Under the pieces are notes generated by a model. The model searched no databases, was not told the DNA's origin, and saw only the letters and a program-made list of their open reading frames with translations. Of a stretch of 64,000 bases of DNA, positions 1-64,000 are shown piece by piece. The DNA is taken from NCBI RefSeq assembly GCF_013340205.1, contig NZ_BJTG01000008.1, positions 248,001 to 312,000 on the forward strand. Direction: 5' to 3'. Positions within the stretch are counted from its first letter, which is position 1. Each line of letters starts with the position of its first letter. Source of the stretch: Anaeromyxobacter diazotrophicus (GTDB taxonomy: Bacteria; Myxococcota; Myxococcia; Myxococcales; Anaeromyxobacteraceae). The position numbers and the translations under genes were made by a program.

Positions 1-1475
1 ACCGGCCCGAGCGGCAGCCCCTCGAGCTGCGGCTTCACGGCGGTCGGGTCGCACACCATCACGGTGGTGAGGCGGGCGGGGTCGAAGTAGCGCTGCGCCG
101 CCCGCTGCACCTCGGCCGGGCCCACCTTCGCCACCTGGGCCGCGTAGCCGTCCCAGTAGTCGTCGGGGAGGCCGTAGACCACCTCCTCCGCCACCTTGCC
201 CGCGATCCCGGCCGCCACCGCGAAGTCGGAGGGCAGCGAGAGGAGGAGCGCGTTCCGCGCCACCTCGAGCTCGGGCTCGGGCACCGGCGCGCCGCGGAGC
301 CCGTCGAGCTGGCGCAGCAGGGCGCGGGTGGCGGCGCCGGTCACGTCCGCCTTGACGCTGCCGACGATGAAGCTCGTCCCTCCGAGCTTGCGCGCCTCGG
401 CGCGGGCGTAGATCCCGTAGGTGTAGCCCTCCTTCTCGCGCAGGTCGCGGAAGAGCCGCGAGGCGGTGCCGCCGCCCAGCACCTGCGCCGCCACCTCCGA
501 GGGCACGTAGTCGGGCGAGGCGCGCGGGAAGCCGGGCATGCCCATCATGACGAACGACTGCGGGGCGGCGCCGCGCTTCTTCACGAGCACCGTGCGGAGC
601 GCCGGCGCCGGCGCGGGCTTCACCGGCGGCGCGGCGGCGGCGGCGCCGGTCCAGCCTGCGAGCGCTTTCTCGAGCTTGGCCCGCAGCTCGGGCTCGGTCA
701 CGTCGCCCACCACCACCAGCTCGGAGACGTTCGGCCGCCAGCGCGCCGCGTGGTAGCGGACCAGGTCCGCGCGCTTCATGGCCTTGACCGACTTCTCGGT
801 GCCCATGATCCAGTGGCCGTACGGGTGCTCGCCCCAGAACAGGTGCGCGAAGGCCTTCGACGCCACCGCGCCGGGCTGGTCGCGCTGCTGCAGGAGCCCC
901 ACCAGCCGCTGGTCCTGCACCCGGGCGAAGTCGGCCGCCGGGAAGCTCGGGTGCTCGAGCACGTCGTCGAAGAGCTCCAGCAGCTCGTCGAGGTGGGCCA
1001 CCAGCGCCGACCCGGAGAGCGACGCGGAGTCGAAGCCGGCGCCGGCCGAGAGGCTGGCCCCGATGAAGCCGAGGTCGTCGGAGATCTTCGTGGCGCTCCG
1101 TTGCTTCGTGCCCTCGGTCATCATCGAGGCGGTGAAGCTGGCGAGCCCGGGGCGGCCCTTCGGGTCGTGCACCGCGCCCGCGTCCACCACCAGGTGGAGG
1201 GCGACGATGGGGAGCCGGTGGTACTCGACGAGCCGCACCTTGAGGCCGCTCGCGAGCTGGAAGTGGCGCTGCGGCGGGACCTTGAGCGCGGGGGCGGGCC
1301 CGGGCTGCGGGACCTGGGACCGGTCGGCAGGGGCGACCGCGTCCTTCACCACCGGGACCGCGGCCGGCGCGGCCGGTGCGGCGGCCGGCGCGGCGGCCTC
1401 CGGCGCGGGGCGCGGCGGCGCGCCGGCGCAGGCGAGGGCGGCGGTGAGGCACGAGAGGGCGGCGAGCCTGCGCAT
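1..1475 (-). CDS. M16 family peptidase-like lipoprotein, non-catalytic partner (3' end outside window)
   Basis: The gene reads leftward off the window edge, so the C-terminal end is missing. The start is the ATG at 1475, which shares one base with the stop of the upstream M16 gene (TGATG), so translation is probably coupled. The N-terminus is a lipoprotein signal (MRRLAALSC...LAC) followed by a Pro/Ala-rich linker. The peptidase fold follows with FQLASGLKVRLVEYHRLPIV. Where an active M16 enzyme has HxxEH, this protein reads GLASFTASMMTEGT, so the zinc ligands are absent. It is inferred to be the inactive half of a heterodimeric M16 peptidase, tethered in the envelope and paired with the next gene, which has the zinc motif. 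Confidence 0.9.
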   Translation of the reverse strand, partial: MRRLAALSCLTAALACAGAPPRPAPEAAAPAAAPAAPAAVPVVKDAVAPADRSQVPQPGPAPALKVPPQRHFQLASGLKVRLVEYHRLPIVALHLVVDAGAVHDPKGRPGLASFTASMMTEGTKQRSATKISDDLGFIGASLSAGAGFDSASLSGSALVAHLDELLELFDDVLEHPSFPAADFARVQDQRLVGLLQQRDQPGAVASKAFAHLFWGEHPYGHWIMGTEKSVKAMKRADLVRYHAARWRPNVSELVVVGDVTEPELRAKLEKALAGWTGAAAAAPPVKPAPAPALRTVLVKKRGAAPQSFVMMGMPGFPRASPDYVPSEVAAQVLGGGTASRLFRDLREKEGYTYGIYARAEARKLGGTSFIVGSVKADVTGAATRALLRQLDGLRGAPVPEPELEVARNALLLSLPSDFAVAAGIAGKVAEEVVYGLPDDYWDGYAAQVAKVGPAEVQRAAQRYFDPARLTTVMVCDPTAVKPQLEGLPLGP

Positions 1476-2845
1476 CACTTGGTCTCCTTCGCGGCGGTCG
1501 CCCTGGGCTTCACGGTGAGCACCACCCGCGCGTCCTTCTTCAGCCAGCGCGCGGCGGCGGCGCGCACGTCCTCCGGCGTCACCTGCCGGTAACGCGCGAT
1601 GTCCTTGGGGAAGTAGCCGGGGTCGCCGGTCTGGAACCAGTAGCGGTTCAAGGTGGCGGCGCGGCCGCCGAAGCCGCCCACCGGCTCCAGGCTGAACACG
1701 GCGCCCGACTCGGTCTTGTTGACGGCGCGCTCGAGCTCCTCGGGCTGCGGCGGCTCGCGCTTCAGCCGCTCGATCTCCTGGTCGATCTCCCCGAGCAGCT
1801 TCTCCACCGTCTGCCCAGGCTTCGGCGTCGCGACCACGAGGAAGGTGCCGGCGAGCAGCTCCGACTGCTGTCCGGCCGAGACGTTCTGGGCGATCCGCTC
1901 GTCCATGACGAGCCGCTTCACCAGCCGCGCGCTCTTGCCGTCGGCGAGCACGTCGGCGAGGAGGTCGAGCGCGGCGTCGTCCGCCGCGAAAGCGCGCGGG
2001 GACTGCCAGGCCACGTAGACGCGCGGCAGCTCCACCTCGTCCTCGATGGTCACCCGCTTCTCCCCCGCGATGGGCTTCGGCGAGGGGGCGCGGTGGTCGG
2101 GCGGCGGCGAGGCGGGGATGGCGCCGAACCACTTCTCGACCAGCCGCCGCGCCTCGGCCGGGTCGAAGTCGCCGGCGATGGCCAGCGAGGCGTTGTTCGG
2201 GCCATACCACCGCTTGAAGAAGTCGCGCACGTCCTGGAGCGTCGCGGCGGTGAGGTCCTCGTGCGAGCCGATGGGGAGCCAGTGGTACGGGAACTCGGGG
2301 TCCCACACGTTGGCCATGAGCTCGATGAAGGCGGTGCCGTACGGCTGCATCTCGTAGGACTGGCGCCGCTCGTTCTTCACCACCTCGCGCTGGTTGTCGA
2401 GCTTCGCCTGGTCGAGGGTGGGCAGCAGCCACCCCATGCGGTCGGACTCGATGAAGAGCGCCTGCTCCAGCGCGTTCGACGGCACCTGCTCCCAGTAGAC
2501 GGTCTGGTCCTGGCTCGTCGCGCCGTTGGCGCCGCCCCCCACGTTCTCGATGAGCCGGTCCGCTTCCCCCTTGGCGAGGTGCTCCGAGCCCTGGAACATG
2601 AGGTGCTCGAAGAGGTGCGCGAACCCGGTGCGGCCCGGCTTCTCGTCCTTGGAGCCGACGTCGTAGTGCACGTCCACGCCGACGATGGGCGCGGTGTGGT
2701 CCTCGGAGAGGATGACGTTGAGCCCGTTCGGCAGCTTGAACTGCTGGTACGGGGTGGCCGGGATGGGCGTCGGCTTCGACGCCGGGGCGGCCGCGAGCGC
2801 GAGCGCGCCGCACAGGGCGAGGGCGAGGTGCATGCAGCGCGTCAT
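1475..2845 (-). CDS. M16 family zinc metallopeptidase, catalytic subunit
   Basis: A secreted zinc peptidase of about 456 residues. An N-terminal hydrophobic signal (MTRCMHLALALCGALALAAA) precedes the M16 domain. The inverted zinc motif HLFEH lies at residues 77-81 from this start, with downstream glutamates near residues 154-159 (NQREVV, NERR) that would supply the third ligand. The second, ligand-less M16 half follows. The open frame extends upstream to 2953, but the extra 36 residues are Arg/Pro-rich and precede the signal peptide, so the ATG at 2845 is preferred; an ATG at 2833 is also possible. It overlaps its inactive partner downstream by one base, and the two probably form an envelope peptidase complex. 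Confidence 0.92.
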   Translation of the reverse strand: MTRCMHLALALCGALALAAAPASKPTPIPATPYQQFKLPNGLNVILSEDHTAPIVGVDVHYDVGSKDEKPGRTGFAHLFEHLMFQGSEHLAKGEADRLIENVGGGANGATSQDQTVYWEQVPSNALEQALFIESDRMGWLLPTLDQAKLDNQREVVKNERRQSYEMQPYGTAFIELMANVWDPEFPYHWLPIGSHEDLTAATLQDVRDFFKRWYGPNNASLAIAGDFDPAEARRLVEKWFGAIPASPPPDHRAPSPKPIAGEKRVTIEDEVELPRVYVAWQSPRAFAADDAALDLLADVLADGKSARLVKRLVMDERIAQNVSAGQQSELLAGTFLVVATPKPGQTVEKLLGEIDQEIERLKREPPQPEELERAVNKTESGAVFSLEPVGGFGGRAATLNRYWFQTGDPGYFPKDIARYRQVTPEDVRAAAARWLKKDARVVLTVKPRATAAKETK

Positions 2846-3015
2846 AGCGCGGCGGCGGTCGGGCGTCGACCGGAGCTTCGGGGCCGTGGCGGGAGGGGGG
2901 GCCGTGAAACATCCCCTCCCGCCGCCGCGGCGAGCGCGACTCCTGCCCCCCACCGCCGTCAGGGATCAGCGATCGGTTCGGGAGCCGCGCATGGGCCGCG
3001 CCAGCGCGCCGGCCC

Positions 3016-3390
3016 TCACAGGGGACAGCTCGCGACCTGCCGCACGTTGCTCAGGCTCCCTTGCGACGCGCGCCACTGCAGCACCGCCGAGCAGCTCCTG
3101 CCGAACGATCCAAACGAAGCTCCGGGATAGGCGAAGTACGCGTTGCTGTAACAGTCGCACGCGCTCCCCAAGCCGCTCACGTCATACATGACGCAGCAGT
3201 CCGTTTCGGAGCAGCGCCCCGAGCCCGTGCCGGCCGGCACCGCCACGCACCCGCAAAACTGCGTGCTCGCGGCCCCCGTCGACCAATCGTTGCACGCAAG
3301 GCTCGCCGCGCTTTCGGAATCCGATCCACCGCCACAGCCGGCCAGGATGACGGCCAGCACCACTGCGACACCCCACGCGTTCTTGACCAT
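3016..3390 (-). CDS. Small cysteine-rich lipoprotein
   Basis: A protein of 124 residues with a clear lipoprotein signal (VVLAVILAGC). The mature part has ten further cysteines, including a CC pair and CxC arrangements (FCGC, ACDC), which suggests a disulfide-rich or metal-binding fold outside the cytoplasm. The ATG at 3390 is chosen because GGGGAGAG lies directly upstream and the signal begins there; the open frame extends to 3462 without a signal peptide. I do not recognise a family. Two other small Cys-rich lipoproteins occur in this window (16888 and 48558) but are not obviously homologous. Confidence 0.75.
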   Translation of the reverse strand: MVKNAWGVAVVLAVILAGCGGGSDSESAASLACNDWSTGAASTQFCGCVAVPAGTGSGRCSETDCCVMYDVSGLGSACDCYSNAYFAYPGASFGSFGRSCSAVLQWRASQGSLSNVRQVASCPL

Positions 3391-3594
3391 CGCTCTCCCC
3401 GGCTGGATAGATTGAAGACGTCGAAGACGTGCACGACGATGGAGCCACCCTGCGCCGGCCAACGTATACGCCCCGACATCACTCAGCGTTGATCGTGGTC
3501 ACAGTGCGTGTACCGCGAGCCGAGGGGGTCGCCTCCACGCACGCCATCGTCGGATGTGGGCGGTCGAGCGGAGCGCTCGTTCACGAAGCCCGGC

Positions 3595-4833
3595 CTACCC
3601 CGCGTCCACCCGCATCCCCTTGGGGATGACCACGATCCCGGTCTCGGTGACGTGAAAGCGCCGCCGGTCCGCCTCGAGGTCGTAGCCGATGGAGGTACCG
3701 GGCGGGATCTCGACGTGCTTGTCGATGATCGCCTTCCGGATGCGGCAGTGCCGCCCGATGGTGACGTTCTCGAACAGGATCGACCCCTCGACGCTGGCGT
3801 AGCTGTTCACGCGCACCTTGGGCGACAGGATCGACCCGTGCACGGTGCCGCCGGAGATGATGCACCCCTCGCTGACGAGCGAGTCGGTGGCGCGCCCGAC
3901 CCGCCCCTCGCGCTCGTTCGCGAAGACGAACTTGGCCGGCGGGTAGTTGTACTGGATGGTGAAGATCGGCCACTGGTCGTTGTAGAGCGAGAAGATGGGG
4001 TCCACGTCCACGAGGTCCATGTTCGCCTGGTAGTACGCGTCGAGGCTCCCCACGTCGCGCCAGTAGCCGCGCTCCCGCTCCGACTGGCCGGGCACCACGT
4101 TCTTCGCGAAGTCGTAGACGAAGACGCGCTTGCGCGCGTACATCCCGGCCACGATCGACTTGCCGAAGTCGTGCGCGCTCTGCGGGTCGCCCGCGTCGCG
4201 GACGATCTCCTGCACCAGCACGTCGGTGGTGAAGAGGTAGTTCCCCATCGACGCGAGGCACCGGGTCGGATCGCCGGGCATCGTCTTCGGATCCTGCTTC
4301 GGCTTCTCCACGAAGCCGACCATCCGCCCCTCGCCGTCCACCTCGATGATGCCGAACTCGTGGGCCTCCTCGACCGGGATGGGGATGGCGGCCACCGTCA
4401 AGTCGGCCCGGTTGTCGCGGTGGTAGTCCAGCATCTCCCGCACGTCCATGCGGTAGACGTGGTCCGCGCCGAACACGTAGGTGAACTCCGGCTCCTCGTC
4501 GGTGATGATGTTGAGGTTCTGGTAGATGGCGTCGGCGGAGCCCTCGAACCACTTCGGCCCCACCCGCATCTGCGCCGGCACGAGCTCGACGTACTGGTCG
4601 AGGAGCGCGGCCAGCCGCCAGGCGCGCTGGATGTGCGTGTTGAGCGACTCCGACTTGTACTGGACCAGCACCTTCATCCGGAGCAGGCCCGAGTTGGCGA
4701 AGTTCGAGAGGACGAAGTCGATGATCCGGTAGCGGCCGCCGAACGGGACCGCCGGCTTGGCGCGCTCGCGGGTGAGCGGGTCGAGCCGCCGCCCTTCACC
4801 GCCCGCGAGGATCATGGCCAGGGTTTTCGCCAT
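3595..4833 (-). CDS. glgC: Glucose-1-phosphate adenylyltransferase (ADP-glucose pyrophosphorylase)
   Basis: Makes ADP-glucose from ATP and glucose-1-phosphate, the committed step of bacterial glycogen synthesis, in the cytoplasm. The 412-residue length fits the family. The nucleotidyltransferase signature [13 protein letters not shown] is at residues 9-21, followed by [25 protein letters not shown] and a C-terminal left-handed beta-helix with imperfect hexapeptides ([20 protein letters not shown]) are both visible. No other glycogen gene is adjacent, so it is probably expressed alone. The 204 bp upstream of the next lipoprotein gene hold no obvious gene. Confidence 0.96.
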
Positions 4834-4943
4834 CGGTGCGGGCTCCTCGCGGTGGGCCGGATGCTAGGCGGGGGCGACGCCGCCGGCAAGGAACAGGGTC
4901 GCTCCTTCCGCGCGGTGGCCGACGAAGTTATAAGGGGCCGCAC

Positions 4944-5879
4944 GTGGACCCCGCGACCGTCGATCCCCTTCCGGCGACCCCTTCCGAGCGCCCCGGCGAG
5001 CCGGAGCGGTGCTACCTGTGCGGCGGGGGCGCGCTCACGCTGCGCTTTCCGGCCCGCGGAGGCGCAGGCGTCAGCCACGCCGCCTACGCGTGTACCAGCT
5101 TCGGGCACCGCGCCCACGGTCCCATCTGGGTTTGCGAGGCCTGCGGCTTCCTCGTCCAGTGGCCCGCGCCCGATCCGGTGCGGCTGCTCGAGGCGTACGG
5201 CGCGGTCGAGGACCCGCTCTACCTCGCCGAGAAGGAGAACCGGTACCTCACCTTCCGGCGGGCGCTCGGCCTGCTCGGGCCGCCGGCGGGGCGCCGCCTG
5301 CTCGACGTCGGCGCCTACTGCGGCATCTTCGTCGACGTCGCCCGCGAGGCGGGGTTCGCGGCCGAGGGCATCGAGCTCTCGCGCTGGGCGGTGCGGGAGG
5401 CGCGCGCGCAGGGCCTGCCGGTGCGCAACGAGACCCTCTCCGAGGCGGCCCGCGCCGGGGCGCGCTACGACGTGCTCACGCTGTGGGACGTGATCGAGCA
5501 CCTGCCCGACCCGCGCCAGGAGCTCTCCGCCGCGGCCCGGCTCCTGCGCCCGGGCGGCGAGCTCCACGTCTCGACCATCGACGCGCGGAGCCTCTTCGCG
5601 CGGGCGCTCGGCGCGCGCTGGCCGTGGCTCATGGACATGCACGTCGTCTACTTCGACCGCCGCACGCTGCCGCGGCTGCTCGAGGAGACGGGCTTCCGCG
5701 TCGTGCGGCGGCGCGCCTACACGCACACGGTCTCGGCAGACTACCTCCTGCGCAAGGCAGCGGCGAGCTTCCCGGCCGCCGCGCCGCTCTTCCGCCTCGC
5801 GCGGCGGCTCGTGCCGGGGCGGTGGCCGGTGCCGGTGAACCTGGGCGACAACATGGTGGTGAGCGCGGTCAGGCGCTGA
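4944..5879 (+). CDS. Class I SAM-dependent methyltransferase with N-terminal zinc ribbon
   Basis: Predicted 311-residue methyltransferase. Near the N-terminus two CxxC pairs (C23/C26 and C64/C67) resemble the zinc-binding module of sugar or secondary-metabolite C-methyltransferases. The SAM-binding loop is LLDVGAYCGIF, followed by GIELS and a LTLWDVIEHLPDP motif IV/V region typical of Methyltransf_23-like enzymes. The start is taken as GTG 4944 because AAGGGG lies 6-7 bases upstream and the frame before it is Arg-rich. It is divergent from glgC. The substrate cannot be told from sequence. Confidence 0.85.
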   Translation: MDPATVDPLPATPSERPGEPERCYLCGGGALTLRFPARGGAGVSHAAYACTSFGHRAHGPIWVCEACGFLVQWPAPDPVRLLEAYGAVEDPLYLAEKENRYLTFRRALGLLGPPAGRRLLDVGAYCGIFVDVAREAGFAAEGIELSRWAVREARAQGLPVRNETLSEAARAGARYDVLTLWDVIEHLPDPRQELSAAARLLRPGGELHVSTIDARSLFARALGARWPWLMDMHVVYFDRRTLPRLLEETGFRVVRRRAYTHTVSADYLLRKAAASFPAAAPLFRLARRLVPGRWPVPVNLGDNMVVSAVRR

Positions 5880-5906
5880 GGGTCCTGGGAGAGGGGCGGC
5901 CCCTTC

Positions 5907-7055
5907 TCACGTCGCGGAGCGCTGCGTGCCCGCGTCCACCGCCCGCGGCCCGGCCGCGAAGCGCGTCAGGGTGGCGGCGATCTCGCGGTTCACCTGCTTC
6001 AGGAGATCGCTCTTCTCGCGGAAGGGCATGAACGCGCTCTTGAAGCCCTGCACCACCAGCGTGACGAGGTCCTCGAGCGTGAAGCCCATCTCGCGGTGGG
6101 CGATCCACAGCTCCTTCGTCGAGGTGGTGTCGGTGATGAGCCGGTTGTCGGTGTTGACCGTCACCCGCAGGCCGAAGTCGAAGTAGAACTTGAGCGGGTG
6201 GCTCTTCATGTCGGCCACCGAGCGCGTCTGGACGTTCGAGGACGGGCACATCTCGAGCGGGAGGCGGTGGTCGTTCACGTAGTTGAGGAGGTCGCCGTCC
6301 TCGCGCAGCCGCACCCCGTGCCCGATGCGGTGCGCGCCGCAGTAGTGGACCGCCTGCGCGATGGACTCCGGGCCGTACGCCTCGCCCGCGTGGATGGTGA
6401 CGTTCACGTTGTTGGCGAGGATGAGCTGGAACGCCGCCGCGTGGTCCTTCGACGGGTAGCCCTCCTCGGCGCCGGCCAGGTCGTAGCCGACCACGCCGCG
6501 GTTCTTGAAGGCCACCGCCAGCTCGGCGAGCCGCAGCGAGGTGACCGGGTCGATGTGGCGGATGCCGCAGATGATGACCGAGGACTTGATGCCGGTCTCC
6601 CGCTTGGCGGCGCGCAGGCCGTCGAGCACGGCGTCCACGATGGTGGTGGGCTTGAGCCCGCGCCGCGTGTGCAGCACCGGCGCGTAGCGCACCTCGAGGT
6701 AGCGCACGTTCTCGGCCGCGCAGTCGAGCGCGAGCTCGTAGGCGGCGCGGTAGAGCGCCTCCTCCGTCTGCAGCACGGAGAGGGTGACGTCGAAGGCCTT
6801 GAGGTAGTCCTCGAGGTCGGCGCACAGCTCGCCCTGGTGGATGGCGCGGGCGAGCCCCTCCGGCGTGTCGGCCGGGAGGTGGACGCCGTGCTCCTCGGCC
6901 AGCTCCAGGATGGTGCCGAGGCGGAGCGACCCGTCGAGGTGGCAGTGGAGGTCGGTCTTGGGGAGCGCGCGGAGCAGCTCCTCGGAGACCGCGGGGAGAG
7001 GACCATCCGGGATGGGGCCGGCGGCGGGCGCGTTGTGGGGCACGGCACCGATCAT
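5907..7055 (-). CDS. add: Adenosine deaminase
   Basis: Hydrolytically deaminates (deoxy)adenosine to (deoxy)inosine in purine salvage. The zinc-binding HCHLDGS motif is at residues 37-43, HAGEAYGPE and the IGHG/RLRE segment follow, and VNTDNRLITDT carries the distal aspartate. All metal and catalytic positions appear present. The 382-residue length is slightly longer than typical because of a Pro/Ala-rich N-terminus. ATG 7055 is chosen because an earlier in-frame start (7106) would overlap the divergent gene at 7095. An adenine deaminase assignment within the same family is possible but less likely. Confidence 0.93.
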   Translation of the reverse strand: MIGAVPHNAPAAGPIPDGPLPAVSEELLRALPKTDLHCHLDGSLRLGTILELAEEHGVHLPADTPEGLARAIHQGELCADLEDYLKAFDVTLSVLQTEEALYRAAYELALDCAAENVRYLEVRYAPVLHTRRGLKPTTIVDAVLDGLRAAKRETGIKSSVIICGIRHIDPVTSLRLAELAVAFKNRGVVGYDLAGAEEGYPSKDHAAAFQLILANNVNVTIHAGEAYGPESIAQAVHYCGAHRIGHGVRLREDGDLLNYVNDHRLPLEMCPSSNVQTRSVADMKSHPLKFYFDFGLRVTVNTDNRLITDTTSTKELWIAHREMGFTLEDLVTLVVQGFKSAFMPFREKSDLLKQVNREIAATLTRFAAGPRAVDAGTQRSAT

Positions 7056-7094
7056 AGGCCGCGCGGCCGGGGGAGACCCGAGTATCCTCCCGCC

Positions 7095-7424
7095 ATGCTC
7101 CGCCACCTCGGCGCGTTCCTGGTCCGGCTGGTCGTCTCGGCGCTCGTGCTGTGGGCCGCGGTGGGGTGGGTCGATCCGGGGAACCCGTACAACACCGTCG
7201 GGCGCGCCGCGCTGGTGGCGCTCTTCCTCTCCCTCGCGTCGTACCTCACGCTGGCGCGCTTCCTGTGGTTCCTGCTCCTGCCCTGGCTCCTCTACGCGGC
7301 CATCTGGCTCGCCACGGTGATGGGCGCCTACGGGATCGGGTTCTTCTCGGCGCTCCTGCTCGCCATCGCGCTCACGCTCCTGTCGCTCCTGGTGTCGCTC
7401 GTCTTCGGCCTGCGGGGCCTGTAG
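7095..7424 (+). CDS. Small integral membrane protein, unknown function
   Basis: A 109-residue hydrophobic protein with about four predicted membrane spans (LVRLVVSALVLWAAVGW, ALVALFLSLASYLTLARFLWFLLLP and two more) and almost no soluble part. It starts at ATG 7095, 40 bases from the divergent adenosine deaminase start, with GTATCCTCCCGCC rather than a strong Shine-Dalgarno sequence upstream. It ends 56 bases before the AsmA-like gene on the same strand and may be co-transcribed with it. I do not recognise a family. Confidence 0.8.
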   Translation: MLRHLGAFLVRLVVSALVLWAAVGWVDPGNPYNTVGRAALVALFLSLASYLTLARFLWFLLLPWLLYAAIWLATVMGAYGIGFFSALLLAIALTLLSLLVSLVFGLRGL

Positions 7425-7480
7425 CCGGGCGAGCGCCTGCCGCCGTTGCCCCGGCAGGCGAGCGGGCCGACCTTGAGGGC

Positions 7481-9538
7481 ATGGCGAAGAGTCCTGGTAG
7501 AACCCTGCTGAAGGTCGTGGTGGGCGTCGTCGGCGCGCTCGTCGTGCTCGTGGTGGCGCTCACGCTGCTGCTCCAGACGAGCGCCGTCACCTCGCGGGTG
7601 AAGGACCTCGTCGTGCCGCGGATCTCGGCCGCGCTGGGCCGGGACGTCACCGTGGAGCAGGCGAAGCTCCGGATCATCCCGCACGCCAGGGTCGCGCTCG
7701 ACGGCACCACCGTGGCCGGCCGGCCCGGCGAGCCGCCCCTCGTGAAGGTGGAGGCGTTCGAGGTGGGCCTGCGGCTGTGGCCGCTCCTCACCTCGCTGGG
7801 GAAGGACGTCCAGGTGAGCGAGATCCGGCTCGTGCGGCCGATCGTGAACCTCGTCCGCGCGAAGGACGGCACCTGGAACTACGAAGGGCTCGGCGGCGAG
7901 GCCCAGGCGAAGGCGCCGCCGCCCGAGGCGAAGTCGAGCTCGGGCTCCTCGGCGAGCGTGGTGGTGGGGCACGCCTCCATCTCCGGGGGCGAGGTCCACT
8001 ACGTGGACGCGCTCGCCGGCGCGAACGCGGCGGTGGCGGTCTCGAAGATCGACCTCACCGCCGACGACGTCGGGCTCGGCCATCCGCTCGCGGCCAAGAT
8101 CTCGGCGGCGCTGGTGAACCCCGAGCAGAACTTCCAGCTCGACCTCCACGCCTCGACGCTGCCGGCGAGCCTGGCAGCGCTCGGCCCCGGCCAGTACCCC
8201 GAGCTCACGGGCCAGCTCGCCCTGCGCGGCCTCGACCTCGCGCGGCTGCGCGCCTTCCTGCCCCCCTCGGTGACGAACCTCATGAGCGGCGGCCGGGTGG
8301 ACGCCTCGGCCAAGCTCGCCACCGCCGAGGGCAAGTACCACGTGGACGGCCAGGGGAAGCTCTCGCAGGTGCGGCTCCGCGGCGAGCCGGCGCAGGGCGG
8401 GTTCGACCTGCACGCGGCGGTCGACCCGGCCACCGGCGCCGGGACGGCCGCGCTGGAGAAGATCGCGCTCGAGGGACCTGGCGTGAACCTGGGCGGCCGC
8501 GTCGCCGCCGACCTGAAGCCGCCGCGCGTCCGCTTCGCCATCGCGGGGCCGCTCCTCGACCTGGGCCAGGTCATGGGCCTCCTGCCGCAGCAGCAGCAGG
8601 CGAAGCAGGAGGGGCCGCTCCTCACCGCCGCGCAGCGCAAGCAGGTGGGCGCGCTCGACGTGGCCGGCACGATCGACATCCAGAAGGTGGTGAAGGGCGG
8701 CCTGGTCGCGAACGACTTCAAGGCCAGCGCCGTCCTCGACCGCGGGGAGCTCGTGCTGCGCGACGCGCAAGCGCGCTTCTTCGGCGGGCGCGTCGACGCC
8801 GGCGGCACCCGCGTGGACCTCTCGCAGGCGGACCCGAAGTGGAACCTCAAGGCGAAGCTCGAGGCGGTGGAGCTGGGCCCGGCGCTCCAGTCCTTCGCGG
8901 GCGCGGCGCCGCTGGCCGGCAAGCTCGACGGCGCGCTCGACCTCGACGGCACCGGGGTGGACTGGGCGAAGCTGCGCCAGGCGCTCACCGGGCGCGGCGC
9001 GCTGGCGGTGAAGCAGGGCGAGCTCACCACCGCCGACCTGGGCGGTCAGGTGCTGGGCGCCGTGTCGAAGGGGCTCCAGGCGGTCGGGAAGGGCGGCCTC
9101 GCCGGCCAGGTGAGCGGCGCCGCGGGCAAGACGCAGCTCCGCGACCTCGCCGCCAGCTTCACGGTGAAGGACGGGGCCATGGCGCTCGCGAAGCCCCTCT
9201 CCTTCGGCGCGCCGTTCGGCGCGGCGCAGCTCGGCGGCAAGATCGGCCTCGACGGCGCGCTGGCGCTCCAGGGGACGGCCAACCTGTCGAAGCAGGCGCT
9301 GCAGGGGCTCACCGGCGGGACCAAGCTGCCGCTGGGGAACGGCCTCGCGGTCCCGCTCGCGCTCGGCGGCACGCTGTCCCAGCCGTCGGTCCACGTCGAG
9401 GCGCAGCAGGCGGTGGCCGGCCTCGTCACCGGCGCCGCCAAGCAGCAGGTGCAGCAGCTCCAGCAGAACCTGCAGGAGAAGGCGAAGGTGCAGGCGCGCA
9501 AGGGCCTGGGGGACGTGCTGCGGGGGTTCGGGAAGTGA
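7481..9538 (+). CDS. AsmA family protein
   Basis: A 685-residue envelope protein with one N-terminal signal anchor (residues about 9-33, KVVVGVVGALVVLVVALTLLL). The AsmA N-terminal signature follows (LVVPRISAALGRDVTVEQAKL...), and then repeated beta-rich modules ending in an AsmA C-terminal region (VDWAKLRQALTGRGALAVKQGELTTADLG, split here into key segments VDWAKL and GRGALAV). AsmA-like proteins of the VPS13/repeating-beta-groove type act in lipid transport or outer-membrane homeostasis, which is the inferred role. GAGGG lies just before ATG 7481. Confidence 0.9.
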   Translation: MAKSPGRTLLKVVVGVVGALVVLVVALTLLLQTSAVTSRVKDLVVPRISAALGRDVTVEQAKLRIIPHARVALDGTTVAGRPGEPPLVKVEAFEVGLRLWPLLTSLGKDVQVSEIRLVRPIVNLVRAKDGTWNYEGLGGEAQAKAPPPEAKSSSGSSASVVVGHASISGGEVHYVDALAGANAAVAVSKIDLTADDVGLGHPLAAKISAALVNPEQNFQLDLHASTLPASLAALGPGQYPELTGQLALRGLDLARLRAFLPPSVTNLMSGGRVDASAKLATAEGKYHVDGQGKLSQVRLRGEPAQGGFDLHAAVDPATGAGTAALEKIALEGPGVNLGGRVAADLKPPRVRFAIAGPLLDLGQVMGLLPQQQQAKQEGPLLTAAQRKQVGALDVAGTIDIQKVVKGGLVANDFKASAVLDRGELVLRDAQARFFGGRVDAGGTRVDLSQADPKWNLKAKLEAVELGPALQSFAGAAPLAGKLDGALDLDGTGVDWAKLRQALTGRGALAVKQGELTTADLGGQVLGAVSKGLQAVGKGGLAGQVSGAAGKTQLRDLAASFTVKDGAMALAKPLSFGAPFGAAQLGGKIGLDGALALQGTANLSKQALQGLTGGTKLPLGNGLAVPLALGGTLSQPSVHVEAQQAVAGLVTGAAKQQVQQLQQNLQEKAKVQARKGLGDVLRGFGK

Positions 9539-9580
9539 GGGGCGTTCGCCCCGGGATCTCCAGTCCCGTACGGCGGTCCC

Positions 9581-9868
9581 CTACGCGCGCTCGGCAGTCA
9601 TCGCCGCGTCCGAGAGCGCCCACACGGCGACCAGCCCGCGCCGCCCGAGCTCCACCACCTCGCCCTGCTCCAGGACGTGATCGAGCGGGTCGCCCTCCTG
9701 CGTGACCATCAGCGTGCCCCGGTGGCAGCGCAGGCGCAGGCCGCGGGGGCCCGGGCGCAGGGCGACCGTGGCGTCGCGCGGGAGCTCCTGCAACCCGCGC
9801 GACCCCTCCGCGCGCGTCGCGCGCTGGCCCGTCCCGATCAGCTCGCGCGCCTCGGCGTGCGTGCTCAT
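9581..9868 (-). CDS. DUF2917 family protein
   Basis: A 95-residue protein whose core (GTLMVTQEGDPLDHVLEQGE) matches the cupin-like DUF2917 pattern: a beta strand, a V/MVTxEGD turn, then LxxGEV. The start ATG overlaps by four bases (ATGA) the stop of the upstream membrane peptide gene, and GGAGCGGAGC sits upstream. A second DUF2917 protein at 42031 carries the same core fused to a membrane segment, so this gene and its partner look like the split form of that fusion. Function unknown; a divergent LysR regulator probably controls it. Confidence 0.8.
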   Translation of the reverse strand: MSTHAEARELIGTGQRATRAEGSRGLQELPRDATVALRPGPRGLRLRCHRGTLMVTQEGDPLDHVLEQGEVVELGRRGLVAVWALSDAAMTAERA

Positions 9869-10155
9869 GGCGTGCTCCGCTCCGGGCTGGACCCGGGTCC
9901 GGCCACGGCCAGCGCTCGCGTGCCGGGCTCGGTCGTGACCGGAGCCTCCCGCTGGCCAGCGCCATGCAGCCGCGCCGCTGGCCCGGCCACGGCGACGAGG
10001 AAGAAGCCCCACACCATCACCCACAGCGCGAGGAAGGCGCCGGCGCCCAGCAGGTCGGGCGCCAGCCCACCGCGCACGAGCCACCGGGCGGGCGCGGGCT
10101 CGCGCGGCGCACCCCACCAGGGCGATGAAACGGTCCTCGCTGATCGCGACGTCAT
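9865..10155 (-). CDS. Small single-span membrane protein, partner of DUF2917
   Basis: A 96-residue protein with one strong membrane segment around residues 36-59 (LGAGAFLALWVMVWGFFLVA) and a polar, Pro-rich C-terminus. Start ATG 10155 is supported by an excellent AAAGGAG seven bases upstream. It overlaps the DUF2917 gene by four bases. The membrane segment is clearly similar to the C-terminal span of the DUF2917 protein at 42031 (LFGGALILAVWLSLWTWVAI), which suggests the two proteins act together. Promoter-proximal to a divergent LysR gene. Confidence 0.72.
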   Translation of the reverse strand: MTSRSARTVSSPWWGAPREPAPARWLVRGGLAPDLLGAGAFLALWVMVWGFFLVAVAGPAARLHGAGQREAPVTTEPGTRALAVAGPGSSPERSTP

Positions 10156-10176
10156 CTGGATACTCCTTTCGGCCGA

Positions 10177-10186
10177 CCGAGCTCGG
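10177..10186. promoter_or_regulatory. Candidate LysR operator palindrome between divergent genes
   Basis: CCGAGCTCGG is a perfect 10-bp palindrome in the 67-bp gap between the divergent membrane peptide gene (start 10155) and the LysR gene (start 10223). LysR-type regulators commonly bind such sites in the shared promoter of divergent transcripts. The assignment is positional inference only. Confidence 0.35.
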
Positions 10187-10222
10187 CGGCACCGCTCGGC
10201 TGCGGCGCGAGGGAACCTACCG

Positions 10223-11233
10223 ATGGCAAAGGGGCCGTTGAAGGCGCAGGTGAGCGCCGCCCCCGCGCAAGAACGCGCGGCGGGGCTGGACTGGGGAAAC
10301 CTGCGCTTCCTCCTCGAGCTGGTGCGCACGGGCAGCCACGCCCGCGCCGCGCAGCGGCTCGGCGTGGACCGCAACACGGTGGCGCGCCGGGTGGCGTCGA
10401 TGGAGGAGCAGCTGGGATTGGCGCTCTTCGAGCGCGGGCCGCAGGGGTGGTGCTGCACGGCCGCCGGGCAGGAGCTGGCCGAGATGGCGTCGCAGGTCGA
10501 GGCCGACGTGCTCGCGCTGGCGCGACATGCGGACGCGCACGACCGCACGCTCTCCGGCACGGTGCGGCTCACCACCGCCACCCACCTCTCCGCGTTCCTG
10601 CTCGTGCCCGCGCTGCCCGCGCTGCGCGAGCGCCATCCCGGGCTGGTGCTGGAGGTGGTCGCCGACCAGCGCACCTTCGACCTCGCGCGCCGCGAGGCGG
10701 ACCTGGCGCTGCGCATGGGCCGCCCGCGCGAGGCCGGCCTCGTCACGCGCAAGCTCTCCGACGTCGCCTACGGCCTCTACGCTGGCCGGGATTCCGCCCC
10801 CGGGCGGCGCGGAGCCGTCGACTTCGCGGCTGACCCGTTCGTCGGCTTCGAGGAGAGCCTGGCCAGCACGCCGCAGGAGCGGTGGCTGGCGCGCGCAGGG
10901 CCGGAGCGGCGGGTGGTCTTCCGCTGCAACAGCACGGCCTCGCTGGTGGCCGCCGCCCGGATCGGCGTCGGCGTGGCGGTGCTCCCGCGCTTCGTGGCGG
11001 ATGCGGACGCCGCGCTGGTACGGTTGGAGGGACCCGAGCCCGTGCCCCACGAGCTCTGGCTCCTCGTGCACGGCGATCTGCGCCGCTCGCCGCGCGTGCG
11101 GGAGGTCATCGACTGGGTGGACGAGCTCGTGGCGCGCGCGCGGCCGACGCTGTCGGGCACCGCCCCGGTGCCTGGACCTCGCGCGGGGGCGCGCGGCGGC
11201 GCCGCGCCAGGATCGCGCCCCGAACACCCGTGA
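10223..11233 (+). CDS. LysR family transcriptional regulator
   Basis: A 336-residue DNA-binding regulator. The N-terminal winged helix-turn-helix (LRFLLELVRTGSHARAAQRL, then GVDRNTVARRVASMEEQLG) is followed by the GPQGW wing and a LysR substrate-binding domain (LVPALPALRERHPGLVLEVV, then DLALR). GIGVAVLPRFVAD near residue 250 is typical of the effector domain. The N-terminus and C-terminus carry short Pro/Ala-rich extensions. It is divergent from the membrane peptide/DUF2917 pair and probably controls it and itself. Confidence 0.92.
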   Translation: MAKGPLKAQVSAAPAQERAAGLDWGNLRFLLELVRTGSHARAAQRLGVDRNTVARRVASMEEQLGLALFERGPQGWCCTAAGQELAEMASQVEADVLALARHADAHDRTLSGTVRLTTATHLSAFLLVPALPALRERHPGLVLEVVADQRTFDLARREADLALRMGRPREAGLVTRKLSDVAYGLYAGRDSAPGRRGAVDFAADPFVGFEESLASTPQERWLARAGPERRVVFRCNSTASLVAAARIGVGVAVLPRFVADADAALVRLEGPEPVPHELWLLVHGDLRRSPRVREVIDWVDELVARARPTLSGTAPVPGPRAGARGGAAPGSRPEHP

Positions 11234-11255
11234 CCCTCCCAGCCAGACTGAACGG

Positions 11256-12536
11256 CTAGGGACTCGGCGCGCCTCGCCCCAAGGCGCATGCCGCCGCGCG
11301 CGCGAGCAGGAGCTCCCGCTCTCGCGCGTTCCGTGTCTGGGACGCTGCGCGCTCGAGCTCCTCGCGCGCCTCGGCGTCGCGGCCCAGCTTCAGGAGCAGG
11401 TCCCCGCGCACGGCCGGCAGCAGGTGGTACGACGCGAGCGCCGGCTCGCCCCGCAGGGCGTCGACCAGCTCGAGCCCGGCCGCCGGCCCGAACGCCATCG
11501 AGACCGCGACCGCGCGGTTCAGCTCGACCACGGGCGATCCCGTCACCTCGACCAGCGCGTCGTAGAGCGCGACGATCCGCGGCCAGTCCGTCTCTCCCGC
11601 GGTGTGCGCCCGCGCGTGGCAGGCCGCGATGGCCGCCTGGAGCGTGTAGGGCCCGAGCGGCGCTTGCAGCGCCTCCGCCCGCGCGAGCGCGACGAGCCCG
11701 CGGTGCACGAGGAGCTGATCCCAGCGGGAGCGGTCCTGGTCGAGCAGGAGCACCGGGGCTCCGGACGGCCCGAGCCGCGCGCGCAGGCGCGACGCGTGGA
11801 GCTCCATCAGCGCGACGAGCCCGTGGACCTCCGGCTCGTCCGGGGTGAGCTCGGCGAGGATGCGGCCGAGCCGGAGCGCCTCCTCGCACGCCGCCGGGTG
11901 CGTCCAGTCGCCCCCGGCCGTCGGGGTGTAGCCCTCGTTGAAGACGAGGTAGATGACCTCCAGCACGGAGGACAGGCGCGCCGACAGCTCCGCGCCGCGC
12001 GGCACGTCGAACGGGACGCGCGCCTCGGCCAGGGTGCGCTTCGCCCGCACGATGCGCTGCGCGATGGTGGGCTCCGGGACGAGGAAGGCGCGGGCGATCT
12101 CCTGGGTGGTGAGGCCTCCGAGGAGGCGCAGCGTGAGCGCCGCGCGCGCCTCGGCCGAGAGGACCGGGTGGCAGGCGACGAGGATGAGGCGCAGGAGGTC
12201 GTCGCCCACGTCCTCGTCGAGGGCCGCCTCGAGGTCGGGCGCCGCGGGGGGTCGCCCCGCGGCGTCCTCCTCGAGCTGGCCGTGCTCGCGGCGCAGCCGC
12301 TCGCGCCGGCGCGCCTCGTCGATCGCCCGGTTCCGCGCCGTCGCGGTGAGCCAGGCGCCGGGGTTGGCGGGAATGCCGGCCTCGGGCCACCGCTCCAGCG
12401 CGGCGAGGAGCGCCTCCTGGGCGAGGTCCTCGGCCAGCGCCACGTCGCGGACGAGGCGGACGAGCCCGCCGATGACCCGCGCGGACTCGATCCGCCAGAC
12501 CGCCTCGATGGCCGCCCGCGTCGCGCCGCCGCCCAT
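11256..12536 (-). CDS. RNA polymerase sigma factor of the DUF6596 / SigI-like ECF type
   Basis: A 426-residue ECF sigma factor. Region 2 (LAEDLAQEALLAALERWP) and region 4 (GLTTQEIARAFLVPEPTIAQ) are followed by a long C-terminal domain beginning around IYLVFNEGYTP, the hallmark of the DUF6596 group, containing TPR-like helices. The ATG at 12536 is used; the frame extends to 12707 but overlaps the neighbouring DGPF protein. It is the last gene of a three-gene minus-strand unit, and the two preceding genes encode DGPF-domain proteins, a pairing typical of this sigma group. Confidence 0.9.
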   Translation of the reverse strand: MGGGATRAAIEAVWRIESARVIGGLVRLVRDVALAEDLAQEALLAALERWPEAGIPANPGAWLTATARNRAIDEARRRERLRREHGQLEEDAAGRPPAAPDLEAALDEDVGDDLLRLILVACHPVLSAEARAALTLRLLGGLTTQEIARAFLVPEPTIAQRIVRAKRTLAEARVPFDVPRGAELSARLSSVLEVIYLVFNEGYTPTAGGDWTHPAACEEALRLGRILAELTPDEPEVHGLVALMELHASRLRARLGPSGAPVLLLDQDRSRWDQLLVHRGLVALARAEALQAPLGPYTLQAAIAACHARAHTAGETDWPRIVALYDALVEVTGSPVVELNRAVAVSMAFGPAAGLELVDALRGEPALASYHLLPAVRGDLLLKLGRDAEAREELERAASQTRNARERELLLARAAACALGRGAPSP

Positions 12537-12556
12537 CGCCCACCCCGGAGGCGCGG

Positions 12557-12982
12557 CTACGGCGCGCGCCGCCGCCCGATCTCCGCCTGCAGCTGCTCCT
12601 GCTTCGCGCGCAGCTCGGGTGTGAGCTCCTGGCCGAAGTCCTCGGGCTCGAACACCGGCCGGATCGTCACCTCGACGCCGCCGTCGAACGGCGCGCGCTT
12701 CAGCCACTCGACCGCCTCGTCGACGGACTTCACCTGCCAGATCCAGTAGCCGGCGACGAGCTCCTTCGACTCTGCGAACGGCCCGTCGAGGACGGTCCGC
12801 TGCCCGCCCGAGAACCTCACCCGCTTCGCCCGGGAGGTGGGGGTGAGCCCCTCGCCGGCCAGCATCACGCCGGCCTTCACCAGCTCCTCGTTGAACTTCA
12901 TCATCTTCGCGATCAGCTCCTGGCTCGGCATCTTGCCGGCCTCGGAGTCCCGGTCGCCCGGCACCAGCACCATCACGCGCAT
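12557..12982 (-). CDS. DGPF-domain (YCII-related) protein
   Basis: A 141-residue protein with the DGPF signature (VLDGPFAESKELVAGYWIWQ) and the N-terminal MRVMVLVPGDR strand of the YCII dimeric alpha/beta-barrel family. It lies 20 bases before the sigma factor and 58 bases after a second DGPF gene. Such proteins often accompany DUF6596 sigma factors, and a role in modulating the sigma factor is inferred from context. The catalytic role is unknown. Confidence 0.9.
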   Translation of the reverse strand: MRVMVLVPGDRDSEAGKMPSQELIAKMMKFNEELVKAGVMLAGEGLTPTSRAKRVRFSGGQRTVLDGPFAESKELVAGYWIWQVKSVDEAVEWLKRAPFDGGVEVTIRPVFEPEDFGQELTPELRAKQEQLQAEIGRRRAP

Positions 12983-13040
12983 CGGTCTGCTCCTCTCGCA
13001 GGGGTGGGGCTGCTCACTGGAACCGCGACGCCGCGCCCGC

Positions 13041-13412
13041 TCACGGGCCCTCGCCGGGCTCGAACATGGGGCGCACCTCCGCCTCGCCCTCGAACTCGGG
13101 CCAGTGCTTCCGGTGCAGCTCCATGAACTCGGTCGCGACCCGGAGCGCGTCGGCCTTCGAGGCCGCCTTCAGGATGGCGTACCCACCGATGACCTCCTTG
13201 CTCTCGCCGAAGGGGCCGTCGGTCACCGTGAGCTTGCCCTTGGCGAGGCGCAGCCGGGTCCCGTCCTTGCTAGGCAGCAGGCCCCCCGTGTCGACCAGCG
13301 TGCCGTCCTTGAAGGACTGCTCCACGAACTTCCCCATCGCCTCCATCAAGGCCGCGGGCGGCCCGGACTGACGGTAGGTCTCGGCGTGGCGGATGAACGT
13401 CAGGTATCTCAT
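13041..13412 (-). CDS. DGPF-domain (YCII-related) protein
   Basis: A 123-residue YCII-like protein (MRYLTFIRHAETY at the start, VTDGPFGESKEVIGGYAILK in the middle). It is shorter than its downstream paralogue and lacks that protein's C-terminal Gln-rich tail. ATG 13412 is preceded by CGGAGGAACC. It is the first gene of the DGPF-DGPF-sigma unit. Upstream, on the opposite strand, is the cobalamin riboswitch of nrdD. Confidence 0.9.
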   Translation of the reverse strand: MRYLTFIRHAETYRQSGPPAALMEAMGKFVEQSFKDGTLVDTGGLLPSKDGTRLRLAKGKLTVTDGPFGESKEVIGGYAILKAASKADALRVATEFMELHRKHWPEFEGEAEVRPMFEPGEGP

Positions 13413-13614
13413 CGTGTGGTTCCTCCGGTGTGGTGTTCCGATCAGGCGACGAACGGCCACCGCCCGGATCGACAGGCGACCCCTCTGGGCGTCCACGCCG
13501 GCCTGCGTATAGCCGCGCCGCCACCCCCTCGCACCGCGGGCCCCATCCCCGCCGGACCCGGAGCACCACAATCTCTGGTGTTGACCGCCACCGCGAACCA
13601 CCGTAGGTTGTGGT

Positions 13615-13795
13615 CGCGCTGGTGCCCGGAGCCATGCTCCGGGCGAAAAGGGAACCCGGTGAGACTCCGGGGCTGCCCCGCAGCGGTAAGCGAGAACGAC
13701 CTCCGCCACACGCACTGACCGTAAGGTCGGGAAGCGGCGGACAGTAGGTTCCGGAAGTCCGGAGCGCTCGCGAGCCCGAAGACCTGCCAGCGCCC
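13615..13795 (+). promoter_or_regulatory. Cobalamin (B12) riboswitch upstream of nrdDG
   Basis: The conserved cobalamin aptamer elements occur in the right order. GCGCTGGTGCC opens P1/P2, followed by GGCGAAAAGGGAAcccGGTG and the GGGGCTGCCCCGCAGCGGTA hairpin. Then come GCGAGAACGACC, the B12-box-like CACTGACCGTAAGGTCGGGAAG (positions about 13712-13733), and closing GAAGACCTGCCAGCGCC, which pairs with the opening strand. The 3' end is 144 bases from the nrdD GTG. The known behaviour of this class is repression when adenosylcobalamin is bound. The boundaries were drawn by eye. Confidence 0.93.
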
Positions 13796-13819
13796 GCGGC
13801 CGGAGAGAGCCGGCCGCGG
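13794..13819 (+). promoter_or_regulatory. Perfect hairpin after the riboswitch, candidate expression platform
   Basis: CCGCGGCCGG (13794-13803) and CCGGCCGCGG (13810-13819) form a perfect 10-bp stem with a six-base loop directly after the aptamer. There is no U-run, so it is not a classical intrinsic terminator. It could be a Rho-linked or translational switch element, or an accessory stem. Inference. Confidence 0.45.
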
Positions 13820-13939
13820 CACGACCGACACGCCTCGTGGGAGGGCGGATGGTCCTCGGCGCTCCAGGCCGCCCCCGGGCGGCGACGCGCGCCGTGGTCC
13901 CTCCTCCGCGCCCGCGAGGCCGCCACGAGGAGGGGCTCC

Positions 13940-16048
13940 GTGTTCGAACACATCGAGAAGCGCGACGGACGGGTGGTGCCGTTCGACGCCGAGCGCATCA
14001 TCGCCGCCATCGCCAAGGCGGGCGCGGCCACCGGCGAGCTGGACGCGGGCGAGGCGCGGCGGCTCGGCCAGCGCGTCCTCGCCATCGCCGCGGCGACGTT
14101 CGAGGGCCGGCCGACCGTCGAGCGCGTCCAGGACGTCGTCGAGGACGTGCTCCTGGCGAGCCCCCACCGCCGGACGGCGCGCGCCTACGCCGTCTACCGC
14201 GAGCAGCACCGCGCGCTGCGCGAGATCTCCGACGCGGCCAGCGTGGCCCTCGTCGACGCCTACCTGGAGCGGGCCGACTGGCAGGTGTCGGAGAACGCGA
14301 ACATGGCGTTCAGCCTGCAGGGGCTCAACAACTACGTGGCCAGCCACGTCAGCTCGACCTACTGGCTCGAGCGGCTCTACCCGCCGGAGGTGCGCGACGC
14401 CCACCGCGCCGGCGACCTGCACCTGCACGACCTCAACCTGCTCGCGGTCTACTGCGTCGGCTGGGACCTGGCCGACCTCCTCGAGGACGGCTTCCGCGGC
14501 GCGCCGGGCAAGGCCGAGAGCGCGCCCGCCCGCCACTTCCGCACCGCGCTCGGCCAGATCGCCAACTTCTTCTACACGCTGCAGGGCGAGGCGGCCGGCG
14601 CCCAGGCCTTCTCCAGCCTCGACACCTACCTCGCGCCCTTCATCCGGCAGGACGGCCTCGGCTACGAGGAGGTCCGCCAGGCGCTGCAGGAGTTCGTCTT
14701 CAACCTCAACGTGCCGACGCGGGTCGGGTTCCAGACGCCGTTCACCAACGTCACGCTCGACCTGGAGTGCCCGGCCGCGCTCCGCGGCGAGGCGGTGATC
14801 GTGGGCGGCGCGCGCGGCCAGACCACCTACGGCGAGCACCAGCCGGAGATGGACCTCTTCAACCGCGCCTTCCTCGACGTGATGGCGGGCGGCGACGCGA
14901 AGGGGCGGGTCTTCACCTTCCCCATCCCCACCTACAACGTCACGCCCGGCTTCGACTACGACGACCCGCGCCTCGACGGCCTGTGGGAGGTCACCGCCCG
15001 CTACGGGCTGCCCTACTTCGCCAACTTCGTGAACTCCGACCTCTCTCCCGAGGACGCTCGCAGCATGTGCTGCCGGCTGCGGCTCGACACGCGCGGGCTG
15101 GAGCGGCGCGGCGGCGGCCTCTTCGGCGCGAGCCCGCTCACCGGCTCCATCGGCGTCGTCACCGTGAACCTGCCGCGCCTCGGCCACCTGGCGCGCGACG
15201 AGGCGGACTTCCTCCGGCGGCTCGACCGCGTGATGGACCTGGCCCGCGACAGCCTGGTGCTGAAGCGGAAGGTGCTGGAGCGCTACACGGAGCAGGGGCT
15301 CTACCCGTACGTGCGCCACTACCTGCGGCACATCCGGGCGCGCAGCGGCTCGTACTGGCGGAACCACTTCTCGACCATCGGCCTGGTGGGCCTGGCCGAG
15401 GCGGTGGAGAACCTGCTCGGCGTCCCGTTCGCGCAGGACCCCGGCCGCGCCTTCGGGCTGCGCGTCCTCGACCACATGCGCGCGCGGCTGGAGCGCTACC
15501 AGGCCGAGACCGGCACCCCCTTCAACCTGGAGGCGACGCCGGCCGAGGCCACCAGCTACCGCCTGGCGCGGCTCGACAAGGCACGGCACCCGGCGATCCG
15601 CTGCGCCAACGAGGCGGCGGTGGCCCAGGGCGCCGCCCCCTACTACACGAACTCGTCGCAGCTCCCGGTCGACGCCACCGACGACGTGTTCGAGGTCCTC
15701 GACCACCAGGACGCGTTCCAGGCGCGCTACACCGGCGGCACGGTCCAGCACGTCTTCGTGGGCGAGGCCATCCACGATCCGGCGGCGGTGAAGCGGTTCG
15801 TGAAGGTGGTGTGCGAGCGCTACCGGCTCCCCTACTTCACGGTGACGCCGACGTTCTCCGTGTGCGGCGAGCACGGCTACCTGGCCGGCGAGCACCCCAC
15901 CTGCCCGCGCTGCGGCGCGGCGGCGGAGGTCTACTCGCGGATCGTGGGGTACCTGCGCCCGCTGCAGCAGTGGAACCCGGGCAAGCAGGCGGAGTACGCG
16001 CGGCGGCGCTCGCTCCGCCCCGCCGAGGCGCCCCGGGCGCGGCCGTGA
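13940..16048 (+). CDS. nrdD: Anaerobic (class III) ribonucleoside-triphosphate reductase
   Basis: Oxygen-sensitive glycyl-radical enzyme that reduces NTPs to dNTPs without cobalamin. The N-terminal ATP-cone (KRDGRVVPFDAERIIAAIAK) is present. The zinc ribbon is formed by VCGEHGYLAG and CPRCG near the C-terminus, and the glycyl-radical loop is RIVGYLRPLQQWNPGK. The length of 702 residues fits the family. The GTG start at 13940 has GAGGAGGGG upstream. It lies directly after the cobalamin riboswitch and overlaps nrdG by four bases. The class II or class I reductase that would work when B12 or oxygen is present is not in the window. Confidence 0.97.
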   Translation: MFEHIEKRDGRVVPFDAERIIAAIAKAGAATGELDAGEARRLGQRVLAIAAATFEGRPTVERVQDVVEDVLLASPHRRTARAYAVYREQHRALREISDAASVALVDAYLERADWQVSENANMAFSLQGLNNYVASHVSSTYWLERLYPPEVRDAHRAGDLHLHDLNLLAVYCVGWDLADLLEDGFRGAPGKAESAPARHFRTALGQIANFFYTLQGEAAGAQAFSSLDTYLAPFIRQDGLGYEEVRQALQEFVFNLNVPTRVGFQTPFTNVTLDLECPAALRGEAVIVGGARGQTTYGEHQPEMDLFNRAFLDVMAGGDAKGRVFTFPIPTYNVTPGFDYDDPRLDGLWEVTARYGLPYFANFVNSDLSPEDARSMCCRLRLDTRGLERRGGGLFGASPLTGSIGVVTVNLPRLGHLARDEADFLRRLDRVMDLARDSLVLKRKVLERYTEQGLYPYVRHYLRHIRARSGSYWRNHFSTIGLVGLAEAVENLLGVPFAQDPGRAFGLRVLDHMRARLERYQAETGTPFNLEATPAEATSYRLARLDKARHPAIRCANEAAVAQGAAPYYTNSSQLPVDATDDVFEVLDHQDAFQARYTGGTVQHVFVGEAIHDPAAVKRFVKVVCERYRLPYFTVTPTFSVCGEHGYLAGEHPTCPRCGAAAEVYSRIVGYLRPLQQWNPGKQAEYARRRSLRPAEAPRARP

Positions 16049-16734
16049 TCGCGGCGCTCCGCCCCTGCTCCTTCGTCGACTGGCCCGGGCGCCTGGCGGC
16101 GGTGGCGTTCACGCAGGGTTGCAACCTCGCCTGCCGCTACTGCCACAACCCCGCGCTCGTCCCCCGGGGCGCCGCCGGCGCGGCGGGCGCGGTGCCGGAG
16201 GGCGAGGTCCTGCGGCTGCTGGCGGCGCGGCGAGGGCGCCTCGACGGCCTGGTGGTGACCGGGGGCGAGCCCACGCTGCACGCCGGGCTCGCTCCGCTCT
16301 TGCGGCGCGTGAAGGCGCTCGGCCTGGGCGTGAAGCTCGACACCAACGGTACGCGCCCCGCGGCCGTGGCGGCGCTCCTCGCCGAGGGGCTCGTCGACTA
16401 CCTGGCCATCGACCTCAAGGCGACGCCGGCGCGCGCGGGGTGGCTCACCGGCGCGGCGCGGCAGGCCGCCGGGGCGCGCCGCTGCCTCGCGCTCGCGCTG
16501 CGGGCCGGGGTGGACCACGAGGTCCGCACCACGCTCGCGGCGCCGGTGCACGACGAGCGCCAGGTGGAGGCGCTGGCGCGGTGGGCGGCGGGCGCGCGCC
16601 GCTGGGCGCTCCAGCGCTTCCGCCCCGGCGGCCACCTCGACCCGGCGAGCGGCCTCGCGCCGCCCGCGCCGGCGCTGCTCGACGCCGCCCGCGCCGCGGC
16701 GGGGGCGGCCGGGCTCGCGGTGGTTGTGCGGTAG
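16045..16734 (+). CDS. nrdG: Anaerobic ribonucleotide reductase activating protein
   Basis: Radical SAM enzyme that generates the glycyl radical on NrdD. The CxxxCxxC cluster motif (GCNLACRYCHNP) lies near residue 22, and GGEPTLH gives the SAM-binding GGE motif. The 229 residues resemble the longer NrdG form that starts with the FVDWPGR motif. The GTG start overlaps the nrdD stop (GTGA), indicating translational coupling, so both genes fall under the same riboswitch. Confidence 0.94.
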   Translation: MIAALRPCSFVDWPGRLAAVAFTQGCNLACRYCHNPALVPRGAAGAAGAVPEGEVLRLLAARRGRLDGLVVTGGEPTLHAGLAPLLRRVKALGLGVKLDTNGTRPAAVAALLAEGLVDYLAIDLKATPARAGWLTGAARQAAGARRCLALALRAGVDHEVRTTLAAPVHDERQVEALARWAAGARRWALQRFRPGGHLDPASGLAPPAPALLDAARAAAGAAGLAVVVR

Positions 16735-16887
16735 CGGCAGGCATCGCCGCTGGGTGCTGGTTTCACGCGATGGGTCGCCGGTCCTCGTGGTTCAGTTCGT
16801 GGAGCGCAGCGCCGAGGGCCGCAGTCGCGGGGCCGCTCGGATCTTCTCGTTGCGAGGACTCGGGAGCTCTGGCACGCTTCGCCGCCC

Positions 16888-17145
16888 ATGCGAACTGACG
16901 TGCGGGTAGGCGGCGCCGGCATCCATGGCCTCGCGCGGTCACTCCTCGTGGCCGCCGCCTTCCTCTTCGTCGGCTGTGCCCACTTCAAGGACGCGGAGGC
17001 GGTCTGCGAGGACAGCCGGGGCTTGCGCTGCCTCACGGCTCCTGAGTGTTCATTCGACCGCGCGCGGGGTTGCGAGGTGTGCCAATGCCGGCCGCTGAGC
17101 GAGCGGGGCGGGCCGCTGATGCCTCCCCCCTTCACGCCGCAGTAG
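16888..17145 (+). CDS. Very small cysteine-rich lipoprotein
   Basis: An 85-residue predicted lipoprotein (lipobox FVGC at about residues 27-30). The mature part has six cysteines in a compact pattern (C-x8-C-x5-C-x7-C-x2-C-x-C), then a Pro-rich tail. It starts at ATG 16888 without a strong Shine-Dalgarno sequence. Family not recognised. The patatin-like lipoprotein follows 103 bases downstream. Confidence 0.6.
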   Translation: MRTDVRVGGAGIHGLARSLLVAAAFLFVGCAHFKDAEAVCEDSRGLRCLTAPECSFDRARGCEVCQCRPLSERGGPLMPPPFTPQ

Positions 17146-17248
17146 CTGCAGGGGTCCAAGTTCACGGACGCAGGTCAGCGCGCGAAGGGCTCGCGCTGCT
17201 CCTCGCCCGAGCGGCGGCGGTATGCTGCGCGGCCGGAGGACCTGACCC

Positions 17249-18193
17249 ATGCGCCTGGCACGCCTCACGCTCCTCGGGAGCCTAGCGCTGGCGCTGGCCT
17301 GCAAGAGCGCGCCGGCCCCGCTCCCCCCACCCCCGCCTCTCATGCAGCAGCCGCCTGCCCCGCCGCCGAAGCCCCGGATCGCCCTGGTGCTGGGCGGCGG
17401 CGCTGCGCGCGGCTTCGCGCACGTCGGGGTCATCCGCGCCCTCGAGCAGGAGCACATCCCGATCGACCTCGTCGTCGGGACCAGCGTCGGCAGCCTCATC
17501 GGCGCCCTCTACGCCAGCAACCTCGACAGCTTCGACCTGGAGTGGACAGCCTTCAAGCTGGAGAAGGACGACCTGTTCGACTTCGGCGTCGTGACCGCCG
17601 TGATGGGGATGGGCTTCGCCCGAGGGGACCGGCTCGAGCAGTTCGTGCGGAGCCGGACCAAGGCTCAGAACATCGAGGACCTCCGGATCCCCTTCGCCGC
17701 GGTCGCCACCGATCTCAACTGGGGCACCGAGGTGGTCCTCGACCGCGGCTCTCTGGCGCGAGCGGTGCGCGCGAGCTCGGCCATCCCCGGCGTCTTCCAG
17801 CCGGTGCAGCTCATGGGCAAGCTCCTCGTGGACGGCGGGGTGGTCGACAACATCCCCGTGTCCGTGGCGCGGGCCAAGGGCGCCGACATCGTCATCGCCA
17901 GCGACATCAGCGAGGACGTCGCCAACACCAGGATCACGAACCTCCTGGACGTGACGATGCAGGCGACGAACATCATGTTCGCCCTGAACGCCGAGCACTC
18001 CAAGCGCGACGCCGACGTGATCATCGCGCCCGCCGTCGGCGCGGTCGCCATGCTGGACTTCACGCAGAAGAAGCAGTGCATGCAGGCGGGCATCGAGGCC
18101 GCCCACCGGGCGGCCCCGGCGATCCGGAAGGCGATCGACGGCTGGGTGGCGGCGCGCCAGGAGGTACGTCCCGCACGAGCCGTCGGGCCCTGA
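17249..18193 (+). CDS. Patatin-like phospholipase family lipoprotein
   Basis: Predicted lipid acyl hydrolase anchored in the envelope. A lipoprotein signal (GSLALALAC, Cys at 18) and a proline-rich linker precede the patatin domain. The oxyanion loop is LGGGAARGFAHVG, the nucleophile elbow is GTSVG (Ser79) and the catalytic Asp is in VDGGVVDN (Asp195), so the Ser-Asp dyad is intact. It is of RssA-like size at 314 residues. The substrate is unknown; phospholipid is inferred from the family. Confidence 0.92.
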   Translation: MRLARLTLLGSLALALACKSAPAPLPPPPPLMQQPPAPPPKPRIALVLGGGAARGFAHVGVIRALEQEHIPIDLVVGTSVGSLIGALYASNLDSFDLEWTAFKLEKDDLFDFGVVTAVMGMGFARGDRLEQFVRSRTKAQNIEDLRIPFAAVATDLNWGTEVVLDRGSLARAVRASSAIPGVFQPVQLMGKLLVDGGVVDNIPVSVARAKGADIVIASDISEDVANTRITNLLDVTMQATNIMFALNAEHSKRDADVIIAPAVGAVAMLDFTQKKQCMQAGIEAAHRAAPAIRKAIDGWVAARQEVRPARAVGP

Positions 18194-18228
18194 CGTCACG
18201 TCGTCGCGGCTGCGCGAGGCGAGCAGCC

Positions 18229-18570
18229 TCACTCGTCGGCGCCGTGGCGCGCCCAGGGCAGCGCGATCAGGCGCTCGTAGGGGATGGGCGCGCCCGTCCG
18301 CTCGCTCAGGCCGTACTTGCCGGCGTCCATCTTCCCGAGCGCCCGGTCGATCTCCGCCAGCAGCGCGGTCTCCGGCGCGTCGACCTCGAGCTCTCCCTCC
18401 AGCTCGCTGGCGCGCTGCGCCGTCTCCTCCAGCTCCCGCGGCTCGTCCGTCGGCGCGCTCGAGAGCGGCTGCTGCAGGACCGACAGCACCCGCCTTCGCT
18501 CCTCCTGGAGCTTGCGGCGGAGCGCCTCGAGCTGGGCCTGCGTGAGCACGGACTGCTGCGTCTTGGCCAC
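18229..18570 (-). CDS. DksA/TraR-like protein lacking the zinc-finger cysteines
   Basis: A 113-residue protein with a coiled-coil N-terminal half (LEALRRKLQEERRRVL) and a DksA-type C-terminus (MDAGKYGLSERTGAPIPYERL, then ALPWARHG). In DksA the sequence would read YGxCxxCGxxI with a distal CxxC. Here those cysteines are Ser and Thr and the distal pair is missing, as in Cys-less DksA paralogues. A role at the RNA polymerase secondary channel is inferred. The GTG start at 18570 is preferred because GGAGGAGGG lies just upstream; ATG 18621 is also open. Confidence 0.85.
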   Translation of the reverse strand: MAKTQQSVLTQAQLEALRRKLQEERRRVLSVLQQPLSSAPTDEPRELEETAQRASELEGELEVDAPETALLAEIDRALGKMDAGKYGLSERTGAPIPYERLIALPWARHGADE

Positions 18571-19254
18571 GGCGTCACCCTCCTCCCGCCAGGCCCTGCG
18601 GCCTCGGCGGCGCGTGGCCATAACCCGCCCTGCTGGAGCACGCTCGGATCCCTGCGGGAGCGGGGAGAGGGGCCGCCCTCACCTGACGATTCATCACGTC
18701 TTCACGGAAGTCGCGAGCTGCGGGATTCCCGCGGGCTCACTGCTCTCCCTGGCCCCGCGGAGCGGGGATCGGGCCGGGGGAGAGGCCTCGCGATCCTGCC
18801 CGCAGCTCGGAGCGGTTTCGGGCGAGCGGGCGGGGTTGGGGCTGAGAGGGGCGCGGCAGGTGGGCGGGCGGCGCCGCGGCCGCGGGCGCTCCTGGACGTT
18901 GGGGCGTCGCGTCCGAGGCGGGGCCGCGCATTCGAGGCGGCCGCGCGTGGCCCGGCTCACGACGAGTTCTGAGGGTGAACACGCGTGACCGGCGGCGATG
19001 CATGGCTGGGCGGACCGCCATTCACGGTGCGTCACTATACTGGGTCGTCCCACATGGGAGCTTGACGCGTTCCCGCGCGGCTCGCGCTTCGGCGGACGCG
19101 AAGGCGCGAGGAGGCCTCTCCCGCGGCCGCCCCGGGCGACTGGAAGCCTTTACGATCGGCCGAACCCGTTCTCGCCGCGTCCTCCCTCCGGACCGCTTCC
19201 GCGCGAAGCTCGCGCGTCCCAGGAGCCCCGCGAAACGCATGAGACACTCTGGGT
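18571..19254. other. 684-bp non-coding region upstream of HNH gene
   Basis: No credible gene is seen on either strand. It contains a repeat-like element at 18741-18960 shared with the region upstream of the second HNH/DUF222-type gene, and an AT-richer patch with GTCACTATACTGGG near 19030 that could hold a promoter. The remainder looks like anonymous GC-rich spacer. Confidence 0.5.
18741..18960 (+). repeat. Leader repeat copy A upstream of HNH gene
   Basis: About 220 bp that align with 62731-62961. Shared blocks are TCTCCCTGGCCCCGCG at the left, AGAGGGGCGCGGCAG in the middle (18845-18859) and GTGGCCCGGCTCAC at the right end. The middle-to-right distance is exactly 101 bases in both copies. 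Both copies lie in the same orientation upstream of HNH/DUF222-type genes. Confidence 0.6.
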
Positions 19255-20406
19255 ATGACCGACGCCCGTGCCCTCTCCCGCCGCATCGCCTCGCTCCTCG
19301 CCGGGGAGCGGAGCCGACTCGCCGAGTTTCTCGTCGCCCTGGCGGACTTCGACCGGAAGCGCGGGTGGGGCACGCTCGGCTATGCCTCGCTCTTCCAATA
19401 CCTCGAGCGCGAGCTCCGGCTCACGAGCAGCGCCGCCGCTCGTCGGATGACCGCGGCTGCGCTCGTCCAGCGCTTCCCCGCGGTCGTGGAGCCGCTCCGC
19501 GACGGCCGCGTCTGCATGTCCGTCGTGTGCGAGCTCTCGAAGGCACTCACCCCTGAGAACGCGGGCCAGGTGCTGCCGCGCTTCTACGGCCTCTCGAAGC
19601 GCGAGGCGGAGGCGCTCGTCGCGGAGCTCAGGCCGGTCGCGAATCCGCCGCGCCGCGAGGTGGTCACGGCCCTCGCGCGCCCCGCCCCGCCACTGCGCGC
19701 GAGCGCGCCCGCGGAGGCGCTGACCGCCGCGCCTGCACCCGAACGGACTTCGCCGGCGAAGTCCGAAAGGGTACAGCCAGACGCAGACCTCTTCTCCGCG
19801 CCGGCTCGCCCGCGCGATGAGGTGGTGCCCCTCGACGCTGACCTCCGCCGCTACCACGTCACCGTCTCGAAGGCGTTCCTCGCCAAGCTCGACGCCGCCA
19901 AGGACGCGCTCTCCCACGCCATCCCCGACGGCGACACCGAGGCGGTGCTCACCGCCGCGCTCGACCTCCTCCTCGAGAAGACCGACCGCCGGCGCGGCCT
20001 CGTGAAGCGGCCGCGGCCGGCGCCTCAGAAGCCCTCCGCTGACCCGCGCCACGTCCCGGCGGCGGTCGCGCGGGAGGTGTGGAAGCGGGACGGCGGCCGC
20101 TGCAGCTTCCGCCTGCCGGACGGGAGCGTCTGCGGCTCGACGAAGCGACTCGAGCTCGACCACATCCGCCCGGTGGCGCTCGGTGGGCGCAGCACCGCCG
20201 ACAACCTGAGAGTGGCTTGCTGGGATCACAACTCCCTGCACGCGGAGCACGTCTTCGGCCGGGAGCACATGGACAAGTTCCGGAAGGACGCGGACCGAAG
20301 CGCTCCATCCACCGCCGCTGGCGGAAGCACTTCTGGGGCGTGCGGGGAGGGCGCTGAGGCCGCTGGCTCGACGCGGACGCAGCGACAGCGCGGTACCGGA
20401 TCGTGA
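19255..20406 (+). CDS. HNH endonuclease domain protein (DUF222-like N-terminus)
   Basis: A 383-residue protein. The helical N-terminal region (RGWGTLGYASLFQYLERELR, then RLTSSAAARRM) resembles DUF222-type modules, and a variable Pro/Ala linker follows. The C-terminal HNH nuclease motif has CSFRLPDGSVC...LELDHIRPVALGG and NLRVACWDHNSLHA, with DH, the N and the final H in place. Such multicopy genes are common in actinobacteria and myxobacteria, and their biological role is unsettled. An unrelated-looking tail rich in Ser/Gly/Ala follows the nuclease domain. A second member of this family lies at 63100. Confidence 0.9.
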   Translation: MTDARALSRRIASLLAGERSRLAEFLVALADFDRKRGWGTLGYASLFQYLERELRLTSSAAARRMTAAALVQRFPAVVEPLRDGRVCMSVVCELSKALTPENAGQVLPRFYGLSKREAEALVAELRPVANPPRREVVTALARPAPPLRASAPAEALTAAPAPERTSPAKSERVQPDADLFSAPARPRDEVVPLDADLRRYHVTVSKAFLAKLDAAKDALSHAIPDGDTEAVLTAALDLLLEKTDRRRGLVKRPRPAPQKPSADPRHVPAAVAREVWKRDGGRCSFRLPDGSVCGSTKRLELDHIRPVALGGRSTADNLRVACWDHNSLHAEHVFGREHMDKFRKDADRSAPSTAAGGSTSGACGEGAEAAGSTRTQRQRGTGS

Positions 20407-20820
20407 GCCGATCTCGCGGACGGCGCCGCGAACGCGGGGACGACGCCTCGTCGGCGCCGCTCGCCGGACGGCGCCCCGGCTCGACGAGGCGGCGAGCGCT
20501 GGACGGCCGCGCACCTCTCGGCCGGCTGGGACGCGCCGAGGGAGACCTGTGGCAAATCAAGAGGCCCAAACCGTCCTCTCTTCTCCCTCGGGCCTGCTCC
20601 ACCGATGTGACCACCCGTCCTGGGAAGGCGCAGGGTCGCCAGCAGCCAGGCGGCGCTCTCGCCAGCAGGAGAAGGGCCGCCCGCCTCGCCGCTCCCCGCG
20701 GAGGTTCACACACACTGTTGCGGGCTGGCGTCGTGGCGCAAGGCCAGCGCCGCCGCGCCAGGGCGCAGGCCGCGCGCGGCGCGATCCTTGCTCGGTCCGA
20801 GGGAGAAGGGAGATCGGGTC
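20407..20820. other. 414-bp intergenic region, no gene recognised
   Basis: Between the HNH gene and the small secreted protein. It is slightly less GC-rich around 20545-20620 (GGCAAATCAAGAGGCCC). Nothing recognisable was found apart from a likely promoter region for the next gene. Confidence 0.4.
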
Positions 20821-21165
20821 ATGCTTCGGAGAGCCGCGGTCATTCTCTCGCTTGCCGTCGGCATGGCGCTGCCCGGATCAGCGGGCGCTCGAGGGACACA
20901 CGGCGGGCACGGGATTGTGTCCGCGCGCGGCGGAGGCCTCGGCGTCCACGGTGGCATGCGCGGGTCGGCCAGGTTTGGGCCTGCGTTCCGCCGGGGGCCG
21001 TATCGCCCCTTCCCGCGGTTCCCGCGCTTTCCACACCACTTCAGGCCGTTTTTCGGACCGTTCTTCGGCTTCGGGGTCCTCGTTCCGTTCTACCCGACGT
21101 ACTACGACCCTTACTGCGACCCCGACTCCAGCGACTACGATCCGCGCTGGTGTCACTGGTGGTGA
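20821..21165 (+). CDS. Small secreted Phe/Gly/Pro-rich protein
   Basis: A 114-residue protein with a cleavable signal peptide (AAVILSLAVGMALPGSAGARG). The mature part is low-complexity: a Gly/His-rich stretch, then alternating Pro-Phe-Arg repeats (RPFPRFPRFPHHFRPFFGPF), then a Tyr/Asp/Cys-rich end (YYDPYCDPDS). The start is at ATG 20821, with AAGGGAGATC upstream. It resembles other small aromatic-rich exported proteins of proteobacteria. Function unknown. Confidence 0.65.
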   Translation: MLRRAAVILSLAVGMALPGSAGARGTHGGHGIVSARGGGLGVHGGMRGSARFGPAFRRGPYRPFPRFPRFPHHFRPFFGPFFGFGVLVPFYPTYYDPYCDPDSSDYDPRWCHWW

Positions 21166-21389
21166 CGGCGCCGGCCGCGGCTCGCCGGCGCCGGCGCCAC
21201 GGCCTTGCCCGCTCACGGCGGCCGCCCGCTGCCACGCCGAGCACGCGCAGCCCTGAAGCGCTGTTGCTGCGAGGGGCCACCACGGGTACAAGCCGCGAGC
21301 GCCTCCGCAGCCCCGCTCGGCCCACTGGAAGCGGCAAGTGGAACGATTCGGCTCGAGCGACGTCCGATGGCGAGGAGGAGCATTCGGCC

Positions 21390-21542
21390 ATGCAGGGAGC
21401 CATCACCACCCGCGACGTCCTGCTGCACGGCCCGACCATCGTCCGTTGCTCGGGGCCGCGGACGTACCTGCGCTGCCTTCGCGCGCTGTTCGCGCGGCGC
21501 CCGACGACCTTCCTCGCGGTCGTCTGCTCCGGACGGCGGTGA
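21390..21542 (+). CDS. Short ORF, possible 50-aa protein
   Basis: ATG 21390 follows GAGGAGGAG about 10 bases upstream and opens a 50-residue frame (MQGAITTRDVLLHGPTIV..., ending CSGRR) with natural-looking amino-acid composition and an internal hydrophobic stretch. The surrounding 385 bp (21166-21550) contain nothing else. It ends just before the convergent lipoprotein gene. Confidence 0.45.
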   Translation: MQGAITTRDVLLHGPTIVRCSGPRTYLRCLRALFARRPTTFLAVVCSGRR

Positions 21543-21550
21543 CGCGCCCC

Positions 21551-23773
21551 TCAGGGCGCGACGGGCACGGGGGCGCGCACGTAGATGTTGAGCCGCGGCG
21601 CGATGTAGACGCCGTAGGCGGAGCTCGGGGTGGCGCGGAGCACCGACCGCTCGATCACGAAGACCCGGTTGCCGTCCTGGGAGAGGTGGAAGGGCAGGAA
21701 GCGGCGGAGCTCCTTGTGAAGGTCCCCGTTTCGCGCCATGTCCAGCACCACCTCGTCGCCCGACGTCGACCAGGCGAGCGGGTCGCCCACCACGCTGGTC
21801 GTGGGGGTCGCGCTGGGGTCGACGGCCACGTGGATCCGCTGGCCGCTGCCGTCGGCGAAGAGCGACCACCCGAACTTGTTCTCGAGCTTCAGGTCCGGCC
21901 CGGCCCACTGGTCGGCCATCCAGGCGTTGATCATGGTCTGCCAGAAGGTCCCGGGGGCTGTGACCACCGCCTGCGCGAACGCGGCCGGCGCCACGTCGGA
22001 CTTGAACGCGTAGTCGTAGGTGCCGGCGACCACCTGGCCGGCCGCGTCGAGGCGCTCGCAGTAGACGGCGCGGACGTCGTCGAGCGCGTCCAGGAGCGTG
22101 ACCACCTGCTCGTCCCCGCTCGCGTAGCGCAGGTGGAGCTCCCCGGCGGCGCCCAGGCTCCAGGCGAGGCTCTGCCCCGCGTAGGCGCCGGCGCCGGTCT
22201 GATCGGGCGCGAGCGTCACCGCCTCGCCGTTGAACTGGGCCGGGAGCGTCGCGCCCCAGGGGTCGACGCCGGCGGCGTAGTAGGCGGGCATGGCCCACGT
22301 CCCGGCGGCGAGCGCCGCCGTCCACGGGGTGGTGGGCACGCGCGCCGGATCGCGCAGCGAGCCCTCGAACCGCCACTGCCGCGAGCTGGTGAGGGGGCCG
22401 TAGGTGCCGGCCATGGGACCGCTGCCGAGGGTGACGGCCTCCCAGGTGGTGGTCAAGTCCTGCTGGACCGTGACCAGGTCGACCAGCGCCCCGCGGGCGA
22501 AGACCTGGTAGGTGATGCGCCCGATCGCGTTGGCGGTGGAGATCCCGGCGTCGTGCCGCTCGGCGATGTAGGCGTCCTGGACGGCCTGAGGGTACGGGGA
22601 GTCCTGGATGCTGTCCCAGCTCGTGACCCTGAGCGGCGCCGCGAGGTCGAGGACGACCGTCGAGCCGCTCTGGCTCCAGGTGAGCGCGTTCGCGCCCGTC
22701 GTCGTCACGTAGAGCCCGGTGCCGTCCAGCGCCATGGTGAACCTGTCCCCGGAGCGCGCCAGGTAGCCTGGGGTCGACGCGGTGGTGGTGAGGTAGGACG
22801 TGCCCGAGGGGGGGACCGGCGCCGCCGGCGGCATGAGCACCGGGTCGGCGAGCGTCGCGTCGCGCGCCTGCGCCAGGACCGCGGCGCCGGCGCTGGCGGT
22901 GAAGGCGCTCGTCTGGACGGGGTCGGCGGCGAGCGCGAGCGTGTCCGGGCAGCCCGCGGGCAGGGCCGCACCCAGGTCGACGGCGGCCTTGATCGCCGAC
23001 GCGAGGTCGAGCACCAGGGCCGGGTCCACCGACTTCTCCGCCTGCACCAGCGCCGTCGCGTCGGCCGGCGGCGCGCCGCCGTTCGCCTGCTGCAGGAGCG
23101 CGTAGCGCGCGGTGGTCACGTTGGTCAGGTTGACGTTCGGATCGGCCTCGGCCGCGAGCTCGTGCGCCGCGGCGGCGTCGGCGGGCAGCGCGTCGAGGCC
23201 GGGGAGCACCGTCGCCAGCTTGACCTGCTCCTGGCCCGCGGCGGCCGTGCCCTGCGCCACGAGGGTGATGGTGGCGGCGGGGTCGGCCACCTCGATCGGG
23301 AGCGTGTAGGCGCCATCGGGCCCGGCCACCGCGGTGAAGCTCTCGCCGCCCGTGGTGGCGGTGACGGTGGCGCCGGGGACCGGCTCGTCGTAGACGCGGC
23401 CGCGGAGCGCGAGCGTCTGCACGCCGCGGACGGTGACGGTGGCGGTCGCCGCGCGCGCCCCGTCGCTCACCGTGTACCAGAACGCGACCTGGCCGATGAA
23501 GCCGGGCGCGTCCGGCGTGTAGACGACCCGGCCGCCGGCGAGGGCGGCGGCCCCGCGCGCCGGCGCCCCGACGGCGGTCACGGTGAGCGTCCTGCCGCCC
23601 GCCGCGCTGTCGTTCGCGAGGACGTCGATGGTCACCGGCGCGCCGTCGCGCGCGGTCGCCACGTCGTCGGCCGCGAGCGGCGCGGCGCCGGGCGCCGGGG
23701 CCTTGCTGCCCCCTCCGCAGGCGAGCGCGAGGGCGGCGACGAGCGGCGCGAGACCGGGGCGGGGGTGGCGCAT
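21551..23773 (-). CDS. Large lipoprotein with Ig-like/cadherin-like and carboxypeptidase-regulatory-like domains
   Basis: A 740-residue envelope protein. The lipobox is LALACGGG at residues 16-22. A bacterial Ig-like repeat follows (ADDVATARDGAPVTIDVLAN, then GGRVVYTPDAPGFIG). Next comes a carboxypeptidase-regulatory-like beta sandwich (LRGRVYDEPVPGATVTATTG) and then about 500 residues of a beta-rich region of unknown family. Probably surface- or periplasm-exposed. It is convergent with the 50-aa ORF and about 135 bp from the small membrane peptide gene upstream. Confidence 0.82.
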   Translation of the reverse strand: MRHPRPGLAPLVAALALACGGGSKAPAPGAAPLAADDVATARDGAPVTIDVLANDSAAGGRTLTVTAVGAPARGAAALAGGRVVYTPDAPGFIGQVAFWYTVSDGARAATATVTVRGVQTLALRGRVYDEPVPGATVTATTGGESFTAVAGPDGAYTLPIEVADPAATITLVAQGTAAAGQEQVKLATVLPGLDALPADAAAAHELAAEADPNVNLTNVTTARYALLQQANGGAPPADATALVQAEKSVDPALVLDLASAIKAAVDLGAALPAGCPDTLALAADPVQTSAFTASAGAAVLAQARDATLADPVLMPPAAPVPPSGTSYLTTTASTPGYLARSGDRFTMALDGTGLYVTTTGANALTWSQSGSTVVLDLAAPLRVTSWDSIQDSPYPQAVQDAYIAERHDAGISTANAIGRITYQVFARGALVDLVTVQQDLTTTWEAVTLGSGPMAGTYGPLTSSRQWRFEGSLRDPARVPTTPWTAALAAGTWAMPAYYAAGVDPWGATLPAQFNGEAVTLAPDQTGAGAYAGQSLAWSLGAAGELHLRYASGDEQVVTLLDALDDVRAVYCERLDAAGQVVAGTYDYAFKSDVAPAAFAQAVVTAPGTFWQTMINAWMADQWAGPDLKLENKFGWSLFADGSGQRIHVAVDPSATPTTSVVGDPLAWSTSGDEVVLDMARNGDLHKELRRFLPFHLSQDGNRVFVIERSVLRATPSSAYGVYIAPRLNIYVRAPVPVAP

Positions 23774-23908
23774 GTGACCTCCGTGGAGACGGCCGGCGAG
23801 TGAAGGCGGCGACCTTACACTGTCAGCGCAGCCTGCGCCGTCACACGGTCCGTGGACATCTACTCATCGTCACGGAGGCTGGAGCGCGGTCGCGCGCGGA
23901 GCGCCCGC

Positions 23909-24040
23909 TCAGGCGTGGCCGGAGGCCACCGCGAAGGCGAGCGCGAAGGCGACGGCCAGCGCGAGGAGCAGGAGGAGCCCCCCCGCCCAGCGACGCCGCG
24001 GTGCGTCGAGCCGCGCGCGGCGCTCGGGGTCGAGGTGCAT
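23909..24040 (-). CDS. 43-aa single-span membrane peptide
   Basis: ATG 24040 is preceded by GAGGAGGGACC. The 43 residues have a basic N-terminus (MHLDPERRARLDAPRRRWAG) and one strong membrane span (GLLLLLALAVAFALAFAVA). It lies 74 bases downstream of the ATP-grasp gene on the same strand and may belong to that operon, for example as an exporter accessory or immunity peptide. That role is speculative. Confidence 0.6.
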   Translation of the reverse strand: MHLDPERRARLDAPRRRWAGGLLLLLALAVAFALAFAVASGHA

Positions 24041-24114
24041 GGTCCCTCCTCGCGGCGGCTCGCGGCCCGCGGCCTGCCTGGCGGGTGGACGCGCGGCGCC
24101 CGGCGACGTGACGA

Positions 24115-25059
24115 TCACCCGCCCGCGAGGAGGCCCGCCAGCGCGTCCGTCAGCTGGAGCCCGGTCCGCCGCTCGACGAACAGCCACTGTCCGCCCGGGT
24201 TCACCTCCAGGAAGACCGCCCTCCCGTCCGGCGTCTCCCGCAGGTCGGCCGCGCCGTAGCGCAGGCCCAGGGTGCGGTGGAGGGCGAGCAGCCGGCGCTC
24301 CACCGCCGCCGGGAGCCCCACCGCCTCGAACCGCGCACGCTCCGGGTCGAGCCGCCAGTCCACCGGGTAGGCGGTCTCGCGCGCGTCGATGCGGCAGGTG
24401 AAGACGCGCTCGCCGACCACGGTCGCGCGCAGGTCGAGCCCGGGCACGTACTCCTGGAAGATGACCGGCGCGTAGCGGAGGGCCGGCAGGAGCGCGAGCT
24501 CCTCCGGGCGCAGCAGGCGCGCCTCGCGCCACAGCTCCGCCGACCCGGTGAACGGCTTGTAGAGGACCCGACCCGGCCCGCCCAGCTCCTCCACGAACGC
24601 CCGCGCCGCGTCCGGGTCGTTGGTGACGAGGGTCCGCGGCACCTCCAGCCCCGCCGCCCGCGCGGTCGCGAGCTGGTGCGGCTTGCGGTGCGCATCGCGG
24701 TCGGCGCCGAGCGGGTTCACCCAGCGCGCGCCGGCGAGCGCGAGCCAGAAGGCGCCCAGCGCGTGCTCGCACTCGTCCCAGGCGAACTGCCGGTGCGCCG
24801 GGTCGGAGATCTCCGGGTGGAGCTCCGGCATCCGCACCCGCCGCCACCAGACCGCCCGCACCTCCGCCGCGGTCACCGGGGGCTCGCCCTCGACCTGGAG
24901 CACCGCCTCCGCGCCGTCCGCGCCCTGCCTCATGCGCAGCGCCGCCCGCCTCGGGAAGCTGGCGGCGTCGAAGCGGGCGCAGCGCTCCCCGCGGGCGGCG
25001 AGCGCCGCCAGCAGCGGCGGCGCGTGCTCGTCGGACCCGTGGGTGACCGCGAGGATCAC
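24115..25059 (-). CDS. ATP-grasp peptide ligase, MvdC/MvdD-like (candidate graspetide maturase)
   Basis: A 314-residue ATP-grasp enzyme. The N-terminus (ILAVTHGSDEHAPPLL, then RFDAASFP) and the VWWRRVRMPE segment at residues 70-79 match the pattern of MvdC/MvdD-type ribosomal-peptide maturases, which form ester or amide cross-links between Ser/Thr/Lys and Asp/Glu side chains. The ATP-binding lysine (VLYKPFTG, K168), EYVPG and the metal-binding end (FLEVNPGGQW, residues 283-292) are present. Its ATG overlaps by four bases the stop of the upstream 120-aa gene, the likely substrate. RimK-type glutamate ligase is an alternative, but the N-terminal signature favours the RiPP family. Confidence 0.87.
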   Translation of the reverse strand: MILAVTHGSDEHAPPLLAALAARGERCARFDAASFPRRAALRMRQGADGAEAVLQVEGEPPVTAAEVRAVWWRRVRMPELHPEISDPAHRQFAWDECEHALGAFWLALAGARWVNPLGADRDAHRKPHQLATARAAGLEVPRTLVTNDPDAARAFVEELGGPGRVLYKPFTGSAELWREARLLRPEELALLPALRYAPVIFQEYVPGLDLRATVVGERVFTCRIDARETAYPVDWRLDPERARFEAVGLPAAVERRLLALHRTLGLRYGAADLRETPDGRAVFLEVNPGGQWLFVERRTGLQLTDALAGLLAGG

Positions 25060-25418
25060 CGCCCGGGCGCGGCCGGGAAGTGGTGGGGCGTGGCGAGCGC
25101 GAACGGCACCGCCGCCGGCCCCGGCGCTCCGGCGATCCAGGGCGGCGTCCCCGGCGGGATGATGCTCGACTGGACGTGGTCGGCCACCACGCCGGTCGCG
25201 TCGGTCACCGGGGGATCGCCCGCCGGCGGGGTCTCGCTCACGCGCTCGCCCGCCGCCTTGGTCGCGCCGGGCGACGGCTTGCCGGGCGCGCCCCCCGGGG
25301 CGGGCGGGGTGCGGCCGCCCTTGGACGGCGACTCGCCCGTACGCTCGCCGGCGGCGCTGGTGCTCTTCGGGTCCCCTCCCCGCGGCTCCGCCGTGAACCC
25401 GCTCGACTCGTCTGACAT
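25056..25418 (-). CDS. Candidate RiPP precursor for the adjacent ATP-grasp ligase
   Basis: A 120-residue peptide of unusual composition, rich in Pro, Gly, Ala, Ser/Thr and Glu/Asp. ATG 25418 has a strong GGGAGGAG upstream. It contains two related segments, residues 18-31 (STSAAGERTGESP) and 51-64 (ATKAAGERVSETP), each with Ser/Thr/Lys and Glu spaced as donor and acceptor sides for graspetide cross-links. A third cluster (VTDATG) lies at 71-76, and the C-terminus has a PFALATPHHFP motif (105-115). It overlaps the ATP-grasp gene (ATGA). The precursor role is inferred from context and composition; the leader/core division is uncertain. Confidence 0.75.
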   Translation of the reverse strand: MSDESSGFTAEPRGGDPKSTSAAGERTGESPSKGGRTPPAPGGAPGKPSPGATKAAGERVSETPPAGDPPVTDATGVVADHVQSSIIPPGTPPWIAGAPGPAAVPFALATPHHFPAAPGR

Positions 25419-25534
25419 GACGCTCTCCTCCCTGGGACGACGGTCAGTGGCTCGGGCGCGGCGGATGTGACGGCCGCCTCGCCCGGCGCGCCGGCGCGCC
25501 AGCTCCGCACGCTGGAGGCGGCGCCGACCGAGCG

Positions 25535-28438
25535 TCAAGGGCGGCCCCGTTCAGGGCCGAGCGATCGCTGCAGCGCGCGCGCCTCGGCGAGCAGCGGCTC
25601 CCCCTCGTCGGCGCGGCGCCAGAGCGCGAGGAGGCGCGCCAGCGCGCCGCGCGCCGCGTCCTCGTCGCCCAGGCGCAGGCTGGCGCGCGCCAGGACGAGG
25701 AAGCTGCGCGGATAGGCCCAGCTCCGCAGCAGGCGCACCGGGTCGTAGACGGCGTGGAAGCGCCGCACCGCGTCGACGGCCTCGCGGTCGCGGCCCGCGT
25801 CGAGCGCCACCTCGGCCGCGAGGAAGGCCGGGGGGAGCGTGTAGCTCGGCGACCGATCGCGCGGCTCCGCCTCCGCGAGCTCGCGCGCCGCGTCCTCGGG
25901 CCTCCCCGCCCGCCACAGCCGCACGGCGGCGTACATGCGCGCCGGCGGCGAGGACGGATCGAGGCGGCTCGCCAGCCGCTCGGCGAGCGCCGGGAGCCGG
26001 CCGTAGGCGAGGGTGGAGGCGAGGTTGGCGCTCTCGCCGGCGGGATCGAGGTGCTCGGCCTCGCGCGCGAGCGCGGCGGGGTCGCCGCCGGCCAGGTAGC
26101 TCACCCGCAACGAGCGCCCGAGCGCGTGGCCGGGATCCGCCCTGAACCCCGGCGAGCGCAGGAGCTCCAGCCCCTCCCGCCGGCGGCCCTGGGTGCCGAG
26201 CACCGCCGCCAGGTCGAGCCGCGCCCAGGGGTCGTTCGGGGCCAGGGCGAGCTGCCGCCGGAGCTCGCGCTCGGCCTCCTCCAGGCGATCGTCGAAGACG
26301 AGCGCCTTCACCAGGTCCTCCTCCGCGGTCGCGCCGCCCCCGGCCTCCAGCTCGTCCCGGGCGGCGGCGATCGCGCCCGCGCGGTCTCCCGCCCACCCGC
26401 GCGCCTCCGAGAGCGCGTGCAGCACCGCGGGCTGGCGCGGCAGCGCCTGGAGCACCTCGATCCGCCGGCGCAGCTCCTCGCCCCGGCCCAGGTGGCCGAG
26501 CGAGTCGACGAGGTACTCGAGGGCCCAGCCGTGGGCGGGATCGAGGGCGAGCACGCGGTCGAGCCACGGCAGCGCCTCCGAGAAGGCGCCGCGGTCGTGC
26601 AGGAACTCCCCCGCGGTCAGCAGCACCTTGGTCTCGCGCGGGAAGCGGCTCGCCGCGGTGCGGTAGAGGCCGAGGGCGTCCTCGTCCCGCCCGTCGAGGT
26701 GCGCGGCCCAGGCGCGGATGAGGAGCCGCTCCTTCTCCGGCACGCGGTCGAGGTGCTTCACGGCCTCCGCGATCTGGGCCCGCTCCTCCTCGCCCGGCTC
26801 CCGGCCGCCCGGCGGCGCGACCGCCAGCGCGTAGCGCGCGAGCGCGAAGGTCGGATCGACCTCCAGCGCCCGGCGGTAGAGCTCGGCGCACTCGTCCAGG
26901 CTCGCCTGCCCGACGCGCGCCACCCGCTCCGAGCACTGCTCGCCCTCGAAGTAGCGCTGGTAGGCCTCGAGGCTCCCGGTGAGCGCCTGGGCGACCCGCA
27001 CCTCCGAGGCGCGCACGTCCTCGGCGCGCTCGTTGAGCTCGCGCCGCACGCGCGCCGAGATGCGGTCGACCAGCGCGGAGAGCTGCGCCTCGCCGGGCGC
27101 GACCTCGCGCACCTCGAACAGCCGCCGCTCCGCCGCCGGATCCACCGCCTCGAGCGCCAGGGCGTAGCCCGCGCCGTCGCGGGTGAGCCGGCCGAGGAGC
27201 AGCGCCCTCACGCCCGCCGCGCGCGCCACCTCGCGCGCCAGGTCGCCCTGCAGGCGCGCCTCCTCGCGCCCGCGCTGGCGGGCGAGCTCGACCAGCCGGG
27301 CCCGCGTCACGACGTCGAGCGCGCGGGACTGCTCGAGCGAGGTGGCGAGCAGCCCCGCCAGCCCGTCCAGCGCGGGCTGGCCGGTGGCGTTCTCGAGGTC
27401 CGCCACGGCCACCGGGACCGGTCCGACCGGCGCGTGCCAGCGGCGCCACAGGTGCCCGGCGACTGCGCCGGAGAGGATGGCGCAGGCGAGCCCGGCCGCC
27501 AGCGCGAGCCTCCTCCGCACGGCGCGGCGGCGGGCGCCGCCCGGCAGCGCCGCGGCGACCTCCTCCAGGGCGACGAGCAGCGCCGCCCCGTCCGCCGGTC
27601 GGAGCGCCGGGTCCGGCTGGAGCGCCCGCGCGATCACCTCCGCCAGCGGGCGCGGGGTGCCGGCGGGCAGGCGCGGCGCCGCGCCGGGTTCCCGGGGCGG
27701 CGCGCCGCCCACCATGGCGGCGAGGAGCGCGCCCACCGCGTACACGTCCACCGCCGGCCCCTCCGGGCCGCCCCGGCGCTGCTCGGGCGCCATGAAGGCG
27801 GGCGTGCCGGCGGACTTGAGGTCGCGCCCGAGGACGTGGGCGATCCCGAAGTCGAGGAGCTTCACCCCGCCCTCTTCGGTCACGAAGACGTTGCCGGGCT
27901 TGAGGTCGCGGTGGACCACCCGCGCCGCGTGGGCGTGAGCGAGCGCCGCCGCCACCCCGGCCGCGAGCGCCACCGCGCGCTCCGGGGCGAGCGGCCCGCG
28001 CGCGAGCCGCTCGGCCAGCGTCTCGCCGCGGAGCAGCTCCAGCACGAGGTAGGGCCCCGCCTCGCAGCGGCCGGCGTCGTAGAGCGTCACGATGCCGGGG
28101 TGGTTGAGGCGCGCCACCGCCTCGGCCTCCTCGGCCATCCAGGCCGAGGCGGGCGCCCGCGCGCCGGCGCCGGGCCGGAGCGCCTTGAACGCGACCCGCC
28201 GGTGCAGCTCGCGGTCCTCCGCCTCGAAGACCACCCCGAAGCCGCCCTGCCCCACCTCGCGCAGGAGCTCGAAGCGGCCGACCACCGCCCCCGGCACGAG
28301 GAGCCGCTCCCAGCCCTCCTCCTGGACCGGCGGCGCGCGGGCGAGCTCCTGGAGCAGCGCGGAGAGCGCCCCCTCGTGGCAGCGCGTGCGGCCGTCGTCC
28401 GCCGCGCCCGCGGGCGCCGGTCCCGGCGCCGCCGTCAC
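25535..28438 (-). CDS. Membrane serine/threonine protein kinase with TPR repeats
   Basis: A 967-residue kinase. The catalytic domain has GQGGFG (63-68), VAFK with the ATP-binding Lys85, HRDLKPGN (176-183), DFG (196-198) and APE (217-219), so it appears active. A membrane span follows near residue 355 (LALAAGLACAILSGAVAGHL). The extracytoplasmic half carries a domain starting VPVAVADLENATGQP and then many TPR helices. GTG 28438 overlaps the stop of the sigma factor gene (GTGA). Probably an envelope-sensing kinase working with that sigma factor. Confidence 0.93.
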   Translation of the reverse strand: MTAAPGPAPAGAADDGRTRCHEGALSALLQELARAPPVQEEGWERLLVPGAVVGRFELLREVGQGGFGVVFEAEDRELHRRVAFKALRPGAGARAPASAWMAEEAEAVARLNHPGIVTLYDAGRCEAGPYLVLELLRGETLAERLARGPLAPERAVALAAGVAAALAHAHAARVVHRDLKPGNVFVTEEGGVKLLDFGIAHVLGRDLKSAGTPAFMAPEQRRGGPEGPAVDVYAVGALLAAMVGGAPPREPGAAPRLPAGTPRPLAEVIARALQPDPALRPADGAALLVALEEVAAALPGGARRRAVRRRLALAAGLACAILSGAVAGHLWRRWHAPVGPVPVAVADLENATGQPALDGLAGLLATSLEQSRALDVVTRARLVELARQRGREEARLQGDLAREVARAAGVRALLLGRLTRDGAGYALALEAVDPAAERRLFEVREVAPGEAQLSALVDRISARVRRELNERAEDVRASEVRVAQALTGSLEAYQRYFEGEQCSERVARVGQASLDECAELYRRALEVDPTFALARYALAVAPPGGREPGEEERAQIAEAVKHLDRVPEKERLLIRAWAAHLDGRDEDALGLYRTAASRFPRETKVLLTAGEFLHDRGAFSEALPWLDRVLALDPAHGWALEYLVDSLGHLGRGEELRRRIEVLQALPRQPAVLHALSEARGWAGDRAGAIAAARDELEAGGGATAEEDLVKALVFDDRLEEAERELRRQLALAPNDPWARLDLAAVLGTQGRRREGLELLRSPGFRADPGHALGRSLRVSYLAGGDPAALAREAEHLDPAGESANLASTLAYGRLPALAERLASRLDPSSPPARMYAAVRLWRAGRPEDAARELAEAEPRDRSPSYTLPPAFLAAEVALDAGRDREAVDAVRRFHAVYDPVRLLRSWAYPRSFLVLARASLRLGDEDAARGALARLLALWRRADEGEPLLAEARALQRSLGPERGRP

Positions 28439-29007
28439 GGCACGAGGCCCTCCTCGCGCGCCGCGTCGGCGAGCTTCGCCTTGAGGCGCTCGAAGCGCTT
28501 GCGCAGCGCCGCCTCGTCGGGCCGCGCCGGCGCGTCGCTCGCCAGCACGTCGGCCACCTCGGACCAGGAGAGCCGCCGGTCGAGCCGGAGCGTGAGCAGG
28601 GTCTGCTCCTCGGGGTCGAGGGTCGCGCGCAGCCGCTCGAGCGCGACCGCCTGCCGTTCGCGCTCCACCGCGGTGGTGGCGAAGATGCGCCCGGCGAGCT
28701 GCGACGCGAGCGTCGAGCCGAGGCGCTCGCCGCGGCGGTGGCGCGGCTCGCGCCGGAGCGACACGGCGCAGCGCCAGGCGATGCCGTAGCACCACGTGCG
28801 CACGGTCGAGTCGCCGCGGAACCCCGGCAGGCCGCGCCACACCGACTCGGCGAAGTGCGAGAACGCGTCGCCGGCCTCGCCCTCGTCGCGCAGGACCGCG
28901 CGCAGGTAGCCGAGCACCTCCGGCCCGAGCGCCTCCAGCACCCGCGTGGCGGCCTCGTCGCGCTGCCCGCGCGCGAGGAGCTCCGTCACCTGCGCGTCGA
29001 GGGACAT
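28435..29007 (-). CDS. Sigma-70 family (ECF-like) RNA polymerase sigma factor
   Basis: A 190-residue sigma factor with region 2 (DAFSHFAESVWRGLPGFRGD, then VRTWCYGIAWRCA) and region 4 (LSWSEVADVL and a helix with RKRFERLKAK). There is no separate anti-sigma gene; the overlapping downstream gene is a membrane Ser/Thr kinase, a pairing common in myxobacteria and planctomycetes in which the kinase may regulate the sigma factor. The start is at ATG 29007. Confidence 0.9.
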   Translation of the reverse strand: MSLDAQVTELLARGQRDEAATRVLEALGPEVLGYLRAVLRDEGEAGDAFSHFAESVWRGLPGFRGDSTVRTWCYGIAWRCAVSLRREPRHRRGERLGSTLASQLAGRIFATTAVERERQAVALERLRATLDPEEQTLLTLRLDRRLSWSEVADVLASDAPARPDEAALRKRFERLKAKLADAAREEGLVP

Positions 29008-29108
29008 GCCGTCGATGGTATGCGGCCCGGCGGCGGGTGTGCCGGTCCTCCCCGGGTCTCGGGTGGGGTCACCCGGACGTTGGGCCAGGGCGCCCTGGCG
29101 CCGGCGCG

Positions 29109-29642
29109 CTAGGCGGTCCGGGGCTGCAGCCGGAGGGCGAACGCCGCGAGGGCGCGCGCGAAGAGGCCCGGGTGCTCGACGATGCGGCCCCGGCGGTAGA
29201 GCAGCACCGGCACGTGCACGTCCTGCAGCCGCGCCAGCGGCGCGGGCGCCGCCAGCACGAGCCCGGCCACCAGGCCAGGCCGGGCGACCGCGAGCTCGAC
29301 CGCCACCCGCCCGCTCGCCCCCTGCCCCACGACGGCGGCGCGCCCGACCTCGAGCGCCTCCAGCGCCGCGGCGGCGACCTCGACGAGCTGCGCGTCGCGC
29401 GCCTCGGCGCGCTCCGGGTCGGGCGCGGCGAGCTCGAGCGCCACCGCCCGGAACCGGCCGGAGAGCGCCTCCAGCAGGGGTCGGAAGGCTCCCGCGCCAC
29501 CGGGCGCGCTCGCCAGCACCACCACCGCGGGGCCTTCGTCGCCGAGCTCGAGCGCCCGCGCCTGCCCCGGGCCGGCGGCAAGCGCGGTGACCCGCAGCCC
29601 GCCGGCGCGGACCGGCTCGCGACCGCCGCGGGGCGCGCCCAC
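29109..29642 (-). CDS. Alpha/beta hydrolase-fold protein, shortened and probably missing the catalytic acid
   Basis: A 177-residue alpha/beta hydrolase. The nucleophile elbow is GQGAS and VVVLASAPGG gives the oxyanion strand. The segment between the VPVLLY strand and the C-terminal EHPGLFARAL is only about eight residues, whereas complete hydrolases have a GxxD-containing loop of some 30 residues there, so the catalytic Asp region appears deleted. The GTG start is one base after the helicase stop, so it is translated with the helicase. Activity is doubtful. Confidence 0.78.
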   Translation of the reverse strand: MGAPRGGREPVRAGGLRVTALAAGPGQARALELGDEGPAVVVLASAPGGAGAFRPLLEALSGRFRAVALELAAPDPERAEARDAQLVEVAAAALEALEVGRAAVVGQGASGRVAVELAVARPGLVAGLVLAAPAPLARLQDVHVPVLLYRRGRIVEHPGLFARALAAFALRLQPRTA

Positions 29643-29643
29643 C

Positions 29644-32013
29644 TCACGCCCTCCGCAGGTAGCGGGCGACGACGCGCTTCTCGCCCCGGTCGTAGAAGGC
29701 GACGGTGACCTTGGCCTCGGGCCCGGGTCCCTCGCAGGCGCGCACCACCCCCTCGCCCAGCGAGGCGTGCACGACGCGGTCGCCGGGGGCGAGCCCGCGC
29801 TGCTCGTCGGCGTCGTACTCCACGTGCGGCTCGCCGCGGGGCGGCGCGAGCCGGCCCCGCTCCCCGGCCCGCGGCGCGGATGGCGGAGCGGGGGCGCTGA
29901 ACCCGTCCTCGCCGTCGAGCTCGATCACCGGCTCGCCCTCGAGCGCGCCCGGCAGCCGGCGGATGCGCGGCGGCGCGGCGCGCACCGGGGCGGGCGCCGG
30001 CGCGGCGAGGGTAGGCAGCCCGAACAGCTCGGGCGGCAGATCGCCCAGGAAGCGCGACGGCTCCTGCTGGTGGAAGGTCGGCCCGGACTCCCCGTAGGTC
30101 ATGCGCCGCCGCGCCAGGCTGAGCGTGAGCAGGCGCCGGGCGCGCGTCATGCCGACGTAGCAGAGCCGCCGCTCCTCGTCGTCGTCGGCGAGCGAGGCGT
30201 CGGCCGACTCGGGGCGGCGCCAGGGCCGGCGATAGGGGAGCACCCCCTCCTCGAGGCCGGTGAGCACCACCGCGTCGAACTCGAGCCCCTTGGCCGCGTG
30301 GAGGGTCATGAGCGCCACCCGCCCCTCCGGCGTGGGCGCGTCGGCGTCGCCGAGGAGCGCGATCTGCTCCAGGAAGCGCGCCAGCGGCGGGGGCGTGGGC
30401 TCGTCCGCGTCCTCCGCGCCGCGCGCCTCGGGGCGCCCGGCCTGCGCCTCGTCGAACTCGCGCGCGGCGGCGAGGAGCTCCATGAGGTTCTCGGCGCGCT
30501 CGACCGCCTCGTCGGTGCCCTCCTCCTTGAGCCGGTCGATCATCGCGCTGCGGGTCAGCACCTCCTGCACCGCCAGCCCGGCGTCGAGCTCCCCGACGCG
30601 CTCGTGCAGCCCCGCCACCAGCGCGCGGAACTCGCCCAGCGCCTTGCGGGCCCGCGGCGTGAGCTCCGGGATCCCGTCCACCTCGGCCAGCGCGTCGAAG
30701 AGCGCCTGCCCCCGATCCTGCGCGAAGGCGGCGAGCCGCTCCACCGACCTCTCGCCCACCCCGCGGGCGGGGCGGTTCACGACGCGCAGGAGGTCGAGGT
30801 CGGAGCGGGGCGTGAGCGCCAGGCGGAGGTAGGCGGCGGCGTCCTTCACCTCCGCCCGCTCGTAGAAGCTCGTCCCGCGCACGACCACGTAGGGGATGCG
30901 CCGCGCCCGCAGCGCCGCCTCGACCGGCCGCGACTGGGCGTTCGTGCGGTAGAGCACCGCCACCGCGTCCCAGGCCGCGCCCTGCGCGTGCGCCACCTCG
31001 ACCGCCCGCGCGATGCGCTCCGCCTCGTCGTGCTCGTCCTGCCCCACGACGAGCGCCAGCGGCGCGCCGCCCTCCTGGGCCGTCCACAGCTTCTTGTCGC
31101 GGCGCCGGTGCGCCTTGGCGATGACCGCGTGCGCGGCGTCGAGGATGGGGCGGGTGGAGCGGTAGTTCTGCTCCAGCTTCACCACCCGCGCCCCCTCGTA
31201 CTCGCGGTCGAAGTCGAGGATGTTCGACACGTCGGCGCCGCGCCAGCGGTAGATGGCCTGGTCGTCGTCGCCCACCACGCACACGTTGCGCTTCGGGCCG
31301 AGCAGGAGCCGCACCAGCCGGACCTGGGCGTGGTTCGTGTCCTGGAACTCGTCGACGAGCACGTGGCGGAAGCGCCCCGCCCAGCGCGCCCGCACTCCCG
31401 CGTCCTCCTCCAGGAGGTGGAGCGGGCGCATGAGGAGGTCGCCGAAGTCGGCCGCGCCGGCGCGCTTCAGCGCCTGCTCGTAGCGCGCGTAGACGGTCCG
31501 CGCGGCCTGGCGCTCCACGTCGAGGTCGCCCACCCGCACCTCGCCCGGGCGGAGCGCGTCGTTCTTCCAGCGGTCGAGGCAGGAGAGGACGTCGCGGGCC
31601 GTCACCGGCTCGCCCTCGGGCAGCTTCAGCTCGCCCATGAGCTGCTTCACCAGCCGGAGCTGATCGTCGGTGTCGTAGATGGGGAAGGAGGGGTCGAGCC
31701 CGGCGGCGGCCGCCTCACGCCGCAGGAAGCGCGCGCCGAAGGCGTGGAAGGTGGAGACCCAGAGCTGGCCGGCGGACGGTCCGAGCAGGGACTCGAGCCG
31801 CTCCCGCATCTCGCCCGCGGCCTTGTTGGTGAAGGTCACGCACAGCACGTGCCACGGCATGACGCCCTGGCGGAGGACGAGCTGCGCCACCCGGTGGACG
31901 ATGACGCGCGTCTTGCCCGAGCCGGCCCCGGCCAGGACGAGCAGCGGCCCCTCGCCGTGCAGCACCGCCTCGCGCTGGGCGTCGTTGAGGCTGTCGAGGA
32001 TGGGGTCGGGCAC
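29644..32013 (-). CDS. pcrA: ATP-dependent DNA helicase, UvrD/PcrA family
   Basis: A 789-residue superfamily 1A helicase for repair and replication. Walker A GAGSGKT is at 29-35, VDEFQDTNHAQ gives motif II at about 220-230, DDQAIYRWRGAD motif III, QNYRST motif IV, TLHAAKGLEF motif V and VGMTRAR motif VI. The last 55 residues (GDRVVHASLGEGVV) are the PcrA-type C-terminal tudor-like domain. The GTG start at 32013 (VPDPILDSLN) is taken because frames upstream are unrelated and the region divergent to RNase J begins there. Coupled to the hydrolase downstream. Confidence 0.95.
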   Translation of the reverse strand: MPDPILDSLNDAQREAVLHGEGPLLVLAGAGSGKTRVIVHRVAQLVLRQGVMPWHVLCVTFTNKAAGEMRERLESLLGPSAGQLWVSTFHAFGARFLRREAAAAGLDPSFPIYDTDDQLRLVKQLMGELKLPEGEPVTARDVLSCLDRWKNDALRPGEVRVGDLDVERQAARTVYARYEQALKRAGAADFGDLLMRPLHLLEEDAGVRARWAGRFRHVLVDEFQDTNHAQVRLVRLLLGPKRNVCVVGDDDQAIYRWRGADVSNILDFDREYEGARVVKLEQNYRSTRPILDAAHAVIAKAHRRRDKKLWTAQEGGAPLALVVGQDEHDEAERIARAVEVAHAQGAAWDAVAVLYRTNAQSRPVEAALRARRIPYVVVRGTSFYERAEVKDAAAYLRLALTPRSDLDLLRVVNRPARGVGERSVERLAAFAQDRGQALFDALAEVDGIPELTPRARKALGEFRALVAGLHERVGELDAGLAVQEVLTRSAMIDRLKEEGTDEAVERAENLMELLAAAREFDEAQAGRPEARGAEDADEPTPPPLARFLEQIALLGDADAPTPEGRVALMTLHAAKGLEFDAVVLTGLEEGVLPYRRPWRRPESADASLADDDEERRLCYVGMTRARRLLTLSLARRRMTYGESGPTFHQQEPSRFLGDLPPELFGLPTLAAPAPAPVRAAPPRIRRLPGALEGEPVIELDGEDGFSAPAPPSAPRAGERGRLAPPRGEPHVEYDADEQRGLAPGDRVVHASLGEGVVRACEGPGPEAKVTVAFYDRGEKRVVARYLRRA

Positions 32014-32121
32014 GGAGGGGGCGTCGGATCGCGGCGGCGGGGGAGGCGCCCCCGCCCTAGAACCAGGTCTCCACCTTTTAACCCAGGCCCGGCGAACGGG
32101 CTGGGAGATACTCGACCGATC

Positions 32122-33771
32122 GTGGCACCGTCCGTCCGCATCGTCGCCCTGGGAGGGCTCGGGGAGATCGGCATGAACTGCCTCGCGGTCGAGTGCGACG
32201 GGCGGATCGCCGTCGTCGACTGCGGGGTCATGTTCCCGAACGAGGCGATCGGCGTCGACGTCATCGTCCCCGATCTGTCCTGGCTGGTCGCGCGGAAGGA
32301 GCAGGTGGGCGCGATCTACGTCACCCACGGGCACGAGGACCACATCGGCGCGCTGCCCCAGCTCCTCGCGGCGGTGAAGGCGCCGGTCCACGTGCCGCGC
32401 TTCGCGCGGGCGCTCCTGGAGGGCCGGCTGCGCGAGGCGGGCGTCCAGGCCGACCTGCGCGAGGTCCGGCCGGGCGAGGTGCGCGGCGCCGGCGACGGCG
32501 CGCCGCTCTCGGCCGAGTTCGTGGCGGTGACGCACTCCATCCCGGACGCCTGCGCGCTCGCGCTGCGGACGCCGCAGGGGCTGCTCTTCCACACCGGCGA
32601 CTTCAAGATCGACGAGGCGCCGGTCGGCGGCCGAGGCTTCGACCTGGCGCGGGTCGAGGCGCTCGGGCGCGAGGGGGTGCGGCTGCTCCTCTCCGACTCG
32701 ACCAACTCCGAGCGGCCGGGGAGCTCGCTCTCCGAGTCCGAGGTGGGCGCCGCCCTCGACCACGCCTTCGAGCGCTCGCGCGGGCGCATCTTCGTGGCCT
32801 GCTTCGCCTCCAACATCCACCGCATCCAGCAGGTGGCCGACGCGGCGCGGGGGCTCGGGCGGCGGCTGGCGCTGCTCGGCCGCTCGATGGAGCAGAACGT
32901 CCGGCTCGCGAGCGAGCTCGGCTACCTGAAGCTCGCCGGGTGGCAGCTCTGCTCGCTGGAGGAGGCGCGCGAGCTCCCGCCGCGCGAGCTGTGCGTCCTC
33001 ACCACCGGCACCCAGGGCGAGCCGCGCAGCGCGCTGGCGCGCCTGTCGCGCGGGGAGCACCCGAGCCTCGAGGTGCAGCCGGGCGACCTGGTCGTGCTCT
33101 CGTCGCGCTACATCCCGGGGAACGAGATCGCGATCGGCGAGGTGATGAACGCGCTCGCCCGGCTCGGCGCCGAGGTGGCCTACGAGGAGGTGCGGCCGCT
33201 CCACGTCTCCGGCCACGCCCAGGAGGGCGAGCAGCGGCGGCTCATGCAGCTCACCCGGCCCGAGCGCTTCGTCCCCATCCACGGCGAGTTTCGGCACCTC
33301 GCCCGCCACGCCCAGCACGCCTCGGCCGAGGGGGTCCAGCACCGGCACCTGCTCGTCGACGGCGAGGTGCTGGAGCTCTCCGACGGCGGGGCGCGGGTGC
33401 TCGACGAGCGCGCGCCGGTGGGCCGCGTCTACGCCGACCGGGACGCCCTCGGCGCCGCCGTCGAGGAGGCGGTCATCGGCGACCGGCGCCAGCTCGCCGA
33501 GGCGGGGCTGTGCGCGGTGGTGGTGTGCGTGGACCGGGCGAGCCGGGCGGTGGTGCGCGGCCCCGAGATCCTGGCCCGCGGCGTGGCCGGGCTGTCGAGC
33601 GGGGGCACCGCGCTGCGCGGCGAGGTGCTGCGCGCGCTGGAGGAGCTGCCGCCCGCCGTTCGGCAGGATCGCGCCGCGCTCGAGGAGGCGCTGCGCCTGG
33701 CGGTGCGGCGCTGGTTCCGGCGCGAGGGCGGCCGCAAGCCCGAGGTGCTGCCCATCGTGCTCGAGTTGTGA
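32122..33771 (+). CDS. rnj: Ribonuclease J
   Basis: A 549-residue metallo-beta-lactamase/beta-CASP nuclease for mRNA decay and rRNA processing. The zinc motif HGHEDH is at 69-74, TGDFKIDEAP and LLSDSTNSE follow, and the beta-CASP motif is VSGHAQEGE with PIHGEFRHL. The C-terminal domain is present. The GTG start at 32122 is used because the frame upstream is not conserved-like. It is divergent from the pcrA-like gene and followed 12 bases later by yajQ, so an operon is likely. Confidence 0.95.
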   Translation: MAPSVRIVALGGLGEIGMNCLAVECDGRIAVVDCGVMFPNEAIGVDVIVPDLSWLVARKEQVGAIYVTHGHEDHIGALPQLLAAVKAPVHVPRFARALLEGRLREAGVQADLREVRPGEVRGAGDGAPLSAEFVAVTHSIPDACALALRTPQGLLFHTGDFKIDEAPVGGRGFDLARVEALGREGVRLLLSDSTNSERPGSSLSESEVGAALDHAFERSRGRIFVACFASNIHRIQQVADAARGLGRRLALLGRSMEQNVRLASELGYLKLAGWQLCSLEEARELPPRELCVLTTGTQGEPRSALARLSRGEHPSLEVQPGDLVVLSSRYIPGNEIAIGEVMNALARLGAEVAYEEVRPLHVSGHAQEGEQRRLMQLTRPERFVPIHGEFRHLARHAQHASAEGVQHRHLLVDGEVLELSDGGARVLDERAPVGRVYADRDALGAAVEEAVIGDRRQLAEAGLCAVVVCVDRASRAVVRGPEILARGVAGLSSGGTALRGEVLRALEELPPAVRQDRAALEEALRLAVRRWFRREGGRKPEVLPIVLEL

Positions 33772-33783
33772 GAGGAGAGGGAC

Positions 33784-34272
33784 ATGCCCAGCTTCGACAT
33801 CGTCTCCGAGCTCGACCTCATGGAGGTCGAGAACGGCTTCAACCAGGCACGCAAGGAGCTCGCGCAGCGCTTCGACTTCAAGGGGACCGCCACCGACCTC
33901 GAGCGGCAGCAGGACGGGTCGATCCTCCTGAAGGCGAACAGCGAGGGGCGCGCCGAGGCCGCCTACGGCGTGCTCCTCGAGAAGCTCGCCAAGCGCGGGG
34001 TGCCGCTCGAGGGGCTCGACCCGCAGAAGCTCGAGCCGGCGGCGGGCGGGCACGTGCGGCAGCTCTTGAAGCTCAAGAAGGGCATCAAGCAGGAGGACGC
34101 GAAGAAGATCGTCCTGCGGGTGAAGGAGTCCGGCCTGAAGGTGCAGGCGGCCATCCAGGGCGAGGCGGTGCGCATCACCGGCAAGAAGCGGGACGATCTG
34201 CAGGCGGTGATGCAGCTCGTCCGCGGCGCGGGGCTCGGCATCCCGATCGCGTTCCAGAACTTCAGGGATTGA
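33784..34272 (+). CDS. yajQ: YajQ family nucleotide-binding protein
   Basis: A 162-residue YajQ/DUF520 protein (MPSFDIVSELDLMEVENGFN, RFDFKGT, ending IPIAFQNFRD), full length for the family. Some YajQ proteins bind cyclic-di-GMP and affect transcription or virulence. AGAGGAGAGG precedes ATG 33784 closely. It follows RNase J by 12 bases. Confidence 0.96.
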   Translation: MPSFDIVSELDLMEVENGFNQARKELAQRFDFKGTATDLERQQDGSILLKANSEGRAEAAYGVLLEKLAKRGVPLEGLDPQKLEPAAGGHVRQLLKLKKGIKQEDAKKIVLRVKESGLKVQAAIQGEAVRITGKKRDDLQAVMQLVRGAGLGIPIAFQNFRD

Positions 34273-34435
34273 CCTCGCGACGCGTCCGCCCCCGGTCTCC
34301 GCGCCTCCGGCGCTCTCGGATGCCCGGCGCGTCCCGATCGGGCACGCCGACCTCCGCCCACCCGCGCGTCTAGCCGCGGACAGGCCGGTCCTGCCATCAT
34401 CGCCCCTCACCGCGAGGAGCGCCGATGGGATCGAC

Positions 34436-35305
34436 GTGCCACCCGATGAACCGCGCCGTCCGCGGCCGCCGATGATGGGTCCGGCCGCGGCGCGTTCCCG
34501 GTCCCGTTCTCGGCTCGCGCGCCTCGCGCTGGCCGCGCTCCTCGCCGCGTCGGCGGCGGGGTGCGCGGGCGCGCGGAAGGCGGCGTTGCGCGAGGACCTC
34601 GCGGCGGCAGCCGAGGTCTCTCCGCCGCAGGCGGCGGCGGTCCCCGCGATCGAGCCGCCCGCCCCGCCGGCGGTCGAGGCGCAGCCGCCGGCCGCCGAGC
34701 CGCAGATCCCGCCGGAACACGTCGAGGCGCACGTTCGAGCCCAGGTGGCGCAGCGCATGCCCGGCGCCGCGCCCACCACCCGCCGCAAGGTCGCCGCCAC
34801 GGTCCTCGCGGAGTCGAGCCGCGCCGGCGTCGATCCGCTGCTCGTCGTCGCGCTCATCCACGTCGAGTCGTCGTTCAACCCCCGCGCGCGGTCGCGGGCG
34901 GGCGCGCTCGGGCTGATGCAGGTGCGCGTCCCCACCCTGCGCGAGCAGCTCCACCGACCCCAGGCGCGGCGCGCCGACGCGCTCGATCCGCACACGAACG
35001 TCCAGGCCGGGGTCCGCTACTTCCGGCAGCTGCTCGACACGTTCGGCGCCACCGACCTCGCCCTCATGGCGTACAACGCGGGCCCGGGGCGCATCCAGCG
35101 GCTGCTCGCGGAAGGGGACATCCCGCCGAGGATCCGCGACTACTCGCGCAAGGTCGTGGCCGAGCTCGAGCGCATCCGGAACGCGCTCCTCCGCCCCGGC
35201 CGCGCGGAGAGCCTGGCCGCCGCACCCCGCGGCGCAGCCCCGGAGCTCCCGCTCGCCGCGCCCGGGCTGGCGCGGCCTGCGGCAGAGCCGTCGATCGCGC
35301 GGTGA
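34436..35305 (+). CDS. Lytic transglycosylase (SLT domain) lipoprotein
   Basis: A 289-residue murein lytic transglycosylase. The lipobox is ASAAGC (Cys43). The SLT domain has catalytic Glu144 in HVESSFNPRARS, then GALGLMQV and LMAYNAGPGRI, all intact. Between lies a Pro/Ala/Glu-rich linker. The annotated start is GTG 34436; ATG 34472 would shorten the cytoplasmic N-terminus and give a more usual signal, but no Shine-Dalgarno sequence distinguishes them. Acts on peptidoglycan in the periplasm, anchored by lipid. Confidence 0.93.
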   Translation: MPPDEPRRPRPPMMGPAAARSRSRSRLARLALAALLAASAAGCAGARKAALREDLAAAAEVSPPQAAAVPAIEPPAPPAVEAQPPAAEPQIPPEHVEAHVRAQVAQRMPGAAPTTRRKVAATVLAESSRAGVDPLLVVALIHVESSFNPRARSRAGALGLMQVRVPTLREQLHRPQARRADALDPHTNVQAGVRYFRQLLDTFGATDLALMAYNAGPGRIQRLLAEGDIPPRIRDYSRKVVAELERIRNALLRPGRAESLAAAPRGAAPELPLAAPGLARPAAEPSIAR

Positions 35306-35527
35306 AGCGGCCGCGGCGGGCGACCGCCGCGAGACCCCTCCGCTGGCTTGACCGGGTGCGACTCACGGTCACGCGCTCCGTCGCGCGCGACAATGGCCCG
35401 CGCCCCGAACCCCATCCTGGACCCATCGCGGTAGCCCGCCGCGCGTACCGTGGCGGTCAACGGAACGCCCTACCGCGCGCGGGTGGTGGGACCGCGCCAG
35501 GCAGGGCGGCAGCGAGGAGGGCAGCGC

Positions 35528-36382
35528 ATGAAGAGCATCTCGAGGCGGGAATTGATCACCCACGCCGGCATGGCGCTCGGCGGCGCGGTCACGGCCACGG
35601 CGTTCCTCGGCGCGTGCGGCGGCAGCTCCCGGGCGACGGCCGAGACGACGAGCCCTCAGGTCTCCGACTTCCCGTACCGGAAGTTCATCCCGGCGGGCTA
35701 CGCGCTCGACAAGCAGGCGATCCAGGAGAGCGCCTACCAGCTCTACTGGGCCGGCGGGTGCGGCCACGGCGCGTACAAGTCGATCATGCAGCACCTGGCC
35801 CAGACGGTGGGCGCCCCGTTCAACCTCCTGCCGCTGGACGCCTGCATGTACCAGGGGGGCGGGATCGCCGGGTACGGCAGCATCTGCGGGGCCATCAACG
35901 GCGCGCTGGTGGCCATCAACTCCATCGTCGCGGATTCGAAGGCGCGGGCCGCGATGATGACCGACCTCATCCGGTGGTACGAGGGAACGGCGTTCCCGTC
36001 GTACGTCCCGGCGGCGATCAACGCCAGCGAGAAGGCGACGCTCGACTTCTCGGCCGCCAACATCGCCAAGCTGCAGATCGTCCCGCACAGCCACCTCTGC
36101 CACGCCTCGCGCACGCAGTGGTGCCAGCACAACGGCGTCGCCGCCTCGAGCCCCGACCTGTCGGCACGCTGCGGCCGGCTCACCGCCGACGTCGCCGGGA
36201 AGGCGGTGGAGCTGCTGACCGGCTACCTCGCGACCAGCGCCTACACCGCTGCCGTCCCGCTCGACTCCACCTCCGCCGGCTGCGTCGGCTGCCACACCTC
36301 CACCCGGCTCAACGAGTCGGTGGCGTCCGGGATGCGGTGCGACTCCTGCCACCCGTCCAACACCACGAACCACCCGCTGTAA
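35528..36382 (+). CDS. Tat-exported C_GCAxxG_C_C-type (split-Soret-like) diheme redox protein
   Basis: A 284-residue extracytoplasmic protein. A twin-arginine signal (SRRELITHAG) also carries a lipobox (LGAC, Cys30), so it may be a Tat lipoprotein. The body shows the C_GCAxxG_C_C family pattern: GGCGHGAYKS (Cys78), DAC (106), SICGA (120) and later Cys191, 199, 215. At the very C-terminus are two heme c motifs, CVGCH (252-256) and CDSCH (271-275). It resembles split-Soret cytochrome relatives and is probably a periplasmic electron carrier or oxidoreductase. The ATG at 35528 has AGGAGGG about ten bases upstream. Confidence 0.85.
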   Translation: MKSISRRELITHAGMALGGAVTATAFLGACGGSSRATAETTSPQVSDFPYRKFIPAGYALDKQAIQESAYQLYWAGGCGHGAYKSIMQHLAQTVGAPFNLLPLDACMYQGGGIAGYGSICGAINGALVAINSIVADSKARAAMMTDLIRWYEGTAFPSYVPAAINASEKATLDFSAANIAKLQIVPHSHLCHASRTQWCQHNGVAASSPDLSARCGRLTADVAGKAVELLTGYLATSAYTAAVPLDSTSAGCVGCHTSTRLNESVASGMRCDSCHPSNTTNHPL

Positions 36383-36534
36383 GCCGAGCGGCGCCGGCCG
36401 CGGCGGCGGGCACCCGGAGTCGGGGCTCCCGCCGCCCCCGCCGGGCAGGGGCGGCGCTGCCGGGGGGCGCGGCGGATTTCGTAGCTCGCGGTCATGCCCG
36501 TCTTCCCCGCCCAACACACTGATGTCGCTCCACC

Positions 36535-36570
36535 GTGCCACGCGGCGGGGCCACCGCGACACAGGACACA
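36535..36570. repeat. Direct palindromic repeat, copy 1
   Basis: A 36-base element starting GTGCCACGCGGCGGGG and ending ACACAGGACACA; its middle is an imperfect palindrome (CGCGGCGG ... CCACCGCG). The second copy at 38375 differs by two substitutions and one base. It lies 13 bases downstream of the stop of the minus-strand gene 36584-37237. Confidence 0.6.
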
Positions 36571-36583
36571 TCGAGCGCCCGCT

Positions 36584-37237
36584 TCACCGAAGGAGCGGCA
36601 GCGCCGCCGCCGCCGTGTTGGCGAAACAGAGCGAGAGCAGCGTGAGGTCGAGCCACGTCCATCGCCGCGAAACCCGCTGCAGGAGGGCGATCCCCGCGAG
36701 CGCGAACGTCGGGTAGAGCGTGAGGAGCGTGTCGAAAATTGGCTGGACGTGGTGAGCGGCGCCGAGGAGAGGAGCGACGCTGCGGGGAAAGAAGACCATC
36801 GCGCCAGCGAGGAGGAGGCTGACGTGCGCTGCGATCCCCAGGGCCATCCCGACGAACGCCGGCCGCTTGTCGAGCGGCGTGCGCCGCGCGGCGACTTCAC
36901 GCGCCTGAGCGAGCGCTGCCCGGAGGGCGTCCCCCGTGGGCGGCCACGGGGCCCAAGCGTCCGGCCCGGCGAGGACGCCCACGCACCCTTCCACGCGGCG
37001 GGAGAACTTCGCCGCGGCGCACATGACGACCGGCCGCCGGATCTCCTGCCACTTGAGGCGGTGGCAGCCGTGCCAATCCGGCCGCTCCGAGGCGAGGACC
37101 TCGGCGTCCGTGCCGTCCGCCTGGCTCACCGCGATCGACATCGGAGCACCGGTCGCCGCCCGCGCCTCGAGCCCCGCCTCTGCGAGCGCCCGCTGCGCCT
37201 GCTCGGCCCGGTCGATGCGACCGATGACGCGGATCAT
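36584..37237 (-). CDS. Membrane protein of unknown function
   Basis: A 217-residue protein. The soluble N-terminal half begins like a ferredoxin-like fold (MIRVIGRIDRAEQAQRALAE) and contains several Cys/His positions (DWHGCHRLKW, VVMCAAAK, EGCVG). The C-terminal half has three predicted membrane spans (FVGMALGIAAHVSLLLAGAM, then two more after residue 160). Start ATG 37237 is preceded only by weak ribosome-binding sequence. Function unknown; it is the distal gene of a two-gene minus-strand block bounded by the direct repeats at 36535 and 38375. Confidence 0.7.
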   Translation of the reverse strand: MIRVIGRIDRAEQAQRALAEAGLEARAATGAPMSIAVSQADGTDAEVLASERPDWHGCHRLKWQEIRRPVVMCAAAKFSRRVEGCVGVLAGPDAWAPWPPTGDALRAALAQAREVAARRTPLDKRPAFVGMALGIAAHVSLLLAGAMVFFPRSVAPLLGAAHHVQPIFDTLLTLYPTFALAGIALLQRVSRRWTWLDLTLLSLCFANTAAAALPLLR

Positions 37238-37366
37238 CGCCCGAGGGTAACACGGGGGCGCCAACCGGGGAGCGGCTCACCGCCCTCCCTTCACGTGCCA
37301 CCTGGCCCCTGGCCGGCGCCTGGCGATGGGGCGCGCCTTGGAGGCGACGAGGCGCGCCGGGGATGG

Positions 37367-38335
37367 CTACCGCTGGACGACGACCTGTCCCCACTCGGCG
37401 CGGATGTTCATCCCCGGATAGCCGCCGTGCGGCAGGTAATCGCCGCTGAACGTCCCGCCGTTGTAGGCGAAGACCCGGAGCGTGATCGGCAGGCCGGTGG
37501 GGATCCCGCTCGCCGGGATGGTGAACGCTCGCTGGGCGCCGCCGACGTCGAACGAGGCGCCCGTGCCACAGCCCGGGCCGCAAGACCACGTCGCGCTGAC
37601 GGTGAACCGGTCCGGCTGCGTCGCGCTGGTCCAGGCCACCGAGACGGCGTCGCCCGGAGCGAAGGCGGCCCCGTTCGCGGGCGCGGTCAGGATCGGCGCC
37701 TCCGGGACCGAGCCGGTGGCGGTGACCGTCCGGCCGCCGCGCGTGACCTCGAGGACGATGGTCGCTCCCGCGCCGAGGGCATTCGTCAGCTGCCCGCCGT
37801 AGTACCCGTCCTGGTAGAAGCCGGCGGGGTGGGTCATGACCTCGCCGTTCACCGTGACCGTCGCGTCGTTGACCCCGACGCCGTCCTCGGCGACGTCCAG
37901 GTTCTGGTACTCCGCTCCCAGATCTCTCCCCCACACCTCGAGCAGCGGACGGCAGGTGAAGCTCACGCCGGTCACGTCCGCGCGGTCCACCGTCGCGACC
38001 GCGCTGGCCGGCTCCATCGAGAACCCCTGGAGCGCCGGCGTCACCGTGTAGGTCCCGGCCGGGATGCCGGCGAACGCGTACCTCCCGGAGGAGTCCGTCC
38101 TCACCACCCGATTGCCGAGCGCCGCACTGGACAGCGTCACCGCGACGGCGTGCGACCCCGCGCCGGAGATCGCCCCCGAGATGCCGTAGGTCGCGCCCTG
38201 GGTCGCACCCTCGGTCGCGCCGCCTCCGCACCCTGCGGCCAGGATGAGCCCGGCGATCAGGGCGCCACCTCCGCGCGGGAGTCGCCCGGCGAACGCCTGC
38301 GCTGGAGCGCGGCGGGCTTCGTCGCTGGTGGTCAT
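37367..38335 (-). CDS. Lipoprotein with carboxypeptidase-regulatory-like domain
   Basis: A 322-residue lipoprotein. The signal (GALIAGLILAAGC) follows an extended N-terminus. Then come a carboxypeptidase-regulatory-like beta sandwich (YGISGAISGAGSHAVAVTLS, then SSGRYAFAGIPAGTYTVTP) and a fibronectin/Ig-like region (APANGAAFAPGDAVSVAW). Such proteins usually bind surfaces or sugars. GGGGGAATACGAAC precedes ATG 38335. It is the promoter-proximal gene of the block flanked by the palindromic direct repeats. Confidence 0.78.
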   Translation of the reverse strand: MTTSDEARRAPAQAFAGRLPRGGGALIAGLILAAGCGGGATEGATQGATYGISGAISGAGSHAVAVTLSSAALGNRVVRTDSSGRYAFAGIPAGTYTVTPALQGFSMEPASAVATVDRADVTGVSFTCRPLLEVWGRDLGAEYQNLDVAEDGVGVNDATVTVNGEVMTHPAGFYQDGYYGGQLTNALGAGATIVLEVTRGGRTVTATGSVPEAPILTAPANGAAFAPGDAVSVAWTSATQPDRFTVSATWSCGPGCGTGASFDVGGAQRAFTIPASGIPTGLPITLRVFAYNGGTFSGDYLPHGGYPGMNIRAEWGQVVVQR

Positions 38336-38374
38336 GTTCGTATTCCCCCGACCCAGGTGACTGGACGTCCCAGC

Positions 38375-38409
38375 GTGCCACGCGGCGGGCCACCGCGGCA
38401 CAGGAAACA
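38375..38409. repeat. Direct palindromic repeat, copy 2
   Basis: A 35-base element, near-identical and in the same orientation as 36535-36570. Outer bases GTGCC and GGCAC pair perfectly around GCGGCGG/CCACCGC. It lies 40 bases upstream of the minus-strand start at 38335 and 99 bases before the plus-strand transporter start, so it does not sit in a terminator position. Confidence 0.6.
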
Positions 38410-38507
38410 GCGACCGCCCGGCACCTGGCGCGCACCGCCGTCCCGGGTCGGGCGAGGCGTTCCGCCGCAGGCCCGCCCCCCGGGCTCTGCCGCAGCGTGG
38501 AGCTGAG

Positions 38508-41159
38508 ATGCGCCTCCTCCGCTTCGTGGGCTGGCTGACGGAGCTGTCGCTGCGTCGCTGGCGCAGCCTCCTCGTCCTCGGCGCGCTCCTCGGGCTGGCC
38601 GGCGCCTGGCTCGGCTCGCGGCTCGAGCTCCGGACCAGCTTCGAGGAGCTTCTCCCGGAGGACGTACCGAGCGTCCGGAGCGCGCGCGAGCTGGCGCGGC
38701 GGGTGGGCGGGGACGGCACCGTGCTCGTGCTGGTCGAGGCCGAGGGCGGTCCGCAGGAGCTGCCGGGCGCCGAGGAGCTCGCCCCGCGGCTGGCGGCGGC
38801 GTTCGCCGCGCTCGGGCCGGACGTCGTCCGGTCGGTCGAGTGGAACCAGGACCCGGTGAAGCGCTGGTACGCGGATCACTGGCCGCTGTTCCTTCCGGCG
38901 GAGGACCTCCGCGGGGCCCGCGACGCGCTGGTGAAGGTCCTCGGGGAGCAGAAGGCGCGGCTCAACCCGACCCTCACCCTGCTCGACGAGGGCGCCCCGG
39001 CGGCGGACGGCGAGGCCGGAGCGCTCGAGCTCGGTCGAGCCCCGGACCTCCAGCGCCTGCTCGACCCGGCGCGCCCCAGCCCGCGCGCGGAGGTCGAGCA
39101 GCGGTTCGCCCGCTACGCCGGCGGCTTCCTGGTCCACCCGGACCGCCGCTCGCTCACCCTGGTCGTCCGCACCGCCGGGACGAGCCTGGCCATCTCCGAG
39201 GTGCGCGTCGCGCTCGCCCGGATGCAGCAGGCCGTCGAGGCGCTCCGGCCCGAGCTCGAGGCGCGGCACCTACGCGTCTCGTTCGGCGGCTCGTACCCCA
39301 TCCTGCTCGCCGAGTACGGGGCGCTGGTGCGCGACGCGGCGCTGTCGTTCGCCGCCGTCCTCGCGATCCTGCTCCTGTCGATGACCTTCTTCTTCGGCGA
39401 GCTCCGGCTCGTCCTCGCGCTCGGGGCGACGCTCCTCCCGGCGGTGGCGGTCACCTTCGGGGTCGCCTGGGCCGGGATCGGCTACCTCAACACCCAGACC
39501 GCGTTCCTCGGCACGATCGTGGCCGGGAACGGGATCAACTACGGGATCATCTACCTCGGGCGGCTGAAGCAGCTCCGCCGACGCGGCGTACCGCTCGCGC
39601 GCGCCTGCCACGACGCGGCGCGGGTGACGGCGAGCGGCACGCTCCTCGCCGCGGTGGGCACGAGCGTCGCGTACGGCACGCTCATGATCGCCACCAACCG
39701 AGGCTTCCGCCACTTCGGCTTCATCGGCGGGATCGGGATGGTCGTCTGCTGGCTGGCGACGTTCGCGCTGCTCCCGGCCCTCCTGGTGCTGCTGGATCGC
39801 CTCCGCCCGCGCCGCGTCCGCCCGCGCCCGCCGCCGCCCCGGCGCGCGGTGGCCGCGCTCGACCGGCTCTTGCGGCACCCGCGGCTGGTGGTGGGAGCGT
39901 TCGCCGTCCTGACCGCGGCGGCCGCCGGGGTCTACGTGTGGCGGCTGCCGGTCGCGCTGGAGCAGAACCTCGACAACCTCCGAAACGACGAGACGGGGAG
40001 CGCCGAGGTGCGGCGCGTCCAGGCGCGGGCGCAGGGCAGCCTTGGACGATCGATCGCCGGGGCGGTGGCGCTCCTCCCCTCGCGCGAGGGCGCCGACGCC
40101 TACTGCGCCGCGCTCGAGGAGCGGCAGCGCGCGCAGCCGCGCCTGCGCGCGCTCGTCGAAGGGTGCGAGACCCTCGCGAGCGTGGTGCCGCTCCGGCAGG
40201 CGGAGAAGCTGGAGCTGGTCCGCGACCTGGGGGCTCGCCTCACCGACCGCGTGCTGGAGCGCCTCCCGGCGGCGCAGGCCGCGCGCGCCCGCGAGCTCCG
40301 CGACGACCTCCGGGCGCAGCGCGCGATCTCCGAGGCGGACGCGCCGCCCGCGCTGCTCGACGCCTTCCGCGAGCGCGACGGCACCGTGGGCCGCATCGCC
40401 TTCGTGCGCGCCCGCGGCGAGGCGCGGCTGGAGCTGGTGCCGAACCTGCGCCGGTTCGCCGCCGCGGTGCGCGGCGTGCCGGTAGGCGGCGCGCGCTACG
40501 ACGCGGCGGGGGTCGACGTCGTGGCGGCCGACCTGCTCGACGACGTCGAGCGCCAGGGGGCGCGGACCACCGCCCTCTCCTACGCGTGCGTCTGCGCGCT
40601 CGTCTTCGCCTTCTACCGGAGCCTCCGGCAGGGCGCCCTCCTCGTCGCCTCCTTCACCTCGGGCGCGATCCTGATGCTGGGGTTCACCGCCGCCGCCGGC
40701 CTCCGGATCAACTTCTTCAACATCGCGGCCTACCCCATCACCTTCGGGATCGCGGTCGACTACTGCGCCAACGTCTACGCGAGGCTGCGGATGCGCCGGA
40801 ACGTGGTCCCCGCCCTGGTCGAGGTGGTCCCGGCGATGGTGATCTGCTCGTGGTCCACCGTCGTGAGCTACGCCACGCTGGTGGTCTCGTTCAGCCCGGC
40901 GCTGCGCTCCTTCGGCTGGTACGCGATGATCGGCGAGCTCGCCACGCTCGCCGCCGCCGTGGTGCTCCTGCCCGCCATCGTGCAGCTCCTGCCGGCGCGC
41001 GTGTGGCACGCCCCCGAAGGCGAGGCCGCCGACGAGGACGAGCCGCTCCGGGCGGGCGGGGGCGACCGGGTCGGCCCCCCCGGCCTCCGCCTCACCGCTT
41101 CGGCGCCTCCTTCTCGGGCTTGCCCGCCCGCTCGGGCAGCTCGGCGGCGGCGGTCTTGA
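38508..41159 (+). CDS. MMPL/RND family exporter
   Basis: An 883-residue transporter with two repeated halves of one long periplasmic loop plus six spans each (first span LLVLGALLGLAGAWLGSRL; second half beginning LRHPRLVVGAFAVLTAAAAG). It resembles HpnN-like or MMPL proteins that export lipids, with the GTIVAGNGINYGIIYLG and ITFGIAVDYCANVYARL membrane motifs carrying conserved acidic/amide positions. The last 30 residues become basic and Pro/Ala-rich and overlap a minus-strand 57-codon frame, so the true functional end may be near residue 850. The substrate is unknown. Confidence 0.9.
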   Translation: MRLLRFVGWLTELSLRRWRSLLVLGALLGLAGAWLGSRLELRTSFEELLPEDVPSVRSARELARRVGGDGTVLVLVEAEGGPQELPGAEELAPRLAAAFAALGPDVVRSVEWNQDPVKRWYADHWPLFLPAEDLRGARDALVKVLGEQKARLNPTLTLLDEGAPAADGEAGALELGRAPDLQRLLDPARPSPRAEVEQRFARYAGGFLVHPDRRSLTLVVRTAGTSLAISEVRVALARMQQAVEALRPELEARHLRVSFGGSYPILLAEYGALVRDAALSFAAVLAILLLSMTFFFGELRLVLALGATLLPAVAVTFGVAWAGIGYLNTQTAFLGTIVAGNGINYGIIYLGRLKQLRRRGVPLARACHDAARVTASGTLLAAVGTSVAYGTLMIATNRGFRHFGFIGGIGMVVCWLATFALLPALLVLLDRLRPRRVRPRPPPPRRAVAALDRLLRHPRLVVGAFAVLTAAAAGVYVWRLPVALEQNLDNLRNDETGSAEVRRVQARAQGSLGRSIAGAVALLPSREGADAYCAALEERQRAQPRLRALVEGCETLASVVPLRQAEKLELVRDLGARLTDRVLERLPAAQAARARELRDDLRAQRAISEADAPPALLDAFRERDGTVGRIAFVRARGEARLELVPNLRRFAAAVRGVPVGGARYDAAGVDVVAADLLDDVERQGARTTALSYACVCALVFAFYRSLRQGALLVASFTSGAILMLGFTAAAGLRINFFNIAAYPITFGIAVDYCANVYARLRMRRNVVPALVEVVPAMVICSWSTVVSYATLVVSFSPALRSFGWYAMIGELATLAAAVVLLPAIVQLLPARVWHAPEGEAADEDEPLRAGGGDRVGPPGLRLTASAPPSRACPPARAARRRRS

Positions 41160-41265
41160 TCTCGGTGAGATCGCGCACCAGCTCGCTCCAGCCGTACCAG
41201 AGCGCGTGGTCCGGGCTGTTGTGGAACGCGCCCTGGAAGGTCCGCATGCGGTGCTCGAGGAACAT
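41092..41265 (-). CDS. Small 57-aa protein overlapping the MMPL 3' end
   Basis: ATG 41265 opens a 57-residue frame (MFLEHRMRTFQGAFHNSPDH..., ending GKPEKEAPKR) with natural composition and G/C third positions throughout. It starts 22 bases after the CGNR stop on the same strand and overlaps the plus-strand transporter by 68 bases. Probably a genuine small protein in an operon with the CGNR regulator; function unknown. Confidence 0.55.
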   Translation of the reverse strand: MFLEHRMRTFQGAFHNSPDHALWYGWSELVRDLTEIKTAAAELPERAGKPEKEAPKR

Positions 41266-41287
41266 GACCGCCCCGCCTGGACGGTGT

Positions 41288-41923
41288 TCACCCCGCGCCG
41301 GACCCCTTCACCTTGGCGTAGTGGCGGCGCGCCTTGGCGCGGTTGCCGCAGTCCTGCATCGAGCACCAGCGGCGGGTGCGCGCCTTGGTGCGGTCGAGGA
41401 AGAGCCAGCCGCACTCGCCCTCCTCGGACATCCCGCAGACGCGGACGCGCGACAGCTCGCCGGCGGAGGCGAGGAGGTCGGCGGCCGCGGCGACGATCGG
41501 CCACCAGGGCGCGTCGAGCGCGAGCGCGCCGTCCCAGCCGAGCGCGCAGCAGCCCTCCCCCTCCGCCAGGCGCCGGTGCGAGAGCGCGCGCGCCAGCGCC
41601 GCGTTCAAGAGCGCCAGGTCGGCGGGGGCGGGCCGCTGCCCTGCCACCCGCGCCTCGAACACCCGGTGGAGCGCCTCGCGGAGCTCGCGCGCTTCGGCCA
41701 GCGCCGCCTCCGCCTCGGCCGGGCGCTCGCGCGCCAGCTCGGCGATTCGCTCCGCTTGCCCTTCCGCCAGGCTGCCCGTCTGGACCGCGAAGGCGAGGAG
41801 GTCTGCGTACCCGACCAGGTATTCTCGTGGCCGGTGCGGTCGCATCCCACCGACCGTATTGACGAAATCGATCGCCAGGTGGCCTCCCGAGCGGTCGAAC
41901 ACGCGCTGCTTCATCGCTTCCAT
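41288..41923 (-). CDS. CGNR zinc-finger / ABATE domain transcription factor-like protein
   Basis: A 211-residue protein. The N-terminal ABATE domain (GHLAIDFVNTVGG, residues about 13-26) is followed by the C-terminal CGNR zinc finger: VRVCGMSEEGECGWLFLD, then RRWCSMQDCGNRAKARRHY with its four cysteines. Family members are predicted stress- or metabolite-responsive regulators. Start ATG 41923; the ATG three codons later is also possible. It shares a lower-GC promoter region with the divergent DUF2917 gene. Confidence 0.93.
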   Translation of the reverse strand: MEAMKQRVFDRSGGHLAIDFVNTVGGMRPHRPREYLVGYADLLAFAVQTGSLAEGQAERIAELARERPAEAEAALAEARELREALHRVFEARVAGQRPAPADLALLNAALARALSHRRLAEGEGCCALGWDGALALDAPWWPIVAAAADLLASAGELSRVRVCGMSEEGECGWLFLDRTKARTRRWCSMQDCGNRAKARRHYAKVKGSGAG

Positions 41924-41942
41924 CTAACCCCTATACTGCCAC

Positions 41943-41971
41943 TTGACAGGTTCATACGCCACGCCTTAGAT
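41943..41971 (+). promoter_or_regulatory. Candidate sigma-70 promoter for the DUF2917 gene
   Basis: TTGACA (41943-41948), 17-bp spacer, TTAGAT (41966-41971), in a patch clearly lower in GC than its surroundings. A perfect -35 with ideal spacing, pointing at the gene at 42031 about 60 bases downstream. The octamer CCATCTAA occurs twice nearby (41920 and 41977) and may be an operator pair. Confidence 0.5.
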
Positions 41972-42030
41972 CATAACCATCTAAATGCTACATGCCGGTT
42001 TGTAGCAATATCGGTGGTTAGGAGGCGCGT

Positions 42031-42450
42031 ATGGCGGCGGAGCTGGAAGTGGTGGCGCTCGACACGTCGCGGTCCTGGAGCGCGGTGAGCCGCGGCTCGC
42101 CCAGGGTGGAGGTGCTCGACGGGACGGTGCTGGTGACGGTGGAGGGGGATCCGGCGGATCGCGTCCTCACTGCGGGTGACGTATTCGCGGGCCCGCCGCG
42201 GCGGCGAGTGGCGGCCACGGGCCTCTCCCGCAGCCGGATCCGCGTCTCCGCGCCCGAACTGCCCGCGCTCGCGCGGCTCGCGGCGCGAGGCGCGGCGCCG
42301 CTCGCGCGTCACCTCTTCGGCGGCGCGCTCATCCTCGCCGTCTGGCTCTCGCTGTGGACCTGGGTCGCGATCGTCGTCGCGGCGCCGCTCGCGACGGGGC
42401 CTCGCGCCGGCGGCGGCACGGCCGCGGAGACGGCCGAGCGCGTGCGGTGA
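42031..42450 (+). CDS. DUF2917 protein with C-terminal membrane span
   Basis: A 139-residue protein with a strong TTAGGAGG ribosome-binding site. The N-terminal DUF2917 core (GTVLVTVEGDPADRVLTAGD) matches the protein at 9581. After a basic linker a single membrane span (LFGGALILAVWLSLWTWVAI) matches the separate membrane peptide at 9865. The locus thus fuses what is split at 9.6-10.2 kb. Function unknown; divergent from the CGNR regulator. Confidence 0.85.
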   Translation: MAAELEVVALDTSRSWSAVSRGSPRVEVLDGTVLVTVEGDPADRVLTAGDVFAGPPRRRVAATGLSRSRIRVSAPELPALARLAARGAAPLARHLFGGALILAVWLSLWTWVAIVVAAPLATGPRAGGGTAAETAERVR

Positions 42451-42840
42451 TCGGGCGCTCTTCCGGGGCCCCACCCATCGAAGCGCGAGCGGCCGTCGAG
42501 CGTACCCGCGCGGTCGCCGCGCCCCGAGGGAGTCCCCTGGACGAGCGGCCGAGCAGCCGCCCTGCCGGGCGGGAGGCCAGCCTGCGGCCCACCGCGCGAT
42601 CGCCCAGCCAGACGCCGTGCGGGCGCCCGGCCGCCGTCCTGCGGGCCTGGGAGCCGGGACCCTTTGCCGTCTCCACCCTCGGGCTAGGACTCGCGGTCGC
42701 AGCCCCGCGGCGGCTCCCTCCACCTCGGGTGAAGCTCTCTGCCGCGCGGCAACGAGGCGCTCGCCCGCTCCCCTGGCGCGGCGTACATGCGACCACCTAC
42801 GCGCACTCGCGCCTTCGCGCGAGGCGATCAGGGGGGAAGC
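42451..42840. other. 390-bp intergenic region, no gene recognised
   Basis: Between the DUF2917 fusion gene and the nine-heme cytochrome. Long open frames on both strands are Arg/Pro/Ala-rich and look like compositional artefacts. A promoter for the cytochrome is expected here but none is clear. Confidence 0.4.
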
Positions 42841-45693
42841 ATGAACGGCTCGAAGTGGATCGCGGCCCTGGCGACGCTCGCCCTGGCGGCGACCGGCTGT
42901 CAGGGAGCAAAGGGAGAGAGCTCGGGGACGGGCGGGCAGGACGGCGTGGCCACCCAGGACGCAGCCGGCACGCCCGGACCGGCAGGCAGCCAGGGGCCCG
43001 CCGGCAAGGACGGCAAGGACGGTCTCCCCGGGATCAGCACCGGCATGGTCATTGGGACGGTCACCTCGGCCTCCGCCAGCAAGGCGGGCGTCCCGGTCGC
43101 CGGGGTGACGGTGTCGTTCGATCCCGATCCCGGCGTGACCGCCACCACCGACGCGGACGGCAACTTCGGGGCCACGGTCCCGGTCGGCGTCTACACGGTC
43201 ACCTTCACCAAGAACCCGGGCATCGCGGCCACCTCGTTCTCGAACATCTCGGTCATCGCCGGCGGGAAGGTCTGCCTCGAGAAAGCGCTGCCCTACTCGC
43301 CGCTCGCGCTCACCCTCACCGGCGCGACGAGCTGGGCCGGGCTCGGGAAGCTCGTGGCGCTGGGCGCCTCCACCACTGGCGCGACCGGCCCCGTCTCCTA
43401 CGCCTGGAAGCTCACCGCCGGCCCCTTCAAGAAGGGCGCCGCGCCCGCGCTCGCCGTGAGCCCCGACGGCGCGCAGGCCAGCTTCACCACCGCGCTCCTC
43501 GCCGAGATCATCGCCAGCGGCGTCGTCAACAACCCGCCCCTCGACCTGCCGCCGCGCCCGAGCTTCGTCGCCATCTCGCCGGGGCAGGCCGCGAAGATGA
43601 GCTACACGGTCTCGGTCACCGCCACCGACGGCACGTTCTCGCAGACCGCCACCGCCACCGTCGGCACCCTGCCCTTCACGCCGGGCCTCGCCGAGACGGC
43701 GCCGCGCGGGCTGCCGCTCGTCGCCAACGACGCGCTCGCCGCGCACTACGCCTGGCAGCTCGCGTCGCGCCCGGCCGGCTCCGCCGCCGCGCTCGACCTG
43801 GGCGGCGTCCGCAACCCGGTCTTCGTCCCCGACGTCGACGGTCAGTACGTCCTGACGAACGGCGCGACCCAGCTGGCGGTGACCGTGAACGGCTTCGTGG
43901 GCCTGGGCAAGATCGCCGACGACGGCGCCCGGCACGGCTGCTCGAACTGCCACGTCCCGTACTTCCAGCCGCCCAAGGCGAAGGAGTGGAAGAACTCCGC
44001 CCACGGCAACCACTTCTTCAAGTTCATGCACTACGAGGGCGACGCGCTGGTCTGGAACCTCGACCCCGTGACGCTGCTCCCGGTCCCCGCGCCCACCGCC
44101 AACGAGGGCAAGGTCGTCTCGTGGAGCCAGCCCGGGCGGATGACCACCTTCGAGTTCGGCATGACCGGCGCCGAGGGTACCCACTACGGCGCCAACTGCG
44201 TCGCGTGCCACACCACCGGCTACGGCGGCGGCGCGAACGGCGGGTTCGACGACGTCGCGCTCGCCACCGGCTGGAAGTTCCCGACGGCGGCGCAGCTGGA
44301 GGCGGCGTTCGGCGGCACGGCCTCGACGCCGGCGCCGGTCTTCGCGCTCTGGAACGCCATCCCCTCCGAGCTGAAGGGCCTCGTCGGCATGCAGTGCGAG
44401 GCCTGCCACGGCCCGATGGGCGAGCACGCCCAGAACCCGATCAACGTGACGGCCGCCAAGGGCTTCTTCGGCGTGGACAGCTGCGCGGCGTGCCACGATC
44501 GCCCCACGAACCACGACCGCGTGGCGTTGTGGCGGAAGTCCGGCCACGCCACCCTCACCAATGGTGAGTTCGGCGCCATGGACGTCGGCGTCGAGGCGAG
44601 CTGCTCGCGCTGCCACGCCGGCCAGGGCCACAAGCTCTGGGCGGACAATGGGTTCGGCACGAGCTACGTGCCGCCCGCCGACGAGAACGGCACCGCGACC
44701 CTGTGGGGCAAGGGCGACGTCCAGCCCATCACCTGCCAGGCCTGCCACGACCCGCACACGACCACCCTGCGCCTCGAGGGCGAGGCGCCGCTGGCGCTCC
44801 TCGACGGCTACACGGTGGAGGGGATGGGCACCGGCGCGAGCTGCATGGTCTGCCACAACGGCCGCAAGAAGCTCCCCGCCAGCCCGAACGGCATGGGCGC
44901 GCACGAGAGCTCCCAGACCGACGTCTTCGTGGGCGTGAACGCGTTCTTCGTGAACCCGTCGCAGCCGTCGGCGCACCTGGCCGTGGCCGACACCTGCGTC
45001 GGCTGCCACATGAAGGTGAAGAGCGCGGTGAAGGACGGCACCACGCCCTCCAACACGAACCACACCTTCGCCATCGACGCCACCCGCGCCTGCCAGGCCT
45101 GCCACGGCGCAGCGGCCTCCGCCGAAGGGCTCGAGGAGGCCTTCGACGCGTCGCTCGCCGCGCTCTGGAAGGCGATGGGTGACAAGATCACCGGCGCCCT
45201 GCCGGCCGTCTACAACGTCGTGGCGCAGGATCCGGCCGGCCTCGGCGACGCCCAGGCCGAGACCCACCCGAAGGCGGTCACGCTCGACCAGAAGCCGGTC
45301 AGCGTGAAGCAGGTGCGGTCGTACCACCCCTACACGCTGTTCGTGTTCGGGTTCGCGACCCCGATCCCCGATCCGTTCCACGCCGGCCTGACGACGACCG
45401 AGCTGTGGATCAAGACGGGCGACATCGACGTGAGCGCCCCGCCGGCGCCCATCGCCGTCACCCCGGGCACGGTGGCCAGCGACGGCGCCGTCACCGCCGA
45501 CGCGGAGTACACCATCGCGACGCCGCTGGTCGCGAAGGGCGGCGTCATCGCCAAGGCGTGCTGGAACTCGGTGCTGCTCACGAACGACAAGTCGAAGGGC
45601 CTCCACAACCCGGACTTCGCCTTCGACGTGCTGGCCGCGAGCCGCGCCCAGGTCGTGGCGCTCCCGGCCACGGCCCCGGCCGGCGGCTTCTAG
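42841..45693 (+). CDS. Nine-heme c-type cytochrome lipoprotein
   Basis: A 950-residue predicted outer-membrane or surface cytochrome. The lipobox is LAATGC (Cys20). A collagen-like GxY stretch (TPGPAGSQGPAGKDGKDG) lies at about residues 43-65, followed by two Ig-like or carboxypeptidase-regulatory-like beta domains. Between about residues 367 and 755 there are nine CxxCH heme motifs: CSNCH, CVACH, CEACH, CAACH, CSRCH, CQACH, CMVCH, CVGCH, CQACH. The remaining C-terminal part is heme-free. Such multihemes carry electrons to extracellular acceptors. GGGGGGAAGC precedes ATG 42841. Confidence 0.95.
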   Translation: MNGSKWIAALATLALAATGCQGAKGESSGTGGQDGVATQDAAGTPGPAGSQGPAGKDGKDGLPGISTGMVIGTVTSASASKAGVPVAGVTVSFDPDPGVTATTDADGNFGATVPVGVYTVTFTKNPGIAATSFSNISVIAGGKVCLEKALPYSPLALTLTGATSWAGLGKLVALGASTTGATGPVSYAWKLTAGPFKKGAAPALAVSPDGAQASFTTALLAEIIASGVVNNPPLDLPPRPSFVAISPGQAAKMSYTVSVTATDGTFSQTATATVGTLPFTPGLAETAPRGLPLVANDALAAHYAWQLASRPAGSAAALDLGGVRNPVFVPDVDGQYVLTNGATQLAVTVNGFVGLGKIADDGARHGCSNCHVPYFQPPKAKEWKNSAHGNHFFKFMHYEGDALVWNLDPVTLLPVPAPTANEGKVVSWSQPGRMTTFEFGMTGAEGTHYGANCVACHTTGYGGGANGGFDDVALATGWKFPTAAQLEAAFGGTASTPAPVFALWNAIPSELKGLVGMQCEACHGPMGEHAQNPINVTAAKGFFGVDSCAACHDRPTNHDRVALWRKSGHATLTNGEFGAMDVGVEASCSRCHAGQGHKLWADNGFGTSYVPPADENGTATLWGKGDVQPITCQACHDPHTTTLRLEGEAPLALLDGYTVEGMGTGASCMVCHNGRKKLPASPNGMGAHESSQTDVFVGVNAFFVNPSQPSAHLAVADTCVGCHMKVKSAVKDGTTPSNTNHTFAIDATRACQACHGAAASAEGLEEAFDASLAALWKAMGDKITGALPAVYNVVAQDPAGLGDAQAETHPKAVTLDQKPVSVKQVRSYHPYTLFVFGFATPIPDPFHAGLTTTELWIKTGDIDVSAPPAPIAVTPGTVASDGAVTADAEYTIATPLVAKGGVIAKACWNSVLLTNDKSKGLHNPDFAFDVLAASRAQVVALPATAPAGGF

Positions 45694-45713
45694 CCGCAAG
45701 GCGTCGCACGCGC

Positions 45714-45762
45714 GGCGGCCGCGCCACCTCCTCCGAGGGGTGGGCGGCCGCCCGCCGTTTTT
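45714..45762 (+). terminator. Candidate intrinsic terminator after the nine-heme cytochrome
   Basis: GGCGGCCGC (45714-45722) pairs with GCGGCCGCC (45744-45752), followed by CGCCG and TTTTT (45758-45762). It lies 20 bases after the cytochrome stop, in a plausible terminator position. Confidence 0.55.
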
Positions 45763-45811
45763 CGGCCGCCGGATTGGAAAAGGCGGCGCGGCCTGTTAGA
45801 TCGGGCGCCCC

Positions 45812-47233
45812 GTGCCGACCCACGTCTACATGCACACCCTCGGCTGCCCGAAGAACAGGGTGGACAGCGAGGTCATGCTCGGCACCCTGGCCGACGCCGG
45901 CTACCGGCTGGTGCAGGAGCCGGAGCGCGCCGACGTCATCGTCGTCAACACCTGCGGCTTCATCGAGAGCGCGAAGCAGGAGTCCATCGCCGCCATCGTG
46001 GAGCTGGCCGACCAGAAGGCGGCCGGGCGCTGCAAGAAGCTGGTGGTGGCGGGCTGCCTCACCCAGCGCTACCACGCCGAGCTCGCCGCCGAGCTGCCCG
46101 AGGTGGACCACTTCGTCGGCACCGGCGCGTACCAGGACATCGCGCGCATCGTGGCGGACGCGCAGGCCTCGCGCGTCATCGTCCCCGACCCCGACTTCGT
46201 CCACGCCGCCTCGACGCCGCGCGTGAACTCGCTCCCGTCGCACACCGCCTACCTCAAGATCGCCGAGGGGTGCGACAACGCCTGCGCCTTCTGCATCATC
46301 CCGGCGCTGCGCGGCCCGCAGCGCTCGCGGCCGGTGGCGGACCTGGTGGCCGAGGCGGAGGCGCTCGCGGCCGACGGTGCGGTGGAGCTGTCGCTCGTGG
46401 CGCAGGACCTCACCGCCTGGGGGCAGGATCTGCCCGGCCGGCCCCGGCTGCACGAGCTCCTCCCCGCGCTCTGCCGCGTGGACGGCCTGCGCTGGCTCCG
46501 GCTCCACTACGCCTACCCGCGCGACTTCCCCGACGCGCTCATCGAGGTGATGGCGAGCGAGCCGGCCATCGTGAAGTACCTCGACATGCCCCTCCAGCAC
46601 AGCTCGGACCGGCTGCTCCGCGCCATGAAGCGCGGGCGGGACAGCCAGTTCCTGCGCGACCTGCTGGCGAAGCTGCGCGCGCGCGTGCCGGGCCTCGCGC
46701 TGCGCACCTCGCTGATCGTGGGCCTCCCCGGCGAGACCGAGGCGGACTTCCAGGACCTGCTCGCGTTCGTGCGGGAGCAGCGCTTCGAGCGGCTCGGCGT
46801 CTTCGAGTACTCGCGCGAGGAGGGCACGCCCGCCGCCGCCATGGACGGGCAGGTCCCGGAGGAGCTGAAGCGCGAGCGCTTCCAGGCGGTGATGGAGGTG
46901 CAGCGCGACCTCGCCGCCGCGCACCAGCGGGCGATGATCGGGCGGCGGCTCGAGGTGCTGGTGGAGGGCGCGAGCGAGGAGTCCGAGCACCTGCTGCAGG
47001 GGCGCCACGCGCAGCAGGCGCCGGAGATCGACGGCCTCACCTACCTCAACGAGGTCGCCATCCCCGGCGAGCCGGAGGCCGCGGTCTACCCGGGCGACCT
47101 GGTCACGGTCGAGGTGACCGACGCCGGCGACTACGACCTCGTCGGCCGGGTGGTGGCGCGGGACGCCCGCCCCCGGCGAGCGCCCCAGGCGCGGAAGGCG
47201 CCGCGGACGAGCGGGCTGCGGGTGCTGGGGTAG
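45812..47233 (+). CDS. rimO: Ribosomal protein S12 methylthiotransferase
   Basis: A 473-residue radical SAM methylthiotransferase that modifies a conserved aspartate of S12. The N-terminal cluster cysteines are C12, C48 and C82 (LGCPKN, VVNTCGF, VAGCLTQ), the radical SAM motif GCDNACAFC gives C154/C158/C161, and a TRAM domain forms the C-terminus. Homologous MiaB is excluded by the [11 protein letters not shown] signature typical of RimO. GTG start at 45812. The gene converges with lolA. Confidence 0.96.
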
Positions 47234-47239
47234 TCGCCC

Positions 47240-47863
47240 CTACTGCGCCTTCACGTAGTGGACGTCCTCCGGGAGCTTCAGCTCGAACACCGAGTCCTTG
47301 AGCCCCGGGTTCCGCTTCACGTCCTCGAACTCGAGCGCGTTGGTGTTGCCGGAGCCGTCCACGACCCGGGTGGCGGTGACCACGCCGCCCTCGCCCACCG
47401 TCAGCACCACCTCGCGCACCCGGCCGTCGGGCTGGCGCGGCGTGAGGACGAGCCGCCCCTCCGCGTCGGTGGAGAAGGCGAACTCCCGGTCGAGGCGGCC
47501 CTGCCCGACGAGGAAGGTGACCGCGGCGCTGAGCGCGGTGGCGTCGAAGTGGTCGTCCACGTAGGCCTGGTTCACCTCCGGCTCCCACTGCACCAGCTTC
47601 GCGCCGTTCACGAGGACGGTCTTCTGCGACGGCGCCGCGTAGTCCCAGCGCAGCTTGCCGGGCTTCTTCACCCGGAGCGTGCCGCGCGAGGTCTGGCTGC
47701 GGCCGAAGGCGGCGTAGGTGTAGGTCTGGACGAAGCGCGCCTCGAGGTCCTTCGTGCGGTCGTAGTAGGCCTGCACCTCGCGGGCGAGGGTGGCGGCGTC
47801 CCGGGCGCCCGCGGGCGCGGCGGGGGTGGCGGCGAGGGCGAGGGCGGCGAGGGCGGCGATCAT
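47240..47863 (-). CDS. lolA: Outer membrane lipoprotein carrier protein LolA
   Basis: A 207-residue periplasmic chaperone. Signal peptide (IAALAALALAATPAAPAGA) followed by the LolA domain (YYDRTKDLEARFVQTYTYA, PGKLRWDYAAPSQKT) and the characteristic C-terminal region ending VFELKLPEDVHYVKAQ. It ferries lipoproteins from the inner-membrane LolCDE system to the outer membrane, in keeping with the many lipoproteins here. The stop is six bases from the rimO stop. Confidence 0.93.
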   Translation of the reverse strand: MIAALAALALAATPAAPAGARDAATLAREVQAYYDRTKDLEARFVQTYTYAAFGRSQTSRGTLRVKKPGKLRWDYAAPSQKTVLVNGAKLVQWEPEVNQAYVDDHFDATALSAAVTFLVGQGRLDREFAFSTDAEGRLVLTPRQPDGRVREVVLTVGEGGVVTATRVVDGSGNTNALEFEDVKRNPGLKDSVFELKLPEDVHYVKAQ

Positions 47864-47939
47864 GGCGGGTCGTTATATCCCTGCCGGACGCGCCGCGGCG
47901 CCGGTCCATTCACCTCACCCCCCACCGCGGGAGGCGCTC

Positions 47940-48521
47940 TTGGCGACGCTCGAGCTCTTCTACGACTTCGTCTCGCCCTACTCCTACTTCGCCTCGACCC
48001 GGGTCGAGGCGCTGGCGGCCCGCACCGGCGCCACCCTCCGCTTCCGCCCCTTCCTCCTCGGCGGCGTGCTCAAGGCCACGGACAACAAGGCGCCCGCCGA
48101 CACCCCCGCCAAGTACGCCCACCTCAAGGTGGACACCGCGCGCTGGGCGAAGCGGCTCGGCGTGCCGTTCAGGTTCCCCACCGTCCACCCGTTCTCGACC
48201 GTCCTCGCCATGCGGTGCGCGCTCGCCGCGGAGGTGCGGGGCCAGCTCGTCCCGTTCACCCACGCCGCCTTCCGCGCCGCCTGGGCCGAGGACCGCGACC
48301 TGACGAAGCCGGAGGTGCTGGCCGGGATCGCCTCCTCGGTCGGGCTCGACGGCCCCGCCCTGGTAGCCGCCGCGCCCGACTTCAAGGCCGCGCTGGTGGC
48401 GAACACCGAGGAGGCGGTGCGGCGAGGGTCGTTCGGCGCCCCCAGCCTGTTCGTCGGCGACGAGCTGTTCGTGGGCAACGATCGGCTCGACTTCGTGGAG
48501 GAGGCGCTCCGCGGCGCTTGA
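47940..48521 (+). CDS. DsbA-family / 2-hydroxychromene-2-carboxylate isomerase-like protein
   Basis: A 193-residue thioredoxin-fold protein of the HCCA isomerase/kappa-GST type. The start segment (LELFYDFVSPYSYFA) carries the glutathione-binding Ser, and FGAPSLFVGDELFVGNDRL the C-terminal signature. There is no CxxC. TTG at 47940 is taken as start because GGGAGG lies a few bases before it and earlier codons are unconserved. The substrate is unknown: aromatic degradation or a general thiol isomerase. Confidence 0.85.
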   Translation: MATLELFYDFVSPYSYFASTRVEALAARTGATLRFRPFLLGGVLKATDNKAPADTPAKYAHLKVDTARWAKRLGVPFRFPTVHPFSTVLAMRCALAAEVRGQLVPFTHAAFRAAWAEDRDLTKPEVLAGIASSVGLDGPALVAAAPDFKAALVANTEEAVRRGSFGAPSLFVGDELFVGNDRLDFVEEALRGA

Positions 48522-48557
48522 TCCGGCGGGCCTTCCGGGCGATCCTGCGCCGCCTCG

Positions 48558-48881
48558 ATGACCACCCGCCTTGCCCTCGCCGCCGTCGCCGCCGCCGTCC
48601 TCGCCACCGTGGCCGGCTGCGGCTCCGCTTGCCAGGACCTGGGCGAGCGCATCTGCGGCTGCCAGCCGGCGGGCACCCTGCGCGACAACTGCAACTCCTC
48701 CATCCGCAACGAGCTCGGCTCGAGCTACGGCCAGGCGAGCAAGGCGGATCAGGCGTTCTGCCAGGCGAAGCTCGCCACCTGCCCCGACTTCGCGGCGCAC
48801 CCCGACGAGTGCCCGGTGCTCAACACCGCCGCCGGCATGCAGGAGTGCGGGCTCGCCTACCCCACCGCGGCCGCGCCTTAA
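48558..48881 (+). CDS. Cysteine-rich lipoprotein
   Basis: A 107-residue lipoprotein (lipobox VAGC at about residue 21) with eight further cysteines, including CGC and TCPDF...CPVLN pairs. The composition suggests a disulfide-bonded fold. It follows the isomerase gene by 36 bases. Family not recognised. Confidence 0.75.
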   Translation: MTTRLALAAVAAAVLATVAGCGSACQDLGERICGCQPAGTLRDNCNSSIRNELGSSYGQASKADQAFCQAKLATCPDFAAHPDECPVLNTAAGMQECGLAYPTAAAP

Positions 48882-48900
48882 GCGCGCTCCGCCGGGGACG

Positions 48901-49956
48901 TCAGGCCAGGCCGAGGTAGCGCGGCCGGCCGTCGCCGGGCGTCCGGGGAGCGGCGCCGAAGCGCCCCGCCAGCTTCGCGCCGCAGCGCGGGCAGCGGTCC
49001 CCCGCGAGCCGGTAGCTCGCGAGCGCCAGCGCGTCGCGGACGATGAGGGCCTCGCCGCAGCCGGCGCAGCGGGTGGTCTGCCCTTCCCGGTCGTGCACGT
49101 TGCCGGTGTAGACGTGGCGGAGCCCCACCTCGAGCGCCGCCGCGCGGGCGCGGGCGAGCGTCTCGGGCGGCGTGGGCGGCACGTCCAGCATGCGAAAGTC
49201 CGGGTGGAAGGCGGTGAAGTGGAGCGGGACCTCCGCCCCCATGTGCTCGCCCACCCAGGCGGCGAGCGCGCGCGCCTCGGCGGGCGAGTCGTTCAAGCCC
49301 GGGATGACGAGGTTCGTCACCTCCACCCAGACGTCCGTCCTCGCCAGCCAGGCGAGGGTCTCCAGCACCGGCGCCAGGTGCGCGAGCGTCACCTTGCGGT
49401 AGAAGTCCTCGGTGAAGCCCTTCAGGTCGACGTTGGTCGCGTCCATGTGCGCGAAGATCTCCTCGCGCGCCCGCTCGGCGACGTAGCCCGCGGTGACGAA
49501 GACGGTCTTGAGGCCCCGCGCGCGCGCCTCCTTGGCCACGTCGATGGCGTACTCGGCCCAGATGACCGGGTCGTTGTAGGTGAACGCGATGGCGGGGCAG
49601 GCCGCCTCGATGGCGAGGTCCACCACCTCGCGCGGCCCCCACTGCTGGGAGCGCCGCTCGGCGACGCGCGCCTTGGAGATGCTCCAGTTCTGGCAGAAGC
49701 GGCAGCCCAGGTTGCAGCCGGCGGTGCCGAACGAGAGGACGTTCGTGCCGGGGAAGAAGTGGTCGAGCGGCTTCTTCTCGATGGGGTCCACCGCGAAGCC
49801 GGTGGACCGGCCGTAGGCGAGCGAGACCATCCGGCCGCCCACGTTCTGCCGCACGAAGCAGAAGCCGGCCTGCCCGTCGGCGAGGCGGCAGGCGCGGGGA
49901 CAGAGCGTGCAGCGGAGCCGCCCGTCCTCTTCGCGCTCGAAGTACCGCGCCTGCAC
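48901..49956 (-). CDS. amrS: AmmeMemoRadiSam system radical SAM enzyme
   Basis: A 351-residue radical SAM protein. N-terminal Cys16/19/23/33 and the CxxxCxxC cluster (AGCNLGCRFCQN, C81/C85/C88) are in place, and a zinc-ribbon-like C-terminus (CAGCG ... CPRCG) follows. This resembles AmrS/PflA-like enzymes of the AmmeMemoRadiSam group. The partner AMMECR1 and Memo genes are not in the window, so the call rests on domain features. GTG start at 49956. Confidence 0.85.
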   Translation of the reverse strand: MQARYFEREEDGRLRCTLCPRACRLADGQAGFCFVRQNVGGRMVSLAYGRSTGFAVDPIEKKPLDHFFPGTNVLSFGTAGCNLGCRFCQNWSISKARVAERRSQQWGPREVVDLAIEAACPAIAFTYNDPVIWAEYAIDVAKEARARGLKTVFVTAGYVAERAREEIFAHMDATNVDLKGFTEDFYRKVTLAHLAPVLETLAWLARTDVWVEVTNLVIPGLNDSPAEARALAAWVGEHMGAEVPLHFTAFHPDFRMLDVPPTPPETLARARAAALEVGLRHVYTGNVHDREGQTTRCAGCGEALIVRDALALASYRLAGDRCPRCGAKLAGRFGAAPRTPGDGRPRYLGLA

Positions 49957-49965
49957 GTCCCCGAT

Positions 49966-51408
49966 CTAACGCTCCAGGGCCTCGCCGCCAAAGCGGGCGA
50001 ACGGGGTCACCGTCAGGTCGCGCAGGTGCACGCCCGCCAGCGCGATGCTGGCGCGCTGGGTCGGCTGCTCGCCCGCCCCACCGAACGCGGCGCGGAAGGC
50101 GGGGCTCACCCCGTCCAGCCCGACGTACAGGAACGGCTCGCCCGGCGCGGGCCGGTCGTCCCACAGGTCGAGCTGGGAACGGCGCTCGACGGCGGGGCCG
50201 AGCCGCCGGAAGCCGCCGTAGAAGGCGAGCTCCGCCGCGTACTGGTAGTTGGTCGTGAACAGGAACGGTTGCCCCTCCGGGCAGCCGAGCGCCGCGCACG
50301 GGCCCGCCGCCAGGCGCCGCGCCTCGTCGGCCAGCGCGCGCCAGCCGTGGAAGCGCTCGACGGCGGGCGTCCCGGCGAGCAGCTGCGGGTGCGCCTGCTC
50401 GGCCCCGAACAGCGCGAGCAGCGCGACGCCCAGCGCGACCGAGCCGCCCACCAGCGCGCCGCGCGCGAGCGGCCGCGCCGGGGCGAGGGCGGCCCCCGCG
50501 GCGGCCGCCAGCGCGGGGTAGACGAGCGCCGGCCAGTTCGCCTCGACCCGGCCGCGCAGCGCGGCGGCCGCGCAGACCGCGAGCGGCAGGAGCACCGCGA
50601 CCGCCACCCGCCGCGCGGCCGAGGTGCGCGCCCGGAGGAGCGCGAGCCCCCCGAGGACGAGCGGCACCGGCCCGGCGCCGGCGAGCTGGCCCAGCGCGAA
50701 CTCCAGGACCGAGCGCGGGGTGGCGCCGGCGCCGAAGCCGTGGCCGAGCTGGAAGGCGATCGACACGAAGTCGTGCCGCGCGTTCCAGGCCAGGCACGGC
50801 GCGAAGATGGCGACCGCCAGCAGCGCCGCCAGCCACGGCCAGGCCTGCCGGAGGTCGCGCCGCAGCTCGCGGTCCCAGAGGACGAGGAGGAGCAGCGCCG
50901 GCGCGAGCAGCGCCGCCGTGTACTTGGCGAGGAGCGCCAGGCCGACCGCGGCGCCGGCCGCGAGCCAGCGCCACCGGCGCGCCCGCGCGAAGAGCCAGAG
51001 CGCGGCGGTGTAGGCGGCGGCGGCGGGGGCGTCCGGGAGCGCCAGCCCGCCCAGGAGGCTCATCATGGGCTGGGTGGCGGCCAGCAGCGCGGCGAGCAGG
51101 GGCGCCCGACGATCCTCGGAGAGCTCCCCCGCGAGCAGCGCGGCGAACACCACCGTGGCCGCGCCCGCGACCAGGAACGGCAGCCGGACGCCCAGCTCCC
51201 CCGGCAGGAGCGGCGAGGACGCGGCGATGAGCCAGGCGACGAGCGGCGGGTGGTCGAAGTAACCGGGCGCGGGCCGCAGCGACCACAGCCAGTAGTACGC
51301 CTCGTCCGAGTAGAGCTCGGTGGGCGCGAAGGCGAGCGCGCGCGCCGCCAGCGCGCCGAGGGCGAGCGCGGAGGCAGCGAGGAGGACGCGGCGGCGGGCC
51401 CGGAGCAC
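49966..51408 (-). CDS. Glycosyltransferase family 39 (ArnT-like) membrane protein
   Basis: A 480-residue integral membrane glycosyltransferase with about ten to twelve spans. The first extracytoplasmic loop carries TELYSDEAYYWLWS and PGYFDHPPLVAW, the D/E-rich dolichyl-mannosyltransferase-like signature, and LGGLALPDAP follows. The C-terminal soluble part has LFTTNYQYAAELAFYGG. It probably transfers a sugar from a lipid carrier to lipid or protein in the envelope. The GTG at 51408 is used to avoid a non-hydrophobic N-terminal extension and overlap with the divergent metH. Confidence 0.88.
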   Translation of the reverse strand: MLRARRRVLLAASALALGALAARALAFAPTELYSDEAYYWLWSLRPAPGYFDHPPLVAWLIAASSPLLPGELGVRLPFLVAGAATVVFAALLAGELSEDRRAPLLAALLAATQPMMSLLGGLALPDAPAAAAYTAALWLFARARRWRWLAAGAAVGLALLAKYTAALLAPALLLLVLWDRELRRDLRQAWPWLAALLAVAIFAPCLAWNARHDFVSIAFQLGHGFGAGATPRSVLEFALGQLAGAGPVPLVLGGLALLRARTSAARRVAVAVLLPLAVCAAAALRGRVEANWPALVYPALAAAAGAALAPARPLARGALVGGSVALGVALLALFGAEQAHPQLLAGTPAVERFHGWRALADEARRLAAGPCAALGCPEGQPFLFTTNYQYAAELAFYGGFRRLGPAVERRSQLDLWDDRPAPGEPFLYVGLDGVSPAFRAAFGGAGEQPTQRASIALAGVHLRDLTVTPFARFGGEALER

Positions 51409-51521
51409 CCGCGCATGGTAGTCGAAGTCGCGGCGCGCCTCCGCGCCAGCTCGCCGCGTCCGGCGCGGGGACGACGGGAGCCGTCCTTGCCGCGGCGCGT
51501 CCTTCCGCCTACAACCGCCCC

Positions 51522-54500
51522 GTGACCTTCCGCGAAGCACTCGAGCGCCGCGCCCTCGTCTTCGACGGCGCGATGGGGACGCAGATCCAGGGGCATCAGC
51601 TCAAGGCGGCCGAGTTCGGCGGCCAGGAGGGCGCGAACGACCTCCTCACCGTCACCCGGCCCGACCTCATCGAGGAGATCCACGGCCGGTACTTCGCGGT
51701 CGGCTGCGACGTGGTGGAGACGAACACCTTCGGCTCCTCGCGCCTCAAGCTCGACGAGTACGGCCTGGGCCACCGCACCTACGAGGTGAACTTCCGCGCC
51801 GCGCGGCTCGCCCGCCACGCCGCCGAGCGGCACGCCACCCCCGGCCACCCGCGCTTCGTGGCGGGCTCCATCGGCCCGACCGGCATGCTGCCCTCCGCCT
51901 CGGACCCGGTCCTCTCCAACGTCACCCCCGACGCGCTGGAGCGCATCTTCGCCGAGCAGGCGCGCGGCCTCGTCGACGGCGGCGTGGACGCGATCATCAT
52001 CGAGACGCAGCAGGACCTGCTCGAGCTGCGGGCGGCGGTGCTGGCCGCGGACGCGGTCCGGCGGGAGTCGCTCAAGGACGTCTTCATCATCGCCCAGCCG
52101 ACGCTCATCGACGCGAACGGCCGGATGCTGCTCGGCACCGACGTGGGCGCCGCGCTGGCGGCGCTGGAGCGGCTGCCGGTCGACGCCATCGGCCTCAACT
52201 GCTCCACCGGCCCGGCCGAGATGCGCGAGAGCGTCCGCTACCTCGGCGAGCGGTGCAGCCACGTCGTCTCCTGCCTCCCCAACGCCGGGATGCCGGAGAA
52301 CGAGGACGGGCGCGCCGTCTACAAGCTCACCCCCGACGCGCTCGCCGCCGCGCTCTGCGAGTTCGTGCGCGATTTCGGCGTCGGCATCGTCGGCGGCTGC
52401 TGCGGCACCACCCCCGCCCACCTGGCCCGGGTGGTGGAGGAGCTCCGGAAGCTGGACGTCCGGCCGCGCCCCCGGCCGCGCCCGCTGCCCGAGCTCGCCT
52501 CGGCCATGAAGGCGGTCCCGCTCGACCTCCAGCCTCGCCCGCTGGTGGTGGGCGAGCGGGTCAACGCGCAGGGCTCGCGCAAGGTGAAGGAGCTGCTCCT
52601 CGCCGACGACTACGCCGGCGTGCTGCGCCTCGCCCGCGACCAGGTGGAGGGCGGCGCGCACGTGCTCGACGTGTGCGTGGCGATGAACGAGCGCGACGAC
52701 GAGGCGGCGCAGATGCGCACCCTCGTGAAGCTCCTCGCCCAGGCGGTGGACGCGCCGCTCATGATCGACTCGACCGAGGCCGACGTGGTCGAGGCGGCGC
52801 TCAAGCTGCACCCGGGCCGCTGCATCGTGAACTCGGTCAACCTGGAGAAGTCCGGCGAGCGGGTGAAGAAGGTGCTGCCCCTCGTCCGCCGCTACGGCGC
52901 GGCGGTGGTCGCCATGACCATCGACGAGAAGGGGATGGCCCAGACCGCCGAGCGGAAGGCGGAGGTGGCGCGGCGGACGGTGGCGGTGGCGAAGGAGTAC
53001 GGCGTCCCGCCCGACAGCCTGGTGTTCGACCCGCTCACCTTCACCCTCGCCACCGGCGGCGAGGAGTACCGGCGGAGCGCGGTCGAGACGCTGGAGGGCA
53101 TCCGGCGCATCAAGGCGGAGAACCCGGGCGTCTTCACCTGCCTCGGCGTCTCGAACGTCAGCTTCGGCCTGTCGAAGCCGGCGCGCGAGGTGGTGAACTC
53201 GGTCTTCCTCTACCACGCGGTGCAGGCGGGGCTCGACCTCGCCATCGTGAACCCGAAGGACATCCGCGGCTACCAGGAGATCCCGGCCGAGGAGCGCGCG
53301 CTCGCCGAGGACGTGGTGCTCGACCGGCGCCCGGACGCGCTGGCGCGCCTCATCGCGCACTTCCAGGGCAAGACCAGCACCGCCGCGGCGCAGCCGGTGG
53401 AGGACCTCTTCGCCGGCAAGCCCGCCGAGGAGCGGCTCCACCTCCAGATCCTCCACCGCCGGCCGGAGGGCGTCGAGGCGCTCATCGACGAGGCGCTCAC
53501 CCGCCGCCCGGCGGTCGAGGTGCTCAACACGGTCCTCCTGCCGGCCATGAAGGACGTGGGCGACCGCTTCGGCGCGGGCGAGCTCATCCTGCCCTTCGTG
53601 CTGCAGTCGGCCGAGGTCATGAAGAAGGCCGTCGCCTACCTCGAGAAGTTCCTCGACCGGGTCGAGGGCACCGCGAAGGGCAAGGTGGTGCTCGCCACCG
53701 TCTACGGCGACGTGCACGACATCGGGAAGAACCTCGTCAAGACCATCCTCTCCAACAACGGCTTCGAGGTGCTCGACCTCGGCAAGCAGGTGCCGGTGGC
53801 GACCATCCTGGAGAAGGCGATCGAGGTGGGCGCCGACGCGGTCGGGCTCTCGGCCCTGCTCGTCTCCACCTCGAAGCAGATGCCCTACTGCGTGCAGGAG
53901 CTGGCGCGCCGGAACCTCTCCTTCCCGGTCCTCATCGGCGGCGCCGCCATCAACCGCAAGTTCGGGTACCGGACGCTCTTCCTGGAGGACGGCTCGCCGT
54001 ACCCGGGCGGCGTCTACTACGCGCGCGACGCCTTCGAGGGGCTCGAGATCGTGGAGCAGCTCGTCGACCCCAGGCGGCGCGAGCAGCTCCAGGCGGCGAC
54101 GGTGCAGAGGGCGATGAAGCAGCGCGACACGCCCGAGGCGCCGGTCGCCGCCGCGCCGCCGGGCGCGCGCAGCCCGGTCGTCCCGGTGGCGCGGCCGCCG
54201 GCGCCGCCGTTCTGGGGCACCCGCGTCGTCCCGGCGGGCGAGGTGTCGTTGCAGGAGGTGTGGCCGCACCTCGACCTCACCGAGCTCTTCAAGCTGCAGT
54301 GGGGCGTCCGGTCGAAGGACAAGGCCGAGTACGAGCGGCTGGTGCGGGAGGAGTTCGGGCCGAAGCTCGAGGCGCTGAAGAGCGAGATCCTCGCCCACGG
54401 CTGGCTCGTGCCGCGGGTGGTCTACGGCTACTTCCCCTGCCACGCGGAGGGGAACGAGCTCGTCGTCCTCGACCCGGTCCACAAGAAGGAGCCGCTGGCG

Positions 54501-54974
54501 CGGCTCTCCTTCCCGCGCCAGCCCGACGAGCGCCACCTGTGCCTCGCCGACTACTTCCGCGAGGAGCCCGGCTCGGACGTGGTCGCGTTCCAGGTGGTGA
54601 CGGTCGGCGCCGAGGCGACGCGGCTCGCCGATCGCTGGCAGGAGGAGGGCGAGTACAGCCGCGCGCTCTACCTGCACGGCCTCGCCGTCGAGACCGCCGA
54701 GGCGCTCGCCGACCACTGGCACGCGGTGGTGCGGCGCGAGCTCGGCCTCCCGAAGGACCAGGGCAAGCGCTACTCGCCCGGCTACCCCGCCTGGCCGGAG
54801 CTGACGGACCAGCGCCAGCTCTGGAAGCTGCTCGACCCCGAGCGGACCATCGGCGTGGCGCTCACCAGCGCCGACCAGATGATCCCGGAGCAGTCCACCT
54901 CCGCGATCGTGCTCCACCACCCGGAGGCGGTGTACTACACGGTGCGTGGAGCGCCGACCGCCGCGGCGGGGTAG
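51522..54974 (+). CDS. metH: Cobalamin-dependent methionine synthase
   Basis: A 1150-residue enzyme that transfers a methyl group from methyltetrahydrofolate to homocysteine. Domains in order: homocysteine-binding (GLNCSTG near residue 223, GGCCGTTP near 290), pterin-binding (ERVNAQGSRKVKEL...MIDSTE), B12-binding cap, B12-binding (YGDVHDIGKNLV near residue 729), and AdoMet-activation domain (GYPAWPELTD...GVALTS). Slightly shorter than E. coli MetH, with a Pro-rich linker near residue 880. GTG start at 51522. No riboswitch was seen in the gap before it. Confidence 0.97.
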   Translation: MTFREALERRALVFDGAMGTQIQGHQLKAAEFGGQEGANDLLTVTRPDLIEEIHGRYFAVGCDVVETNTFGSSRLKLDEYGLGHRTYEVNFRAARLARHAAERHATPGHPRFVAGSIGPTGMLPSASDPVLSNVTPDALERIFAEQARGLVDGGVDAIIIETQQDLLELRAAVLAADAVRRESLKDVFIIAQPTLIDANGRMLLGTDVGAALAALERLPVDAIGLNCSTGPAEMRESVRYLGERCSHVVSCLPNAGMPENEDGRAVYKLTPDALAAALCEFVRDFGVGIVGGCCGTTPAHLARVVEELRKLDVRPRPRPRPLPELASAMKAVPLDLQPRPLVVGERVNAQGSRKVKELLLADDYAGVLRLARDQVEGGAHVLDVCVAMNERDDEAAQMRTLVKLLAQAVDAPLMIDSTEADVVEAALKLHPGRCIVNSVNLEKSGERVKKVLPLVRRYGAAVVAMTIDEKGMAQTAERKAEVARRTVAVAKEYGVPPDSLVFDPLTFTLATGGEEYRRSAVETLEGIRRIKAENPGVFTCLGVSNVSFGLSKPAREVVNSVFLYHAVQAGLDLAIVNPKDIRGYQEIPAEERALAEDVVLDRRPDALARLIAHFQGKTSTAAAQPVEDLFAGKPAEERLHLQILHRRPEGVEALIDEALTRRPAVEVLNTVLLPAMKDVGDRFGAGELILPFVLQSAEVMKKAVAYLEKFLDRVEGTAKGKVVLATVYGDVHDIGKNLVKTILSNNGFEVLDLGKQVPVATILEKAIEVGADAVGLSALLVSTSKQMPYCVQELARRNLSFPVLIGGAAINRKFGYRTLFLEDGSPYPGGVYYARDAFEGLEIVEQLVDPRRREQLQAATVQRAMKQRDTPEAPVAAAPPGARSPVVPVARPPAPPFWGTRVVPAGEVSLQEVWPHLDLTELFKLQWGVRSKDKAEYERLVREEFGPKLEALKSEILAHGWLVPRVVYGYFPCHAEGNELVVLDPVHKKEPLARLSFPRQPDERHLCLADYFREEPGSDVVAFQVVTVGAEATRLADRWQEEGEYSRALYLHGLAVETAEALADHWHAVVRRELGLPKDQGKRYSPGYPAWPELTDQRQLWKLLDPERTIGVALTSADQMIPEQSTSAIVLHHPEAVYYTVRGAPTAAAG

Positions 54975-55083
54975 CGGCGCGCCGGCCGCTTGGGGCGCGC
55001 GGCGGGAGGCCGCTCCCGGGCCCGCTCCGGGCTAGCAAGAAATTTGAGAGCCTCGCCGGCCAGCGCCGCGCGACCCCTGCGAA

Positions 55084-56499
55084 ATGGGCGCGATCCGCCG
55101 GTTCCGGGGTCCGGCACTCCACTTGCTACCGGGCCGCCCCGTGCACCTCCCCCTCCCGCGAGCGCTCGCGCTCCTCGCCGCCCTGGCCGCGGCGGTGCCG
55201 CCCCCGGCGCGCGCCGCGGCGCCCGCCGTCCCGGAGCCGCTCGCCCTGCCCCCGCGCCTCACGCTCGAGGAGGCCTCGCGGCTCTTCCGGGAGCGGGGGC
55301 TCGATCTCCTGCTCGCCGACGCGGCGGTGGCCTCGGCCGAGGGCGATCTGTCCGCCGCCGGCGCGGTGGCGAACCCGCAGCTCTCGGCGTCGTACGGGCG
55401 CTCGCGCACGTTCGGCGACTGCGTCGACGTGCAGGGCAACCCGTCGGCGTGCGGCTGGCTCCCGCAGCCGCAGTACGGGCTCGGCCTCTCCGACTCGGGC
55501 GCCGTCTTCGACGTCCTCACCGGCAAGCGCGGCCTGCGCGTCGACGCCGCCCGCGCCGCGCTCCAGGCGGCGCGCGCCTCCCGGGCCGACGCGGAGCGGA
55601 CGGTCGGCGCGCAGGTGCGGCAACAGGTGGCGCAGGTGGTGCTGGCGCAGGAGTCCTCGCGCTTCGCCCGCGAGGTGGCGGCGGCGCAGGCGAGCGCGCT
55701 CGAGCTCACCCGCACCCGCGAGGCGGCGGGCGCGATCAGCGAGGCGGACGTCGCGCGGGTGGAGGTGGCGAAGCTCGAGGCCGACCAGGCGGTGGACGCG
55801 GCGGCGCAAGCGCTCCGCGACGCGCGCGCCCAGCTCGCCTTCCTGCTCGGCGCGCGCGGCGAGGTGCCGGAGTTCGAGGTGGACGCGCCGGACCTTGCGC
55901 AGGGGCGCGAGCCGCCCGCGCTCGCCGGCGCGACCGCCCCCGCCCTGCTGGCGCGCGCGGCGGAGCGGCGCCCGGACCTGCACGCGGCGCGGCTCCAGCG
56001 CGAGCGCGCCGAGGCCGCGCTGGCGCTGGCGCGCCGCCAGCGGATCCCGGACGTGACCCTCTCCCTCAACTACGCCCAGCAGGGCACGACCAACCAGGCG
56101 GTGACGCCGCCCACCTTCACGCTCGGTCTCGCCTTGCCGCTGCCGCTCTTCTACCAGCAGCAGGGCGAGATCCGGCGCGCCGAGGCGGACGTCTCGACCC
56201 AGGCGCTCCAGGCGACGAAGCTCGAGGCCCAGGTCGCCGCGGACGTCGCGACGGGACTCGCGGACTACGCCGCCTCCGGCGCGCTGGTGCGGCGCATGGA
56301 GGGGGGCCTGCTGGCGCGCGCGGCGCGGGCCCGCGACCTCGTCCAGGTGCAGTACCAGAAGGGCGCCGCTTCGCTCCTCGACTACCTCGACGCGCAGCGC
56401 ACCTTCGTCGCCACCCGCGTCGAGTACCACCAGGACCTCGCGGCCTACTGGACCGCCGTGTTCAAGCTGGAGGCGGCGGTGGGGGAGGAGCTGCGATGA
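55084..56499 (+). CDS. TolC/CzcC-family outer membrane channel of a metal RND efflux system
   Basis: A 471-residue outer membrane efflux protein. After a signal sequence (LALLAALAAAVPPPARA) it has two OEP repeats; GAISEADVARVEVAKLEADQ and YQKGAASLLDYLDAQRTFVA are the coiled hairpin motifs. The frame starts at 55084; a GTG at 55141 would give a neater signal peptide. It overlaps the adaptor gene by four bases (ATGA), and the pump gene follows. Confidence 0.9.
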   Translation: MGAIRRFRGPALHLLPGRPVHLPLPRALALLAALAAAVPPPARAAAPAVPEPLALPPRLTLEEASRLFRERGLDLLLADAAVASAEGDLSAAGAVANPQLSASYGRSRTFGDCVDVQGNPSACGWLPQPQYGLGLSDSGAVFDVLTGKRGLRVDAARAALQAARASRADAERTVGAQVRQQVAQVVLAQESSRFAREVAAAQASALELTRTREAAGAISEADVARVEVAKLEADQAVDAAAQALRDARAQLAFLLGARGEVPEFEVDAPDLAQGREPPALAGATAPALLARAAERRPDLHAARLQRERAEAALALARRQRIPDVTLSLNYAQQGTTNQAVTPPTFTLGLALPLPLFYQQQGEIRRAEADVSTQALQATKLEAQVAADVATGLADYAASGALVRRMEGGLLARAARARDLVQVQYQKGAASLLDYLDAQRTFVATRVEYHQDLAAYWTAVFKLEAAVGEELR

Positions 56500-58655
56500 G
56501 AGGGACGGTGCTCACGGCGCTGCTCGGCCTCGCCCTCGCCTGCCGCGAAGGCGGGCCGGCGCGCGGCGCGGCGCCCCAGGGCGACGAGCTCACCCTCGAC
56601 GAGGCGCGGCTCGACCGCGGCGAGGCGCAGCTGGCCGTCGCCACGGAGGGGGAGCTCCGGCAGGCGGTGGCCGCCGCGGGCCGGGTCGCCTTCGACGACC
56701 AGCGCGTCCAGCACGTCCTCTCGCCGGTGGCCGGCCGCGTCACCCGCGTCCTCGCCCACGCGGGCCAGCGCGTGGCGAGGGGCACCCCGCTCCTCACCCT
56801 GGCCTCGCCGGAGGTGGGGGCGGCGCTCGCCGACCTCCTCAAGGCGCAGTCCGACCTGGCGCAGGCGGGCGCGGAGCTGGCGCGGCAGCGCCGGCTGGTG
56901 GGCGCCCACGCCGGCCCGGCGCGCGACCTCGAGGCCGCCGAGGACGCGCACCGCAAGGCGGAGGCGGAGCTGGCGCGGGCCCGCCAGCGGGCGGCGCTGC
57001 TGCGGGCGGGCGACGTCGACGCGGTGACGCAGGAGCTGACGCTCAAGGCGGCGCTCCCGGGCGAGGTCCTGGCGCGGGCGGTGAGCCCGGGCCTGGAGGT
57101 GCAGGGCGCCTCCTCCGGCACCCCGGTCGAGCTGTTCACGGTGGGCGACATCTCGCGGGTCTGGATCCTGGCCGACGTGGCCGAGGGCGACCTGGGCCGC
57201 GTCCGGGCCGGCGCCGCCGCCACCGTGCGCGTGCCCGCCTGGCCCGGCCGGAGCTTCGCCGGCACCGTGCAGTGGGTGGCCGGCACCCTCGACCCCGCGC
57301 TCCGCACCGGGCGCGTCCGGATCGCGCTCGACAACGCCGACCGGGCGCTCGAGCCCGAGATGCTGGCGCAGGTCGCGATCGACGCCCCGCCGCTGCGCGC
57401 GCTGACCGTCCCCCGCGCCGCGCTCACGACCGTCGAGGGCGAGAGCTTCGCCTACGTGAGCGAGGGCCCGCCGCAGGACGGCCGCCAGCGCTTCCGGCGG
57501 CGGCGCGTGCGGGCGAGCGGGGATCCGGCGAGCCCGCTGGCCGTGATCGAGGGGGGGCTCGCGGCGGGGGAGCGGCTCCTGGTGGAGCAGCCCACGACCC
57601 GCGAGCCCGGCGCCGGCGAGGTGCGGATCTCGGAGCACCAGGCCGAGCACGCGGGGATCCGGCTGCAGGCGGCGGGGGAGCAGGACCTGGACGACACGCT
57701 GGTGGCCGGAGGCCGCATCGCCTTCGACGATCTGCGCGTCGCGCACGTCTTCTCGCCGGTGACGGGGCGGGTCACCCGCGTGCTGGCCGAGCCGGGCCGC
57801 CACGTGAAGCGGGGCGACCCGCTCGTCGCCCTCGTCTCGCCCGAGGTGGGCAGCGCCTTCGCGGACGCCGTCAAGGCGGAGGCGGACGAGGTGGCGGCCC
57901 GGCACGAGCTCACGCGCCAGCGCGAGCTCGTCGAGGCGCACGCCGGCGCGCGCAAGGACCTGGAGGCAGCGGAGGCCGTGTGGCGCCGCGCGCAGGCCGA
58001 GCTGGCGCGCGCCCGGCAGAAGACCCGGCTGCTCTCGACGGGCAGCTTCGACACCGTCACCCAGGAGTACACCCTGCGCAGCCCCGTCGACGGGGAGGTG
58101 GTGGCGCGCGCCGCCGCGCGGGGGCTCGAGGTGCAGGGCCAGTGGTCCGGCGCCGGCGCGCCGGTCGAGCTCTTCACGGTGGGAGCGCTCGATCCACTCT
58201 GGGTGGTGGGCGACGTCTACGAGATGGACCTGCCCCACGTCCGGACCGGCAGCGCGGTCGAGGTCCGCGTGCCGGCCTTCCCCGACCGCACCTTCCGCGG
58301 CAAGGTGGACTGGGTCTCCGCCGTCCTCGATCCAGCCACCCGGACCGCGAAGGTGCGATGCGCCATCGCGAACCCCGGGCACTTGCTGCGCCCGGACATG
58401 GCGCCCGTCCTCACCATCGCGCTGCCGAGCCACCGCCACCTGTCCGTGCCGCGCGACGCGGTGCTGCGCCTGGGCGACGAGACGATCGTGTTCGTCGCCT
58501 CCGGCCGGACGCCGGACGGCCAGCTCGCCTACCGCCGCCGCAAGGTCGTCCCCGGCGAGGACCGCCCGGGCGGCTCCGTCCCCATCCTCGAGGGCCTGGT
58601 GCCCGGCGAGCAGGTGGTGGTCTCGGGCGGCATCTTCCTCGTCGGCCTCCTCTAG
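56496..58655 (+). CDS. Double-length periplasmic adaptor (two tandem CusB/CzcB modules) of a metal RND efflux system
   Basis: A 719-residue membrane-fusion lipoprotein (lipobox LALAC). It contains two tandem adaptor modules, about residues 30-370 and 375-719, each with the full set: AAGRVAFDDQRVQHVLSPVA / AGGRIAFDDLRVAHVFSPVT lipoyl strands, a coiled hairpin (ARDLEAAEDAHRKAEAEL / RKDLEAAEAVWRRAQAEL), VELFTVGDISRVWI / VELFTVGALDPLWV barrel strands and a membrane-proximal end. A normal adaptor has one module of 350-400 residues. One frame, no break. Probably a duplication acting as two protomers in one chain. Confidence 0.92.
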   Translation: MRGTVLTALLGLALACREGGPARGAAPQGDELTLDEARLDRGEAQLAVATEGELRQAVAAAGRVAFDDQRVQHVLSPVAGRVTRVLAHAGQRVARGTPLLTLASPEVGAALADLLKAQSDLAQAGAELARQRRLVGAHAGPARDLEAAEDAHRKAEAELARARQRAALLRAGDVDAVTQELTLKAALPGEVLARAVSPGLEVQGASSGTPVELFTVGDISRVWILADVAEGDLGRVRAGAAATVRVPAWPGRSFAGTVQWVAGTLDPALRTGRVRIALDNADRALEPEMLAQVAIDAPPLRALTVPRAALTTVEGESFAYVSEGPPQDGRQRFRRRRVRASGDPASPLAVIEGGLAAGERLLVEQPTTREPGAGEVRISEHQAEHAGIRLQAAGEQDLDDTLVAGGRIAFDDLRVAHVFSPVTGRVTRVLAEPGRHVKRGDPLVALVSPEVGSAFADAVKAEADEVAARHELTRQRELVEAHAGARKDLEAAEAVWRRAQAELARARQKTRLLSTGSFDTVTQEYTLRSPVDGEVVARAAARGLEVQGQWSGAGAPVELFTVGALDPLWVVGDVYEMDLPHVRTGSAVEVRVPAFPDRTFRGKVDWVSAVLDPATRTAKVRCAIANPGHLLRPDMAPVLTIALPSHRHLSVPRDAVLRLGDETIVFVASGRTPDGQLAYRRRKVVPGEDRPGGSVPILEGLVPGEQVVVSGGIFLVGLL

Positions 58656-58667
58656 GACCACGCACCC

Positions 58668-61600
58668 ATGGTCAAGCGCATCGTCGCCTTCGCCCTGCAG
58701 AACCGCGCGCTCGTGGTGCTGCTCGCGCTCGTGCTGCTGGTCGGCGGCCTGGTCGCCTTCGAGCAGCTCCCGGTGGAGGCGTACCCGAACCCGGTCCCGC
58801 CCATGGTCGAGGTCATCGCCCAGCCGCCGGGCTGGAGCGCCGAGGAGGTGGAGCGGTACGTCACCATCCCGCTGGAGATCGGGCTCTCGGGGATGCCGGG
58901 CCTCGACCACGTCCGGTCCCAGTCGCTGTACGCGCTCACGGACGTGAAGTGCTACTTCAAGTGGGGCACCCGCTACGAGGACGCGCGGCAGGAGGTGATC
59001 AACCGGCTGCAGTTCACGCAGCTCCCGGCCGGCGTGCAGGCCCAGCTCTCGCCGTGGAACGCCATCGGCGAGGTCTACCGCTTCAACGTGCGCGGCAAGG
59101 GCTACTCGCTGCAGGAGCTCAAGACCGCCGCCGACTGGATCCTGGTCCGCCAGTTCAAGCAGGTGCCGGGGGTGGCCGACGTGGTCACCTTCGGCGGCGA
59201 GACGAAGGAGTACCACGTCGAGGTCGACCCGAACCGCCTGCGCGCCCGGGGCGTCACCCTCGCCCAGCTGACGCAGGCGCTCTCCAGCGCCAACCAGAAC
59301 GTGGGCGGTCAGCGCCTGACGCTCGGCGAGCAGTCCTACACCATCCGCGGGGTGGGGCTCATCCGCTCGCCGCGGGACATCGAGGACGCGGTGGTGCTGG
59401 CGCAGAAGGGCGTGCCGGTGCGGGTGCGCGACGTGGCCACGGTGGCCGTGGGGCACGCGCCGCGCCTCGGGCTCGTCGGGCGCGACGACGACTCCGACGT
59501 GGTGCAGGGCACCGTCCTCATGCGCTACGGCGGCGAGACCAAGGCCACGCTGCGCGGCATCTACGACCGGGTCGAGTATGTCCGGAGGAACCACCTCCTG
59601 CCGCCCGGCATGGACATCGAGCCGTACTACGATCGCGCCACGCTCATCCGCGTCACCACCCGCACCGTGCTCGAGAACCTCCTCATCGGCATGGTGCTCG
59701 TCACCCTCGTGCTGGTGGCCTTCCTGGGGAGCGTGCGGGCCGCGCTCATCACCGCCCTCAACGTCCCGCTCGCGCTGCTGGTCGCGTTCATCGGCATGGT
59801 GGCGACCGGCACGCCGGCGAACCTCATCTCCCTGGGCGCGGTGGACTTCGGGATCGTCGTCGACTCGACCGTCATCATGGTCGAGAACGTCTTCCGCCAC
59901 CTCGGCGCGCACGGCTTCGGCGGCATCTTCGAGCGGGTCCGGTCGGCGGCGGGCGAGGTCGGCCGCCCGATGGCGTTCTCCACGCTCATCATCGGGGTGG
60001 CCTTCCTGCCGCTCTTCACGATGACCGGCGTCTCGGGCGTCATCTTCACGCCCATGGCGGTCACCTACGCCTTCGCCATCGGCGGCGCCCTCCTGCTGGC
60101 GCTCACGCTCACCCCGGTCCTCGTCTCGCGCTTCGTGCCGGCCAAGGCGGAGGAGAAGGACACCGTGGTGATGCGCGCGCTGCAGCGCGCCTACCGGCCG
60201 CTCTTCGACGTGGCGCTGCGCTGGCCGAGGCTGGGGCTGCTCGCCCCGGTGCTGGTCATCGGGCTGTGCGTGGCGCTCTTCCCGCTGCTCGGCAGCGAGT
60301 ACATGCCGAAGCTGGAGGAGGGCAACTTCTGGATCCGGGCCAGCCTGCCCATGTCGGTGTCGATGGAGCAGTCCTCGCGCCTGGTCGGCCGCATGCGCGC
60401 CATCCTGAAGCGGAAGCCCGAGGTGGTGACGGTGGTGTCGCAGCTCGGCCGCCCCGACGACGGCACCGACCTGGCCGGCTTCCAGAACATCGAGCTGTTC
60501 GCGCCGCTCCGGCCGTACGGCGAGTGGCCCCGCGGGGTGACCAAGGAGCAGCTCACCGAGGAGCTCGGCAAGGAGCTCGAGGAGGAGTTCCCGGGGGTGG
60601 TGTTCAACTTCTCGCAGTACCTGTCGGACAACGTCGAGGAGGCGCTCTCCGGCGTGAAGGGCGAGAACAGCGTCAAGGTGAAGGGGCCCGACATCGACGG
60701 CAACGAGGCGACCGCCGCGCGCCTGGTCGACGTCATGGAGCACGTGCGCGGCGTGAAGGACCTGGGCCTCTTCCCCACCCTGGGCCAGCCGTCGATCAAG
60801 ATCGTGCCGGACCGCGAGCGGTGCGGGCGCTACGGGCTGAACACGGGCGACGTGGAGGCGGTGGTGGCGGCGGCGGTGGGCGGCCAGGCGGTGACGCAGG
60901 TGTTCGAGGGCGAGAAGAGCTTCGCGCTCACCGTGCGCTGGCAGGAGCCGTACCGGTCGTCCCTCGGCGCCATCCGCGCGATCGGCGTCGCCACGCCGGA
61001 CGGCGGGCAGGTCCCGCTCGGGCAGCTGGCGCAGGTGAGCGAGGAGAGCGGGCCCTCCGTCATCTACCGCGAGGACGGCAGCCGCTACTCGCCGGTCAAG
61101 TTCTCCATCCGCGGCCGGGACCTGGGCTCGACGGTGGACGAGGCACAGCGCCAGATCGCGGACCACGTGCGGCTGCCGGCGGGCGCGCACCTCGAGTGGG
61201 CGGGACAGATCAACGAGCTCAACGAGGCGATGGGGCGGCTGGCCGTCATCATCCCCCTCACGCTGCTCCTCATCGCCCTGCTGGTCTACGCGGCGGTGAA
61301 GACCTGGCTCGACACCGCGGTGGTCCTCATCTCGATCCCGGTGGCGTGCCTGGGGGGCATCGTGGCGCTCCTCGTCGCGCGCGAGCCCTTCTCCGCCTCG
61401 GCCGCCATGGGGTTCGTCTCCGTCTTCGGGATCGCCATCCAGGACGCCATCCTGGTCGTCACCTACGCGCAGCGGCAGTGGGAGAACGGCAAGACGCTCT
61501 CGGACGGCGCCCGCGCGGCCGCGGAGCAGCAGTTCCGCCCCGGGCTCATGGCGACGCTCACCGCCACGCTGGGCCTCTTGCCGGCTGCGCTCTCCAACGC

Positions 61601-61778
61601 CATCGGCGCGCAGGCCCAGAAGCCGCTCGCCATCGTGGTCATCGGCGGCTCGCTGGCGCTGGCCGGCCTCACCCGCATCGTCCAGCCGCCGCTGCTCGTG
61701 GTCGCGCACCAGCTCGGCGACCGGTTCCGCGCGCGGCGTCCGGGGCGCCGCCGCGAGGAGGAGGACGCGGCGGCGTAG
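58668..61778 (+). CDS. CusA/CzcA family heavy-metal RND efflux pump
   Basis: A 1036-residue inner membrane proton/metal antiporter with twelve spans and two large periplasmic loops. The heavy-metal signature GAVDFGIVVDSTVIMVEN is near residues 393-410, with PMAFSTLIIGVAFLPLF following. The metal cannot be predicted reliably. It is the last gene of the channel-adaptor-pump operon, 12 bases after the adaptor, with tight spacing throughout. Confidence 0.94.
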   Translation: MVKRIVAFALQNRALVVLLALVLLVGGLVAFEQLPVEAYPNPVPPMVEVIAQPPGWSAEEVERYVTIPLEIGLSGMPGLDHVRSQSLYALTDVKCYFKWGTRYEDARQEVINRLQFTQLPAGVQAQLSPWNAIGEVYRFNVRGKGYSLQELKTAADWILVRQFKQVPGVADVVTFGGETKEYHVEVDPNRLRARGVTLAQLTQALSSANQNVGGQRLTLGEQSYTIRGVGLIRSPRDIEDAVVLAQKGVPVRVRDVATVAVGHAPRLGLVGRDDDSDVVQGTVLMRYGGETKATLRGIYDRVEYVRRNHLLPPGMDIEPYYDRATLIRVTTRTVLENLLIGMVLVTLVLVAFLGSVRAALITALNVPLALLVAFIGMVATGTPANLISLGAVDFGIVVDSTVIMVENVFRHLGAHGFGGIFERVRSAAGEVGRPMAFSTLIIGVAFLPLFTMTGVSGVIFTPMAVTYAFAIGGALLLALTLTPVLVSRFVPAKAEEKDTVVMRALQRAYRPLFDVALRWPRLGLLAPVLVIGLCVALFPLLGSEYMPKLEEGNFWIRASLPMSVSMEQSSRLVGRMRAILKRKPEVVTVVSQLGRPDDGTDLAGFQNIELFAPLRPYGEWPRGVTKEQLTEELGKELEEEFPGVVFNFSQYLSDNVEEALSGVKGENSVKVKGPDIDGNEATAARLVDVMEHVRGVKDLGLFPTLGQPSIKIVPDRERCGRYGLNTGDVEAVVAAAVGGQAVTQVFEGEKSFALTVRWQEPYRSSLGAIRAIGVATPDGGQVPLGQLAQVSEESGPSVIYREDGSRYSPVKFSIRGRDLGSTVDEAQRQIADHVRLPAGAHLEWAGQINELNEAMGRLAVIIPLTLLLIALLVYAAVKTWLDTAVVLISIPVACLGGIVALLVAREPFSASAAMGFVSVFGIAIQDAILVVTYAQRQWENGKTLSDGARAAAEQQFRPGLMATLTATLGLLPAALSNAIGAQAQKPLAIVVIGGSLALAGLTRIVQPPLLVVAHQLGDRFRARRPGRRREEEDAAA

Positions 61779-61892
61779 CCGCGGCCGCGCGTCCAGAGGG
61801 TGTGCGCCGGCCGCGCGCGGGAGTGGAGCGCACATCGCAGGAACCCCCGGGTCCGGGGGCTTGGCATTCACCGCTTCGACGTGAGGAGTCGC

Positions 61893-62138
61893 ATGCATCT
61901 GGGAATGGGTGAGATGTTGGTCGTGCTGGTGATCGCGCTGCTCGTGTTCGGCCCCACCAAGGTGCCGCAGCTCGGGGAGTCGCTCGGGAAGGGCATCCGC
62001 AACTTCAAGAAGGCGGTGAACGAGCCAGAGGCGGAGAGCGTTCCCGTCCCGGTTGCGCCGCAGCCCCAGCTCGCGCCGAGCGCGGCGGTCTCCCAGGCCG
62101 CGCCGCCCGCGACCGTCCGCCCGACCGAGGACGCCTGA
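61893..62138 (+). CDS. tatA: TatA/TatE family twin-arginine translocase component
   Basis: An 81-residue protein with the TatA membrane segment (GEMLVVLVIALLVFGPTKVP) and amphipathic helix (LGESLGKGIRNFKKAVN), then an acidic Pro/Val/Ala tail. Start ATG 61893 has GAGGAG nine bases upstream. TatB and TatC are not adjacent. It supports export of Tat substrates such as the split-Soret-type protein in this window. Confidence 0.93.
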   Translation: MHLGMGEMLVVLVIALLVFGPTKVPQLGESLGKGIRNFKKAVNEPEAESVPVPVAPQPQLAPSAAVSQAAPPATVRPTEDA

Positions 62139-62226
62139 GCGGAAGATGGGCACGCGGATGCAGCTACCTCGGACCAGGGGCAGATCGCCCGCGCAACTTG
62201 GGCCGAGCTCTTCGGTTGGAGCCGGC

Positions 62227-62655
62227 ATGCTCACCCCGGCCGACGACCAGATCACTTCGCTGCTCCTGCGCCGGGTGATCCGCTACCAGACCACCGGCTT
62301 CGGGCTGATGATCCTCCTGCTGTTCGCGGACGACCTCGCCTGCCTCTGGAGGGGGCAGCCGGTACCTCGCTGGGAGCTGGTCGAGCTGGCGGCGGCCTGC
62401 GCGGTCGGGGCGCTCTCGTTCGCGATGACGCGGCGGCTGACCCCTCGCATCCAGCTGCTCGAGGGGCTCGTCTGCATCTGCATGCACTGCAAGCGCGTGC
62501 GGAGCGACGGCGACTGGGTCCAGGTCGAGCGGTACGTGGCCGCGCGGTCGCCCACGCAGTTCTCGCACGGACTCTGCCCGGAGTGCTACGCGCGCAAGTA
62601 CGAGCGCGAGGACCCGCGCCAGGCGGCGCCGCCCGGCGGCCACCGCGCCGCTTGA
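62227..62655 (+). CDS. Membrane protein with a C-terminal CxxC/CxxC domain
   Basis: A 142-residue protein. Two predicted membrane spans (GFGLMILLLFADDLACLW and LAAACAVGALSFAMTR) precede a small domain with CICMHCKRVRSDGDW and HGLCPECYARKY, probably zinc-binding. The CMHCKRVRxxxxxWxxVExY segment resembles short domains often found at the end of bacterial regulators. ATG 62227, with TTGGAG upstream, is preferred over earlier starts at 62146 and 62158. Function unknown. Confidence 0.72.
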   Translation: MLTPADDQITSLLLRRVIRYQTTGFGLMILLLFADDLACLWRGQPVPRWELVELAAACAVGALSFAMTRRLTPRIQLLEGLVCICMHCKRVRSDGDWVQVERYVAARSPTQFSHGLCPECYARKYEREDPRQAAPPGGHRAA

Positions 62656-63099
62656 CCGTCCGACACGGTTCCCTCTCCCCCACCGGGGCTCTCTCTTCCC
62701 CCGCGCCGCGCGAACTCGTGACACGGTGCTCTCATCTCCCTGGCCCCGCGAAGCGCGGAGAGGGCCGGGGCGAGGGGCCGCTCGACACCGACCGACCTCG
62801 CAGCATGGGGCGGCTGTCCTGCATCGGCGGGCGGACTTCGGGCAGAGAGGGGCGCGGCAGATGGGCGGCCGGGACCGCGCGTCGCGGGCGCCGCTGGACG
62901 GTGAGCGTCGAGGGCGAGGCGTCACCGTGCGTCCGCCCCGACAAGGCGTGGCCCGGCTCACGGGGACGAAGGGGCGCGGGTGTGGGCATGCGGCGGCGAC
63001 GGAGCCGATGGGCGTGCGGCGCACTGCCCTGATCAGGTCTACTCTGCGTGCCGATCTGGTTGACTTTCCGTGTCAGACCGCCGTGCGATGATCTCTCCC
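62656..63099. other. 444-bp non-coding region upstream of the second HNH/DUF222-type gene
   Basis: No gene is seen on either strand. It holds the second copy of the leader repeat (62731-62961). The last part before 63100 (GATCTGGTTGACTTTCC) is lower in GC and contains TTGACT, a possible -35. Confidence 0.5.
62731..62961 (+). repeat. Leader repeat copy B upstream of HNH/DUF222-type gene
   Basis: About 231 bp homologous to 18741-18960, with blocks ATCTCCCTGGCCCCGCG, AGAGGGGCGCGGCAG (62846-62860) and GTGGCCCGGCTCAC (62948-62961), same order and orientation. Confidence 0.6.
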
Positions 63100-64000
63100 A
63101 TGGACGCCGCACCCGACCTGGCCGCGCTCTCGCCTGGGAACGCCTGGCGGGCGGGCTTCGCGCCGCCGGCCGTCGAGGCCGCGCCGCTCACCGGGCGCGA
63201 GCTCGACGCCTGGTTCCGCGGCGGCGAGCCGGAGGCCGACACCTGCGAGGCGCTGCTCACCTGGGCGGCCAGGGCCCGGGGCGCGCTCGACGTGGCCATC
63301 GCCGAGGGGCTCGACGCGCTCCGGCGGGGCGACCGGCTGGCCGAGCTCGCGTGCCACCTCTACGACTACGCGCGGGAGGTGCTCGACCTCGGCAAGCGGG
63401 CCGCCGAGGGGCTCGCCCTGCTCGGCCGGGAGCTGCGGACGCGGCCGCTCCTGCGCGAGGCGCTCACGGCGGGGCGGGTCAAGCTCCGCGCCGCGCAGAC
63501 GGTGCTGAAGGTGGCGGTGGGCGAGGACGAGGCGGTCTGGGTGGAGCGCGCGGCGCGGATGACCGTCCGCGCGCTCGAGGCCGAGGTCCGCCGGGCAAGG
63601 ACGGCGCCGGGCGACGAGGAGGAGCCGTGGCTGCGCCTCGGCGTGCGCCTCGAGCCGGCGGAGCGCGAGGTGCTCGACGAGGCGCTGGCGCTCGCGGGCG
63701 AGCTCATGCCGGGCGCGACGCGCGCCGAGCGGCTCGAGGCGATCGCCCAGGAGTTCGCGGGCGAGTACGCGGGCGAGGGAGACCCGGACGCGGCGCGCGT
63801 GCTCGGCGCCGCGGTCCGGCCGTCCGGTGCGCGCACCGGGGATACGCGCGCCGCAGCGCTCGAGGAGGAGACGGAGCGCTGGGCGGCGCTTCGCGCCCTG
63901 CCGGACATCGCGGCCCCGGACGTCCGCTTCTACGAGACCGCCACCGCCCACGACGTGGACGGCCGACTGCGGGAGCTCGCCGCCCTGCGGGCGGAGTGGG
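63100..64000 (+). CDS. DUF222/HNH-endonuclease-type protein (3' end outside window)
   Basis: Open from ATG 63100 to the window edge, 300 codons. The helical N-terminal domain (LDLGKRAAEGLALLGRELR, RLKAAQTVLK-like pattern LRAAQTVLKV) has the organisation of HNH/DUF222 proteins; the nuclease motif is expected beyond the edge but not visible. It resembles the gene at 19255 and shares its upstream leader element. ATG 63088 is also in frame. Confidence 0.8.
   Translation, partial: MDAAPDLAALSPGNAWRAGFAPPAVEAAPLTGRELDAWFRGGEPEADTCEALLTWAARARGALDVAIAEGLDALRRGDRLAELACHLYDYAREVLDLGKRAAEGLALLGRELRTRPLLREALTAGRVKLRAAQTVLKVAVGEDEAVWVERAARMTVRALEAEVRRARTAPGDEEEPWLRLGVRLEPAEREVLDEALALAGELMPGATRAERLEAIAQEFAGEYAGEGDPDAARVLGAAVRPSGARTGDTRAAALEEETERWAALRALPDIAAPDVRFYETATAHDVDGRLRELAALRAEW

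Follow-up and report, generated by a model that had tools for sequence, protein, structure and literature searches.

The locus considered here raises the question of whether a 120-residue open reading frame (ORF) that overlaps an ATP-grasp gene encodes the ribosomal precursor of a cross-linked peptide and, if it does, by which feature the neighbouring ligase could recognise it. The window, as we call the whole 64,000-nucleotide stretch of Anaeromyxobacter diazotrophicus DNA that was analysed, is part of a 4.83 Mb genome (labelled G000), and an initial annotation made from its letters had described a candidate graspetide-type unit composed of a precursor, an ATP-grasp ligase and a membrane peptide. 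We put the chances that the locus is a graspetide-type RiPP cassette at a little over three in four. The features observed in its favour are the ligase's family and fold, a gene order that is conserved, and a conserved motif at the precursor's C-terminus.

Gene layout and type of ligase

All three ORFs of the initial annotation are present on the minus strand, and the overlap of four bases that it had reported between the 120-aa gene and the ATP-grasp gene is there, in the form of a GTGA (Table 1). The order of transcription is ECF-like sigma factor, Ser/Thr kinase-TPR, 120-aa ORF, ATP-grasp ligase and 43-aa membrane ORF, with the sigma factor and kinase genes overlapping by 4 bases in the same way as the precursor and ligase genes. 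The precursor starts with an ATG directly preceded by a good Shine-Dalgarno sequence, GGGAGGAG, and has a GC content of 0.72/0.73/0.95 at codon positions 1/2/3, the high second-position value being due to a composition rich in Pro, Gly, Ala and Thr. For the strong translation named in the initial annotation, what the sequence shows is the ribosome-binding site. The GTG start of the ligase sits within the GTGA overlap (codon-position GC 0.81/0.53/0.98), and the membrane ORF starts with an ATG that has GAGGAGGG 5' of it. Neither a transporter nor a leader peptidase was found in the cassette.

Table 1. Features of the locus, with window coordinates and the evidence for each.
Feature	Position	Strand	Evidence
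Predicted graspetide-type precursor, 120 aa	25056-25418	-	RBS, GTGA overlap with ligase, follower motif
C-terminal recognition (follower) motif AVPFALATPHHF, residues 103-114	25077-25112	-	Common to 44/46 ligase-clade upstream proteins
Candidate core repeat 1, TSAAGERTGESPS, residues 20-32	25323-25361	-	Internal duplication; putative core role
Candidate core repeat 2, TKAAGERVSETPP, residues 53-65	25224-25262	-	Internal duplication; putative core role
Graspetide-type ATP-grasp ligase, 314 aa, GTG start	24115-25059	-	Profiles, PDB matches, phylogeny, model, Foldseek
Ser/Thr kinase with TPR repeats, 967 aa; probable regulator	25535-28438	-	Pkinase 137.7 bits and TPR
ECF-like sigma factor, 190 aa; probable regulator	28435-29007	-	Sigma70_r2 28 bits, cut-off 24
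Single-span membrane ORF, 43 aa; membership in unit not supported	23909-24040	-	Good RBS only

The resemblance of the ligase to MvdC/MvdD maturases, first suggested by the look of its N-terminus, was confirmed by NCBIfam scores of 234 bits for TIGR04187, 192 for MvdC and 172 for MvdD vs. 45 for RimK, and by the presence of the Pfam MvdD pre-ATP-grasp domain PF21068 (59.4 bits, cut-off 27). The scores nonetheless lie below every curated NCBIfam cut-off (172, 192 and 234 bits vs. 475, 425 and 350 for TIGR04184, TIGR04185 and TIGR04187, respectively). In a sequence search of the PDB, MdnC, MdnB, AMdnB, PsnB and CdnC all ranked ahead of RimK, and when the AlphaFold model of the ligase (pLDDT 95.1, from an input alignment of 34 ligases) was submitted to Foldseek, ranks 1-32 were all taken by graspetide macrocyclases (MdnB/MdnC/PruB/CdnC/PsnB), with RimK appearing from rank 33. 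Within the VWWRR segment, to which the initial annotation had also pointed, W71, R73 and R74 show no or almost no variation among 34 relatives, and the window ligase has retained the catalytic and invariant positions. Taken together, the NCBIfam, Pfam, PDB and Foldseek results identify a ligase of the graspetide type that lies outside the named families.

Phylogenetically, the window ligase falls within a clade of 61 ligases (support 100/97) that is separate from the two clades of microviridin-type ligases of the order. Inside the clade it groups weakly (80/55) with ligases that accompany the astacin-tail proteins described below, and a single clade of all Anaeromyxobacteraceae ligases, that of the window included, was not rejected (AU p 0.10). 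The early proposal of a graspetide-type ligase next to a precursor unlike those of microviridin and plesiocin is thus in agreement with profiles, fold and phylogeny, as well as with the recognition motif of the precursor.

The C-terminal motif of the precursor and the tails of enzymes

The C-terminus of the precursor reads AVPFALATPHHFPAAPGR and holds the PFALATPHH motif. For comparison, the gene directly upstream was inspected at ligase loci from the GTDB collection (54 loci) and from the order, a sample skewed towards the window ligase, exact peptide words of which were used to find the loci. In the ligase clade, outside the family, a motif of the PF[VIA][LMQV] type, mostly PFVLATPHHS, was found near the C-terminus of 44 of the 46 upstream proteins, followed in most of them by a short helix-like segment; according to the records the sources are Chloroflexota, Actinomycetota, Pseudomonadota, Planctomycetota, Acidobacteriota, Verrucomicrobiota and Bacteroidota. 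Ahead of the motif, up to 41 of these 46 proteins have a Pfam enzyme domain (astacin in 16, trypsin-like in 15, M43 in 6, tyrosinase in 2, subtilase in 1 and matrixin in 1). The tail that connects enzyme and motif is built from repeats with many Thr/Ser, Lys, Asp and Glu residues, among them PTLKFRDD, TIKEVRKDPIQDPV and PTSIIDDRG; astacin tails of Streptomyces and Polaromonas have TxKExxKDP repeats. Among 25 sampled tails, 20 were more self-similar than their shuffled versions, no more than 2 of 200 shuffles reaching the observed score.

A follower profile of 22 columns, built from 41 enzyme-tail sequences of which none came from Anaeromyxobacteraceae, placed the precursor first among 711 ORFs of the window (E 2.2e-5, with the runner-up at 0.85). 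At the DNA level, the window contains a single match to the PF[AV]L[AST]TPH pattern, within the precursor ORF, against none in 100 shuffles; across 24 whole family genomes there is likewise one match, and it lies in this ORF. As judged by its motif, the window precursor is a member of the enzyme-tail group, and it has the appearance of an enzyme-free member of a larger group whose proteases or tyrosinases carry the same tail. The PFALATPHH motif may serve for docking of the ligase. In known graspetides such as microviridin, plesiocin and fuscimiditide, the recognition segment is N-terminal. The window precursor departs from that usual layout, in which the core is C-terminal and which is a matter of arrangement, not a requirement of the chemistry, since its motif occupies residues 103-114 of 120; in the window as well as in the enzyme tails the order seems to be reversed, with the recognition motif at the C-terminus and the repeats ahead of it.

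Beside other ligases no full-length homologue of the precursor was found, the weak matches looking compositional, and the core residues are therefore not visible by conservation. What is conserved of the 120-aa gene next to the ligase, as the initial annotation had expected it to be, is its slot and the short Pro-Phe motif, not its full-length sequence. An internal duplication, formed by the AAGER repeats TSAAGERTGESPS and TKAAGERVSETPP, is only moderately significant (its score was reached by 24 of 2000 shuffles); these repeats contain Ser/Thr/Lys together with Asp/Glu, and the last 30 residues of the precursor are without Asp or Glu. We infer the core residues and cross-links of the precursor from its sequence, with the two AAGER repeats as the candidate core.

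Several of the related loci deserve mention on their own account. At two loci of Chloroflexota (L034:3431-4900 and L036:3406-4848), it is a tyrosinase, not a protease, that precedes TLKFRDD repeats and PFVLxTPHHS, and the tail is thus not tied to proteolysis. A 171-aa precursor ORF of Chitinophagales (L049:1466-1978) has TIKFRDD repeats and PFVLANPHHS with no enzyme domain in frame, which is the enzyme-free layout of the window in a different phylum. In Streptomyces, an astacin-tail protein (L040:3748-5001) exceeded the NCBIfam cut-off for LegP, a Legionella effector metalloprotease (304.9 vs. 300 bits), and its predicted N-terminus is without an obvious signal peptide. An AlphaFold model of a Streptomyces astacin-tail protein was poor (mean pLDDT 46), suggests a C-terminal helix only, and was left out of the argument. 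No kinase was present among the predicted genes at the enzyme-tail loci examined.

Considering the repeats and the motif jointly, we lean, with less assurance than for the cassette itself, towards the wider view that this branch of ligases naturally cross-links repeat-rich tails of enzymes (astacin, trypsin-like, M43, subtilase, matrixin and tyrosinase) via a C-terminal PFVLATPHH follower, and that the window locus is an enzyme-free derivative which Anaeromyxobacteraceae placed behind a Ser/Thr kinase, joined in several loci by a sigma factor. It is the anatomy of these proteins, not chemistry, that speaks for cross-linked tails on whole enzymes, where the cross-links could serve as a cis inhibitor, a stabiliser or an anchor of the enzyme. 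No description of a peptidase tail as a precursor was found in the freely accessible literature searched.

The family cassette and alternative explanations

In the loci of Anaeromyxobacteraceae the precursor stands alone, without an enzyme domain. A kinase-TPR homologue lies directly upstream, in the order kinase-precursor-ligase, at all 14 family ligase loci with enough context (the window, contig C15 of the same genome, G002, G004, G005, two in G007, two in G010, G012, G016, G019 and two in G022). At seven family loci, the window among them, a related sigma factor gene lies near the ligase as well. The initial annotation, whose reading of a precursor and a graspetide-type ligase is supported, missed both this conserved upstream pair and the C-terminal position of the motif. 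Against TIGR04510, a model derived from peptide-modification systems, the kinase scores below the cut-off, and members of its family also occur without a ligase; as this family extends beyond the ligase loci, the kinase appears to be a regulator used by the RiPP, not made for it. Kinase and sigma factor would be the putative controllers of precursor and ligase.

The 43-aa membrane ORF, counted at first as the third member of the unit, does follow the ligase, and because no counterpart was found beside the other ligases of the family, it is not an established part of the cassette. Elsewhere in the family, small single-span membrane ORFs occur directly before sigma/kinase modules (L112:7071-7277, L134:2857-3054 and L135:3029-3226), and the ORF of the window could be part of this habit of the modules rather than of the RiPP.

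Other loci of the family vary in what occupies the precursor slot (L089:6964-11177 on G000:C15, L092, L097 and L123). A second kinase-precursor-ligase cassette of the same genome, on contig C15, is found at a conserved site between the phosphoglycerate mutase gene and rlmH, its precursor slot being filled by a small Lys-rich, histone-H1-like ORF, while in G002 and G007 a Lys-rich ORF is joined by a separate follower-like ORF, and in the same-genus genome G001 the kinase is kept with a toxin-antitoxin pair in place of the rest. Sister precursors carry RPFG, RPWG, VPFG or PWGC. Homologous 63-aa precursors (Y.WSI.TAP.SIYP ... PWGCD) beside ligases of genomes G010 and G005 (L099:7389-7580 and L131:6967-7158) make a good pair for mapping the core. 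Long MPNGL pentapeptide-repeat ORFs adjoin two kinase-TPR genes at L129:1-3975 (G015:C107), and the family relative Anaeromyxobacter oryzae (L067) has the same sequence features as L094 of G022.

A graspetide-type ligase could have another protein as its main substrate, with the 120-aa ORF merely docking the ligase in trans, as might be read from the separate follower-like motif adjoining the Lys-rich ORF in G002 and G007 and from the lack of conservation of the window core. We consider this unlikely, keeping in mind that nearly all relatives have the motif and a repeat tail in one protein, that the motif occurs nowhere else in the window genome, and that the precursor's own repeats hold Ser/Thr/Lys and Asp/Glu. 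Slightly less probable again is a decaying locus, in which little of the core and nothing of a former enzyme domain would be left in the precursor, with the ligase about to be lost too: the precursor is short and unique, and a same-genus genome has the homologous kinase and no close ligase, but the frames are intact, with a strong RBS, the GTGA overlap and coding-type composition, the ligase has kept its catalytic and invariant positions, and a stand-alone precursor is common to all family loci. A RimK-like ligase that adds glutamate residues to a protein is very improbable and was dropped, as the distant similarity (45 bits with the RimK model, RimK structures from Foldseek rank 33) falls far short of that to every graspetide profile and structure, the protein carries an MvdD pre-ATP-grasp domain, and the ligase, which the initial annotation had left to be placed between the two, falls with the graspetide maturases in profiles and Foldseek alike.

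For the graspetide-type cassette, we propose that the sigma factor, probably activated by the adjacent Ser/Thr kinase, would switch on the precursor and ligase genes, the two products being translated together via the GTGA overlap. The ligase would dock on the PFALATPHH segment at the precursor's C-terminus and spend ATP to phosphorylate Asp/Glu side chains ahead of the motif, possibly in the two AAGER repeats, upon which nearby Ser/Thr/Lys side chains would close omega-ester or omega-amide rings. The cassette adds a putative RiPP control circuit of sigma factor, kinase, precursor and ligase that can be tested.

Comparison with known systems

A precedent for activation by a kinase exists in ECF43 sigma factors, with the Hanks-type kinases EcfK/PknS and a QTTA-type phospho-threonine motif in region 2.2 (PMC13147305). 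As in ECF43, the sigma factor gene of the window adjoins a Ser/Thr kinase gene; the QTTA motif is absent from the window sigma factor, where the region reads EAGDAFSHFAE. With the microviridin system (MdnA, MdnB, MdnC) the locus has the fold and family of the ligase in common, whereas the window has a single ligase, which belongs to a separate clade. A PFFARFL leader, a KYPSD-type core and a pair of ligases are all lacking in the window and all present at other loci of the order. Neighbouring proteases are also listed for groups 9 and 32 of a 2026 RODEO survey, which regards them as possible maturation or resistance genes (PMC13097080); compared by description, these groups are similar to the present loci in having proteases of several families nearby.

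Makarova et al. (2022) were unable to predict precursors for their ATP-grasp branches 7 and 8. They remarked on the unrelated peptidases there, and in branch 7 on homologues of YscW, and suggested that the role of the peptidases is to set peptides free from other proteins (PMC8939145). Like branch 7, loci related to that of the window combine a ligase with peptidases of unrelated families and YscW, and as the Streptomyces and Polaromonas loci have a YscW homologue after the ligase, the present clade very likely overlaps branch 7; at the window locus itself, peptidase and YscW neighbours are absent. In contrast to that proposal, the peptidase tail here looks like the precursor, and the enzyme tails are probably, on the grounds of their sequences, the precursors that could not be found for branch 7. 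This would offer a possible answer to the published puzzle of ATP-grasp branches linked to unrelated peptidases without known precursors. If the peptidase tails are precursors, graspetide chemistry would also be a post-translational modification of full-size enzymes, with a scope of at least six enzyme families and seven or more phyla.

Fuscimiditide (ThfA/ThfB) and the RPFG-leader graspetides share with the present system the ligase family and a short Pro-Phe recognition motif. Unlike here, fuscimiditide naturally has its leader at the N-terminus and an aspartimide formed by a methyltransferase; no gene for an aspartimide-forming methyltransferase was found in the window cassette. A parallel to the layout of the window precursor is an engineered one, in which the fuscimiditide leader with its RPFG tetrapeptide was moved behind the core and activity was kept, so that a C-terminal leader is workable (PMC13003496). 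Nature seems to use the layout that was built in that study, and if the peptidase tails are precursors, the C-terminal motif described here would be a natural recognition tag directly useful for protein cyclisation.

Follow-up and report, generated by a model that had tools for sequence, protein, structure and literature searches.

The window, a stretch of 64,000 nucleotides from Anaeromyxobacter diazotrophicus (contig NZ_BJTG01000008.1), contains an operon in which an unusually built adaptor gene is preceded by the gene of an outer-membrane channel protein and followed by that of an RND pump (Table 1). The stop codon of the channel gene overlaps the start codon of the adaptor gene (ATGA), and a GGAGG resembling a ribosome-binding site lies ahead of this start. 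With 825.8 bits for TIGR00914 (cut-off 701.45) and 789.1 bits for ACR_tran, the pump belongs to the heavy-metal efflux (HME) RND proteins. Its motif reads DFGIVVDSTVIMVEN and was compared with DFGX3DGAX3VEN, the HME1/HME2 consensus in the fourth membrane helix of HME-RND pumps as given in the accessible part of PMC3637150. Both Asp and the Glu are retained, and GA is replaced by ST, for which reason the pump was not placed in HME1 or HME2. In the same part of that source the two Asp and the Glu are reported as needed in CzcA, and because they are matched here, a heavy-metal cation is the likely substrate.

Table 1. Features of the operon and of the tandem adaptor, with positions in the window.
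Feature	Position	Strand	Basis
TolC/OEP-family outer-membrane channel protein, encoded first in the operon	55084..56499	+	Pfam OEP PF02321, 169.9 bits, two stretches
Gene of the tandem adaptor (719 aa)	56496..58655	+	sequence, Pfam/NCBIfam matches, AlphaFold2 model
Lipoprotein signal, residues 1-16, ending in Cys16 (LALAC)	56496..56543	+	sequence
Adaptor module 1, residues 31-363 (from the membrane-proximal element through barrel and lipoyl to the hairpin and back)	56586..57584	+	sequence, model
Helical hairpin of module 1, residues 105-171 (helices 105-136, 142-171)	56808..57008	+	AlphaFold2 model
Residue 133, beside the hairpin tip (module 2: 477)	56892..56894	+	alignment
Residue 229, barrel (module 2: 575)	57180..57182	+	alignment
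Linker between the modules (residues 364-375; 367-372 modelled with low confidence)	57585..57620	+	model, alignment
Adaptor module 2, residues 376-719, with C-terminal hydrophobic helix 712-718	57621..58652	+	sequence, model
Helical hairpin of module 2, residues 449-515 (helices 449-480, 486-515)	57840..58040	+	AlphaFold2 model
RND pump, CusA/CzcA heavy-metal efflux family, 1036 aa	58668..61778	+	TIGR00914, ACR_tran

The adaptor frame runs through all of its 719 codons without interruption. The half that holds module 1 (residues 1-372) and the remainder (373-719) are identical at 166 of 336 positions (49%, 4 gaps, E 8e-99), and the DNA of the two gene halves is 70% identical over 661 bases. 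Third-position GC is 0.99 in the first and 0.97 in the second half, as expected for coding DNA of a GC-rich genome. The Pfam families HlyD_D23 and HlyD_3 each match two stretches of the protein, and so does the NCBIfam model RND_mfp (TIGR01730), to which the whole protein scores 239.6 bits; the RND_mfp cut-off of 94.9 bits is passed by each module separately (111.6 and 133.6 bits). Neither the cut-off of TIGR00999 for the CzcB/NccB subfamily (211.2 vs 319.3 bits) nor that of NF007303 for CusB (123.2 vs 390 bits) is reached. Among the 22 RND_mfp matches of the source genome (E <= 1e-8), no other frame carries two full adaptor matches; the two further pairs located in a common frame are two parts of one model.

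The AlphaFold2 model, calculated with a 30-row alignment, has a mean pLDDT of 90.5 and displays in both halves the identical succession of strands and a two-helix hairpin, so that membrane-proximal, barrel, lipoyl and hairpin elements each occur twice. Beyond the N-terminus, only residues 367-372 within the linker fall below a pLDDT of 50. At a pTM of 0.44, the model does not predict how the two modules are placed relative to each other. The nearest solved structure is the heavy-metal adaptor ZneB (Foldseek E 7.2e-24), which aligns to module 2 with Z 21.6 and an rmsd of 12.5 over 332 residues (VIA-align); other structures match module 1, among them MacA (5nik_D; model residues 37-365) with Z 18.6 and an rmsd of 6.1 over 308 residues. 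Among the Foldseek and VIA-align matches listed, of which 6vej was not one, no solved structure aligned across both modules. The double family matches, the 49% identity and the model thus bear out the sequence-only reading that two complete modules of the CusB/CzcB type share one frame. Its further statement that both carry parallel motifs holds for the matching elements of the two halves; the hairpin motif, given there as EAAE, is better described as R-x3-L close to the tip. The Arg of this motif is kept in both modules, and the following position is occupied by Leu, Ile or Met. We take R-x3-L of the tandem protein to match residues of AcrA, and the accessible text of PMC8300762 treats the corresponding AcrA residues as channel-contacting.

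The lipobox had been assigned to module 1 only, in agreement with our analysis: Cys16 lies there, and module 2 possesses no signal peptide of its own. An equivalent Cys is present in all seven tandem proteins, six of which fitted the lipobox pattern used; the only other Cys of the chain, Cys622, lies within module 2. The chain would accordingly be exported and lipidated once, at Cys16. In the alignment of the uncut chains, the signal and N-terminal stretch are absent from module 2, and the C-terminal hydrophobic tail, found in all eight second modules and in most single adaptors, is absent from module 1. The linker between the modules comprises 12, 12, 12, 13, 12, 12 and 12 residues in the seven tandem proteins; its sequence varies, with nothing common to them, and no conserved cleavage site was seen in these seven linkers. 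A constant length without a constant sequence would be the pattern of a tether with a set reach. Adaptors both start and end in the membrane-proximal domain, so joining the end of one to the start of the next is natural between neighbours in a ring. Separate translation of module 2 is unlikely, since the in-frame GTG codons near the junction are preceded by no or weak matches to a ribosome-binding site (at best 4 bases, before codon 363) and such a product would be without an export signal.

Searches of 195 Myxococcota genomes gave matches at E <= 1e-60 in 22, and seven of them contained the double module intact in one frame (G000, G004, G012, G018, G021, G044, G051), a number which may be low because five candidates were scored per genome. 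The seven belong to two families of one order, with five among the 24 genomes of the source genome's family and two in the other. Fourteen other genomes of the 22 had a single module, and in G049 the adaptor is cut by a contig end, its module falling outside both tandem clades described below. G012 has one extra copy of either module, both lying at contig ends; together they probably represent one further tandem gene split by the assembly. By named record, six complete tandem proteins come from different assemblies, one of them that of the isolate Anaeromyxobacter oryzisoli SG63, a member of the source genome's family, and the other five metagenome bins. The one genus-mate of the source that was searched gave no match at E <= 1e-60. 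To the question of whether all Anaeromyxobacter homologues have both modules, the answer is partial: the gene is distributed patchily, occurring in 5 of 24 family genomes, both modules are present in all close homologues of the tandem clade on complete contigs, and more distant relatives have a single one, among them one within the source's family (G014, locus L013).

Eight tandem-derived loci were compared, six complete and two cut by contig ends. The pump gene follows the adaptor in all seven that reach that far, and a channel gene was found before it in six of the eight. Close relatives carry an ordinary single adaptor in the same operon position; such related operons are common, and the fusion is thus not needed for pumps of this type. 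An initial search of genome contigs with the single protein as query revealed no relative, and none of six plasmid records covered 80% of the query. At E <= 1e-90 and with two candidates scored per genome, there were no matches in 398 genomes from the phylum of the Methylophilus locus and three, all of half length, in 396 genomes from the phylum of the Acidobacteria locus, which is weak evidence that the tandem is absent from these phyla.

For the origin of the fusion, a tree of 47 module rows was calculated, including eight first and eight second modules. All first modules form one clade (100/99), all second modules another (99/97), and the branching within the two is nearly parallel. In the pump tree (31 rows) the pumps of the eight tandem operons likewise fall into a single clade (SH-aLRT 99), whose main groups agree with those of the module tree. 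The two module clades together with the matching pump clade indicate that the tandem arose once, before the lineages parted, and travelled with its pump; the trees thus point to a single duplication/fusion event of which both halves were retained. Separate duplications in different tandem genomes were rejected for the group of loci L036, L037 and L039, whose modules were forced together in the test (p-AU 0.0014). The best tree unites module 1 and module 2 in a single group whose support is weak (79/43), and trees joining the single adaptors of L054, L056 and L059 with either module were not rejected (p-AU 0.509 and 0.498). These trees are compatible with a fusion of two copies of a single gene as well as with a fusion of two adaptors that had diverged beforehand. 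The operon of L051 encodes two back-to-back adaptors before one pump, each with its own lipobox. They are each other's nearest kin (100/99) and consequently represent another, independent duplication and not an ancestor of the fusion.

As the sequence-only reading had proposed, the modules were compared with each other in the tandem relatives and proved to be 43-50% alike. Mean identity among first modules (0.526) is close to that among second modules (0.546); the two are conserved to about the same degree, and module 1 is hence not decaying. In a descriptive count by residue class, made after the hairpin and barrel alignment had been viewed, module 1 departs in seven columns from the state common to module 2 and the single adaptors, and module 2 departs in four. 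A strict majority rule leaves five divergent columns, in which single adaptors resemble module 1 twice and module 2 three times. Beside the hairpin tip (133/477) an acidic residue is found in none of eight first modules, in all eight second modules and in 24 of 26 single or paired adaptors. The barrel position 229/575 is aromatic or His in 0/8, 8/8 and 26/26, respectively, and small or Asn in module 1. A Trp near the N-terminus is present in 25 of the 26 single or paired adaptors and in seven of eight first modules, and is missing from all eight second modules. These differences are few, and for each of them a single substitution at the root of the clade concerned would be enough. As the rows are related and the columns were picked after viewing, the differences are only hints; they may be early signs of a division of labour between the modules.

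Taken together, we consider it probable that the protein is a naturally fused adaptor dimer of a heavy-metal efflux pump, that three chains make up a six-module ring and that the modules of this fusion, which arose once, have been diverging since. Each module would have the fold of a complete adaptor. The linker of 12 residues would tie the membrane-proximal end of one to that of the next and so oblige them to lie next to each other on the pump. With three chains arranged round the RND trimer, the six modules would close into the usual ring, and their hairpins would meet the outer-membrane channel; side-by-side packing and a 3:3:3 chain stoichiometry are what we infer from this arrangement. 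Adaptors act as dimers that form a trimer of dimers (PMC4446572; PMC4338810, accessible parts), and tandem fusions of AcrA complement according to the accessible part of PMC4446572. The sequence-only proposal that three fused chains could suffice in place of six adaptors fits both this literature and the constant linker length, and is supported as the likeliest reading. The single origin of the tandem, by duplication and fusion, would lie in the ancestor of one myxobacterial operon lineage, from which it was inherited together with the pump.

Alternatively, only one module might be used, if six or three tandem chains assembled through it and the other was free or redundant. Single-module relatives in the same operon position and a pump without obvious need for a fused adaptor speak for such a use, which we nevertheless regard as unlikely, for a free copy should decay, and both modules keep all elements and are similarly conserved although they are only 43-50% alike. 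Cleavage of the chain after export into two independent adaptors, with the fusion ensuring co-production of a pair like TriA/TriB, would agree with the two separate lipoprotein adaptors encoded before one pump in L051 and with the low model confidence of the linker. A linker of nearly invariant length and without conserved motif is, however, the opposite of the pattern of a protease site, and module 2 would be left without a lipid anchor; cleavage therefore appears quite improbable.

An assembly or sequencing error that joined two adjacent genes, or a frameshift, would have made the fusion an artefact, and adjacent adaptor genes do occur in L051. The joined frame with its near-equal linker length recurs in seven proteins from different assemblies, however, and the chance of such an error is negligible: intact homologous frames exist in independent assemblies, among them that of the isolate SG63, and the fusion stands.

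If the protein is a fused dimer, each module probably suits one of two non-equivalent adaptor positions, and the modules may have begun to diverge at hairpin tip and barrel because each always has the same neighbours. For AcrAB-TolC, the accessible part of PMC5404916 distinguishes two AcrA protomer types, describes their AcrB contacts separately and gives the AcrA-TolC interface as quasi-sixfold and, in the apo form, threefold. More tentatively, and with slightly less than even confidence, we propose that in the tandem protein the two non-equivalent positions are fixed to the two halves, giving a fixed alternating ring in which each layer of the machine consists of three internally duplicated chains and in which the substitutions of tip and barrel found only in module 1 tell position I from position II.

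Among known adaptors, ZneB, CzcB and CusB are the closest in kind: in sequence, both tandem modules can be matched to ZneB (3lnn) along almost their entire length, and the operon is of the type with a CusA/CzcA pump, but the known proteins have one module per chain where the tandem adaptor joins two. The sequence matches also included chain P of 6vej (695 aa), which we take to be a TriA-TriB fusion. This chain and the engineered AcrA-AcrA, which likewise unites two adaptors, were made in the laboratory, whereas the tandem described here is natural and conserved. DSY0927 of Desulfitobacterium hafniense also unites two adaptors naturally in a single chain; as far as the accessible parts of PMC4446572 and PMC4338810 describe it, its halves differ in type, a coiled coil being absent from the first, and its partner is an ABC transporter. 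The halves of the tandem adaptor are alike and both bear hairpins, and its operon encodes an RND pump and an outer-membrane channel, so it resembles DSY0927 in principle and is not of the same family. TriABC-OpmH of Pseudomonas aeruginosa combines two non-identical adaptors in non-equivalent roles with one RND pump; in contrast to the tandem, they are separate proteins from their own genes, 36% alike (PMC13328181, accessible part). As natural fusions are in print and engineered ones are known, the kind as such is already known. A natural tandem of like, hairpin-bearing adaptors that belongs to an RND operon and is conserved across genera appears to be new, since searches of the open-licence literature showed no description of a natural tandem adaptor that partners an RND pump.

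Since most pumps are ringed by six identical adaptors, the separate jobs of the two positions cannot be mutated singly. A natural chain of fixed order with diverged halves would make each adaptor position testable alone. It would also back the trimer-of-dimers view from evolution rather than engineering and may provide structural biology with an adaptor of built-in stoichiometry.

Within the genome that carries the window, 22 matches to the adaptor family RND_mfp (TIGR01730) were counted in a whole-genome family-model search at a cut-off of E <= 1e-8, which correspond to about 19 adaptor frames, and only one of these is a tandem frame. The TatA/B-like gene is located immediately 3' of the RND pump gene. 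For the small protein encoded behind it a Pfam search returned no matches, and its C-terminal tail resembles tails in some signalling proteins.

Adaptor loci and genes downstream of the pump
Feature	Position	Strand	Basis or context
Small TatA/B-like protein	61896-62138	+	Pfam TatA_B_E, 64.8 bits
Small protein, membrane-like stretches and Cys-rich C-terminal tail	62221-62655	+	no Pfam match
Halves of probable second tandem adaptor (BP5.bin31)	L041:1-1027 and L057:2221-3273		both at contig ends
Pair of adjacent, unfused lipoprotein adaptor genes	L051:4983-7194		upstream of one RND pump

The genome BP5.bin31 contains a complete tandem adaptor and additionally two fragments, which are probably the halves of a further one. 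Contig L058, titled Euryarchaeota archaeon and probably mis-binned, also carries an operon of channel, adaptor and pump genes that is close to those of the myxobacteria. The adaptor pair on contig L051 is an unfused duplication, independent of the tandem adaptor.
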